Shown: positions 1-64,000 of the stretch, in pieces
How the letters are laid out: each line of letters begins with the position of its first letter
How positions within the stretch are numbered: position 1 is the stretch's first letter
From: Xiphophorus maculatus
Lineage: Eukaryota > Chordata > Actinopteri > Cyprinodontiformes > Poeciliidae
Direction of reading: 5' to 3'
Length of the DNA stretch: 64,000 nucleotides
Assembly: GCF_002775205.1 (NCBI RefSeq)
Contig: NC_036450.1
Location: 18,061,479 to 18,125,478 of the forward strand
Translations under genes and position numbers: made by a program
The notes under the pieces: model-generated
Seen by the model: only the letters and a program-made list of their open reading frames with translations
Database searches by the model: none
Told to the model about the DNA's origin: nothing

Positions 1-139
1 AGTCCGTTGGCAGTTTCATAGTGCTGGGCTTCGGCACCAGCAGCGTTTCCTTCTCAGTGCACTTAGCCGCGCCAGTCGCCAGCAAAAGATGGGAAAGCAA
101 GCCAAAGGCCAAAAGACACACCGTAAAATACCCTGTCAT
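1..139 (-). CDS. First coding exon of an unidentified secreted or membrane protein (partial)
   Basis: The minus strand opens with an ATG at 139 and stays open to the window edge (46 codons). The first ~24 residues are a clear signal peptide: MTGYFTVCLL, then a leucine-rich core (FGLLSHLLLATG) and small residues (GAA) that suit signal peptidase. The mature part begins near KCTEKETLLVPKPST. No donor site is seen before base 1, so the exon continues outside. An acceptor-like TTAG lies just before the ATG, so a non-coding first exon is possible. It is on the same strand as gsdf and about 1.9 kb downstream of it. I do not recognise the family. Signal peptide and frame are seen; everything else is open. 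Confidence 0.5.
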   Translation of the reverse strand, partial: MTGYFTVCLLAFGLLSHLLLATGAAKCTEKETLLVPKPSTMKLPTD

Positions 140-2031
140 TTTGTCCACTAACAAGCTTAAAAGAATACAACTGGTAGTGTTCAGCTGTGAACCCGGGTCC
201 TAATCGGCTGACTGTGAAACTATGCACAAATGCCTTCACCACAAGTAAAAACATCAGAGGCTACCCAGAAGGACAGCAGCGTATTATCGTTTCCCTCAGC
301 ACCACCTGATCTTTTGAATCACACAGCCAATGTTTCTTCAGCTCAGATTTCCCTCCTTCTTGGCGTGACTTCACAAATTCCTACTTGTCAGACAGGCATA
401 GGACTGGATTGAATAAGAGTTTCATAATATTTACTTGTATTTTTTTTTGTGAAAGGACATTGAGGCCATGTATAATTAAATCAGAGGAATAAAAATCTGA
501 ATCTGCTTAAAAGCATTGTAGTAATTTTTTTATTGAAATAATCAAGGGCAGGAAATCACACAATTGATACAAATGATTTCAAAGGCGAAGCAAAGTCCTA
601 AACATTGGATCTAAATGTGTTTATTAAAAGTAGTTGCACACTGTGGAAAAAAAGACATAAACTGTGAGGTAACTTTGTGAAGTTAGTACAAAAATACAAT
701 AAAAATTTTGAAAAAAAAAAAAAATAATAATAATAAAAATCAGAAATCACTACTCGAGAAGTTATTAGAAGTACCCAGAAGAGAACATTAAATCTATTTA
801 AAATTTGTGAATATGTATATTAAAACAAGTGGTGTTTTTTTATCATTAGAGCTCAAACAGAGAAAGAACTGTCTTTCCAGTTAGGATAAGCTTGAAAGTT
901 TTGATAATTAAAAATTACATTAATTAAGTCAAATCCTAACTCTAGCAACAGTGGTGAAGACCATTGTTAGGATCCAAGTGAACCTTAAAACTAGGTTTTA
1001 ATGGTAGAGTGTTTTCCCGTAAGCATCCTGAACGCACCATCACCGCAGTGTAATTATACTAAAAAACATGGAGAATTCCTTGAAAGCTGCATGCCTTTTA
1101 AAGATCACCTAGTACTGACTAAAATCATGTTGTTGTTTCTTTTGTTAGTCTTTTTGTAGTTTGCGTAATCAGATTTGATCAAGTTAAGTGTATTCACATG
1201 GTGCTTTAATTTAATTCTTAATTCTTATGTAGTTAGTGATAAGTGAATAAATACAATTGCATTTTAGATTGCCTTTGTGCTACATTACTACGTGTTGTTG
1301 GTACATAGTACAATTATTTTATTGCTAAATCTCCTTCAAATACCAAGGCTCCTAACTTTACAAGGTTTCTGAAAGATGAATAAATTTGGGAGCTTTGCAG
1401 CCCTGCAGACTTTAAATCTAGCCTTCACAGGGCACTATAAAATTTACACCCTTATTTTTCTAACCTTGGTTAGAGAACAAACCAACATCCTTCCCATGAG
1501 AAGGCATGGTGGCCTCACAATTCAGTTAAGAAATAAAACTGGCCAGTCAAGTATTTGGCAAGACTCTCTCTCACATTTTTAGAGGGAACACAGAGTAACC
1601 GTTAGCAGCTATAAATAAATGACTTGAGAGCACCAGCTACATAGATGGCATCGGAACCACAGTTCTTTTCCAGCTAATAAGGTAGAAAAATCTAAGATTT
1701 GAAAAAAAAAAGACAATATTTTCACATCTAAGCCTATCTTCTAGGTAATGTTTCTTTTTTAAACATCACAATTGTGTCTTTTCCAGAAGCAGGGCCTAAT
1801 TTTCAAGACGTTCAGGCTCAACAAATCTGTTTTTGGTATATGAGAGCAGCAGGAATGAAAACTGAGACGTTGCTTTGGTTCCCACGATCAGTACACAGAG
1901 AAACAATTTAAGATAGAGGGCAGTACAGGTGGGTGATTCAACATCTGAGAAAACAGGTCTGTGTACAAAGATATTTTGGATATGCCAGGTGGCCCAGATC
2001 TCATGCCAAAGACTGCGGGACAGACTTCAGC
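140..2031. other. Gap between the edge gene and gsdf
   Basis: AT-rich DNA holding the upstream flank of the edge gene and the 3' flank of gsdf. A minus-strand AATAAA near 1318-1323 could serve gsdf. There is a short A-run and AAT repeat near 708-735. No other exon was recognised. Confidence 0.4.
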
Positions 2032-3577
2032 TCACTCTGTGCTGGGCTGTGGGGCGTTCCCAGGACCACAGCCGCAGCTGCGGTTCACCTCAATTGGGGA
2101 GATGACGATGGTGCCGGTTTCATCCATGTAGACAATATTCAGTGTTTCCTGCACAGTGGGCTGGCAGCATGGCAAAGGATCCTGAATGCACAAAGGGATC
2201 TAAAGTCAGTCTATATAGCACACTATAGGACCCTATAAATAATAAACATTTAAATGAAATATAAATTATAACTTGATTATATAAACATGTATGGTGTACT
2301 AAAAAAAATCGTCCTACTTTTGCTTTGGAAATTTCAAAGCAAAGCATTTTAAAATCATTTAGCCTAAACACACAGCAGATATTAAATTATGTTATAATCT
2401 TGTGTTTCCCAAACACTTTTTTATCAAACAGGTACATGCAGGGTTACAACCAGAAGGAATGTCTTGCAGTACATTTATTACTTTTGGAAGTAGAGAATTG
2501 AATTGCTCTTGACGATTCCTACCTGTGAGCTGGCATCTTGGACACCGGAGGAGGATGAGGGACATTGCACGGTGCCCTCTGCAGGGTTGCACAGGGCACA
2601 CTGAACAAAGGTCAGGCTCAAAGGATGGATCACCCAGCTGTCCCAGCTAAGGTCTGAAAGGTTACAAAATATAATTATTACAATTAAATAACATTTAAAA
2701 AACAGTCTTGAGTACATTCTAATTTTTAGTCTTCACTCAGTACCTTTCATGGAGATCTCGGAGGCTACAGAGCAACACTTCAGGCCTGTTCTGTTTCCAC
2801 TGTCATGCGATACAGAGTAATCAGTGGCTGCTGGAGAAAGAGGGACATTGTCAGTGTTGGGTACAAACTACTGACACATGGGATTAGATCTGACCACCTG
2901 GAGTTGATTCTTTGTAATATGAATTTCACGTACGTGCCGTCTTTTTTGCAGCTTGAGGAATGAAGCCGATTGTTCTCTGCCACTGCTCACGGATGCTATC
3001 TATCCCACCAGCAGGCAGCTGTGGCTCAGCCTGCAGGTTGAGAGCCCTAAGGAGACCCTTCCTGACCGACTGCAATGACTCGTCCTTGCACCTGAATATT
3101 AAAAACAACATGTTAAAAATGATCAAAACGAATGTATCGACTAAGGTTTTCATTAGAATTTTTTTTAATTTTATTTTATTGCTTAAGTGAACTTATGCAA
3201 TAAATGAAACAAAATAGCACTGCGGAGACGATTGAAAGGGGAGTGGTGCGGTATTTTATGATAAAAGGTTGATGCTTGAAAAGAAAATGTTTGCAAAAAT
3301 GTAAAAAGAAATTACCCTGAGTCACATATAAAGTTTATTATTCATTTATGGTAAATGCTTACACAATGTTTCACATCATAGAAAGACTAATAGAAGATTA
3401 TATTCTACATGCACAGAAGAATATAAAGACTTAAATCATATTTTCTATAACTGACCTTTGATGAGACAATGAAGAAATAGCAGGGACTGTAGGCTCCTCA
3501 TTGGATGGATGCAAGACAAATGCAGTCGTCTTCGAAAAACCAAGAAGTGCCATCATGCCAATGAATGCAAAATACAT
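2032..3577 (-). CDS. gsdf: Gonadal soma derived factor (TGF-beta superfamily), complete
   Basis: Fish-type secreted TGF-beta relative made by somatic cells around germ cells, acting in early gonad and sex differentiation (family knowledge). Exons (complement): 3456-3577, 2934-3091, 2744-2830, 2523-2653, 2032-2181; phases join cleanly to give 215 residues. Residues 1-19 are a signal peptide (MYFAFIGMMALLGF...TTA). The C-terminal knot shows CC at 112-113, the TGF-beta-like stretch DLSWDSWVIHPLSL at 123-136, C141/C144, C171/C172 and the final CGC at 202-204. The C141-A-L-C144 step lacks the glycine of the usual CxGxC, a known Gsdf trait. N-glycosylation sequons are at 106 and 199. No clear RxxR furin site is seen. 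Exon 3 has two adjacent AG acceptors (2831 or 2828). The start at 3577 is chosen because it begins the signal peptide; an in-frame ATG at 3637 would add a non-signal leader. Lies beside ppef2/nup54 as expected. Confidence 0.9.
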
Positions 3578-3712
3578 GCTGGGATGTGGAGTGAGGCCAA
3601 GGCTGGTTCCAAAAGAATAAAGATGGCAGTTCTTCACAGATGTCTTCTTGGACGAGGTGTGGAGACGAGGATGCTGCGCAAGGTACTGTTACACGGGGTC
3701 TGGGAACCTGAG

Positions 3713-3720
3713 CTTTTATT
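3713..3720 (-). promoter_or_regulatory. gsdf: TATA-like box of gsdf
   Basis: The minus strand reads AATAAAAG about 136 bases before the gsdf ATG, which would place transcription start near 3685. It is an imperfect TATA match. The position is inferred, not measured. Confidence 0.4.
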
Positions 3721-3736
3721 TTCATTCAAGACAGTG

Positions 3737-3745
3737 TGACCTTGA
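3737..3745 (-). promoter_or_regulatory. gsdf: SF-1 (Nr5a1) type site upstream of gsdf
   Basis: The minus strand reads TCAAGGTCA, an exact match to the classical SF-1/Ad4BP half-site (YCAAGGYCA). It sits 17 bases upstream of the TATA-like box. SF-1 is a gonadal and steroidogenic activator, so the site suits a gonad gene. A single 9-base match can occur by chance. Confidence 0.5.
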
Positions 3746-3753
3746 GATATTTA

Positions 3754-3760
3754 ACATTGT
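3754..3760. promoter_or_regulatory. gsdf: DMRT-type core upstream of gsdf
   Basis: The plus strand reads TTTAACATTGTTGTC here; the core ACATTGT and the following TG match the DMRT1 consensus around TACATTGTTGC. It begins 9 bases beyond the SF-1 type site. Dmrt1 is reported in fish as an activator of gsdf, so the pairing is suggestive. Confidence 0.45.
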
Positions 3761-4045
3761 TGTCTTGTCCCAACTCTGTGTGAAAAAGTGCAAGGAGGAC
3801 GGTCCGACAGAGGAAGACTAGTAGACTCAAGACAAACACACCAGCAGGAAAGGTGGGAAGAAGACAAAATTAACAGAGCCACACGTGTTGCAGTATGCAC
3901 TTGAAAGTACAACAGTGTCACAGGACAGAGCTGTGACTGTTCCAGCCGAGTGACTTAATATTATATCAGCTCCTGGAGTCACATTTACAGGTGATGCTCT
4001 TTTGATGTTTTGGAGTTCGTTCTGCCAAAATTTGTGTAATTACCG

Positions 4046-4215
4046 TACACTGTCTTGCAAAAGTATTCACACATTTTGAGCATTTTTATTTTTAAATTGA
4101 TTTATTTTTTACATATATTCAGGTTCCAAACACAAACGTCAATCTATTTCAATAAGATTTTATGTTACATCCAAAGCAAAGTACCACAAACATGAGTATA
4201 AGGTGATAAGCATCC
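4046..4215. mobile_element. Tc1-like terminal repeat fragment
   Basis: After a TA, the sequence CACTGTCTTGCAAAAGTATT followed by a stretch like TTTTATGTTACATCCAAAGC is the typical outer end of a fish Tc1-like transposon. No transposase follows, so this is a solo end or a deleted copy. Confidence 0.6.
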
Positions 4216-4280
4216 TTAGAGCATGATGCTGACTTCATGTGCTTGGGGTGATGTACTACATGTACACTTACTTACATATA

Positions 4281-4647
4281 CAGCTCTGGGAAAAATTAAG
4301 AGATCACTTAAAATGATCAGTTCCTCTGATTGAACTTTTTATAGGTATATGTTTGAGTAAAATGAACATTGTTATTTTATTCTATGAACTATTGACAACA
4401 TGTCCCAGAAATTCTAATCATAAATTTTGTATTTAGTTGCAGAAAATGAGAAATGGTCAAAAAAATGAGAAACGATGCAGTGCTTTCAGACCTCAAATAA
4501 TGCAAAGAAAACAAGTTCACATTAACTTAGACACAATAGTACCAATGTTTTCACTCAGGAGGAATTCAGAAGTCAATATTTGGAGGAATAACTACAAAGT
4601 TTTCAATGGGGTTCAGAGCAGTGGTCTCTTAATTTTTTCCAGAGCTG
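4281..4647. mobile_element. Non-autonomous Tc1/mariner MITE, copy 1
   Basis: Begins CAGCTCTGGGAAAAATTAAG and ends with its inverted form (CTTAATTTTTTCCAGAGCTG), flanked on both sides by TA (4279-4280 and 4648-4649), the Tc1/mariner target duplication. The inside keeps the left end of a longer fish Tc1-like element plus a short piece of the body (AATGGGGTTCAG) before the right end; the transposase is deleted. A second copy lies at 7595-7910. It sits about 700 bases upstream of gsdf. Confidence 0.85.
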
Positions 4648-4649
4648 TA

Positions 4650-6520
4650 TATATGGGTCTGTTCGTGTCTGGCCTTGTATTTGGTACATTGTGGGTACTA
4701 ACTGCTCCTTATGGGGCCCCATAAGAAGAAGTGCTGTTTTGGGGTTAGGGATTATGTGGCTTGAGTTTAGATTAGATTTAGGTTGATGGTAATGGTAATT
4801 GTTAGGGTAAGTATCAGGGTTAGACTATAGAAATGAATGAACAATGAATGCAAGCCAATGTAAAGTCTTTCTGAAGAGAGAAATACATACTGTGTGTGTA
4901 GGTGCATGCATGTATGTGTGTGATGAAAAAAAGATTGAAAAAAGATACAGATAAAAAAAATGTAGCTCAGGTTTTCTATTGTGAACATATATTTATGTAA
5001 GGAGTTAAAGATTGCTCCTGAGCTTTTGGTTTAATTTGTTAGTTGAACTTTGACATGTACAGAGTAGTGAAAGATAATTACCCATTGCTACTGAGGAAAA
5101 GAATACCTGGAGTTTGTTTAGTTTAGATAAGAGTGGTCATAGTTGTGAAATTTGAGGTTGATTTGTTTATGGAGCATTAGCAGCTAAACCTCCCTCCTGA
5201 TTCTTTTTCCAGTTATTTGAGCTTTGCAGCATTTCTTTTGTAAGTCAGAAAGGCATAATTGTATATTAGCCTAAGTTATCTGTACCTCCTGATTGATTAT
5301 TAACTCTGAATGTTAGCTGTATTTTAACAATAATTTACTGAACTTACATCTATGTGTAAATTTTTTTTAGCCAATAGCAAATATGCGAAATCATGTTAAT
5401 TTGCTTATGTTTCTGATAAAAATAAATAAATCAAAATAACTCAATAGGGGCAATATTTTGTATTTTCCAGGCACAGAGTGCCATTTAGAGCACAATTAAG
5501 TTGTTACAAAAATTCTATATTTCAAATGGAACTTAAAAGAAATTTCAGTTCCCAATTGGATGCTGTGATTTTTGATTAACAATACAGAAAACATATTTTT
5601 ATTTATATATTTTTAAATGGAAAGAAAAAAACAGCGACCATTCAGGAAGCACAACAGCTTTATTTCATTTCTTATTTTCCAGTTTGAGATCCACCCCGGT
5701 GTGCTGATGATGGCTCCTAGCCACACCACTTGAACAAGCTCGAGCTTGTGTTATCTCAGAGTTTAACCGGGGTCAAACTTGTGCAAGACTTGGATGTTAG
5801 ACACGCAAGAGGTTACAGAGGCTAAGGGGCAGCTGTGCCACCCTGAGCGGGGGTGTCTGCAGGTGCACCTCTGTGTGAATGTACAACCAGATCCCTTGTA
5901 TATATTTGGGTTAAACCAAAAATATCAAATAGTCTTGTGATGGATTCAATCTAGATTTAAAATATGTTAAGAATTGCACAAAACTGTAGACCATGATATC
6001 TGCATATGGTTAATTATCTGCTTTTATGCATCTCTCATTTCTTGGCTTGAAATCACAGTGAGCTGCCTCACATGATAAACACAACAACATCGTTATTCTT
6101 CTGCAGTCATTTATCAAGGACACGGTAAAAATGCAACAAACAAATCCGAAAAATTGCTGCAGGTGATGTTATCTGGAAATGTAGAAAAAAAAAAAAAGAC
6201 GTCTCGGGGTTAAGAGTTGCAGTACACAGTAGCGCTTTGTCCTTAGGTTCCCTCAAATAAGATCCCCTTGCCAAAAACGAAGCACAAGTAAAAACTTTCT
6301 CATGAGGCCCAAAATGGGGCATTGCTCAGGTGCACTTGATATCAAACCATATTTCAGCAGAGAGCCAGAGGAATGTCTGCTACAAGCAGAAACAAGACAG
6401 AAGAAACCATGAGAGGAATTTTAAGTGCCGACCATGATCAGAATGTTGCGTGTTAGATTTGGACCTGGAGAAATAAAACAAGCGGGAGCTTTGTAGCAGT
6501 TAACACTTGTGTATCACAGT
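4650..6520. other. Spacer without recognised gene
   Basis: AT-rich sequence. A locally GC-richer block at about 5690-5870 stands out (TCCACCCCGGTGTGCTGATG, then GGGGCAGCTGTGCCACC) but has no long reading frame and was not recognised as a repeat. Confidence 0.3.
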
Positions 6521-6529
6521 GCTATACCG

Positions 6530-6970
6530 TGTTTATACCCTATAAATGTACACATTTTGTGAGGTTAAACCAAATATTTGAAGAGTAGCATGCATTTGTA
6601 GTCAGACGCTTTACTTTGACACCCCTAAACAAGATCCTGTCTTCAGAGTTATCAATTCATTAAACAGCTTGTTTTTAACCGAATCTTAAGCTATTCTATG
6701 GCAATCCGGCCATTAGACGTCCTGTTGCAGTTTGCCACAAACAATGAAGGAATACACAATCTGTACACTGTACATAATCCACCCCAACTCTAAGGGATGG
6801 TGGTGGCAGCATTCTGCTTTGGGGATGCTTTGCAGGTTGCAAAAGCCTTGAGTTGGGCAGAAGAAGCTTGAACTTTGGAAAGAATAATGAGTAAAAGAGT
6901 AATTTTCTAGAGATGTATAGCTGATTGAGACATACCTCCAAATACTTACACATGTAACTGCAGCAAAAAG
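6530..6970 (+). mobile_element. Decayed Tc1-like transposon fragment
   Basis: TAGCATGCATTTGTAGTCAG followed by TTTACTTTGACACCCCTAAA resembles the 5' part of the common fish Tc1-like element. GGATGGTGGTGGCAGCATTC followed by TGGGGATGCTTTGC matches its transposase DNA around the GGG(S/I)MLWGCF region. The middle is deleted and the frame is broken. Confidence 0.65.
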
Positions 6971-7594
6971 TGACCTTTTCTGATGTGGTCTATCAAATAA
7001 AATTCCAATAAAATCTATTAATGTCACATTGATGAGGACCCAAATGCAAATAGGACACCGGTAGACATGGGATGGAATATGGAATGATGGATTTAAACAT
7101 TTTAAATCATAGTAGCTTATTAAAAGACACAAGAAAAATCAACAAAGGAACCACTGCAGAAACCTGCAAGGAGCAGTTAAAGTGAGAGAACTTAAAAACT
7201 GTGGAGGTGTAAGTGTGACATGTAAATCAGGTGCGTACTGTCAGATTTGGGAACTGAGAACAAGAGACTAATGGCAAGACAGAAACATGGAATAGATAGA
7301 AGAACAGCAAACCCTGAGTAAACAGGGATAAATATAGAAAATATAGAAATAACTCAAAACGCAAGATTCAAAATACTTCTGTGTTTTGGATGAAGAAGAA
7401 AACTCTGTGATTGACAATTTAAGTATTAAAAAAAATTATTGGCATGCTCTTACTGCATATATTCTATGTAAATATAAATTTTTACAATGTATATTTTATA
7501 TAACAATGTCAAAGCATTTATTTGATCAAGTTATTTCATTATTCAGTAAAGGTTGGGACAGTTGAGATGCATGTTATATGATCTGTTATCCATA

Positions 7595-7910
7595 CAGCTC
7601 TGGAAAAAATGAAGGGACCATTTAAAATGATCAGTTTATTTAACTTTTTATAGCTATATGTGTAAGTAAAGCCAATATTGTTCCTTTTTTCTATGAAGTA
7701 CTGACAACATGTCTCTGAAATTTAGTATTCATTTGCAGAAAATGAGAACTGGTCAAAAATAACAAAAAGATTATGTGCTTTCAGACCTAAAATAGTGCAA
7801 AGAAAACAAGCTCATATTCATTTAGGAACAACAATACTAATAAAGAGTTGGAATAACCATGAGATTTTCAATGAGGTTCAGTGCAGAGGTCTTTTTTTCC
7901 CCCACAGCCG
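7595..7910. mobile_element. Non-autonomous Tc1/mariner MITE, copy 2
   Basis: Starts CAGCTCTGGAAAAAATGAAG after TA (7593-7594) and ends with a decayed inverted end before TA (7911-7912). The interior matches copy 1 over nearly its whole length (for example TTTCAGACCTAAAATAGTGC and GCAGAAAATGAGAACTGGTC). More diverged than copy 1, so probably older or under no constraint. Confidence 0.8.
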
Positions 7911-8309
7911 TATGTATTCAGTTTTTGATGTTTACTTTCAGTGAAATATTTTCAAGTTGCTATTTTGTCATTTGTACCCATCTAAAGAGATTAAATCCTT
8001 TAGCGAATGCGATATCGTTTACCTGTTTCATGGATTTGTACTATAAAACATTTGTGAGCTGCTCGACAAGTCTCAACAATTCTGCTGAGGGCTTGGTCAC
8101 AGGTATCAATATGTCCCATTATCTGCAGGTCTGAACTTCTCCTAGCATTGGCATGACTGTCATAATTGTATGACTGTTAACACGTACACACATACAAAAA
8201 TACAAGTGATGTTTATTTGTTTATTAAGATTTCCGTTAGCTGCAGTAGAACTACAGATATTCTTACTGTGGTCCAACAGAATTATGTTTACATAAAAGAA
8301 AAAATGTAT

Positions 8310-8720
8310 ACACTTACCTTGAACAAAGCAAAAATAGATTTTATTTGCACTTTCCATTTACACAACAAATTGCAATCATTATTTTCTACATTCTGTAATA
8401 TTATACACATCACGTTTCAAACATGGATATACAAACAGACACAAACATACACGTACGTGTGTATGACCTGCATCTTTACACACACCTACACATATACTAA
8501 CCTATAATTATACAATGCCCCTGCACATCATACACACTATACTTACTTGGATGCATATTGTTTTATTAATATTTTTAGTAGTGAGTTTGATATGTTTAGG
8601 TAGCAAATTCCATTCAGTCATACGTCTATACAAAACAGTGCATGTGATGGCATTACTCCTTGTTTTAGGTGTGGTAACGTTTCCTACAATTGCATACTTT
8701 GTCACACATTTATGATTCTC
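8310..8720 (-). mobile_element. Possible LINE reverse-transcriptase C-terminal remnant
   Basis: The minus strand of 8508-8705 encodes TEWNLLPKHIKLTTK, which resembles the WN-LP-I motif near the end of fish LINE ORF2 proteins, followed by CA-rich sequence. Short and without other RT motifs, so only a tentative call. Confidence 0.3.
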
Positions 8721-9574
8721 TGCACTAAAGGAGGGGTTTTAAAATAACATAAAAGGCTACTTTAAGATGGATATGTTTCTAATAACAATAATCAGGGATT
8801 ACAGAAATCTGTCTGTTCAGTTTCTTGTGCATAGAGTGATAATAGTCCTGTCATCACACGTCAGTATTGTACGCAGAGCTCTGTTTTGCGTACATCATAA
8901 TTTGTGTAACATGTCTCCAGTAGCATCTGATGTAATGTATATAGTTCATGGCAAATGAATAATACTACAAATAGGTATTTACTATTTATTTTGCAAGTAC
9001 TGAAGTTATTTTTCTTTTTCAAAATAGTTTCTCTTTTATTTGCTCAAGCTATGCCTGTTTGTGTATTTTGCACAGATTCAAAGCTATGTTTTGCAACAGC
9101 ATTTTTAATAAAAAATATGTCAAGGAAACCCGATGCTTTACTTCCTGCCAGATCTATGCCTCCATAGTTCCTACCCTGCAGCAGCTTTTGTTCAGCTCTT
9201 GAAAGGTACTAATTAAAGTTTATTTTATTTTTCACTTGCATAACTCCAATGTTCCTATACGTTGAGATGTCCTCCTCAAACTGTGACAGCTCAAGGGTGA
9301 GAATCCCCTAAGGTTGAAAAGTGATCCTACATGTATTAAATGGGAACAGGCTCCTGCAATAGTTATGCATGTTCTGAACTCGTCCAAGCAGTTATTTGCA
9401 GCGAGAGGAAACTGAGCTCAAATTCCAGCCGGGACCTTGATGCATTGAATTTATTTGTCTATGGGCACAAGGGTGGTCTGTGTGCGTTTTTAAGTGCAAG
9501 TTGTTTGTCGCAACGGTTTCTTATTTTTATTTTTAAAAATAAAAACTGCATTTTGCTACACATTAAGCTATTAT

Positions 9575-9665
9575 TCTGAGTCCTCTCCTTGCCATGGGGT
9601 CCTCCAGGGCTCCATATTAGGTCTTTTCTCATTATATATTCTTCGAAGTGCATTTTTAAAAAGCA
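9575..9665 (+). mobile_element. LINE reverse-transcriptase fragment
   Basis: The plus strand encodes CHGVLQGSILGLFSLYIL, a damaged version of the conserved RT motif (C)GVPQGSILGPLLFSIY of fish non-LTR retrotransposons. The reading frame around it does not extend, so it is a dead fragment. Confidence 0.6.
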
Positions 9666-10214
9666 TAAGATTGCCTTCTGTTGTTGTGCTGGTTTATTTA
9701 GACTTTATTTGCCTTTTCCAGTTAACAAAGACGCATCTACTCAGACTTTGTTGGATTGTTTTAGAATGCATGTACATATATCAATGCACATAAACATCAT
9801 TATCTTCACAAAATAGATTTTGCTTTAACAATCCAACCATGTAAACAAACATAAAGATACTATTGGCTCATTCAATTCTTCTTGCAAGCAATAGTTGGGT
9901 GACAAATTAGCTCAGTTGTCAAGCTAAATTTTTTCACAATGCTTTAAGGTTATGGCCCACATTCCATTGCAAGACTTTAAGGCAGTAATTTATGCCTTAA
10001 TTGCATCTCGTTCTGATCATTGTAGGTATTTGTAACCTGGTCTTGACCTGTAGTCACTTTGGTGCCTGAAAGATGTTCAAAATTCTGCAGTAAGCCTTCT
10101 GACGAGCAAAAACTAATGGTGATTATTTAAGGTAATGGCCCATGGCTGCTATTTTTGACTTAAATTCTTCATACAGTATGAAAAATGTATAGTATGTTTT
10201 TAGATTTTAGTAAC

Positions 10215-11760
10215 TTTGATATGGCCAGTGCTGTTTCAAACCTTTTTCACATCCTGTCATGCTACAAACAGAAACGACCTAATCAGGTTAGTTTGTCGCA
10301 ATTGTATGATATGCCAACGTAAAGTAATGCACAACTGTGAAGTTGAAAGAAAATTATACAGCGTGTTTTTTATTTTTTTATTTTTGCAACAACAAAAAAA
10401 GATGGTGTGAATTTCAGACACCCTGAGTTAGTACTTTGTATAACCCACTTGTGCTACAAGTGTTTCCAGCTGCATCTCTATCAGCGCTACACATTCGGAG
10501 AAATACATTTTTCCCATCCTTCTTGGCAGAAAAGATAAAGCTCAGGCTGCACGGAGAAATCCTGTGAGCAGCAATGTTCAAACAGACTCTCATCTGGTTT
10601 TAGGCCTGAACTGAGTTTCAGTAACACATGACTATGTTTTGTAAACCATTCCATTGTAGCTCAGCTTGTATGCCTTTTGCAGCCTGTAACATATGTTCTT
10701 CTGGGATTGGCCCATTCCATTTTCTCATCAACACAGACCAGTCCGTGCAGAAAGGTGTTCCTACATCCTGACGGATGAAGATGAAGTGTTTAGAGTGATG
10801 AGCAGCTTTTCTTATGCTCCACTCATTACACCAATAAATTAGAATATTATTGAACAGTTTGTTTACACACATACATGTTTTGAAACGTTTATTTCTCTTA
10901 ATGAGGATGTTTTTCTGCTTCCAACTCACAAAAACACAACACTGAAGTTTAGAATATTACATCAAATAAAAAACAGAGTGAAAAGTATGTTGAGAAACCG
11001 GCTTGAAGGGTTTTATTTTCAAATTGTACTATTAATATGACAAACAAGCAGAATGGGAATGCGTACGCTAATTTAATAAGATGTACTTGTTTTGTCTGCC
11101 AAAAAATTCAATCTGGCTTGACCACTCAGTCCAGGTGTTGTCAAGTGTCTGCAGTGCTCTCCAGTAAACAAAGTTCAAACAGGGACTTTTTGTGGCCTTC
11201 TTTCTATCAGCCAGATTTGTGGAATGCACAAATAACCATTCTGTCAAGATATTTCCCACCTGAGAAGTGGATCTCTGGAGCCAGAGTTACGACGGGAATC
11301 TTTGATTCTTCTCAGCTCTCCTTGCCCGGTGGACGGATGCCCTCAGTCTGCAAAGGATTTGAACTGTGCCGTAGTGTCGTTATTTTAAAACGATAGCTTG
11401 AACAGAGTTCTGTAAGGTGTTCAAAGCTTGAGATGTTGTTATATTACCTAGGTTTGCCTTAAATTCACAACTTTATGCCTGACCTGTCCTCTCTGTTCAC
11501 AAGACTGGTTGACAGTGAATTATGCACAACTGCATTTCATTAGGCAAGCTCTGAAAAAAAATGTATTGCACAGAATATTTCTTTAGGGGCATCATATTAA
11601 AGTGGGTCCAAGACAAAGGCACCCTACAATTATAATTTGTGAAATATCTTTAAAACAATTCAACATTTTCCTTCCACTTTACAATTGTTGCTCTACTTTG
11701 TGTTGCATATCACATAAAATCCAAATAAAATAAACTGTTTGTTGTTGCAATGCATTAAAA
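10215..11760 (-). mobile_element. Near full-length but dead Tc1-like transposon
   Basis: Left end near CCTTTTTCACATCCTGTCAT and right end near CTTCCACTTTACAATTGTTG followed by CACATAAAATCCAAATAAAA resemble the paired ends of the common fish Tc1-like family. Between them the transposase is antisense: CCATTCCATTGTAGCTCAGC near 10650, and GTCAAGATATTTCCCACCTG, GTGGATCTCTGGAGCCAGAG and CTCTCCTTGCCCGGTGGACG at 11240-11340. The 1.5 kb length fits a Tc1 element. Many stops; no intact protein. Confidence 0.65.
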
Positions 11761-11992
11761 TGTAAAATAAATAAATAACTTTAAAAAATGCTTTTGCAGG
11801 CCAGTACACATTTTGTACATTACTTCAATGTTTTTAAGGCTGTTTTTAAATTTGCTACATTTAAAAACTTTTGGTTGACTTGATTTTCTTTTTATATATA
11901 TTTCTTTCTTTTTTTTTTTGACCGTATAAGGAAAACAAACCACCCACACAATGCATCAGCCTGCCCACACACAATCAGACACGTGCACGTCT

Positions 11993-12241
11993 CTATGGGA
12001 TAGTGCACCTTCGGCCTTTTGCAGCCTTCCATGAATAAACGAAGTCCTTGAAGGCCAGACGCCTCCCACAGGACCGTTGTTGTAGCGGGGAGTCACAGCA
12101 CGGCCAGCTGCCGGTGTCTGGGATCACAGAGAGCCTTTCTGGGCTGATGAGTGACTTACAGAGAGACAATATTTTAACAGATCCAGCGGCGGATGATTCC
12201 AAAATGTATTTCAACACATTCTCAATGAGGGGAGTATTCAT
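11993..12241 (-). CDS. Orphan 82-codon single-exon frame of unknown function
   Basis: A minus-strand frame starts MNTPLIENVLKYILESSAAG, is helix-rich in its first 45 residues, has WPCCDS at about 47-52, and ends with a basic segment GRRLAFKDFVYSWKAAKGRR. The DNA is GC-richer than its surroundings and matches no transposon I know. A TATAAAG lies 54-60 bases before the ATG. No signal peptide or membrane segment. The start context is weak (C at -3), and a four-codon upstream ATG overlaps it. It could be a small intronless gene, one exon of a larger gene, or chance. I do not recognise the family. Confidence 0.3.
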   Translation of the reverse strand: MNTPLIENVLKYILESSAAGSVKILSLCKSLISPERLSVIPDTGSWPCCDSPLQQRSCGRRLAFKDFVYSWKAAKGRRCTIP

Positions 12242-12294
12242 CTGTGCATTGCGATGAAGCTTGAAGTGCAGAAGAGATCAGGAGAGTGTGGGAG

Positions 12295-12301
12295 CTTTAT
12301 A
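12295..12301 (-). promoter_or_regulatory. TATA box before the orphan frame
   Basis: The minus strand reads TATAAAG, spaced suitably for a start of transcription near 12270 and a short leader to the ATG at 12241. Confidence 0.35.
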
Positions 12302-13190
12302 ATTAAAATGGAAAAAAAAAAAAGAAAAGCAAAAACAACAAAAACTAAGTGCACTTTACACTTCAAGACACATTTAAATAATTTAATAATAAAAGGCAAC
12401 ATTTTTTTCTGTTGAAATACATATGGATATTATTTTTTATTACATTTATATTATTTTTATTTACATATCAGACAAGTCAGTGATCAGTGCCCAGATTTGT
12501 CCAGTGAGTCACAATGAGAACGCAGCCTTACATGAGACCACGTACGATCCTTTTGAAGAGCTTGCTGCCCTTTAACCAAGCCCTCATCTGTTTATTCAGG
12601 GTGGATGTGAGCTGTAGTAAAGTTTAATCCTAATCCATCTGCATTTCGTTTTGAGTGAGTGATTACAGTAGCCTGTTCGAGACACCTGGCTCTGATATGC
12701 CCCAGGGCTTTAACTGATGCATGGATGTGTAGCTGAGAAGAGCTACAATATTACAGACACCAAACCTGCAGAGGAAGCGAACAATGAGATAACATATTTT
12801 AATCAATTTATTTTTTTTTATCGTTGTATCGTTGCAGCCAAGGAGTTTTTAAACAAAATGGACATATGTACAAGTGGAGGAAGTCTGGGAAGGTAATGAA
12901 AAACGGGTGACTCCTATAGGTGAGTTGTTTTTTTTTTTTTTAAGTCATATTGGCTGTTTTAAGCAAAAAATAAGAAACAACATGTCCATTGAATGCATTG
13001 AAATAATAATTTTATCTATTGTCCTTTCATTGTTTAGAGATTTCATTCAGCATCTGTTAATGAGTTGGAAATGGTAGAGGAGTGTGCTACTTTGTGTGTA
13101 GATAATTTATTGCTGAATAGTTGAGGTTGCAAAACCCAAGGTCACATATCTCAGACTTGATTTTTCTGACAGGGAAAGCAGCAAATGATC
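12302..13190. other. Upstream flank of ppef2
   Basis: AT-rich DNA with A and T runs. An untranslated first exon of ppef2 may lie here but cannot be placed. No coding exon recognised. Confidence 0.3.
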
Positions 13191-16100
13191 ATGGGATGCA
13201 GCATGGGAAAATCCAGAATCCAGCCGAACAAATGTGACAGAGGTGCAAAGTTTTTCTTTAGTCTTTTAATTGAACACAACTTTAAACAAGTCCTCTCTTT
13301 AATTTCTGAACTTCAGTGTAATATTTTTTTTTTGGTCATTTTCAGTGAGCATTTCTGTTCCAGGTAATTTTATTTACCTTCGTCAAAACCTTAATTATTA
13401 AAATCTGTACTCAGACTTCTCATTTTGTGTTTAATTGCTGTAATCTTAATCCAAATTTCATGCACTCGGAATAGCTGCCACGGGTAGGTTGTTTCCTTTC
13501 CAGAATATTTATTTTGAATTAGTACTCCAGGTCAAAGTGTTCCAAACACCCAGAAAAAAAAAAACACTTGTTGGTTCTTGGAGGTGTTTTATTATGTTTA
13601 AGAAACTTTCTTCTGAAGCCTAACAGCTTAGATATCCTAAACAACTAGTCGAAGAACATCCCCTTGACTGAATTTCAGAGAAACAATGCCACTTAGACAC
13701 GTTCCTGATGTTTCCTTCTGCTGTTTCTCAGCAATTAGAGCAGCTTTGCTGATCCAGCGCTGGTATCGACAGTATGTTGCCAGGCTGGAAATGAGACGCA
13801 GGTGCACATGGAACATCTTCCAGTCTATTGAGTATGCAGGCGAGCAAGATCAAATAAAGGTGAGGTCAAAATCTTTGCACAGAAAACATTAGCCTCCAAT
13901 GTGTGAGTAAAAATATTTATAAATATTTATACCTTGCAAAAGAAGAAACCTTGTAAACTTTGTCACTGTGCAACCACAAATTGAATGCATGTTATAAAAA
14001 TTTTATGTCACAGAAAAACACAAAGTGGTGTATAATTGTGTAGGTATAATCTGCGGCCCGTTCAATCCATCCTCAAAAAGTGGAAGGAGAATGTCACAAC
14101 CACAAACCAATTAAATTATGGCTTCCCAGCAACGCTGACAGGCTGAGGAAGGAGATTATTCATTGGAGAAGTAGCCAAAATGCCCGTAGTTACTCTTGAG
14201 AGGGTGCAGTGATCCACAGACATAGATTGGAGAATCTGTGATGGTAACTATAATTTCTACACTCTACAAATCTGAACTTCGTTGCATAGAAATAGCAAGA
14301 CAGAATGGCAGTACTGAAAGAAAGTCAGAAATGTTTCATTTTTGGAGTTTGCAATGAACCACAAGACACGTGGAAGAACGGGTTCTGGCCAGATAAATAA
14401 AAAATAAAAATAAAAAAGGCTCAACCTTGATAAAAAAAAATAATTTTGAGATGTCTGTTGTAAGAACTAAAGCACTCTTTGGAGCCCCCTGCTGGTTTGG
14501 AGAACCCAAGCAGCAGTTTACTTCATGTTCTGTTTTGGGTCAGCTATGAACGTGTAAAGAAACAAAACAATAATAATAAGTGCATTTAACTGTTTTTTTG
14601 TATGCAACATGTGTTCTGTAAACTAGTTCATGCTCTTTGTACTATTGGTTGCCTTGATGTTAGTGGACTGCACATTACAATCAATGAGTTTAGTTTAGAG
14701 CTATCTTCATGTAAATAAACATGTAAAGAAATGTTTTTCTTCATTCAAACATTTAAAACTCTGGTTCCTCTCACAGCTGTATCATTTCTTTGGCTTCTTG
14801 ATGGACCATTTCACCCCAGCCAGCAGTGAAAGTAAGAGAGTAATTGTCAGCTATAATCACTTTAACCCTCCTGTGCAATATCTTTTATTTATCAACAATC
14901 TGCTCCTTATTCCAAGATTTAGATTCACTTTCATATTGATCCACTTCCTTTTTACTTCCTCTCTGTGTTTAATGAAGGAAACCTAATCTCTCACATCTTT
15001 CGTGAGAATGAGGTCTGCCATGATGCAGACTGGGAAAGATATTTCTGCTACAAAGACATAGAGGTACCGGACAGCTACTGCGGCCCCCACTTGACTTTCC
15101 CCATGACGTTCTGTGGGGTGTCCAAGCTAATGGAGGCTTTCAAGCTGAAACAAGTAGGTGCATTGGTTCATGAATATGTAAGATAGATTAAAAAAAGCCC
15201 AAATGAGAAAAGAAGATAAAAGCAGGAGCTTCTAGGTTTTCTTGGATAATTTATACATGTTTTTCTCCCAGCAGCAGCTCCACGCTCGTTATGTTCTGCA
15301 GATTCTTGGAGAAACTTGGCGACTTCTAAGAATCCTTCCAAACATCAATCATGTATCGGTCTGCCACACTAAGGAGATTACAATATGTGGTACACTGAAG
15401 TGGCTCTTTCTAGGATCTTCCACTAACGTTTTATTTTACTGCCTAAGTAACATTCTGTTTATTACAAATGTTTTTTTGTTCTCAGGAGATTTGCATGGGC
15501 AGCTTGAAGATCTGCTATTGATATTCTATAAGGTATAAAAATATATATAAGATATATCTTCAGTCAGGAAGTCCATCTTAATTTCTTTGTTTTTTATCAG
15601 AATGGTTTACCCTCATGTGAGAAACCTTACATCTTCAATGGAGACTTTGTGGATCGTGGCAAGAATTCTTTAGAGATCCTGCTCATCCTGTTTGGGTTCC
15701 TGCTTGTTTACCCCAATGAAGTGCATCTGAACAGAGGAAACCATGAAGATCACATTGTTAACTTGAGGTAAAATCTTCACTTTACCTTTACACTCCCAAT
15801 ATCTTCATGTTGCTTAAACATACAACATTTTGTCACATTACAAGCATATACATCAATATATTTTATAACATTGCAGACATTTGTGAAGTAGAAGAAAAAT
15901 AATCCAGAATTTTTTATATATATATATATTTACAAATAAGAGTCTGGAAGGTGCCCCCTTTACTTTGACATGCACAAATAAAATCTAAATAATAATAATA
16001 ATAAGAAGAAACAGTACAGAAACAATAGGCCTTCGCAGCGCTTTGCTGCTCGGGCCTAATTAACTGAAAGCCTACAAAGGCCACTAAATTACAAAACTGA

Positions 16101-19100
16101 GTTCACTTTATACAGATGTTCTGTGAAGGCGGTCAGAGGTCTTCTAGTGAAGAAACACTGAAGACAAATCAAGTACAAGTTGTGAAGAAATTTAAAGCCA
16201 GGTTGTGTTATAAAGCAATATTCTACTATTTGTATATCTCGTAAACAATTGTTCAAGCCCTGATCCAAAAATGGCCTTTGTAGAGGAGTGGCAAGAGGAC
16301 GGTCATGGTTGGAAAATGGCAAGACTTGTTTTCAAGTTGACACATGTCACGTAGTGGATAAAGGAAACAGCTGGAAGATGGTGCTCTGGTTAAGATTATT
16401 GTGGTACAAATTGAATATTTCTTAAAAACACTGTTTACCTGAGCACATGTAAAACATGGTAGAGACAGCATTCTGTCGGTCCTGTCCTTCAGCAATGACT
16501 GTAGGAAAGCTGCTGACGTTGTTGTGGAGTTACTTCTTGCAGGCCCACACTTTCATTTCTGACCTCCTTTAAAAATTTTAAATGAATACCTTGCATATAT
16601 AATTTGCACTAGATTAATGTTCATAATCCTAAAATGTGTGATTTTATTAATGTGTTCTCTTCAGGTATGGTTTTACCAAGGAGGTCTTGGGAAAATACAG
16701 AGTGAGTATGCAAATTTATACAGCTAATAGCAGCATGATGAAACCATGGATTTTAGAGCAGATTATGCCGTATGTTGAATTGACTTTCAGGTGCACGGCA
16801 AGAAGATCCTAAAGCTGCTCCAAAAGATCTTCAGCTGGCTTCCCCTGGCCACAGTGATCAACCATAAGGTCCTGGTTGTACATGGTGGAATCTCTGACTC
16901 AACAGACCTCGACATGGTCGCCAGGATGGACAGACACAGAGTGAGAGAAGCTTCCAGTTTAAGTCAGATTAGAGTGTTTTGTACAATACAAACCCAGGAA
17001 AGCTAAAACTGTTGAACCTGTGACTGCGCAGTACGTGTCGGTTCTACGGCCTCCTAAAGTGATCAGTCCCACACTCAACGGCAACAAAGCAGGGAGCGGC
17101 AAGAACGAGGACGCGTCTGGACCAGCAGAAGGCCGCCGCCGGGTGCGCTCCCTGACCAACACCTCGGCCCAGGGTCAGAGGAACAACATCCCGCGTCGCT
17201 CCCTCCACAACCTGTCCACCAGCGGCGCCCAGCTGAACTGCTCGGTGGAGGACGAGCTGAAGAAGAGGCGCAGGCTGGCTGGGTTCGATCAGACCTACAA
17301 AGAAATGAAGATGTTGGACTCTGACTCAGACCCGGAGTTTGGAGAACCCACAGAAACACATGGGCATGAGTGGAAACAAGTAAGACTGTAGACATATACA
17401 ACAATTCTCTTCTAACAAGTGAAAGATAGAAGGATCATAGTGCTTAAACTTTAAGATAACAGTTTTTGTTTTTGCAACATAATCTTTTAGTTTAGTGTCC
17501 ACCATAGTAGAGGGTAGTGTGTATTTAACCTCTCATTAATTGAAATGTTTTCTTTAACATTTAATTATTTTGTTGTAATTTTTAAGTGCTCATTGTGATT
17601 AATATTGACCTCTTTTTTTCTATTTTGCCTGGATATTGTGATACTGGGGGCCTAACCAGCAGGGCATGTTATTATTTTCCGTGCAGTGGAGTGGCTGACT
17701 TCAAATTATTTTCAGACCTCTGTTACGTTTTACAATCTCCTTTCTAAAGGCCCCATGACTCCTGCATGGTCTTCATTCTGACTTCAACACTCAGGCATGC
17801 ACCAGACTAAATGTTGCTTCAAAATGCTGAGTGATGATGTTTTCATTTTTCTTGTGCCATTAAAAAAAAAAGATTTTAAAAGACCCATATGTCCATTAAT
17901 CAGTGTCCTATTTTTTCAATGTTATTTTTTATGTGAATGTGTTTTTATCTAACCAGTGATGTATGCACTCAGATAGTGGACCTTCTATGGAGCGATCCGA
18001 TGCCTCAAAATGGCTGCATTTCCAACGAGGTGCGAGGTGGAGGCTGCTACTGGGGGCCAGATGTGACTGAGGAGGTGCTGGGAAAACACAACCTTCAGCT
18101 TCTCATCCGCTCCCACGAGTGCAAACAGGACGGCTACGAGTTCTGCCACAATCGCATGGTGAGCACAGAAAGAAACATGGTAAAAAATAATAATAATAAT
18201 AATAAAAAAAAAAGCAAAAACTCAAGTTCTGGAGGGAAAAACAAGAGCTCAGAGTGTCCCCTCCCTTCCCCCTTCATTGTTACGACAGGTGCTGACCATA
18301 TTTTCAGCCTCTAATTATTACGAGGTGGGCAGCAACAGAGGAGCCTACATCAGAATGGGTCACGATCTGGTCCCTCACTTCATTCAGTACCAGGCCAGCA
18401 GGACATGCAGGGAGCTGACCCTGAGACAAAGGTGAACAGCTTCAGCAAATAATCCAACTAGATTATTTGGCATGGAGGCTCAAATTTATGAATATGAATA
18501 TGAGGACTTATTAAGCAGCACAAAATCAATTTATTTTGTCACTGAATGAGAGAAGCAAATTATTTTATACTTTTGGTGTAGTAAAAAATGGTTCTGCCTG
18601 CTTTCTATTCTGTTATCTAACTTTTAAAAAAAAGTTTGTGATAAAGTAAAAGCGCTTCTTACTACTAATAGCAAGAATTCTTGCTATTATGTATATTATT
18701 TGATACTAACATTCTTGTATATTCTGTATAATCTGTGCATATAGCTCCCATATTTATATTTATACACAATATCTATATCTCTTTGCTATAACCCCTTATA
18801 GTCCATACATACATAGTCTTGTACATCTGTAAATAAATATTTATATCTCGTAGAGCACTTCTGGATAGGTGCAAACTACATCTCGTTGCTTGTACTTGTG
18901 ACAGTGCAATGACAATAAAGTTGAATTCTATTCTATTCTATATTATCAAATAATATCAGATTAAGTCTGACAACCCTCTTGACATCAAAAATGCGGTGTT
19001 GTAAATATTTATCCATGGATTTGAGTTGTAACAACTATCTTTTTAATATAGCTAAGAATTTCTTTGCTCTAAGCAGGTGGTAATACTGTATGTTAAACAA

Positions 19101-20931
19101 CAAAATCAAAGTTATTTTAAAATACCCAATTATCTTGTGCTGAAATTTCAATTTTATGTTCAACATCAAGGATTCTTTTCATTATTTAATTAATTTGAAT
19201 TTTACTAAACAGATTTGTAGATTCAAGCAAATACCCAAAGGAAATTCAATTAACTAAAACAAAGGTTTTTCCAAGAAAATTATGTTTCTTTGCAACTTCA
19301 GTCTTTTACTCCTATTTGTAAACTGAAAAAGTATTTTGACGGCTTTCGGCTGCTTTTCCACCAGTGTTGGCTGGACAGAGAGATCAGCCCTGCGAGCGCT
19401 CAGGCAGCAACTGTTTGTGCACAAGTCGGATCTCATCGGTGCCTTCCAGGAGTTTGACCCAAACAACACCGGTACAGAAGTAGCAGAACCACTGATCTCA
19501 ATACCAGTTAATGTGACAGCGGCCCCCCGAAAAGTATCTCTATTTATTTCAGGGGTGATTTCTCTACGCCACTGGGCGACAGCTACAGAGAGAGTGCTGA
19601 AGCTGGGTTTGCCTTGGAGGGTGCTGCGCCCCCAGCTCATCAACAGGGCCCAGCACGGCATGGTGGACTACCAGCAGTGGATACGAGAGCTCTCCATCAC
19701 TGAGCCCAAACCAGAGGTGTCTTCCTTAAAAACATCTTCTACTCGCTGCTCACTCTGTTCTCACGATTACTTTGAAACATGAGAAAGTAATTTCAAACTC
19801 CTGGCAGGTGTCAGATACCAGCATCCTGGAGACAATGTACAAAAACCACTCTAACCTGGAGACCATCTTCCGCATCATAGACACAGATCACTCAGGTGAG
19901 CAAGACGCAGTGGACGTATTTTTCATCTGTGGAGGGCCAAAGAAATGCTAAAATGTAAGAATAAATTATTATATTCTTACTTTGATCCCTCATAGTTAAA
20001 TTTAAACAGGAAATAAATATCTAAAATAAATGAAATAGATCTGTAACCAATCATTTACATTTGTCAGCTGATCACTAAAGTAAAATATAAAGGTCATTGA
20101 TATCATGTTGAACCAGTTTTTTTTTCCCCTGGTTTCTGTGGTGCGTTGCCACTATCACGTTCTGTATAATTATTAGCCATGACTTTTAAATTATTACTGA
20201 AATTGTTTAACTGGCCATAGAAAAAGCAGCAAAGCCGCCTGAAAAAGTATACCCAAACTAAATCAAATTCAATTCAAAAATCACCAAAATTTTAACCAGA
20301 TTTAGAAATAAAAATGCATAATTTTCTTAAAATTGTTCACCATATTTTTTTAAAATTACATTTAATGAACCATGCTGTAGTTTGCAATTTTAAGAAAATT
20401 ATGCAATTTTATTTCAACATATTTTCCAACCTTCTAAAACAATTAATCACCATTTAATCGTGATATATTCGAATTCTCCCTGCAGAACAAGAACCAATGT
20501 TCTTAAATACTGAAATATTTGTGCTTACTTAAATCCTTATCTACAGAGGATATTTGAAAGAACTTTCAGATACTGTATATACATGCTGGATTTTAAATGA
20601 ATCTGCTTCCAACCTAATGTTATTGAGTCACTTCTACTAGTAGTTGACACTCCTCTTTTGCTCCATCTGTTAAACTTATACAAATCAACGAGACACCAGC
20701 CCGATCAAAACAATGATTAAAGTGTACAGTTCTCCCATTCTTCTAGGTTTGATCTCTTTCGAGGAGTTTCGTCAGACTTGGAAGCTCCTGAGCTCCCATC
20801 TGAAAATGGAAATCAGTGATAAGGCCATCACTGACCTGGCCCAGAGCATGGACTTCAACAAGGACGGCAGCATCGATATCAATGAGTTCATGGAGGCCTT
20901 TCGCTTGGTCGACCTCTCCACACATGCTTGA
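13191..20931 (+). CDS. ppef2: Serine/threonine phosphatase with EF-hands 2, complete
   Basis: Protein phosphatase of the rdgC/PPEF family, linked to calcium signalling in photoreceptors (family knowledge). Exons: 13191-13242, 13732-13859, 14777-14831, 14978-15153, 15275-15389, 15486-15532, 15601-15767, 16665-16701, 16791-16940, 17032-17379, 17973-18158, 18289-18431, 19365-19471, 19553-19716, 19808-19895, 20747-20931; all phases join, giving 715 residues. Seen in order: MGC start (possible acylation), IQ motif at about 20-38, GDLHGQ 176-181, GDFVDRG 205-211, GNHED 237-241, HGG 290-292, IRSHEC 470-475, SASNYY 493-498, a degenerate EF-hand near 560-590, then good EF-hands DTDHSGLISFEE (650-661) and [12 protein letters not shown] (690-701). 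Exon 10 (310-425) is a basic, serine-rich insert in the catalytic domain. IQ-region wording ([17 protein letters not shown]) favours PPEF2 over PPEF1. A second in-frame ATG lies 6 bases upstream of the chosen start. Exon 5 has NAGNAG acceptors (start 15272 or 15275). Confidence 0.93.
13925..14455 (+). mobile_element. Tc1-like remnant in ppef2 intron 2
   Basis: Starts with a terminal-repeat-like stretch (TATACCTTGCAAAAG, CAACCACAAATTGAATGC) and continues into sense transposase DNA: GTTCAATCCATCCTCAAAAA, GTGATCCACAGACATAGATT, CTCTACAAATCTGAACTTCG. Truncated before the right end. Confidence 0.7.
15810..16530 (+). mobile_element. Tc1-like remnant in ppef2 intron 7
   Basis: Contains ACATTTTGTCACATTACAAG, a GTGCCCCCTTTACTTTGACA segment, GTTGTGAAGAAATTTAAAGC and GGAAGATGGTGCTCTGGTTA, all typical of the same fish Tc1-like family, in sense. 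An AAT microsatellite (about 15990-16003) and a short palindromic insert (GGCCTTCGCAGCGC / GCTGCTCGGGCC near 16030-16057) interrupt it. Confidence 0.65.
18190..18213 (+). repeat. AAT microsatellite just after ppef2 exon 11
   Basis: About seven AAT units followed by an A-run, about 30 bases into intron 11. Confidence 0.8.
18666..18689. repeat. Perfect 24-bp palindrome
   Basis: Two 12-base arms without a spacer; the first arm reads TAATAGCAAGAA. Lies in ppef2 intron 12 beside a retrotransposon tail. Confidence 0.85.
18690..18942 (+). mobile_element. Non-LTR retrotransposon 3' tail
   Basis: Ends with GCAATGACAATAAAGTTGAA followed by tandem TTCTA units, the typical 3' end of a fish LINE or its SINE partner. 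The upstream part (CTACATCTCGTTGCTTGTAC) fits the same 3' untranslated tail. No ORF2 sequence is present, so it is 5'-truncated. Confidence 0.65.
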
Positions 20932-21242
20932 TGGAGAGAAGTTGGGAGTAATAGGTTAGATGATTTTTTTTAAATTATTTTTTGAAAACCACCAGTATGA
21001 AAATCAGGCCAAACGCCTTGTCAACCTTAGTTGTTTTTAAATGTGCTGCGTAATTAAAATGAACGTTTGACAGTGTTAGCTTAGTTAAATCATCTGGACC
21101 CACATTTTCTAATGGGTAGGTTATTTGGGTGCATTATTATTTCTCCATCTGTTTCATAGGTGTTTCCTACATACTATAGTTCTACTGTGATTTTCTACCA
21201 CAATTTTATACTTAAACATTGCCCATTTAGTTGGTGAAAGAA

Positions 21243-21248
21243 AATAAA
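21243..21248 (+). terminator. ppef2: Likely poly(A) signal of ppef2
   Basis: AATAAA 312 bases after the ppef2 stop. Confidence 0.6.
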
Positions 21249-21394
21249 GACATTCTCTGATCAACCATTGTATACGAGTGCCAATACTTGATGCCTAATA
21301 TGACTTAAAACTTTTAACCATGCCTGCAGTTATTCAAAATCATTTACTTTTTTCAGGTTGTTCATTCGATAACACAGAGACCCATTTCTCTTAG

Positions 21395-21660
21395 TCACTC
21401 TTCAAAATGGAAAGGACAAGACACCACCAATAAGCCAGGAAACGTTGACAATAGCTGCTCACCTAAAATTATCTGTACACAGTTCAGAAAAACAGAGGAA
21501 ATGAACCTCTGACCCATTAAACACAGTGGAGGATCTGTGATGCTGTGGGCCTGTTTCTTCTCCACAAGCCTTGGAAGACCATTTTAGGATAACCTGCTAA
21601 ATATTCATATAAAACATCCAGAACTCTTACCCTCGAGGACCAGAACTGACTTTCTGTTGA
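21395..21660 (+). mobile_element. Tc1-like remnant
   Basis: GGAGGATCTGTGATGCTGTG followed by GGCCTGTTTCTTCTCC is the transposase region around GGSVMLWACF in a second Tc1-like family; the flanks are badly decayed. Confidence 0.6.
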
Positions 21661-22279
21661 ACTTATCAAACATCCCACTTGTAAGGTTCGCTATAGCAAC
21701 TCGTGCAAAAAAACAAAAACAAGATTCACCTTCCTCATGTCTAATTCTCATTGACTGGAGCTTTTTGTTTGGAAATGTTTTCTAAGGGTTATTTTGTCTG
21801 TAGAGGTAGTTGCTATTAATCTGTTTCTATAAAAAAAAAAAGTCTATTTATAAACACCGAAGGCATTCTACAGTTATGCGTTGCTTCTTCTACACATCTG
21901 ACAACATGTTTAGATCTTTGTGTGTGCTGGATAACACTACAGACCCTTAGCATGTGGGTGACCCTGTTGCATGAGGGGATGTAATCGGTTTGAAGGAGCC
22001 TAATAAGTTCAACTGCCAATCAGCCTTTTCTCTCCAGTAGAGGATGCAAATCCAGGACATAAACCTATCAAGTGAAGCCCTGCTTTGATGAGATGTAGGA
22101 AAGCACTAATCTAAAAAGGTAAACAAGAAATGAACCCACATTATTACAATAACGATGCAAATCAATAAATCCAAACACACGAGTAAAGAACGCAGCCTAG
22201 AAATGTCTCTACCACAAAAAAAAAAGCTTCTACTGCGCCAATGTATAAAAGGAGATAATAGTTTTTTTAAATTCAAAGA

Positions 22280-22418
22280 TTTATTAATATTTACTAGAAT
22301 AAAAAAAGACATACAAATATGTATTAACATAGTTTTGAATCATGCTGCGTACTCCCACAGCTTACTTGCTAGACGCGCTCCATAATCTGATTTAACATGA
22401 GGGAAGCCTGCTTTTATT
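22280..22418 (-). terminator. nup54: Candidate poly(A) signals of nup54
   Basis: Two minus-strand AATAAA hexamers lie downstream of the stop, at 22413-22418 (about 190 bases away) and 22280-22285. Which one is used cannot be told. Confidence 0.4.
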
Positions 22419-22609
22419 AGACACTGTTGAGTCTTTTTTAAGCTGTTTAAATCGGCCCAGACAGCAGAGAATGACCACTCATCCAAACACTCAATTATCA
22501 CACCTGGAAAAAAATGAGATTTTAATATCCTTCTGTGATGAAGGTTGGTCTGGGTGAGAAGTGTCCCTTTTCAGACTGATACAGGGTCTGAACACGTGGA
22601 CGGGCGACC

Positions 22610-25600
22610 TCAGCTCAGGATGCCCCCTCTCATGTGGCCGCCGTCGCTTAGTCCATGTTCTATGAGTTTGATGTCCTCCAAGTCATCTTTAATGACGCTG
22701 ATCAGGTGACTTAAGCCTTCTTGTTGCTGCTTTAAGTGCTGGAAATGTGAGGCAAGATAAGAGTGTTTCCGTTAGAAAACAACAAACATCTCATCTAGCG
22801 TTAACTCATATTATGCAGTCGGTGTAAAACAGGCAAAAATATTTCTGAGTAATTCTTACCAATCTGATAAATAAAAGCCTTAGATTTATAAACAGGCAAA
22901 AAGATATCCTACTTGTTTGATTTCTCGGAGGAGATCTGCATCGACGTTGTAGCGCTCTTCTGATCTCACGGCTCCAAAGTGGTTCTGCATTCGAATTTGA
23001 GACATCAGCTCATTCAATCGACCCTGGATAGGATTAAAAACAAACACAAATTACACATGGAATAAAAAGTGTCTAAATTACAACAGGAGTTTGATCCCTA
23101 CGAGTGAGAAAGACTAATACACTACTTTAGATTGACTGTTGTAAGACTGGAACTAACAATATTATTCTATCGATTATTCAGATAATTAATCAGATTTTAA
23201 AAAATGAACACATTCTGTCTCAGATTTTCACTTAAGATTTTATACAATATTAGAAATGCATTAAAGAGATACAAATAAGTAATCCAATACCTTTTATTAA
23301 ATAAGAAAACATATAGCTTATTGCCCAAAGTGCAACAGAAAAGCATTCCTTTAGTGAACACTTGATCATTAGCATAAACCAATTAATAATTAGATGCAAA
23401 AGATGCTTCATAGGAAATTATGGATTTTCCAAAATTTGAACCAGGAGAATCTAAATCTATGACACTTTCAGAGTTCTGGGTAGAACATACCTATATATAT
23501 ACTGTATATATATATATACATATATATATCTTAAAATGCTAAATGTATATATTTTTGTACAGTTTTGGCGTAATTACTGTTCTGACAGCGTCGTTCTTTC
23601 AGCAATCTGTATGCTTATGATTCATCAATCAATAAAACAGTTGAACATAATTGACTAATCACGATAAATCGTTTCAAACAAATTCTGATCAAATTGTAAA
23701 ACCTACAAATGTGATAATATCCAAGCGACATTATAAGTCTACTTAAAATTAAACACTTCAAAAAATAAGGCTTCTTATTGGACAGGACACACTTGCCTTG
23801 AACTGTGTGGGTGCATTGAGTTCTGACTGAATGGTGTCCAGCTGTACCCTCAGATGCTCCTCATCCACTTGGATAGCGTAGCCGCTTTTTCTCTGAATCT
23901 CCTGCTTTATTAGTACCTTCCAGGAAAAATATGCCAGAGTTATCGAAGATGAATTTATAGAGCTGGGAGAGAAGCGGATGGCGCCAGGACATTCCAACTT
24001 GATATAATTTACACATGCTGCTCGATGCGGTTTTGCTATTTGTGGGAGAAAGAAGGGATCTGAAATCTCCCTGACAAAATATGGGTCAGTAAAGTGGGGT
24101 GGAGACAGCTTAAAAGTTGTGTCTGTGTCATTCACAGTTTTATGTTTTTGTTAACTAGACAAACGAAACGCACACATATTTAATTAAATTGAATGCAGAA
24201 ACTACCTGCAGCACCCTGTGAGACAGATCCATCAGCTTCCTCTTGTATTGAGCGATCTTGGCTACAGTTGTTGCCTGGTTCTTCTGCAGCTCACTGATGT
24301 CATTGGAGATTATCTGAAAGTGCACAAAGGCGGCAAACAAAGACATCTCATTAAGAGACTTTTTTTTTTTTCTTTACCTTTAGATTTTATCACCTCCCTG
24401 CACCTGCATCCATCCCACATTGTGGCCTTGTTGTGGCCAAGTTACAGAAAAACTCTTGGAAAGATGTTTGTTATGAAAACTCCCTAGATTTGGATATAAA
24501 AGTTCTAATTTTCTAATCCCATTTATGCAGGTGCTTTTTGAATGTTTTTCCGCTTCAGATTAGGTTTATAAAGTAAAAACCCAAATCTTCTGTAACTAAA
24601 CCCAACTTCATAGTTATTTCCCTTAAGTCGCATCCAAATTAAACTACACTGGAGTTACAAACACAAGGACCCAAGGTTATCCAAGGCTTTCATTTGAAGT
24701 CTTCAATAAGGAAACATTTTCTGAAACACTCTTCCTCCCGCTGATTGCTCTGGTATTTCTAATATTTCATGATGAAAACAAGCAGCTGGCAGTGAGGATT
24801 GACTGGACATCTGCGTACCGTCCTTGACACCAGAAGTCTGCCTCAGAATTCCTTTTCTAATAACCAGGTGGCTTTTGCCCATTTTCTTGCCTTTTCTTCT
24901 AAACCAGGGGTGTCGCACTCCAGTCTTCAAGGGCCGCTGTCCTGCAGTTTTTAGATGTGCCACAGGTACAAAACACTGGAATGAAATGGCTTAATTACCT
25001 CTTCCTTGTGTAGATCAGTTCTCCAGAGCTAATGACCTAATTATTCCACTCAGGTGTGGTGCAGCAGAGGCTCATCTAAAAGTTGCAGGACACCGGCCCT
25101 TGAGGACTGGAGTTTGACACCTGTGTTCTAAACCTTTGCTAAATGTAGAAACAAAAAGCAAAAGATATTTTTACTTACATCCACTCTGGTCTGGTGTTGC
25201 TTGGTCATCTGCTCCTGGATCTGCAATCTGCGGAGCAGCTCCTTGAAACCCACCATGGGTACGGGGATTAACCTGAACATTTATGGAAGGCGGTTCAAGG
25301 ACAAAACCTAGGATGATTTATGAGCTCTTTGGATAGAAGCAAGAAAAAAATAAATAAAAAAAACATATTCCAACTTACTTCTCTGGGTCAGGGTTGTCCA
25401 CCTTAGCTTGTTCCCAAATGATGGGATCCACACCTGGTGATGGCAAAAAGGAGGTAATGCGGTTAGCTGATTTTAACAACAAAATGACCAACCTGTTGGT
25501 AAACATATGTGCACATATTTACCTGCAGGAGCGTTCTGCAGCAGCTGTTTCAGCTGTGCTGGGGACAGCTCTGTGCGTGTTACTGACATGACCACTCCAA

Positions 25601-28600
25601 TCTGGGTGAGCTGAGCCTTGATGTTGGCCTGCTCCAGGAAGGTGAAGAGCGTGGAAGCTGGGATCCTCTTGGAGGTGCCATTGGGGGAACGCTCCACCAC
25701 ATAAATGATCACCTCTGTCCTGGAGAACAGATGAAGCAGGAGGTAATTGTTCAGAATGGGTTTATAGTCCTCAGGATTTTAGGAAACCATGTAACGTTAG
25801 AGAAACTTACTGATCGTTGGGCAGAGCTTTAACGCCCTCTACATTGACGGTCAGAGTCTGGTTGCTTCCCAGAACCTTGTGCAGTGACTCAACCAGCTGC
25901 TGCTGCTGAGCACGAACATCAGGCTCCTTTTTATTCAGAACCAACACCACTAAACCATCTTCGTCCTTGCTTACTGGGACACAGCTATACCCCACTGCCT
26001 GCAAAAAGACCAAAGATTAATACAGAATCCTAGGGCTGCCTAGGTAAGCCTTTTTTATACAATGTTAGAAAAAATGGTCAATGAAAAACATAAAAACATG
26101 AACATATTGTGTTTTTAAATATAATTTCATTCCCCACTCCAGTCTCTGGATATTTCCTTTTTACTTTTACTTATCTGAACCTGCAAAACACTTACATTTT
26201 AGATTTTTCCAAACTTAGTAAGGAGTAGAAAATGAGTGAACCAATTATCCCTAGTTTACCTTGAACCTGCAGAAAGGGTTCTCCTGAGTAAAGTCCACCG
26301 GTAGGTTGTTGTTAACATAGTAGCCCTTCCCTGTTCCCCAGTAAGCCTGCAACTGGTTCCACTTGGCAAGTATGGAGTCGCGTTCGTCTCCCAGAAGAGT
26401 GGGGGCTGACAGAGCGGTCACTTGCTGGTAAAGCTGGGTTGGCTGAGCTTGACCCTGCTGCTGGGCCGGCTGGCCAAACAAGCCTCCTGTAGCAGGAATA
26501 GTAAAAAAAAGGGGAGTGAAACACAGTCATGCTGAGATTTATGTGGAAACTAGTTAAAATTGAATAAATAAACACATTTATTTAATTTAATGATTAGAAA
26601 TAAAATCATTTTATCCACATTTCTTACAAAAAAAATCTAACATTTTGAAAAAGCTACGATTAAGGTGCAGCTATAAATAACTGCATTTGCACAGATATTC
26701 CCAAACCTATTTATTTTATTATTGACCTTGTTGCTGTTGTGTCGGCTGGATGTTAAAACCTCCAAAACCGAGGCCAGTTGTTCCTAATCCAGTTCCAAAG
26801 CCTGTCGCTCCAGCAGTGGCACCAGTTCCGAGTCCAGATGGGAATCCAAACCCTTTGTTCTGTGTATTACCAAACAAGCTTCCTGAAAAACAATATTAAG
26901 AAAATTATCACCTACAAGAGAACCATCTTTAAGGTCGAGAGTGTTTAGAAAATATGTTAGCTTTGCAGGAGGATCAATAGATCAGTCAGGTTTTTGTCCC
27001 ATGTTCTGGGAGACAAAGGGTGACATCTAGTGGCAGGTTAGTGTAATTCATCAGCTAGTAATATTTAATAGTCTAGGGTTGATTAATAAACATAGTCTTC
27101 TCTGACATAATTTCACAAGGCTGGTTCAGGGAGAGGGATACAAAATTAGAGGAGTATTGGCTCCTCTAATTTTATGACAAGTGCACAGTTTTGTATAGCT
27201 GCAGCTAAGTATTCTAGATCAGCGTTTCCCAATTCCGGTCCTCAGGCCTCCCTGCTCTGCATGTTTTAGATGTGCCTCTATTCCAGAGCAGCTGATTCAA
27301 ATGATTGCATGACCATCAAGTGCTGCAGAAACCTGTTGATCACCAATATATTCAATCCAGGTGTGTAGCAGAAGGGAAACACCTAAAACATGCAGGGCAG
27401 GGAGGCCCGAGGACCGGAATTGGGAAACGCCGTTCTAGATCATTACCCTGACCAAATTTTAAATGCTATATGGTTTATATTTAACATTTCCCTGTATTTT
27501 TAAGAAGTCATGATGCCTTCCAGTTTAACCAGGTTCCCAGGGCCTTCAGAAGAGAAACAGGCCCACAGCATCACACCACTCAATCATGTCTGAATGAAGT
27601 TTGTGTGTGTAGCCTGAACATCGAAATCAGGTGTACTGCTCAATGGGACCGCTCCATTACTTTTGGTTCTCCAGTGACCACTTAATATAAAGGCATTGTA
27701 GAAACAACTTAAATTTACTGTCCATTGCTATGATTCCTAATTTAAATTTGGAAAATGTAAAGCTGGATGTTTTGAGCTCCGTTACTGACCTGTTGTGTTG
27801 GAGGGGGCAAAGTTGAAAGTGGATCCTGGTGCGGCAGCAGTTGTTGTAGTTGTCCCAAAGCCACCAAACGCACCTGTGAAGCAATGGGAATGAGGACAAG
27901 TTAGATGAAAGAAGTGACAAAAAGGGGGATGAAAGGAAAGCAAGAGAACAAGAAAGAAAATACAGCACATTTGATGGGTAGCAGAGAAGAACAATCATGA
28001 CAAAACTTTCACAATAATTTGAGAAGAATTTGACAAATGATTTCCATCTATTTTTTTCCTCCATAAAAACACATTCCGCATGGGCATCAACAGGCATGGG
28101 TGAATAACTCAAAATTTTTCATGCAAATGTTGTGACTTAGAATCACCAAGTGAGATGAAAGAAAATAAAACACCACTGCACCGCACTTAGGTGGAAAAAC
28201 TAAACAATAATGCATGATTGACAGGCACAAAATGAAGTGAATCACAAAGATCCTCTACCTGTGCTAGCCAGGCTATTACCAAAATTGAAAACAGAGCCAG
28301 CTGTGGTTGCTGTACCGAAGCAACCTGCACTGAAGCTGATTGCTGCTGGGTTTGCATTTAAACCAAACCCCCCAAAGCTAAACCCACCAGCTGTGGTGTT
28401 TCCAGCTCCAAGCCCCCCAAATCCTGCAGCCAAAGCAGGCAGGCAGCGAAGAAAGAGAGAGTAACACGGAGGAGATAAATGACAACGCCAGAGCTCAAGA
28501 TTACTCTGTATTACTCTATATTCCTACAAGGAGGGCGATCTAAAGATACAATAAACACCTTTGATGCTTGAAATAGGACCTTCATCTCACCTGTGTTGGA

Positions 28601-29672
28601 GGCACCAAAACTAAATCCTGTGGCTGGTGCAGTTGTGGTCGTGGCTGCGCCAAAAGCAGGAGCCGTCAGAGCTGAGAAATTCAAACAAGTCGATGATTAA
28701 AATGATACACAGACATAAACACAAAATAAGACAAAGATTCATTAACTCATATATCAAATTCTATACATTTTATCACGTTAAGAGTGTAAAATTGAATGTA
28801 TTCTATTAGGATTATGTGATGGACAAACACAGAGTATAATTGTTCAATCGAAAAACCTGAAAAGTTTTTGCATTCGTCCATTCTAGTAATTTGCTTTAGA
28901 AGTAAACTATAAAGTCCACCAGTGTGTACTTCTTATCTCAATATCAAATACAGTTGTTGTTGTTGTGTAAAGGCCTTTATTGAGGAATATATATATAAGT
29001 TCAGGAAGCATGCATATGTAAGTGAGAACCTGGTGGAAGGACATCGTGTCTACACTTAAACCCCAATTAATTATGAGTTTAAGTGTGGAGGTCGTTGTGG
29101 AAAATTCAGGAGCTGTGGGGACTTACTGCCAAACCCCGAAGAAGCGGTGGTAGTGGTCGCTGTCGGGTTAAAACCAAACGTTGTTGAAGCTGTGGTTTTG
29201 GCACCAAACTGACCAAATGAAAACCCGGACGTCCCTTCAGAAGAACAAATAAGAGTTCAGTTACAATTACACCGGGTTGAAGAGAGAACAAACTCAAGAG
29301 AGGCATGGTTAGTACGGAGCAAATGAAGACGCATCCTAAACCTTCTCAACCAGAAACAGAGGTCAATGCATGTCTTTACTACAAATTTCACTTTTTCCAA
29401 GCCATATGAGTAAAGGCCACAGGAATATATCTAGGAAGTTTATCGTTAGCTTGGTAGCTTGGTTACCACACTGCTAGAGACGTCGAGGGTTAACAGTAAG
29501 TTAGCTACAACGTTCAGCCAATCAGAACATGTTATAACTTGAGTTCACGGCAACCCGCGTTCGTAACACACGTGTGACATATCCTGAGTTTAACAAAAAA
29601 CTCAAAACCCTGGTAAATATTGCTCATACCTGCCCCTGTGTTAGTCGCGGCACCGCCAAAACTGAACGCCAT
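22610..29672 (-). CDS. nup54: Nucleoporin 54 (FG nucleoporin of the central channel), complete
   Basis: Partner of Nup62 and Nup58 in the nuclear pore transport channel. Exons (complement): 29630-29672, 29127-29234, 28591-28671, 28259-28423, 27790-27873, 26727-26882, 26260-26486, 25811-25998, 25523-25719, 25379-25433, 25179-25272, 24206-24313, 23797-23916, 22913-23023, 22610-22738; phases join to give 621 residues, longer than the human protein (about 507). Residues 1-~230 are rich in GFG, FSFG and GLG repeats; residues ~240-350 carry the conserved block starting ALSAPTLLGDERDSILAKWN; the C-terminal third is the coiled-coil region (ISELQKNQATTVAKIAQYKR; IRMQNHFGAVRSEERYNVDA). Exons 2-6 are all phase 1-1 with lengths divisible by three. 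Intron 13 has a GC donor (23795-23796) instead of GT. Confidence 0.93.
23493..23530. repeat. TA microsatellite in nup54 intron 13
   Basis: Broken run of TA dinucleotides with short CTG and CA interruptions. Confidence 0.75.
24905..25125. mobile_element. hAT-type MITE in nup54 intron 11
   Basis: Terminal inverted repeats of about 30 bases: left CAGGGGTGTCGCACTCCAGT, right GGACTGGAGTTTGACACCTG(TG). Flanked by a perfect 8-bp duplication TTCTAAAC (24897-24904 and 25126-25133), diagnostic of hAT elements. No coding capacity. Confidence 0.9.
27142..27173. repeat. Perfect hairpin, 13-base arms
   Basis: AAAATTAGAGGAG, six-base loop, then its exact inverse. Lies in nup54 intron 5. Confidence 0.9.
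27220..27432. mobile_element. hAT-type MITE in nup54 intron 5
   Basis: Ends CAGCGTTTCCCAATTCCGGT and, inverted, CGGCGTTTCCCAATTCCGGT, with an exact 8-bp duplication TTCTAGAT (27212-27219 and 27433-27440). High similarity of the two ends suggests a fairly young insertion. Confidence 0.92.
27520..27640 (-). mobile_element. Tc1-like remnant, antisense, in nup54 intron 5
   Basis: GGTTCCCAGGGCCTTCAGAA and AACAGGCCCACAGCATCACA are the reverse of the LWACF-type transposase region also seen at 21395-21660. Confidence 0.6.
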
Positions 29673-32631
29673 GTTGACGACTGTCACTGCATGCACTCTT
29701 CTTCGCCTTGTTCTCCAGTCAGTAATCCCTCTACAAAGTGGGGAAGTACTGCCACCTTGTGGTCGTAGCTCAGATGAAAACGAGTCGACAACAACAAACT
29801 AGAATAAAGTAAAACAGAATACGGAAGCGCTCAGATTCACATAAAATAGGGAATAATAATAAAAAATAAATTATAGACAGCAATTTAATATGGCTTAATG
29901 ACAACACATTAATGCAAAATGTCAATATACTTATAAAAAGTCCACTGTCTCCTGGCACTAGTCCACAAAATCGTGTGATTGGAGAGAGTTGTTATGTAGA
30001 TATTGCAAACTATTTCTTAATAAAAGTCATAGTTGTTTTGTGTGCAATTTACAATCTCTTATTTGTGACTTAGTAATTGTCATTGTAATATTCATCATAA
30101 TGTTTTTGTCTTCGAGACACTGAACATCTCTGTTGCTTATTCTTAAAATATAGAATATCATTATAAAATACAAAAGGCAATACTTTAAATTTGTCATGCA
30201 CTGTTGTCAGAGATAAATTTATTCATACAGCAGCCCTCAAACTGTTGCTTTGTCTATTAATGTTATAAGTAGCTACATTTTTTTTCTGTAAAGTGATTTA
30301 CACTCATAGTCTTCTTTAACTTTTTTATCCATTATAGTTTAAAGAAACATTTAATCTTTATTCAATTGTACTACTTGTGAATGCTGCTCCACTCAGAGAA
30401 GAACAGCATGGAGGAAGTGGGGAATACCCAAATGAAAGTAATCTATCTAGTAATCCCAATTTTGCTATCTATTTCACAGCTTTTAAGTCATCGCTAAACA
30501 AAAGGGCTATGTTTCCATTCGTTCGTCTATCTGTCCATCCGTTCATCCAGCTATGCATCAATCCATCAAATCCATGCAACCTATCTCGCTGTATTTCCCT
30601 TCAAATCCGGTGAGCTTCATTTTTGTAACTTTAAAATGACCAAACTGAGAGGCAAACAGTGAATGGCGTGAAGTAATGAGACTCATCTACTAAAACTACG
30701 CTTTATTGTTGTGAACACAGTAAAAACATTGCAACATTTCAAAAGCTTACAATCAGAGCAATATGTGGTTGTAGTAGTAACAATAATTTCACAGAACAGA
30801 ACATCGTGATCAAAATTTGGTACAGAGAATCTCAGACTAGTATCTACATTGTCAGTGTTTTGGTTTTGTAAGTGTAACAAAAATAATTTACCCTCCTTTA
30901 GCCTTTTGACAGATTTCCGTTGTATAATACTGCTTATTTTTCATTACAAAAGCAACAACCTTTCTATCATGTCTACCCAGACATGTACTGCTCGCATAAA
31001 ATAAAAATTGCAACAGCATTGGAGCTCCATTTAACTTTTTTAATTGTTTATAATTGTTTTGACGCTCTCCACTGTTGTCTGATATGTACATCATGATTTT
31101 TCATTTATGTGCATAGGGAACTTCTACTCAGATCCCTCCTGGCATGTTTTAGGAGCGGTCATCACAGCTGAGGCTCATCACAGTTTCACTTGAATCATTC
31201 CACAGCATTTTCAAGATTGCATCAAAATTCACATCAAATAAAAACAGCCTTGTGTCTCTGATTTCATTACAAAAGAAAAAGAAAAAAAACTTCCATGAGT
31301 CTTATGTTCTACTTTTGCTTGAAGCTGGAAGAAGAAGACAAATCCATATGGCATAATACTGTAAAGAATTATGCCATAATTTGTAAAGAACAAATACAAT
31401 AGTAGGCACACAACAGTCCTGACCTTTACAAAGGCACAACTACAGAAGTTAAAAATAATTTTCTGAATAACAGGTTGGTTAGTAAAGGCAGTTGAACAGC
31501 GTATATAAAAACTTTCTGATGAAAGGGATGGCTCAGGATGTGTGAGAAGTTCTGCTTCTGCAGTAGATACTTCATGGCATCTCCATTTACTATGAATGGA
31601 GATGCCATTCATAGCACCTATGAATGGCATCATAGATGCTAGAGAATGAGTTTAGTGATACTAGAGAATGAGGTGTACAAGTAACAATGATCTCCCTATA
31701 CGCAAACATTGTACAGAGAATGTAACGGTAAAAAACAAATCTAATTTTTTTTACTCTGCCTGACTTTTCTATTATGCAGCTATTTTGACTTGAAAAGCTT
31801 CAAATGTGCTATCCCTATGCTGATTTCTTGTCAAACTAATCATATAGTTTTCTGTAAATAAATGCCTGATGGGAAAATATAAAACAATTTAAGAGTTCTC
31901 AAAATAATGTTAGGGAGTGAAGGGAGTTTTTTGGGCTAGCCATTACCTTTCGCTTCTTGTATTAATTAATCTGGATTCATTTTAAATGAAAACAGTAGGA
32001 TAGTTTTTATAAAGTTGCAGGTTACATATTAGCTAAAACCTTTAAGTAAAACGTGGCAACAAAAAGTTGATCAACTCCCACAGTCTATACAAAAAACTCA
32101 CTTCACATCATGACTATACGTAGGTAGTTCTAAGTGGACTACCTACATATAAAATAATAAATGTTTTGCAACACTGAGTGAATAAAAGGGAAATTGGACA
32201 AAATCACACTGAACTGATTGAAATGTCTTTAGAAAAAAGAGATTACCGGTACTTGCAGTTTTATGTCTCTCCTGCTTTAATAATGTTTGACAGCAGCTGG
32301 GCAGGAGACCCCCTGAGAGTGACGACTCTGACTTATGAATACTACATTTACAGATGCCAATGAGCTGCTTCCCTAAATAACACTTGGTGCCTGGCTTAGG
32401 AGCACTTCATAATCTGACAGCACTGAGCTCTGACCAAGACAAGAATCCAGCCAGTTAAAAACAGATTGGTGGCACATAACCTAAAAAGAACTGCTTTTAG
32501 AATTCCAATGGCTATACCTGGACTGTAGGTGGCGTGTGCTTAACCAAGAAAATTTAATACATTGTGCTTAAAATGAAAAGGATGCCACACCACCCTGTCT
32601 TGCAGCTCCATCCTATTCTTCATTCCCAAGT
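29673..32631. other. Spacer between the nup54 start and the scarb2 stop
   Basis: Right part is probably the scarb2 3' untranslated region. A minus-strand AATAAA at 30702-30707 could end it; another overlaps the scarb2 stop codon itself (32631-32636) and looks too early. The left part holds the nup54 promoter and leader. Minus-strand frames at 31229-31633 are low-complexity and not gene-like. Confidence 0.4.
31574..31608. repeat. Perfect hairpin, 14-base arms
   Basis: ATGGCATCTCCATT, seven-base loop, exact inverse. A further partial inverse of the same word (ATGAATGGCAT) follows at about 31619-31630. Confidence 0.9.
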
Positions 32632-35600
32632 TTATTGCTCCGTTTTAGTCGTCATGCCAATGTAGTTTCCATTCTGGCCATCGTCCTTCTCCTTAGTGTT
32701 GGCTGGTGAATAGGAGATGTCCTCTTCAGTTGCGGTCTGTATTATTGATGAAAAGATAAAAAAAAAATATATATATATATATATATCTTCAGACTAAAAG
32801 GGCTGATGTTGTCTTTTGCACTGATAGGCATTTAACATTTTTTGTAACGCTCCAGCATAACCAAGCTGTGTTAAAGTGTTAAAACCAGGAGTGGGCGTGG
32901 TCTTTACTGTGTGCTGAAAAATGAAATGCATTTCCAGTGAGAAGTGTTTAATCACTCATCATGGGCAAAAATTTAATTATAATTAGGTCTTTTTTATTTA
33001 CGCTACTAATTTTTTTTTCTAGATTTTCTCAGTGTGGTGCATGAAGAATGTTCTCCCTGCTTCATGGACCAACGGTTTTCTCTGGGTACTCCAGCTTCCT
33101 CCCATACTCCAAAAATATACATGAAAGATTGAATAATCTCTCTAAATTCTTCATGCATGATTATATCTTCTATGTGTGTCTGTGTAAGCGAGTATACTGT
33201 AGATTGTGGATGTGGATATTGATCTACTTATTATTATGTAAATGTTACGTCCTTATGTACGCCAATTATTAATTAGTTATTAACCCTTCTGTTATAACAG
33301 ATGTTAACAACAGAATAAAACATCTGAACCTGTACCATAAATTCAAGTTTTGGTATTTTACTCTACGATTATAACTGACCCACATAAAACCACAAAATTT
33401 ATCTCCACAGTGAGCAGAAGAAAACTTCTCACTAGAACTGTGCGTCATGCATTTAGGCATTAAGTAATACAACAAAGAAATGAATGGATTGAAACAATGC
33501 AGCAAGACTTACAGCATAGGCAGCCTTGGTAAACACAATGCGCTTAACTCTTTTCTGCACAGAGATAAATGGTGATAAACACATGCATAGAGACATTGGT
33601 GAGGAGTTAAAAAATTGAATTAACAAGGATTAACACAAATTACTTTTTTGGATCAAGCGAACTGCAAGGTGTTAGAAAGATGCCTGGTTAAGAAGGATGT
33701 GTTTTACCTTCTGTTGGTGGGCCCTGATCAGGAGGATGATGAAGACAATAAGCATGATCCCGCTTAGTCCCACAATAATGAGGGGGAAGTTGGACCCCAC
33801 TTTGACAATCATGAGCAGCTTGTTCACCTTCGCTGCTGATGCATCATCGATCACCACACTCTGAGAGTCAAGAAGTAGGGTTGTAGAGTTAAATGTCAAA
33901 AAAATGAATATGGCAAAAATAATCTGATAGCAGCTATGACCTGTTTTCATCACATCAGATAAGGACAAATTATGTAATTTTGTTGTATTGAATTCACTGT
34001 TTTAATCATGATGGGAGCTCATCATGTACCCTAAACCATTACCCTTAGCTAGGTTTAGGGTACTGAACGAATCTTGTTAATGGTATAAATAAACTAGTTA
34101 ATGATGTAACATATTCTGATAAAAAAATAGAGTCACTGTTTAACTTAACATTCGTGAAAGTAGAAAAACTACACAAAAACACTAAATCAAATACACCCAA
34201 CTGTGTGTGTATCTGCTATTTCTCACCTCATTGAGGAACATAACAGGGAAGACTGTTTCTTTCAATAATTTAGTGTCTCTGTTGAAAAAATGAAAAGAAT
34301 GTAAAGATTCACATAAATAATATATAGGTGCAAAAAGACTGCAGCGTTCAGTCTAAACTGGGGTGCAGATACTCACGGGTATCCAGACATTCTGTTGATC
34401 AAGATGTTAACCTGAGCTCTTTTGCTTGCACGCACAATCACTCCAGTTGTCTGTTGGCAAAAAAATTACCAAGTATTTATAATTATTATTATGTTAAATA
34501 AAATGTGTAGGTGAACCTGAATAAGTTTGCTTTTATATACTGTAAGTGAATGTATTTCGGTAAATAATTTCAAAAAATTGGTTTTTAAATTATATATTAT
34601 TTGGAGTCATTGCACACAGCCACTGCTACGTAAGATCATACAAAGAAAATAAAGAAACCTACATTTCAGTATGAAATTAATCCATTAAAAATCCCTTTGA
34701 TTTGTCTTATGCAATACTGTAATTTTCCAAAAATCTGAACTTTGGTGTTTCATGTTCTCTAAGACAGAATCATCAAAATGAACAGAAATAAATGCTTGAA
34801 ATAAATTTGTGTCTGGAAACTGCAATGTATAACTTTCACTTATTGAACTGAATTAGTGAAATAAATTGTTTTTCAATGATATTCCAGCCTGCAAAAGATT
34901 GCATTCAAATCAACCTGTTTGCATGATGCTAATTATGTCAAGAGGGGAAAAAATGCTTCATGGTATGGCCTCTGATGTTTCATAAAATGGTTGCACTACT
35001 GCTTTTGAGCCAGTATGTGGCGTAGCAATACATCTTTTTGGGTTGCGTTCTGGTAGCTTACCGGGTTGAGGTCTAAAAACGTTTGGTGATGATGACTTTG
35101 AGGGGCCATTCCTCCAATCGCTTCTATATATTTGTCCTCTCCCAGGTAGAAATGAGGAAAAGAGGCAACCACAGGGGCACCTACAAGAAGAAAAATTATT
35201 GTTTTGACAAATAAGGACTACTTTAACCATAATGTTTTTGACCAACTCACTGATTAAATACAGGGTATCCAATATATTCAATATATTAGGTATACCTTGC
35301 AAGTTCTGGTGCATTGTTCTCCTGGAGGTAGCCACCATAGGATAGGTGCAATGTGGCCATAAAGGAGTGGATATGTTCAGCAACAATACTCTGGTAGGCT
35401 GAGGTGTTTAAACCATCCTTGTTTGACACGAAAAACACCAATATGTTTCGAGAAAATAATCCCCACAGCAACATGCCGCCACCGTCAGTCTAAGTTGTTG
35501 ATCATAGGAGGCAGAACAGATCCATGCTTTCATGTTGTTTTCACTCAGTTATGACCTTCCCCACTGTCTGAATTATGAAGCTGAATTCAAGATTCATAGC

Positions 35601-38600
35601 TCCAGGAAACACTTTTTCCACCCTGGTATTGTCTAATTCTAATGAATTATTTGACCTATTGTTGCCTTTCTACGTCTTCCCATTCTCCCCTTACGTCAAC
35701 AAGGAGCTATCATCTACGCAACTGCTGCCCAGCGGAAACTTTCTCTTTTTTTGGCTCGTTCTCCACAAAAATTCCAGGAAATCAGCAGTTGTTGAAATAC
35801 TCAGACCAACCTGTCTGGTATGGACAACAATACCACATTCAAAGTCACATCAGTCTTCCCCCGTTCTGTTTGCAATTGAACAGGTGTACTTAATAAAGTG
35901 AGTGTATTTGCTAAGTTAAGACAGAAATGGACTAAATGATGACTGTTTATTTGTAAATCTGAGCTGTATCAGATTGTCTTTTGATAAATGTAAGTCACAT
36001 GAATGCTCTCCAAGCTGATCTTGTTCTTTATGTTTATGTGTCTATGCACACACTGAGGTCATGAAAGTGAACTCACAGGCACAAACACACACAAACGCGT
36101 ACACACAGCTTGATAACTTCAAGCACCGTTTTATTTCCTGACTTCTTTAACGCTTGATTAAATCAGAATGTAACTTGGCCTTGGAAGTTAGAGATACAAT
36201 CTGTCCTCAAAAGCTAATGTCCAAGACAAAAAAAATAGCAGTACACAAAGGGGCAATAAATCAACTTGTATAACGAATTAAAGGCTGTCTAGATAAAGAA
36301 TAATTCCTTTCCTCTTACTGTCAGCAGGGTCCCATACTAGACAACATGGTGTAAAGGTAAAGAGAACAGACAAGAAAGGTATCTTTTTTGCCTGTATTAC
36401 TTTTGCTCGGACGTAATTCAGAGCAAAATGAATATATTTCACAGTTTGCGCACTGCTCGTGTTTACTGACAACAATAACGGGGGGAAGAGGATGAGGTGA
36501 TGACAAAGTGGGGCATAGGTGACACATTTCCTTCTCTTGTGTTTGGCAGTGGATGCTGGACAAAAACATCAGCCCACCCGCAGTCACCTGAGAGCAGTCT
36601 TCATGTGACAACCTGCAAGGTCACTGTAGAGCAAGCACGGCACTCACTTTTTCCCCCTTTTTTTTAAATCAGCACAGCCACGAGTGACCTTAATCCTCCA
36701 CTCCAAAAACTCCTTTTGTTGGTGGCTAAACAAAACTCTTGACCTCAGCCGAGCATTGACTTTTGTAAACTTTCAACACGTCTTCTAATGTTTCACCACT
36801 TTTACTGCTGGGACTGACAGCAATATTTCATTTCTTTCCATGTGAGAACACAATGAAATGTAAGAACATAATGCATAAAAGTCCGCTTTAAGTCAAATGT
36901 TTTTTGCTGTGAAGTAAGTTGTTCTTTGAAATAGACTGCCCGGTAACGCCAATACAAGACAACACATGAGTCAGTTAGAGTTTTGTCTTTTAAAGAGTCC
37001 AGAAACGAAGGCAGTAAGGTCATTCCTGATCAGATTCAAAGGTGCAATCAGGTGACAGAGCTTACTGCCACATGCTGCAGGCCCACTCATGGTCAGATGG
37101 TGCCTGAGGTGTGGCCTGGGCTGCAGAGCTGCGTCACGTGAGTCCTTCATGCTTAATTTTACTGCTGGTGATATAACTGAAACCCTAAGCCCCTTTGTCG
37201 GCAATGAAAATCAAAAAGGAGAGTAAAAAAGAAGAAGCAAATGCTACAGTTGAAGCTCTTCAGACTCATGTAGGAGTTCAAACACTATTAAAGATAAATG
37301 TGCCGCACAGGGTGAAAATTACCTTTCCGACAGGGGCTGACTTTGAGGACCCCAGTTCCCAGGCACTCTTTAGGGGTGACGCAGAAACCTTTGTTGGCCG
37401 GGTTCTCTTCCTTGCTGGCCAAAACAGAGCGGGGAGGTGTGAAGCGGTAGGCGGGGATTCCTTTCACCTCAACATCCTTCTCAAACTCCATGTAGATAGT
37501 CCTAGAGAGTAGAGAAGAAGCTAAAGTTTCAAACATAAGAACTGAAAAGAATGTTTTTAAAGTCTATTTTTTATTGTTTTAAATATCAACATATTTCAAA
37601 TCCTACTGTTTCGTAATCAGAAAGTCAATTTCTAAGGCATTCAGCCTGAACATAATATGACAACAATTAGGCTGTTTTGGTATTTTGAGTTATAAGTCCA
37701 AATTTCATTCATACACCTGGCAGGTTTAGATTTGAAAAAAATTTCTTTCAGCTGAGAATTTTGTTTCCGATAGGATATGTGAGCTATTTCTCAAAATTGT
37801 CATTTTTGTTTAATTTTATTCATATGACATGTTGCTTTTGATATCCTTCTTAAATATTATTGGACAATATCTTTATTAGTTTTAGAGCATTCAAACTCTT
37901 CCTATAATTTCTAACCAGCATTTGAATGTTTCAATTCATTCAAATCTCAATCTGCCAGGGGTATGATTAATTATCGACTTAAATGTGGTTTATTCCTCTG
38001 TGCGACTGCAATACAATAGCAAGGTAAGGATGACTCTGATTATTAGTAAGACTTGAGGGAAGGCAAATACATCTGTGACATTAAAATAAAATCACTTTGT
38101 TAAAGCTTAGCATTGATAATATGCTCTGGGTTGCCTGATTGTGCAGCGAGTTCAACAGCACCAAATCCTCTCTAATCTTCCTTTGCTTTCTCTTAGCCCT
38201 GTTCAGAAAGTGCTTTCAGCTTATCAGCTTCTATTGTTGCTTTTTGGTAATTCACACAGACTAAACAGAAGAAGCTCAGTGCGACATTAGTGTGTGCTCC
38301 AACAAAACGAATCGTTCAAAGTTACAAGGGTCAGTAACAACAGTGCCATTGATTTATGGATGTACTTTCACACAGGGAAAAAAAAGTGCAGAATAGGCAC
38401 ATTAGACCTGGCTTGAAATGTGATATGTAGCATGAATTGGCCAACAATTATATGTATTTTTATATGACATCCTACACACTGGCTTGAGATTTTTCACCTT
38501 TTGCCAACTTACAACCACACATTTCATTGTGTTTTGAGGGGAATTATCCACAAAACAGTGGGAAACTGTGATGTGGAAGGCAAGGTAAGGCTTGTTTACA

Positions 38601-41600
38601 ATTTTATCCACTAATAAACTCTGCAAACTGTAACCTTCATTTGTACTCAGCCTCCTTTAAGCTGTGTGTTTGAAAACTAATGCTCTATATAGCATTCTCA
38701 CAGTAAAAATAGTGGTGGCAGAATCATACTGTTGATATTTATTTTTTCAGTACGAACAAAGTAGCTGAAAAAAATGACCAGAAACACTTGAAACAGATTC
38801 CAAGCCTCATTTTAGCTTTAGCATGAGCATTAGCTACAATAAAATGATCAAACCATAGTCATGTCTCTTCATGGCCCAGTCAAAGTCCAAATCTAAATTA
38901 ACTTGAAGTTGTGGAAAAATTTGCAAGAAAAAAAAGTCCATCCAATCTGCATGAGCTGAAGCCATTTTGAAAAGAAGAATGGAAAATTTCAGTGCTTCAA
39001 TTAATAAAACTGGTAGAGTCTTAACACAAAACTCACTTTTAGAAAACTCTTCATCCTCAGTGATTTGGATGAATATAGGAGCTTAACAGACAAACAAAAA
39101 ACCTTTGACTGGAACATCCCCACAAAAATGAAATTATTTTCTTATTCTCTGTCAGAGTAGTGACTTTTTGTGCTAAAAATCAAATGCAACTATCCACTTC
39201 CCAAAACCTGTTCACAAAGCCATACAGCATACGTGGGCCTTGACCCAACAATGTAACATCACACATAGTTGTGACACCAGAAAACTAATTTTATATAAGA
39301 ATTTGTTGAAGTTTAGTGAGATTCCTGCTGGATCTGAAATGTCTAAACTGTATCATTCTCTCTAAAAGTACATTTGGATGAAATCCTGCATGCATTCTCA
39401 AGCTCAGGCTTGTCCTCAAGCATCAAGCCCTTTGGAGTCTCAGTTAACATTTCTAACATATTTAAATGTATTACTTAAAACGGTTTAATAGTTATCATTT
39501 AATACGTAAGTAAATAAACAAAAACACAATTTGCCGGAGCCCATTCTCAAAAAGCAGGGCCATTTAACCAAGACAAAGCTTCTTAATAAAATGAATCATA
39601 TTTAACCTTTACTTGATCTTATGTTTTTTTTATCTGTATTTCAGTTCTATTTCTTTATGTTAAAAATCTTACAGCACTTCACAGGAGAATTGCATTATTG
39701 TAAGGGGCCCATCCTTTTTCTGTGAATAACTACAGTCATATAGTGTGAGAGGAATCTGGACCATCCTCAGCAAGAACAAAGCCCTCCATACACTGTCTGC
39801 CAACTGACTGGGAAGAAACACAGCATACCAGTAGTGCAACAACACTATGTAGACCTTTTCCCTTGACCTTTGGGAGAGAAGCCAAGGAACGCAACTAAAA
39901 CGTTTCTGCTTTCCAGAACTGGACTGGGAATTTTTGTCTTGTATTCGTAATGAGAAACAAACACCAATCTGAAGAAAGCTTAGATCAGCTGAGCAAACAT
40001 TTAAGCTTCGGTTGACTACATTTTGCTGTAATTGCAGCAGTCTTGTTGGTATGCATATCTCCAGCTTTGTAAACATACTGATATTTGCCTATTCGTCTTG
40101 GTAACTTTGCTCTAGCCCAGTCATATTGTTAGGATAACATCTCCAAACATCAATTTTCAACTCTTGCCACCGATTTTCAATTGGATTTAGGTTTGGACTT
40201 TTACTCCACCATTACAACACTTACAAGGGTCAGTGCTGGTTCCACATTTATTGGTGTCCTACTGGAAGATGAACCATAGAATTGTGTGTTCAGGAGGATG
40301 ACCTACTTGTCAATTTATTATTATTTGAGCTAAGCAAATTCTGTGTCCGCCTACATGGCTTGTGTCAAACTTTAAACAGGACTTGTGAAGATCCAGATCT
40401 GTTAAGTGTGTGGATAATAGCTGCCCTGTTGAATAATCTTCTCCTTGCCTTGGCTGTCAGTTTAGGTGAAGGACCTTGTCTTGTGAAGTTTGCAGCTGTG
40501 CAAGCCTTCCCTCACTTCTTCAAATTGAATATTGTTGTACAACCCAGCTTGCTCTTCAAATTGTTATTAGTAAAAGATGTTGAAAATGTTTCTTTCCACT
40601 TCACAATTATGTTGTAGCAAAAAAAAAACTTTTGAGAAGTTGGTTGTAACTTGACACAATGTGAACAAGTTCAAGGATTATGAATTTCATTTCAAATATT
40701 CATACTTCATCACTTTACAAAGTTCTAAATTGGTTATTTCTGATTCAGGGGAATCCATAAGGATCTTTAAAACCCTTAGTGGCTATGGGGGAAAATAAAC
40801 TTCAGATAGAAGAATGATATTTAAACAATAACACCTGTCTGCAGTTTGTCAAAACTTTGCAGCTTTTGCAGGTCAGCTGTCAGTTACTGGAGCAAAGGGT
40901 CACCACCCCATGAGCGCGTAGATGGGAATCCTGGCACTTTTTTTAACCAGCAGATCAGTTTCAGATGTCATTCAGCACATGGTTTAGCCACTCAGCTACA
41001 GGCGTCACGCCATAGTAAGTGTGTAAAGGGTCAAAACATTAGTTGACTAAAAGTTTCCTCTTCAAATTATATATATAAAAAATTTTAAAAACACAGGAAC
41101 AAGGAGGGAAGACTTCCCTTGTGGTCATTAAAGCACAGTCAGACACAATGACACCATTAGGGAAAAAGTAAGTGTGTGAAAGAGTTTTGAAAATTTGGGT
41201 GAGGGGTCTTCGGCACACATCCAATCAGAGCCAAAGGTGCTTGCTCTATTACTCTACCAGATTCTTTCCACACCAAACAAAAAGAGGAAGATGTGGGCCT
41301 CATTACGGATAAGCACAAGGCACATACTGTATGTTTTGCATCAAACAAGGATCAACAGTTGTGGAATCATACTTAAATGGACTACTTAGATTGTTAATAA
41401 GTAAAAGGTTATTCTCCACACAGACCAAGCTTTGAACACAGAGATTTTAACTCCCAGAGATGCAGCTACACCTTTGTTTACCAAAACATTTGTTCTGTAA
41501 ATGTCAGGCTAGCACATAAATAAAAACTATCTTTGATTGATACTAGGTTTTTATCAAACATGAAATGCCTCCACTGCATGAGATGCCAGCAATTAAAGGA

Positions 41601-44600
41601 GGCTTGGTGTGGACTTATTTGTATGTGATCAGGATGCTGCAAAAGGGATCCAAAACTGGTTCCAAAAACAAAACACATTGGTATTTCCTCGCAAACAATA
41701 ATTTGAACTCAAGATTGTGTCAGGCAATGGGGTACAACCCTAATCTGTTCCTGTTGATCACATTTCTGGTCATTAGAAGATATGTGACTTTTAATGGAAT
41801 AGAAATCCATTAGAGACATTCCAAAATATTGTGGAATGTCTCTACAATGCAAGTTTACTGATGGTTCCTGTAGTTTCTAATAGTTTTTTTGTTTTGATTT
41901 TAAATATAATCATCAAAACATCAAATAAGAGCTGGTTCCATCTCTGGGTGAGATGGAACCAGAGCTGGTTCCATCTCTGGTGGAACCAGCTCTTATTTTT
42001 CTACCAAAGCTAAACACTCAGTGTACTTTAAAAACGAGGCTTACAGCTTTCCATTAGTGATACGGATTACCCTTAGATATAACTGTATCTACAGACTGCT
42101 GACAAACATTATGACCATCCTACTATCTTTCCTCCCTACTTTCTATTAATGTAGTACTTGAAATTACTTAACTTTGTGTCTCATCTTCAGTATGTTCTTC
42201 TGGCTCAAAGCTTCTGGCTATATTTCCTTCCTGGACTAAGTCATTGACAAACCAATTGCTGTCATTAACTATCTCTACTTTCTTTGTTAGTAATCCTGGA
42301 ACTGGCACTTTAGCATTTAGCTTTGAATCTCTCCTGGATCTATCCAGAGCTAGTGCTCGCTCTAATCCAGTCTTCCTGGTACAGTGCTTCTGTATTTCAC
42401 TCCGGACTAGAGCCATTAGATAACATCACCTTGAACTATATGTATTTTCTTTGCTGTTTTTCCCTATAGAAAGTGAACGTGGAAAGATCCTGTCCAAGTC
42501 TTTATATCAAAGCACATAAAAGGTCACACAGGAGGGCGGTGTGGTCCTGAACTTTACCTGCACAGGTCAGGAGAGAAGACATAAAGACGTTCGCTCTTGT
42601 TTAGCAAGGGATGGAAAGCACTTCCGTCTGATCCAAGGATGCTGTTGCTCTCATTAGTTGACCAGTATTTGAGCATCCTATAACACAAATTAAATTAACA
42701 TTGTTCTTTTTTGCCAACAAACCAATGACAAGTGTTCATATAGCCTGCATTTCCCTCTTTTCAGATTACTTAGGTTTTTGTTAAATTCAGCACATCGTTC
42801 CAAGTTAATTGTTGAATTTATGAAGTTATGTATAGTACCTCTTTCTTGCCGGCAATAGAGAAAGGTTTAGCAAGCTATTTTATTTTGCACAGACAAAAAG
42901 AGGTCATAGAAAAAAAAAAGCACAGGATGTTTTCAAAAAAACACATTTGTTATGTCAACATGTTTGCTATACTCATTGTAGAAATGATCAAGAATGGTTT
43001 AATCTGCAGCACTTCAAAACGCAGCTTCCCTGGTGCAAAAGGGTAATTATACCACTTAAGGATAAGAAGTCTGGATAAGATAAGGCTATTTAAAAACCTT
43101 TTGAGAAAATCCAAGTAGCAAGATGTTCTGTCCAACTTTCTGTGGTAAGAGTTGCAGGCAAGACCAACAAGAAAAAAAGTGAAAGGCAGAGATTACCCAA
43201 CACACACCTATTCAATAAAAAAATACTTTATTTATCCCAAAGAGAAATTAAATGTCGCAGCTCATATCATGCCAGTGTCTTCAAAGTAAGTTGTGAATTT
43301 CTGGGCAGCAGAGACGACGTTCCACAGTAATACTCCCTGGATGACGCCATCAGCTGTCCTGCTAATCCTCCTCACTTGCTTTTGCTACTCCTCTTTCTGA
43401 CTCCATCTGGCTAGAACGCCAGGCAGACAGATGTTGGGTTTGGGGTTATGAGACGGTTTGAACCTTCACATTCTCTCTCTGCTCATTGGTCCTGCTCTAC
43501 TTCCTGGATGCAGGAAATAGGCTTCCTGAATGAGGTTGTAATTCAGGTATTATTTGAGTTTTTCAGATGCTCCTCTGCTGTTCCCAGTTGTGGAAAAAAA
43601 ATAGTTGTCGTGATTACACATCATAATAGAAAGTAAGAAAGTTAAGGCAAAACTTCTTCCAACTGCACAGCAGTCAAAAGCAGAGCGAATAATTGTCCAA
43701 CCATGCAAAAATTCAACCAAAGAAATTATAAACAAAAGTCTACAGAAGGAACAAATCAGAACTGCAGCACCAGCTACCCCAACATGCCGCCACAATGAGA
43801 AGATCAATTCTATTATGTCCTGGGTGTGTGTGAGACTGCATCAGTGTTACCTTTCCCCTTTATATGTTTCGATCCGTGCATAATCTAAGTAGTTCTGCGT
43901 TCCGGTGTGGAAGACAAATTCTCCGTCGCTGCTTTCATTTTTCTGTGCCAAACAAACATTGAGCTCATTAAAATGACATTTTCTTGTGTGATGGTGAGAG
44001 CAAGTTTATAAAAAAAGTCCTCTCTCTTTTGTAAAATTGCTAAAATACAGAAGAGCTTTTATCATTATTATTATCTTTTTTTTCTGTTAAACCTGTGCAT
44101 ACCTTGTACATGAGGCCGAAAACCCTCTCCACATCAGTACCGGATGAGGCAATGCGGTCCAACAAAGCATCTTCATAACCCCAAAGTAATTCCTGAACAC
44201 TTCGAGTGGTGAAGAGACGACTTTTGGTGCCTTTTATCATAATATTCAAAAAAAAGCTCTTGTATCCCGGCGCCTTGTTCATTGCAGCCTAGAGTCAAGA
44301 ATTTGAACAGATATGAGAAAATACAACCAATTTTGCAGGATATGCTGGTGGTGAGCAGAGCAATGCAGTGGGAGTACACACTCCCCTTTACCCCAGCTGG
44401 ATTCCCAGTCTTTTTTTCCACTTATCTCCAACCTTTAAATAAGGACTTACCCAAATGGGAATGTTGACAGTGGTGATGTTATCGACATCTGGGTCACCAA
44501 CAGACTTATCCCTCAGAAACACAAAGCTTTTGGCGTTGTACGCCGACACCTTTGTATTATTGTCCAACATGGTGACGTTGTCCTTATACCGGTACTCTCT

Positions 44601-47600
44601 GTACAAACAGTCATTAAAAAAAAAAAAAGATTACTTCTCTGCTGAATTAAAACTTGAAGATTTAAACCAACCCTTTGTCATATACATCAATATTAATTTA
44701 GAGAAAAAAAAGGAAAACTTTCAGTTAGGAATTTTAAAAAAAATCACCAACTATTAGTAAGTCCAACAATTCCTTGGATGGCATTGTTGGATGGCATTGT
44801 AAACAGAAAATAATCTCTGTTCATTTTCTCTAAAATAAACAGAAATTACAGTGTAACTTTCTTTTTTTTAAAAAGTTGTTCAGTGATTCTTGGGACTCCA
44901 CACCTTATGTTACCCCCGGGTAAAAATGTGACGTGACACAGTCACCTTGTACCTTTGTGTTATGAAAAATTAGATGACCCAGATTTATGTTCAGGAGGAT
45001 AACAAGAAAGGTAGGAAAGAGCTCCAAAGCTCAGTGTTAAAATAACCTCAGCAGGAAGTTGCATGTTGGGGTCAAAAACATCTTTATAAATGCATCTTAA
45101 TTCATCTTGATGCCATGAAGTGCATACTAACTATGGGAGAGGATATAGCATATACTCGACAAAAGTCTGAAATCTAACTTTAATGCAGATCGATAACTGA
45201 GATTAGAATTCTGGAATTAAAAATCAGATTTTTTTTAAACTTTTCTTTTTTTTTCTTGGTTTTGGAACTCTTCCATACAAAAGCAAAAATCACTGCTGTA
45301 GTTTTTTTATTTTATTTTGCACATTGGCTATTGTTAAACATCTTTTAAATTGTTTTATAAAATGGTCCACAGTACTTTTCATTTTTCCCTATTACCACAA
45401 AATTAAAAGGATATTTTAGTGTGAGCAAAATAAGCATGTCACTCTGCAAAAAGACATGTCAAGTTCAAAAGATTTTTTGTTTCGTTTTTGACTTACCTGT
45501 AGGTGTAGGGTCCAATCTGGTTGACTTCTGGTTTTTTTCCACTAAGGACCTCTTCTACATTGGTCACATTAAAGAAGAAAAACTCCATGAAGACAGGAGG
45601 GGGAGGGGATTTCCATGACTCGAACACGCGGCTACCTTCCACTAAAACAATTTCCTATTGAGAAGAATAAACAAAAATCACACAAAAATAATGAAATTAT
45701 ACTATGCTTTTTGTAGCTTTTTTCTGAAAGTTTAAACCAATGAAAAAAGAAAAAAACATTCCTGAACTGCTTAAAAGCTATGGCTTTGCATCTGCCGCTT
45801 TTCTAGGTCATTATGCCCAATCGCAGCATGTTTGGTATGCATTTTCAACAGAACATCAGACACTATTTAATTTTCCATATATAATCTGAGCAAAAAAATG
45901 AGCTGGTTGAAACCTTTCACATTGAAGCATACAAATGATTCTTGGACTTTTTATGCGTTTTAATCGCATGATTCTGTTCTTGCACGATGAACAGTGCTTT
46001 GCCACAGCAAGCACATGTTTTGAATCTGAAGTTTTCCCAGTACGCTCGCAGTAAAAACAACCCCAAGAAGAAAAACATCCTTCTGGGTGGGTGCAGGGGA
46101 ATGTGTGTGTGTGTGGGAGGGTGTAACGGCTGCATTAGTGTCGGACAACAGCATTGGCTGCGAACATAAATGGTGTGAGAGTGGACCCTTCCACCACCCC
46201 ATTGTCAGCCGTTTCCCTTGACGACAGGCACTTGGAGAGAGCGCCTCTGACAGATCATGTGATGCATGGACCCTGATGCCCGCTGTTTGTGGGGGACCTT
46301 GATGATGTGAGCCACATTCCTCAGGATCTAGCTTTTTGAGGCCCCAGAGGAGGAGCACTGCCGACCACCCTGTTTGATTATACAGTATGATGAAACAGAG
46401 AGGTATTTTTTCAAGCTACTGCACAAGGAATAAGAATAGAATTCGGATTGGTCTTTTTCCAAACAGCAAGTAAGGAGAAAAGATTATATGACCTAACTGT
46501 GCCAAATTTATTGTAGCCACCAAGCAACTTTTTCAAGAGAATAAAAATCCCCTCCTTTTTAGAGTCCCTTATTACTTGCGATATAGGACAAAACCTTAAC
46601 CGAGTAGCCAAGGATCACAAAGTTGTCGCTTAAAATTGAGGAACAGGCTCTGTCATCCTTTTACGCTCTGAATAATCAATATTATAACCTTCACAGCATG
46701 CTACACAAAATACATGGGAAACAGGAACAAAAAATCCCTCTCATCTCTGTACATCGCAACCCGATACATAAACACATGTGGCAGGTGAATACACAAACAC
46801 ACATAGAAACCTGTGCTTTGATGTGGCGATGTTCAAATACATACATAGATGTGAAAAACACTGGACACAGCTGGAGGCAGCTCTTAAAATCTTCCAGTCG
46901 AGCCACAAAAGCTTTGCATTCTTTAAAAGTGTTTCCCTCTTCCTGCAAAGCAAAATAATCTACAGCATTGTGGAAATTGAATTTAGTAAAATAACCAAAT
47001 TTATAATGAATCTGATTCAGATTCGCTCTTGCCTTTGGGGTCCAATAATAACAACAGAGAGATTGAGCTGGAGTATTGGAACAAAACTTTCTGAACAAAA
47101 GTCACATACAGTGAAACCTAGAGATTTTTAGGCGTTTTTTTTGACACAATTTGGCATTTCAGAGTTGCAGACATGTTATAACAAAGCCAGTTCTCAAAAG
47201 ATGATTTTTGAAGGGAATAAATAAAATCTAATAAATTTAACCTGACAGCAACAAAAGATCTCAAAAAGCATCACAATATGTTTTATCTACCAGTAATAAA
47301 AAAAACCCAATTTCTAAGGATTTGGGACTAAACCTTCCTAAAAGCGACTGGCCAACTAAATTATTCCAACAGGGCATCAACTCATCCACGAGGTGGCTAA
47401 AGAATCCTTCTAAAACACCACAGGCCTCACTTAAATATGACCAAATTGCAGTTTTTAAATAATTATATAATTTACTAAGGGAAAAACAAGAAATGCAGTA
47501 TAATATCTAGTGTGCTGTTCAAAATATAGCAATGTCATTTTAGTATGTTTTCAACTCAGAATGTTTTCTTTAAACATATTCTCAACAATGCAAAAATAAA

Positions 47601-50600
47601 AATCTTACACCAACATTGTTTATTTAGTAATGGTCTAAGGAACCAAAATTAAGAAAATATTCTTATAACCCTGTGTCTTTAAAGAATCATTGCTTGCTGA
47701 CCTCACACTAAAACACAGAAGTTGCCTAACAAATCTCAAACAATAAAAGAGACTGAGCAAACAAAGAGAGACTAAGGCTTAAAGGACACATGTGGGAGGA
47801 GATACTCTACTCTCCTGGTAGCGTGAAGCAGTAACTTGATACAGTTAAAGTACTTCATACTGGCTGACAAATAACTGGGGAGTAACATAAAAAAACACTA
47901 TGTAAAGAAAACTTCAAGTACAAAAAATCTAATTATTTGAATACTTACTTCCAATCTGAATTTTCACTTATTCGAAAATGCCACTGCCATGCTTTTTCTC
48001 TTGTCACATTTTGTTCTTAGAGAAATGAGGAATGTCTCATCAAGTTCACACACAGAGATCTAACTACTGGGGTTCCCTTTATGTTACGCTCCACTTGTCG
48101 CTTGGACACAAAAACAGCTTTTTTAAAATATTATCATAGTAATACTAATATTATCATACTAATATTATGTATCAAGAGAATTTAATATTATTAATATCAT
48201 AATTAATATTTAATTAAGTTGTGTATTTACCATACAAAACAACTTTTATTAAAAGTGTTTAACCCTCAAATGTGGGTGTTATTTATAAAGAGTATTTTCT
48301 TTTTTAGAAAGAAAAAAAACATCAAAAAAAGTAATCTTATTTCCTCCCATAAATAATGTAGATGAACTGGTAGTTTTTGGTAGACTAAATGTAAAAAAAA
48401 TATTCTGACTATGTAAAAAAACAAACAAAAAAAAAAAACTCAGATGCAATTAAAATTGTTCAAACAAAAACAGAATAGCAAAAGAATTTAACATTTAAAT
48501 TCATCCTATGCACACACAAAAAAAGTAGGTCATTTATATCAGCACAGCCAACGTATTGCAAAAATAAAAAATTGAGGGGTACAGAAGAGTTAATAAAAAT
48601 TATTTTGTAAAATATTTTCCAATTGAATCTTTTGAAGAACTGCAACAACACAAAACCGAAAGATAAAGTTCTTGATGTCTTGAGTTCATTTCATTAAATA
48701 TCTCTGTTAATAAATCTACATTATTGACTCTATAGAAATGTTAGTATTCTGTTATTTTCCAAAGGATGATTTAAAAACCTTTCACCTAAAAGCAACCTGA
48801 CCCTTGCAATGGAGAAGCAGGCTTGATTTGAAACTAAAAATGAAGGTGTAGTGTGTGATAACACTAACATCAGAGTAATGTCATTTTCCTGGCTGCACTG
48901 TTATCATAGTAAGGTGAACCTTCTGGGAAAGTTTTACAATAATATGGGAATCATACGATTTCAGCATCTTTAAACTCAGGGAAACTGCTCAATTCTTTTA
49001 AGGTGGGAGGACTCTTATTTTAAATAGATAACAAATATATGCCAAGGGATTCTAAACATATTTATGCCCAACTAGAACAGATTCCCAACACTGCTTATGC
49101 TTTTAAAATATCATAAATAAAGTTGTTTATAACTTTACTAAGGGGGAGGACATTCTCCCTCAAAAAAATATTGATTGGGTGCAAGGAACATTGGGAAGCT
49201 GTTCATGACAATTTATCAATGCCGTAGCACAACATTTGAGAAGTTATGGGGAAGAAGTTTCTTGTTTTTTTTTAAATTTGTGACATTTGCCTCCTTTATT
49301 CTAGCACCTCTACTTCCTGTTGTAACTTTTGAATTCAGGAAGTAAATATTTACACTTGTCATCAAAATTTTCAGCAAGGGTAAGGTAAATGACTAAGTGT
49401 TCTAAGTGAAACGTTTGTTTATATGAAAACTACCTATAATTTTTTAATTTAAAGAAATCTGGTGCGCACAACAGAATATGTGTGCACCACATACTATCTC
49501 ATGTGTGCGAGAAAGTTTTTTTTTCTTCTTCAATGTCTCTTTAGGGGCTCCATAAGCCTGCCTGTAAGAAAAACAGTTTAAGTTGTATATTTGCTTGATT
49601 GTCCGGTCTGGATGCAATTAATAAGTATTTGTTTCACTGGTTCTGAGTCACTTAACAACATAACTGTTGTCTTCAAAGTCTAGATTGTATCAGTTTCCCC
49701 CTCAAAATATTGTGGCTAGTTTTGTGGTCTCAGCAGAAAGTCAAGACTGATTCCTAGTGGGAGACAAAACTAAAACATGGACTTTGATGTGTCAACTGTA
49801 GACAAAGCAATGAATCAATTTTGCAGCCTCTACAAATGCAGTCACAATCACAACTTCACTTCGCCATTTCTGGAAAGTTTTTAGTTGTTTTTGCTATGAT
49901 TTTAAATTCCATCAGGCTTTCTTATCCATATTTACAGTAACTTCAGGAGACGTTGCCAAGTTTAACAGAATGAACTTCCCATGACTCCACTTATTCCTGC
50001 ATCTACACATAAATCTAAGCCCACTACCCCCAGAGGGTAACAATTTTGTTAATGTTATGATTTAAGAGGAATTACACTGCTAGAATTTTAGGCCTTATGA
50101 CAAGACATATTTCCATTGCAGCCCATCATGATTGGTTGATGAATTTAAACAAATATTACTATTCTAATTTTACAAAAATATTTCTCTGACACTGATCACT
50201 TATAATAACATGAAGAACACCTCTTGCCACACATTCTGGATTTAGGTGTCATTCCTGACTAGCCCACTAACATATAAATATACCTTAAAATAAAACTGTG
50301 GTGCCTAACTCTACTCCTTAGGGACGACTACCCTAAATGTTTTAGATGCACCAGTATATCTAATTCAAGTGTTTGTTTGTTTTTTTCTTAGCATGCCATC
50401 AAGTGCTAGTAGGCTGTAAATCAACCACTCATTATGTGTTTCCCAAAAATTTGGGGAAACACCTAAAGGAGGATCACTGACATAAACCATCTCATATTAG
50501 GTCTAACTGTATGTTTCGGGTTGATGTCCTGCTGTAAAATAAAGCCTCTGCCTCAGAAAACACTGAGGCAGAGGCTTTATTCCGGGACTGCTTTGTAAAA

Positions 50601-53600
50601 TTTGTAGAACACACAACTAATAGTTCTGCTGACAGATTCCTTCCACCTGAGTAGTGCATTTTAGCAGTACCTTCATAGTTGCCAGCTCAGGTGGTGACTA
50701 TAGCTTGGGCTATATCTGCTGTCTTTTCTGTACAATTGTAATATTTTGTTTTGCAGAAAGAAGAATTTTTGAATATTTTTGCTGTTTCCTGTGAAAGTGC
50801 TTGGGACTAGCCATCCCATATGTGAGAATCTGAGTGTCTTGTGAAAACAATAACAAGATGCCTATATTGCTCTGTACACATGGTTCATTGAATCGGCCGC
50901 CTTTGGGAATGAGATCAAACATCTGCAAACCCCTTTGAACCAAAGCATTGGAAAAGTTGAGCCAAAGGAGTCAAATATGTGTAGATGTCAACGTTGATGT
51001 TCTCTTTTCTTTGAACAGCAGAGATAAAATTCATATTAGAGCTACAGCCACTGATCCTGCCAATGAGCAAATTATATTGGTAGTTGCTGAGGGGATCACA
51101 ACTGAGAGTCCATTACTTCAGTGCCTTTGAAGACAGGAAAAGCTTGGATAGCAAGTTGTTTACAACTGATTAGAAATTATGAGATGTAAAGCATTACAGC
51201 AACAAACAAGAGCAACATCAAAACACAACCAGACAATAAAAGATGGGGCAGAGAAGAGATGAGACATGACAGGAGGAATCTGACCTCTTGTGATGATCTC
51301 ATCGCAAAAGGATTTACCAGCTTTATGGCTAGACTCCCTCTACTGGTCACTTCCATATAGCATCCTGCTTAAAATCAGGAATCATTTCTAAATAATACAA
51401 ACAAGTGCCTAACAAAGCAGTGCAGACAACACAAAGCAGATGTAATAACTTTACAAAAGGTTAATTAATGATTAATTACTGGCCTTCTTTTCACAACCAT
51501 TACACACTAGAGACAACCTGTAACATTGGTAGACCCTGTCAGTAGTTTTGAAGAGCTAAAAGGGAATGATCCTTTTAGTTCTTCTTTTTCCAGATGGTAA
51601 TGGGTTTGCATTATAGGTGTAAGATGGTGTCTTCAGCTCTAACTCCATGGCATTAAGCGAACTGCAGGATCCAACATAAGTCTTTCCAGGATCTGGGATG
51701 TCAGGGTAACAACAGTCGTGGAGGATTAATGGATGAACTTTGTTTAGTACAGGAACAAGGCAGAATCTATTCAACAGTGTTGGAGCTTCCCGGGTCTTCT
51801 GATAATTCCTAAAATATACAACCTTTTAAGTGACTCCTGGGCTTAGTCATCTTCGCGCTACTTTGTCTGATGATTTTAACATAGAGATCGATAATGAAAT
51901 ATGGCAAGCTACTCTGCAACATATTCACTCCTCATCAATTTGTACCCGACATAGAATTATTCAGCAGAACCTTGTTCTGGTTCAGTACAACTCAGTATGG
52001 CAATTCATACTGAACTCAGTGAGACTCAAGTATGAGACTCAAGTATGAGACTCAAGTATGACTTGAATGTCTCTGTATGGTGTTCATTGTTGTGTTAAAA
52101 GTAATAAATAATAAAAAAAGGAAACATTTAGACTTGGCTCTCCAATGTGACATCTTCTAAATGAGAACTACAGCCTCCTTGGTGATTACGTGACTTATGA
52201 GTTCTGTCAAATACACAATAAAACTTGTCTGGTGGCTTTTATTTAGAAAAAAAACAGTGCTGGAACATTCTTCTTGTCAGGCTAAGGATGAAGACGTGTT
52301 AAAAAAATCCAACAGAGCTACTCTGCACAAGTCTTCAAGTTTATTGGGATGACACCATCTGGACAAGCAACCTTGTTCTGGTTCAGTCTCTCCAGCTGCC
52401 TCTTCACTTGACTGCTAAAAGAGAGGCAGGTAGGAAAGATGGAAAGTGCATCACCAACTCCTCATTTGGTTGACGGCCGTAATGGGGAAGCAGTAAGAAC
52501 CGTGGCCAAGGTGGACAATCACACATAGCTCTGGTAGTCAGCTAGTCAAAGGAGAATCAATGGTCTGTTTGGCTCAATACAGGAGAGGAGGCTGCTCAGG
52601 ATATTCCCTTACTGAACCAATTGTATGTAAGATTGTGTTCAGTTCATTGGCTCTGTCCAGACTTCAGTTATCGATCAGCTCTCGTTTGAACTTTGCTGCA
52701 ATCCATTCAGATGTAACAAAGAAAGAAATTTTTATGTCTTTAATCTCTTATTTTATGTGAATTTACCTTGTCCTGTGGCGTAATGGGAGAAATGGGAGTA
52801 ATTGTACGTTTAATCTCTGATTTAATAAGAGGCCATTAAAATACCTTTGACACTTAAAATACCATAAAATGTGCTGTCACAGATAATCTAATGATTAGTA
52901 AACATGTACATGGAATATGCTGACGAAATTTTACTGGTAACAGAAGTGGTTATTCATACCGCAGCATCTTAAAAGTTGAACTGAGAAAATCAATTAAGCC
53001 ACTTTTAGTAAAACTCCTGACAATTTGCTGACTCTGTTTGACTGAACTCCTTGAAATATGTGAAATTTATGCAGCACCAGAAAAAACATGCAGAAACCTG
53101 CCAACACAACTCTTATTTTGCAAAAATAGGCTCTATGGAAAAGTTTATCAACACAGCACTTCTACTGCATGGAGTACAAAATAGGACTTTAACCATTTAA
53201 AGGCATAAAGAAATGCTGGTTGCACTGCGCCGGCCATTGAACCCACAATTCCTAGTAAGTCATCTGTCTGCAACTTCTTGTAAAAACTTCTACTACTTGG
53301 TAACAGCTTAACAACTGTAATTCCTTAAAATGTGTCCCTATAAAGCTTATGTTGCAAAGGTTCAACGTATTTGCTGCTTCATTTTATAAAACCAAGTTGA
53401 ACCTCTTGGCCAAAATGTTTATCAGCTAGCAAAAGAGAACACAGAGATATTTAAATGTTTAGGTTTATTTTTTCCTAATAAATTTAGGATAAAAACATAA
53501 CAGTTATTTGCAAATATATTACTGGCCATTGAACTTTCCCACATTTTGTCACATTACACATCCTAACCCTTCCACTGTTGCTCTAGATCAGGAGTGCCCA

Positions 53601-54624
53601 AAGTCGGTCCTCGAGGGCCGGCATCCTGCATGTTTTAGTTCTCTCCCTGGTGGTAGTAACAACCTTTTCATCATGTCAATGTTCTTCTTAGACTTTCTAA
53701 GGAGACATCATTTGATCCAGATGCACTAAACCAGGGAGAAAAGTAAAACATGTAGGATGCCGGATCGACTTTAGGCACCACTCCTCTAGATGTATATCAA
53801 GGCTGAACTTCTGAGTCTCAAGAATTTTCCAACTTTTCCAGGTTTTCTTCCAGGAGTCTCTGGTATTTTGTGCACTATTTATCCACAAATACTCAGACAG
53901 CTTTCCCTGTAGAAGAAAAGCATCCCTCAAATGACCCACCCACCTCCTTGTGTATCGCAATGTAATTGGTGTGTGGTTGTTTGGCATTAGGCCAAAAAGT
54001 TAAAGATTTGGTGTAGTCTGAGTCATGTTCCTCTAGAAGTGTCCTATGTGGGTTATAGCTTTCATGCCACAACAAAAGATAGTTTTGTAAATACAAAATG
54101 TCTGGAATTTTCATTCCATTGAAAAATATTGAGGTTTTGGGTTGGAAGGTGATGAAAATATGGCATTTCTTTGTTGTTTTGTTTTGTCAGAAGGCTACCC
54201 TATCATTTCACATTTGGCTTTCATTTTAATATGACTATCTATTGAACCAAAAACTACAAAAATCCATATTAAGTAGAAATAAAAATGTCATAATGATTGT
54301 GTGATTACAATCTAGTCATTTGAAATCCCTGTGTGTATATAACTGAAGACAGTAAGGATCTGTAGGGTTGGTTCACACAATCACATCATTGTTAGGCGTT
54401 TATACCACATCCGGCAACGTGTGAACTTTACTCTCCCTCTATACACGGAGACAGTAAAGTTTCTAAATAAACGTGAAAGTCAGAAGATTCAAGTTCTCTA
54501 CCTTTTTCAGGAGTTTGTGCATCAAATTGCGGAATACTTGAGCCACCATCAAGGCGATTCCACTGACCAGCAGGAGGGCGCAGATGACCCCCACCGTGTA
54601 GATAGCGCAGGACCTTCGCGTCAT
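32632..54624 (-). CDS. scarb2: Scavenger receptor class B member 2-like (LIMP-2 family), complete
   Basis: CD36-family two-pass membrane glycoprotein; LIMP-2 carries beta-glucocerebrosidase to lysosomes and handles lipids (family knowledge). Exons (complement): 54502-54624, 45497-45654, 44451-44598, 44103-44288, 43851-43942, 42558-42677, 37323-37501, 35062-35180, 34377-34450, 34227-34278, 33708-33860, 33513-33554, 32632-32736; phases join, 516 residues. N-terminal membrane segment about 7-30, luminal domain to about 441, second membrane segment 442-462, cytosolic tail 463-516. Conserved words include FNVTNVEEVLSG, IGPYTYR, DKSVGDP, ELLWGYED, GFCVTP, SFPHFYLGEDKYI and TVFPVMFLNES. The four luminal cysteines of the LIMP-2 disulphides are present; at least seven N-glycosylation sequons. 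Unusual: no DERAPLIRT-type dileucine signal; the tail is about 54 residues and ends NYIGMTTKTEQ. Synteny with nup54 supports scarb2; which fish paralogue it is remains open. Confidence 0.88.
32764..32786. repeat. TA microsatellite in scarb2 intron 12
   Basis: About ten TA units directly upstream (in transcript sense) of the last-exon acceptor region. Confidence 0.85.
33040..33190 (+). mobile_element. Fragment of a common teleost interspersed repeat
   Basis: GTACTCCAGCTTCCTCCCAT, then a CCAAAAATATACATGA block and CTCTCTAAATTCTTCATGCA, match the well-known fish SINE-type body (CTCCGGCTTCCTCCCACAGT, CCAAAAACATG, TCTCTAAATTG). Confidence 0.55.
34026..34063. repeat. Perfect inverted repeat, 12-base arms
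   Basis: GTACCCTAAACC and its exact inverse, separated by 14 bases, in scarb2 intron 10. The CCCTAA units are single, so it is not telomeric. Confidence 0.85.
35245..35905 (-). mobile_element. Internally deleted Tc1-like element in scarb2 intron 7
   Basis: The right end reads CAGGTGTACTTAATAAAGTG followed by AGTGTA, the known outer end of a fish Tc1-like family; the left end near ATTAGGTATACC is its decayed partner. On the minus strand the transposase relic gives LNTSAYQSIVAEHIHSFMAT and GGYLQENNAPE. The right third matches the element's 3' flank (ATCAGCAGTTGTTGAAATAC, CAGACCAACCTGTCTGG). Confidence 0.75.
37133..37142. promoter_or_regulatory. scarb2: CLEAR-like E-box in scarb2 intron 7
   Basis: GTCACGTGAG differs by one base from the TFEB CLEAR consensus GTCACGTGAC. 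It lies about 180 bases inside the intron after exon 7, not in the promoter. Could be a chance E-box. Confidence 0.3.
38465..39060 (+). mobile_element. Tc1-like remnant in scarb2 intron 6
   Basis: Left part has the terminal-repeat words (TTGCCAACTTACAACCACAC). Right part keeps the transposase C-terminus DNA in sense: CATGGCCCAGTCAAAGTCCA, AAGAAGAATGGAAAATTTCA, AACTGGTAGAG. The middle is deleted around AGTGGTGGCAGAATCATACT. Confidence 0.7.
39690..40720 (-). mobile_element. Tc1-like remnant, antisense, in scarb2 intron 6
   Basis: GATTTTCAATTGGATTTAGG and TTGGTGTCCTACTGGAAGAT are antisense transposase DNA; GGCTGTCAGTTTAGGTGAAG and TTGTGAAGTTTGCAGCTGTG continue it; the right end has TTTCCACTTCACAATTATGT and AAGTTCAAGGATTATGAAT, a terminal repeat. 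Frame broken throughout. Confidence 0.7.
41923..41998. repeat. Nested hairpin with 18-base perfect outer arms
   Basis: Outer arm AAATAAGAGCTGGTTCCA at 41923-41940 is exactly inverted at 41981-41998. The inside holds a second direct copy of GAGCTGGTTCCATCTCTGG and a further inverted piece (GAGATGGAACC), so the same word occurs about four times in alternating orientation. In scarb2 intron 6. Confidence 0.9.
42168..42416 (-). other. Unassigned 82-codon open frame in scarb2 intron 6
   Basis: A minus-strand frame from MALVRSEIQKHCTRKTGLER to a stop, charged and helix-prone, ends in an acidic tail (EPEEHTEDETQS). It lies inside the intron between scarb2 exons 6 and 7 on the same strand. Codons look protein-like, but no family was recognised and neither end carries a convincing splice pair in a frame that would join scarb2. 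May be a retrocopy or transposon fragment, or chance. Confidence 0.2.
47300..47475 (+). mobile_element. Tc1-like remnant (third family)
   Basis: GCGACTGGCCAACTAAATTA, CATCAACTCATCCACGAGGT and CCACAGGCCTCACTTAAATA match the transposase region of the same family as the one at the right edge of the window (63655-64000). Confidence 0.6.
50300..50490. mobile_element. Degraded hAT-type MITE
   Basis: Shares words with the three better copies: CCTAAATGTTTTAGATGCAC, GCCATCAAGTGCTAGTAGGC and GGGGAAACACCTAAAGGAGG. Ends and target duplication are no longer clear. Confidence 0.5.
50495..50660 (-). mobile_element. Tc1-like remnant, antisense
   Basis: GTTGATGTCCTGCTGTAAAA and, after a hairpin, AGAACACACAACTAATAGTT followed by CTGCTGACAGATTCCTTCCACCTG without its middle match antisense transposase DNA of the common Tc1-like family. 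Confidence 0.6.
50538..50581. repeat. Perfect hairpin, 19-base arms
   Basis: AATAAAGCCTCTGCCTCAG at 50538-50556, six-base loop, exact inverse at 50563-50581. The left arm resembles the Tc1-like body (CCTCCGCCCCAG region); the right arm does not belong there and so looks like an inverted copy. Confidence 0.92.
51835..52010 (+). mobile_element. L1-type LINE ORF2 C-terminal fragment
   Basis: The frame reads LSDDFNIEIDNEIWQATLQ, then HSSSICTRHRIIQ, matching the C-terminal domain of fish L1-type ORF2 (HSCSICARH-IQ-K motif). Only this short piece survives. Confidence 0.6.
52021..52059 (+). repeat. 13-bp tandem repeat, three copies
   Basis: Three exact units of GAGACTCAAGTAT. Confidence 0.9.
53589..53783. 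mobile_element. hAT-type MITE in scarb2 intron 1
   Basis: Left end CAGGAGTGCCCAAAGTCGGT; right end, inverted, GAGTGGTGCCTAAAGTCGAT; exact 8-bp duplication CTCTAGAT (53581-53588 and 53784-53791). The right end has lost about nine bases relative to the left. No coding capacity. Confidence 0.9.
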
Positions 54625-55130
54625 TGTTGGCAGATGCAAGTAGCAAGACTGAACGCTGGAAGGATGGTTGGACAGGTTAACTTCCTTTCACCGAGAAAGT
54701 TTTACTCTTTCTCTAACGCACAACAAAAACGTGCCTCTTGCTTTTTTTGAAACTAACTTTGCCCTGTCGAAAAGTTGAGGGAAAGTTTTGAAAAGGGTTT
54801 ACACAGAAGTCCCACCACGAGCTACAGGCTTTGCAGGGAGGCTCTCTTATGAGTAATGAAACCACGCGGTTCCTTTTCTGTGTCGGACTGAAAGCACATG
54901 AATTAAAAACTGAACCAAGGAGTATTTGTAGCGGACTGGGGAGCTTCTCCCTCCTCCAAGCCACGAGCTCTCTGATTGGTTCCACTAGTGGGAGCGCAGT
55001 GGGCTGAGGACGCTCTTCTCTCTTGGGCGCAACCTATAATAACCTTAAAACTCAACCCCCCCCCTCCGCCGTAACAATTTCCCTGGTCGGATTCACAGAG
55101 GTGGACGCATCAGAGGAACTGGAGCTACAC
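54625..55130. promoter_or_regulatory. scarb2: Scarb2 promoter and 5' leader region
   Basis: GC-richer than its surroundings with scattered CpGs, directly upstream of the ATG at 54624. No TATA box at a useful distance; a TATTATAG on the minus strand near 55035-55042 is about 410 bases away. Start of transcription cannot be fixed. Confidence 0.4.
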
Positions 55131-55504
55131 ATAAAAATAACATTTTATTAAGTTGGTACAGTTAACAGGTGTTCATCTTGAGATTATGTCTCGCTTTCAT
55201 TAAAGAATATTGACGGTACCTTTCAGAGATGTGAATCCCTCTGATTCATTGTTCATTGTTATGAGTTTGTTTTGACACTTTTCTGAAAAGATGTCAAAAC
55301 AAGTAACAGTAGCGGCAAGTAACAGGTAAAAACCTATACTCAAGTCGTGCTCTAAAAATATGTGCTTTATGTTTGTTAAGCACTTCATTTCAACTCACGC
55401 TGCTAAAACCGACCCAAGTCATTTTCGGTTTATTCCGTGGCGCTATTTCCACGCGAGGCGTGCTTTTCTTAACTGAATGTCTTTTATACAACATCCCACG
55501 TTAA

Positions 55505-55660
55505 ACACAAAATGTTCAGCACAAGATGTTCAAGAAAATCCTCATAGTATGAAGATGTTCTTCACCATATGAAGATGCTGCTACGTTGAACATCTTCAGC
55601 AAAAGAATTTGTTCAACATAAGATGTTCAACTTCTCATGCTGAAGATCCCATGTTGGACA
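55505..55660. repeat. Cluster of AGATGTTCA words in both orientations
   Basis: AAGATGTTCAAG, GAAGATGTTCTTC (a palindrome), GTTGAACATCTTC and AAGATGTTCAAC occur within 150 bases. A degraded tandem or inverted satellite is the likely origin. Confidence 0.6.
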
Positions 55661-57039
55661 GTATGTGCAAACATACAACATAGCACCTGTTAGTGAAACG
55701 TCTACTCATGGCGTCAGCAAGAAACCAACCAGATTCAGCTTACCTTCATATCCTCTACACCTAATTTATGTCTGAGATTGTTTTCTGTTGTGTTTGGGAA
55801 CTTGTGTGATGTGGGAGATTAGCTGCAGATTGAGTGCAGGTGCAGGTCAAATGCAAATTCAATTCGTACATCAATCCAGTTTCTTTGATATGTCTGTATG
55901 TGTGTGTGTGTGGGGGGGGATGGTAAGGGTTAGGTGTGTGTGTATGTGTTGGAGAGAGTTTATGTGGCCTTTGAACTGTTTTTCTGGTGTTTAAATGGTT
56001 TTATAATTCACGGATCCAAAATGACCCAGAAGACAATCCTTGTACCCTAGTGGTGTACAGCCCACATAAACAAAAACAAAGCATCACTTTTTGTAATGAC
56101 GGAGTCAATCTAGGAAAAGTAATACAATTTCAAGTTGGAAAAAGATGGTTTAGGGTATTTTTTCTACAGCTAACCATGGTAATGAGTCACTTTTGACTCG
56201 CAAGACAACACAGGGGTTAAAGGGTTTGCAATGTTTTAATAATTTCTGAAAATGTGCAAAACAACAACAGATATTATACACATCATGTTAGCACAACTGT
56301 GGCACATTCTCTACAACTTTAGAAAGTTGTGTCCTTTGGGAACAAGTTAAATCACTGCTTTCTATAGTTCCAATTTTTTTTTTTTTTTTTTTAAGTTAGA
56401 GTCTGGAATTTGAGTGGGTCATTTCATCACTTTTATACAGTTTTATTAAGGAAGTTATTGAAGATTTGATGGTGTGTTTGGAATCATTTTCGAATTACAT
56501 TTCCTTGTATTGTCTGTGGAATCCTTTGGGACACGGAGGAGGCCACGGCTGATTCAGTGGCTGCATGGTGCCTGAATCCCGAGGATGCAAGAATACGTTT
56601 ATTCCCTGCTGCTAAGGAGGTTTGTTTTGCTGGTCAGTTCACGTTATTTCCACTTGAATATAATCTGTCCAAAATATGCTGTTTCTTAAGTTAGGTGATT
56701 CAGAGACAACTGTCCAAATCGAAGGTCTGTATTATTGTTTACGTTCGATAGGCGAAAACGATATATCCAGGGAAAATAATGGCACATTTTACTATTTTAA
56801 AATTTAGTTAAAAGTATTAAACTTTTGAGACCTTTTTTTTTTTTTTTTTATAAACTAACATTGAGCCATGCAGAAATCAGAGCATGCCAAAATATTTGAG
56901 CTTTGACATATTCCTTGGCAAAACTCCAGGCCTTAAAAAGCCTATTAGACCACTGGATTGTAACCTTTTTAAAAAAGACAAAACTGCAACATTCTAGTAC
57001 TTTAACCATCTGGAATGAGAAAATAGATTATGTGAAATA

Positions 57040-57375
57040 AGAAAAGTAGAGTTTTTATTATATCAAACCAAAGGTTTTAGATCCAAATGGTGCTGGAAAC
57101 CTAAAATTGAAACCCAATGTTTATGTACACTGTACGAAAAGACGCACAAGCTTTTTCTAATTCCAAACAGGCACATATTTTGTTCATATTTGATCATACA
57201 TTTGTTTATCCTTAGACAAGCATTTTGCAATAGTTTGCTGAGATTTTGGCCCTTTCTTGGGACAGAACTGGTGTAAGTGAATCATGTTTGTAGGCAGTGG
57301 TGCAAATGGTGGGCATGCACTGTATGTGACGCACAGGGGCATAGAGCCGGAGGAAGCGGTAAATTTCTGGCGCAA
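57040..57375 (-). mobile_element. Tc1-like remnant
   Basis: TTTATGTACACTGTACG resembles a terminal repeat, and AGTTTGCTGAGATTTTGGCC, GACAGAACTGGTGTAAGTGA and CATGTTTGTAGGCAGTG match antisense transposase DNA of a fish Tc1-like family. Confidence 0.55.
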
Positions 57376-58587
57376 AAATAATTTCTAGTTGACATTTTCT
57401 GTATTTAGAAGCTGTTTCTGCATGTGCACATTATGTGATTAATAACAGTGGAACAATATGTATTAGGTGTCCCTCTGCTCCTTCATCTTCACCCCTTGGA
57501 GAACTCACAGAGGCGTAATTTTTTCTTTTGAATCACTGAAAGGGAGATAAAGATCGAGAGGCAGAAATGAAAGCTTTCGCGAGCACAAAAAAAAAAAAAA
57601 ACAGAAGAGGGAGAAGGGTAAAGCATGCCTACAATGTTTTCGCATAGAAATTATGTAGTTGTGCCTCTGCTTGTGTTTTAGTGCTCCCCACAAAGTTTCC
57701 AGTAAATTCAGAAAAAATAGACTCTGAAAAATTGACATGGTGGTCTTTAAACTGCTTTCTAATTAATTTATTATTATTAATAAGGTCAAATGTCTTGGTT
57801 TACTTTATCAGCACCAAACAAAACACTTTTCATTAAGGCTGCACAATGTCAGGAAGAATTGTACTACTACAATCTTGCAGAATATTGCAGTGGTGATGAC
57901 GTAAATATTAAAATTAAGGGACTTTTCTCAAGATGCCATTCATTTTGTGAAGATTTCCCTTCCTTTGCAGTGTTCTTTTCAGGTCTCCAAGCTTTCACCT
58001 TTCTCTTCAAAATGCACTGTTGATCACTATGGTTATTCTATTGATTTATAGTTTCATCAGACACCAACACAATGGTCATTTGCAGCACTTTTATAAAGGT
58101 TTTTGTCCAAAATGATGGTTTCTAAATCTCGATGATATGCCATGTACACGTTTTTTCACAGTTTCAAGGTAACTGGTCTGATCTTGACTACCCCTGCAGG
58201 ATAAAAAAAAACCCTGACAGTGGCATTTTAAAAGGAGCATGTTAAGATTTGTAGATTTTCCAAGGAAATAGCATGGAAAAACCCTCAAGTAATTTTTTTT
58301 TTTTTAACTATTGCTTAAGAACTTTAATAAAATGAAAAACTCCTTATTGCTAAGTATGCAACTCTGCTAGACACCATTTCTCGATATATGGGAAATGAAC
58401 AAGTTTCAGCCAGTCTTAGACCATCAACACGCCCTTTTGACAAGCTAAAACTTTGACACTGATTGAACTGATGGAGTGAACATGTCCTTAATGTTGAGGT
58501 AATTCACAATGTCAAAGCTGACAATACAGTGCAATACAAGACTTGTGATGTCTTTGATAAGAATAAGTTGGTTCCCTCTTTTAGTGA

Positions 58588-58619
58588 GCAGTAGGTCAAC
58601 CGTGCAGTTGACCTACTGC
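58588..58619. repeat. Perfect hairpin, 13-base arms
   Basis: GCAGTAGGTCAAC, six-base loop, exact inverse. Confidence 0.9.
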
Positions 58620-61287
58620 ATAAAGTTGTTATGTAATTAACACTTTTCCTGCCCAGAACTCCACTTTGGTCAAAGTCCACCTCTTTATCAACATGCTACT
58701 AATTTTATCATCATTAGTGTGATATCTTACTTTTTTTTTGCAATCATTAGAACTGAATCCTTTGCAAACTATGAAACTTTTTTATGAGAAAAAGAGGAAG
58801 GAGCAGAATGACTCATATATTCTGCAATCAGCTCTTACACATTCACATTAAAAAAATGCTTTTTTTCATGAGTTTGTCTGCTTTAAATATGGACAAAGGT
58901 GGAAAGCTGAATCTTAATGTCTTGAATCTCTTAAAATATCTGCTATTAAATGATAGTTATGCTATATAATTTCTAAAGGCTGCTTGTCTAGTAGCCCCTG
59001 TGGATTTGAGAATGTAAACAGCACAGCTGGTAAACAGGTGCAACCTCAAACAAAGACAAAATATCTCTTCAAAGATCAAACCCTTTTACAGGCCAAAAGA
59101 AAAGTCGTTTTTCATCCGGTGGCCTAATTTTAAAAATAGATTTTAGGAAATGACCATTGTCCTACAGGAGCCTCCTGTGGTTTACATTGTATAGAGTACT
59201 AATATCTAAAACTTGTGGAAGCAGTTTTTTTTTGTTTTTTTCATCTTCAAACATCAACTGCATATTCTATATAACAAGAAAATGTAATCATTGGCTAACT
59301 GAACCTCAAAAGCACGTTTCCTCCCAGAATTACCTTTGGACGAAGGAACAATGCTCAGTACACACTGTGTAGACATATGTAAATATACATGTGTCTGAGT
59401 TGAGGATCTGAGAGAAACTGGGGTCACTAGTCAGGCAGAAGGTAAACTCTGAACCATTATTAAAATTTATAGTATTTAAGCATGTGTGCAACACATGAAC
59501 ACATGAACATCCTTTGATCTAAACCTAACCATTGTATCTATATCAAGATGTCTAAGATTGTTGTGCTGCTGGAAGGCAAATCTCAGCCCTAGCCCAGTAT
59601 TACATCTTGCAACTTTCCTTCCAGGATTTCCCTGTTTTGTTACATCTATCTTCTCTATAACGGTTGCCAGCTTCTCAGTCCTTGTTCAGGAAAAATGTCA
59701 CCACGTTATGAAGCTGCTACCACCATCTCCCATATTTTTTTTATTTGTAAAAATAAACTTTGGAAACAATGTATCTGCCATTTGCATGTACTTCACAATA
59801 TATTTTAGGTTGGTCTTTTAGAAAGAGTAAAATCCCTGTAAATTTTGTAAATGTCATGTGACAAAATGTTGAAAAGTTTAAGTTCAGTTTCCGTTCTTGC
59901 TTATCACAAGGAAGGAAATGACTGTCCTAAATACAACTCAAACTTGCTTCAGCAATGAGACAAAGGTTGAAGTCACGCTTAATTTATATGATCAGTCGGC
60001 AAAAGGGAAGCTAATCATAAATGACTTTGACCTAATATCAATAGCATGTTCAATTAAAAGATCATTGCTTACTGTTAAAATCTACACCTAAGTGAAATAT
60101 TCACCAATAGTCAGAAAAGCAAATATTTATATCTCTTATTTCATGTTTAGGCAAACAGCAGACAGTTCCTAGTTCTACATGTATAATTTTATTTCTAAAT
60201 CTCTTCTTGATACCCATTCAATCTTTACATCCAAGTTCATATATATTTTCAAATAATTTTTGAAACACCACTTCTTAGAAAAACTCCTGCACTTGCATGC
60301 AGCTTTAGAAACTAAAGATACATTTTTTGTAGGCTGCAGATGAAAATAGGTGAGTCAGTGGTTTCAATATTATTGTTTGTGAGATTGTGCATGTTAGTGA
60401 TGGTGTGTGTATGTGTGGGAGGTGGGGCTATCAAATAATAAGTACAATGAGTAATATTTCATGGGACCATTACTCAGACAATTTAATTATGTTAGAGGTG
60501 AAAATCCTTTTCTGAAACAGATTACTTTAAAGAAGAAAAAAGTTAACATGAAAAACAAAATATCTGCCCAAGAGAATTAAGTTCCAGTGGTTTTCTAAAA
60601 CTGAACCTTTTTGTCAGTCGAATTAAAAATGCACTTAGATCACAATTTTTTTAAAAGGAAGAATCTAAAGTTTTGAAAGTGTCAAGCTGTTGTACTTTCT
60701 TCAGTGGCACATAAATTATATACAAGCACCCTTAATGTGAGGATGAAGGTTTAAATATTTTCTACAAGTTTAACAGAATACTTGATTTATGCACCTGAAG
60801 AATGTGCAAGCATATAATTCAGGTTATAAGATATCAGCCACCCTCAGGTATCTTATAAAAATGGTCAGTGTTATAATAAAGCAGCACAAAAAGTTAGCTT
60901 TTTGGACTCAACAAAGTATTGACCTTCAGACATTTGTTGCAGAATACAGCAAATGTTTATTCAATTACGGTCTTAGAAATGCAGTTATTTGTAGAAAAGA
61001 ATAAGCTCAATGCAGAATTACTGTTTGTATAAGTAAGATTAAGCTTACAAATGGGTTATGATACACTAACACATGATGAAACATCAGCAGTATCATATAG
61101 TGCTCATCTCCTTAAAGATTCTGCTTTTGCTTGATTGTCAAACTTCAATATTTCAGGTTATCCAATTCATTTTAATATCATACAAATACAAGCTTCTTAA
61201 ATTCAAATAATGTTCAAAAATAAACATAAAATGCATATTTTTAATTCCCAGGAGTTTGAGAAAACATTCTAGGTGACAATAAGACAG

Positions 61288-61316
61288 TTTTTGGAAAGTA
61301 TTCTACTTTCCAAAAA
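61288..61316. repeat. Perfect hairpin, 13-base arms
   Basis: TTTTTGGAAAGTA, three-base loop, exact inverse. Confidence 0.9.
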
Positions 61317-62104
61317 GTAGAATTAGAGCAGTTTTAATAAAAAAATAACTTAAAAACTCATCATACTGACACTCAAACGTTAACAGTAATATTGAGATGG
61401 TCCAATGCTGCTTTAATGCTTCACGTAGACATAATTTTTGTAGTAAATACTTTATCAGTTAGGAATAAAAAGAAAAATCATCATTTCTCTTTGTGATAAT
61501 TTTACCTTCATCAGTAAATGAAAATGCTTACAGGGCCTTTTTGGAAACACAAAACTGTCTTTATTGGAATTTCCAGTTTTTCCTCCTGTTTCAGCATGTG
61601 CACTTTGACCCTTCCTTCTGGGATTCTGAGCGCAAGAAGGCTTTATCAACAGAGGACTGAGGGTCCCAAAACACTGTTTCTTTGATCTGAAAGAAAACTA
61701 GCTCTGAAGAACTCTTGCCAGTGAGGGGGAATCAAAGAGTCCACCAAAATGTTCCGATCAGTACAACACAGTACCGTCAGGTTTCTGCCTAGCAATCAGA
61801 AATAAAAGCAGATTTCAGCTCTCTGCACTGACTTTCAAGTTAAAAGTAACTGTCTGTGATTTAAGGCTTGAGACACAGCATGAGTAGAACATTTTTAGCC
61901 ACTCCCCTGAAACATATATTTTGTGGTTTACCAAAGTCCTCCAAGCAGATGCTTTTTATGTGCCAAATGGCAGCAAGAAACAACAAAGAGGTGCTTCTGC
62001 TGTGTCGTTTGAATCTGACTCGGAAACAAACTACTGGCGTTTATCAAATTTTGTTATTGTTAAAAGATTTTTTTGACATTTAGTGTTTTCAGAAATATTT
62101 GTTG

Positions 62105-62225
62105 TAACTGGTGGCACAGTTGTGTAGTGGGTAGCAGAGTTGGATGAGAAGGAGAAAGCCTTTGTCGGCATTTCCTTCGAGACTCTGCGTTGGATTCTTC
62201 ACTTCATTCCTCACTAACTTCCTTA
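62105..62225 (+). mobile_element. Possible tRNA-SINE head remnant
   Basis: GGTGGCACAGTTGTGTAGTG followed by GGTAGCAGAG resembles the A-box side of a tRNA-derived fish SINE; no B-box is preserved. Confidence 0.35.
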
Positions 62226-62387
62226 TATAGTCAAAACAAACATGTTTCCATAAATGAGCCTTAAACTGGCTAAAATGGTAACATAATATAAAAAAAACCC
62301 TCCAAATATTTGACCATACCCCCTGAAGAATTTCACATTTTTTACACTTAAACCACAGAGTTGATGATGAATTTATTACATAATTTT

Positions 62388-62600
62388 AATTATATATATA
62401 ATTTTTTACCCCTCTAGGGGGCTTTTGTGGGGTCTAGTGTCCCTTATATGACAGTAGGCTGACAGGAAACGGGGAAGGAGAGAGGGAAGACATGCGGCAA
62501 ATATTGTCGGGTCCGGGAGTCGAACCCGCGATGGCCGCGTCGAGGACTCAAGGCCTCCAAATATGGGTCGCGCTAACCCCTACACCATCACGGCACGCCC
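62388..62600 (-). mobile_element. tRNA-derived SINE with intact target duplication
   Basis: On the minus strand the head reads GCCGTGATGGTGTAGGGGTT (A-box) and later CGCGGGTTCGACTCCCGG (B-box GGTTCGACTCC), followed by a body with TTTGCCGCATGTCTTCCCTC and TTTCCTGTCAGCCTACTGTC and an AT-rich tail. A perfect 15-base duplication TTATTACATAATTTT flanks it (62373-62387 and 62601-62615). Confidence 0.88.
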
Positions 62601-63654
62601 TTATTACATAATTTTGAGGCGAAAGGAAAAGGACATATTTTTTATTATATTTTTAAGTAAAAGTCTGAAAATATCTCATGCATTTCTATTCTGCACCTTG
62701 ATTGTATACCCTTAAATACCAAATATTCATATTGCCAAAAGCTTTTTTAGAAGTCACCTAAGTACTAAATAAGAGTCTGTCTACATGTAGCATAGTCTTG
62801 GTATAAATATAACCTGTAGAGGTTTACTAGAAAACAAACTATCAGAAAGACAAAGGACCACATAGGTTGATGTGCAGTTGTCGAAAAGTAGGCAGCAAAG
62901 CTCTAACAATATCACAATCTTTGAACAGCTCAGTGAATTTCATCCAAATCCTTTAGTTTAAAATCAAACTATTTCTTCTACATGCAAAATTTTATTTGTG
63001 GCAGAAATCTAACACTCTACATCACCCAAAACACACTGTTTGGACTGATCTACCATAGGGCAACACACACATAAGCACATACCTAAGTGCACCAATTATA
63101 TTTTCAGACTGTGGAAGGAGTATCTGGGATCTTTCTGCAAGCAAAGTGGATATAGAAGCCTGGACATCTGGAAAGTTATTATACTCATCTTTATATTTTT
63201 AGTGTGTACCTATAGCCAATCTCGTGCCATCCTATTTCCTAAAGAATCCCCTAAAGATCACTCACCACCACTAACCCACTTATTTAAACCTGAGCTTTTC
63301 AAAGCTTCTGACTCCACACAAAATTCAACAGAGTTTATCAATGAACTTTTTCCTAGATTCTCATGTCAACCTGAATCAAATCGACAAGTCTACAATTATT
63401 CTGGTAAAGTCAGAGCAGTGACACCATTGTGAAATGTCTGGGACGTCTGTTGTAATCAGTGGGACATTCTGTGCTAGTTGCTAATATTTCTGTCTGGCAG
63501 GGAATACAGGTTCAATTCAGGATAGAGTGTCAGAACTGCTCCTCCCATCTGTTCTGATAAGTTGGAGTACAGAAATAATCCCATTCTCAAATGATGATGA
63601 AAAAAGACAGGGCCTGTATAATTACATGAAGTTGGTTAAAAGGTTTCAAAAAGC

Positions 63655-64000
63655 AACATATCATGTCCAGATATAGAGAAATGCAGGAGCAGCTCCTAAA
63701 GCTGTTCCCGCTTTGGCATAAACCAGTCTGGTAAAGTTTATAAAATTTACCAGTGAACCACAGTAAGAACCATTATCTACAAATAGGGAAACCATTGGAG
63801 AGTGGTGAACCCTTGCAGGAGTGGCTAGTCAACCAAATTACTTCAAAAATCAATGACTCATCCAAGAGGTCCCAAAAATCTGGTTCTATAAGTGTATAAA
63901 CTCTTGACAACCATTGCATTTTTAACACCAGGACTTGAAACTAATATAAAAATCAACTGAAAAGCAAAAAACACATCACTGTTGAAATTTTTTGTTAATT
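63655..64000 (+). mobile_element. Tc1-like transposon, cut by window edge
   Basis: GAGAAATGCAGGAGCAGCTC, GGAGAGTGGTGAACCCTTGC, GGAGTGGCTAGTCAACCAAA and ATGACTCATCCAAGAGGTCC match the sense transposase start region of the same family as 47300-47475. Frame is broken. Confidence 0.65.

Follow-up and report, generated by a model that had tools for sequence, protein, structure and literature searches.

Upstream of the gsdf gene of Xiphophorus maculatus, we found a DMRT-type site, an extended NR5A half-site and a TATA-like box that together span 136 to 183 bases before the ATG of this minus-strand gene. They probably represent the X. maculatus copy of a conserved proximal gsdf promoter block driven by Nr5a1 (SF-1) and Dmrt1. 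The combination of SF-1 and DMRT sites is already published for gsdf of other fishes; what the analysed stretch of 64,000 nucleotides (the window) appears to add is one more species. Feature coordinates are collected in Table 1.

Table 1. Features located in the window (positions count from its first letter).
Feature	Position	Strand	Remark
gsdf exon 1, coding part	3456..3577	-	ATG at 3577-3575
gsdf exon 2	2934..3091	-	GT/AG junctions
gsdf exon 3	2744..2830	-	TGF-beta domain starts
gsdf exon 4	2523..2653	-	TGF-beta domain
gsdf exon 5	2032..2181	-	TGF-beta domain and stop codon
TATA-like AATAAAAG	3713..3720	-	16 bases downstream of SF-1 site
NR5A (SF-1/LRH-1) extended half-site TCAAGGTCA	3737..3745	-	motif search
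DMRT-type site AACATTGTTG	3753..3762	+	core ACATTGT 3754-3760; WACAWTGTWK at 10/10 positions
SOX-type heptamer AACAATG, complement of DMRT-type site	3755-3761	-	full WWCAAWG match
IQ motif ORF	13668-13892	+	match at its cut-off
Metallophosphatase ORF	15532-15768	+	single-ORF domain scan
EF-hand ORF	20674-20928	+	single-ORF domain scan
Nup54 ORF	23761-24150	-	single-ORF domain scan

The gsdf gene is intact: its five coding exons are joined across GT/AG introns and encode 215 residues in one open frame. Its product contains a TGF-beta domain (Pfam TGF_beta, E 2.3e-10, 41.6 bits against a cut-off of 27), and GDF5 and BMPs are the closest solved chains. The genes nup54, aff1, klhl8, ptpn13, and sdad1 are described as conserved gsdf neighbours (PMC12989411). 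Here, one of the five was found, as a Nup54-type ORF about 20 kb from gsdf. By its TGF-beta domain and its Nup54 neighbour, the gene fits gsdf.

Family matching at E 0.001 of the 109 stop-to-stop ORFs of at least 78 amino acids in the window retrieved Nup54, CD36, metallophosphatase, and EF-hand families. To place the matches, 30 ORFs were scanned singly (29 of the 109 and one shorter, which carries the IQ motif), and four of them matched, none to CD36. The IQ, metallophosphatase, and EF-hand matches belong to a gene, which we take to be ppef2-like, between gsdf and the Nup54 ORF. At the edge of the window, a minus-strand reading frame starts within positions 1-139 with a signal-peptide-like beginning, MTGYFTVCLLAFGLLSHLLLATG, and runs off the window end.

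The search for gsdf in the 704-Mb genome (101 contigs) returned five matches at the locus and five distant ones with 27-35% identity, which we take to be other TGF-beta family members; no second gsdf copy was found in this search. The promoter stretch 3600-3830 matched only itself across the genome. A within-genome comparison of two gsdf promoters was ruled out, with a single gsdf copy found and a promoter stretch that matches itself alone.

The preliminary description of this DNA had placed a TATA-like box, an exact SF-1 site, and a DMRT core upstream of gsdf, the SF-1 site and the core being separated by 8 bases. Each of the three motifs was confirmed at its place, and the coordinates bear out the gap of 8 bases between the SF-1 site and ACATTGT. 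With the A of the start codon as reference, the DMRT core has its 5' end at -183, the SF-1 site at -168, and the TATA-like box at -143. For the DMRT core the description was even too modest, since the whole of AACATTGTTG matches WACAWTGTWK, the Dmy consensus quoted in PMC4726206. The 2 kb preceding the gsdf ATG contain no second site of this kind. Likewise, apart from TCAAGGTCA, these 2 kb hold no YCAAGGYCA and no AAGGTCA on either strand.

The box AATAAAAG is a variant, and neither strand of the 700 bases ahead of the gsdf ATG contains TATAWA. In TATA-box promoters generally, the box precedes the transcription start by about 30 bases.

Around the SF-1/DMRT pair we also observed inverted arms of seven bases, CAAGACA at 3727-3733 and TGTCTTG at 3761-3767. 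Each arm contains AGAC or GTCT, presumably a Smad-type core, and the arms are possibly a product of chance.

An element of 377 bases whose 33-base inverted ends are 94% complementary lies at 4276-4652, some 500 bases farther upstream than the gsdf sites. It has at least 39 further copies with 85-87% identity, counted among the 40 places that were scored from 1896 initial candidates. A degraded relative of the element at about 7592-7914 can be aligned along almost the full length, with several gaps. The element looks like a short non-autonomous DNA transposon, and we assume it to be Tc1/mariner-like. It carries an ACATTGT of its own at 4366-4372; the likeness between the element and the DMRT-type site covers 14 bases, too short to be a sign of descent. 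A mobile-element origin of the gsdf sites was rejected, the nearest element seen being about 500 bases away and the promoter stretch having no other copy.

Evidence for a conserved block comes from a comparison of the 5-kb upstream regions of gsdf in ten teleosts (PMC12989411, 2026). A block adjacent to the start site was found in seven of them (sea bass, seabream, bicolor damselfish, orange clownfish, pinecone soldierfish, medaka, and tilapia) and not in the other three. For sea bass gsdf1, the predicted sites relative to the transcription start site (TSS) were SOX1/3/5/8 together with Dmrt1 at -111, Nr5a1/Nr5a2 at -98, and GATA2/3/6 at -71. Using the equivalence given there for sea bass (-168 from the TSS is -259 from the ATG), these sites convert to about -202, -189, and -162 on the ATG scale.

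The sites in X. maculatus lie on the same side of the same gene and in the same order, with SOX/Dmrt1 upstream and Nr5a downstream (PMC12989411). The distances to the ATG are also similar, about -202 and -189 in sea bass and -183 and -168 here, where the distance to the start site is judged from the ATG. From start to start, the two sites are 13 bases apart in sea bass and 15-17 here, depending on the motif edges. This likeness is one of order and position, without an alignment of letters. The preliminary description had proposed comparing the stretch across teleost gsdf promoters; with the published positions, order and place agree and the GATA part is missing, as the 600 bases ahead of the gsdf ATG hold no WGATAR that could be the counterpart of the published GATA site. 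AATAAAAG starts 25 bases after the start of the SF-1 site, and the sea bass GATA site starts 27 bases after that of Nr5a. The GATA call in sea bass may therefore be a core-promoter element, and we suspect that different motif libraries have given two labels, GATA there and TATA-like here, to one and the same element. A search of the main text of PMC12989411 for the term TATA gave no hit.

Read in this way, the promoter would work as follows. In gonadal somatic cells, a monomeric NR5A receptor, most likely SF-1/Nr5a1, would occupy TCAAGGTCA and make the gsdf promoter competent in the gonad. A second factor, most likely Dmrt1, would bind AACATTGTTG just upstream of the SF-1 site and raise transcription from the TATA-like box below it, more in the male than in the female gonad. 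Transcription of gsdf would start below AATAAAAG. From the motifs and the precedents in other gsdf promoters, we infer that the copy works as in other fishes and that the upstream site is read mainly by Dmrt1 rather than by a SOX protein.

Two features of the sites qualify this scheme. DMRT1 tetramer sites have G/C at -6/+6 (PMC9713387), a feature that the site here lacks: with the middle base of ACATTGT taken as the centre, both positions are T. The DMRT-type site may therefore be a weaker, dimer-type one. Moreover, the centres of the SF-1 and DMRT sites are 16 bp apart, about 1.5 turns at 10.5 bp per turn. We infer that the two proteins would sit roughly on opposite faces of the helix, where both can bind and direct contact is not favoured, so close spacing alone is no argument for contact. 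The preliminary description had held that this spacing suits joint binding; occupancy by both proteins is compatible with the geometry, and contact between them is disfavoured by it. Its interpretation of the sites as a Dmrt1 and SF-1 pair keeps the gene, the place, and the published precedent on its side, and is weakened by the missing tetramer flanks and by an upstream site that suits SOX equally well.

This last point leads to an alternative that we hold to be rather unlikely: the block is real, and its upstream site serves a SOX protein (Sox3, Sox5, Sox8 or Sox9 type) beside Nr5a1, with Dmrt1 acting elsewhere or inactive. SRY and SF1 reportedly act together on the mammalian Sox9 enhancer. 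The complement of the DMRT-type site, AACAATG, is a full match to WWCAAWG, the sea bass predictions put SOX1/3/5/8 and Dmrt1 at one position (PMC12989411), and Sox3 raises gsdf in O. dancena (PMC8292791). The same review, citing Gautier 2011b, describes SOX and SF1 motifs in the gsdf promoter as common to zebrafish and three other teleosts, and lists no DMRT motif among them. SOX cores are common, however, with 177 matches to a DMRT or SOX core in the window, and the other strand fits the Dmy consensus at every position, permissive though that consensus is (12 window matches). Reporter assays and ChIP on the gsdf promoters of other fishes likewise speak for Dmrt1 and Dmy (PMC9275722, PMC4726206, PMC4728440). 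The SOX and DMRT readings share one site, so the sequence cannot decide between the factors.

As for the downstream site, TCAAGGTCA might be used mainly by Nr5a2 (LRH-1) or by an estrogen-related receptor, resulting in granulosa and Sertoli expression, which we regard as unlikely. Estrogen-related receptors prefer sites of the TCAAGGTCA type. Nr5a2 is named beside Nr5a1 at the sea bass site (PMC12989411), and LRH-1 binds the extended AGGTCA half-site as a monomer and is required in mouse granulosa cells (PMC9713387). Nevertheless, Sf1 is the factor that was assayed with Dmrt1 on gsdf promoters (PMC9275722).

A more speculative reading, which we consider quite doubtful, is that AACAATGT / ACATTGTT is one dual site for DM-domain and SOX proteins, a shared working site beside a fixed Nr5a site. 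If true, it could be a socket for unrelated master sex genes (dmy in O. latipes and sox3 in O. dancena), and base changes there could shift gsdf up the sex-determination cascade. A near precedent is a figure legend in PMC4728440, in which potential sites for Dmrt1 and Sox3 are placed in a prototype of the gsdf promoter. In the open-access passages surveyed, no description appeared of one site that serves master sex genes of both the DM-domain and the SOX families. The new part, again with little probability in our view, would be that the Dmrt1 and SOX positions form a single working site.

Returning to the SF-1 and Dmrt1 block, the single motifs do not clearly exceed chance in the window. We found one TCAAGGTCA against 0.85 expected, 23 ACATTGT against 19.5, and three YCAAGGYCA against 2.52; for WACAWTGTWK, 12 sites stand against 6.65 expected, and the count of 12 was reached in 6 of 100 shuffles. 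The pair does beat chance. In 64 Mb simulated with the dinucleotide make-up of the window, allowing a gap of up to 20 bases and any side and orientation, the exact pair arose 10 times, that is 0.010 per 64 kb or about 5 in 100,000 promoters of 300 bp; this and the following figures assume that gsdf was chosen beforehand, and the reader behind the preliminary description knew of the gsdf link. The pair of YCAAGGYCA and WACAWTGTWK arose 8 times, BCAAGGYCR with ACAWTGT 57 times (2.7e-4 per 300-bp promoter), and a loose SF-1 motif with a DMRT or SOX core 462 times (about 2e-3 per 300-bp promoter). A chance origin of the two motifs, in an upstream region rich in A+T, is very unlikely: the counts of the single motifs and the looser definitions speak for chance, and the rarity of the exact pair speaks against it, as do gene, position, and order, all as predicted from independent published promoters (PMC12989411).

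In the real 704-Mb genome, the pair in the same orientation with a gap of 4-14 bases occurs at 11 places, and a reversed control pattern at 16. Three of the 11 have a common spacer (CTCGGG or CTCAGG) and look like repeat copies. The pair is thus rare and shows no enrichment over the control across the genome; it is no general mark of gonadal genes, and we rejected it as a general gonadal grammar. Its evidential weight comes from its placement in the one promoter where it would be predicted.

The regulation of gsdf is relevant because turnover of sex chromosomes in fishes has repeatedly targeted this gene. The gene was the target in O. luzonensis (PMC8292791), and turnover involving gsdf is also described in Atlantic halibut, with sablefish as a candidate. 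The accounts of halibut and sablefish, like one of A. burtoni, served as background and yielded no motifs to compare. A compact single-copy element of an Nr5a and a DMRT/SOX site at a fixed place would be a simple object for studying the control of male gsdf expression.

Among the known systems, the gibel carp shares with our promoter the factor pair, Dmrt1 and Sf1, on gsdf, the factors here being predicted from their sites. Three Dmrt1 and two Sf1 sites were predicted there within about 2.1 kb of promoter (PMC9275722), whereas X. maculatus has one full-consensus site for each in 2 kb, 8 bases apart. Dmrt1 activated the gibel carp gsdf promoters in a dose-dependent manner in the presence of Sf1, and mutation of Dmrt1 site 1 or 3 lowered the activity (PMC9275722). 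Mutation of site 2 had no significant effect, so a matching motif can be idle. Activation of gsdf by the two factors is also described for the Nile tilapia and the spotted scat (PMC8292791, PMC12989411), whose Sf1 and Dmrt1 sites are required according to the review PMC8292791.

In medaka, Dmy binds gsdf upstream DNA by ChIP (PMC4726206, PMC4728440). The likeness is that of a DM-domain protein on gsdf upstream DNA: AACATTGTTG fits the consensus of PMC4726206, and binding here is predicted from that fit. Medaka has two putative Dmy sites within 4 kb (PMC4728440), compared with the single consensus site in 2 kb here. Besides, gel shifts showed binding of Dmrt1a and Dmrt1bY to the medaka site CTGCAACAATGCATT of another promoter (PMC2820524); this site has the run CAACAATG in common with the minus strand of our sequence. 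Thus, the link of Dmrt1 and SF-1 to gsdf activation, named in the preliminary description, is established in principle in other fishes.
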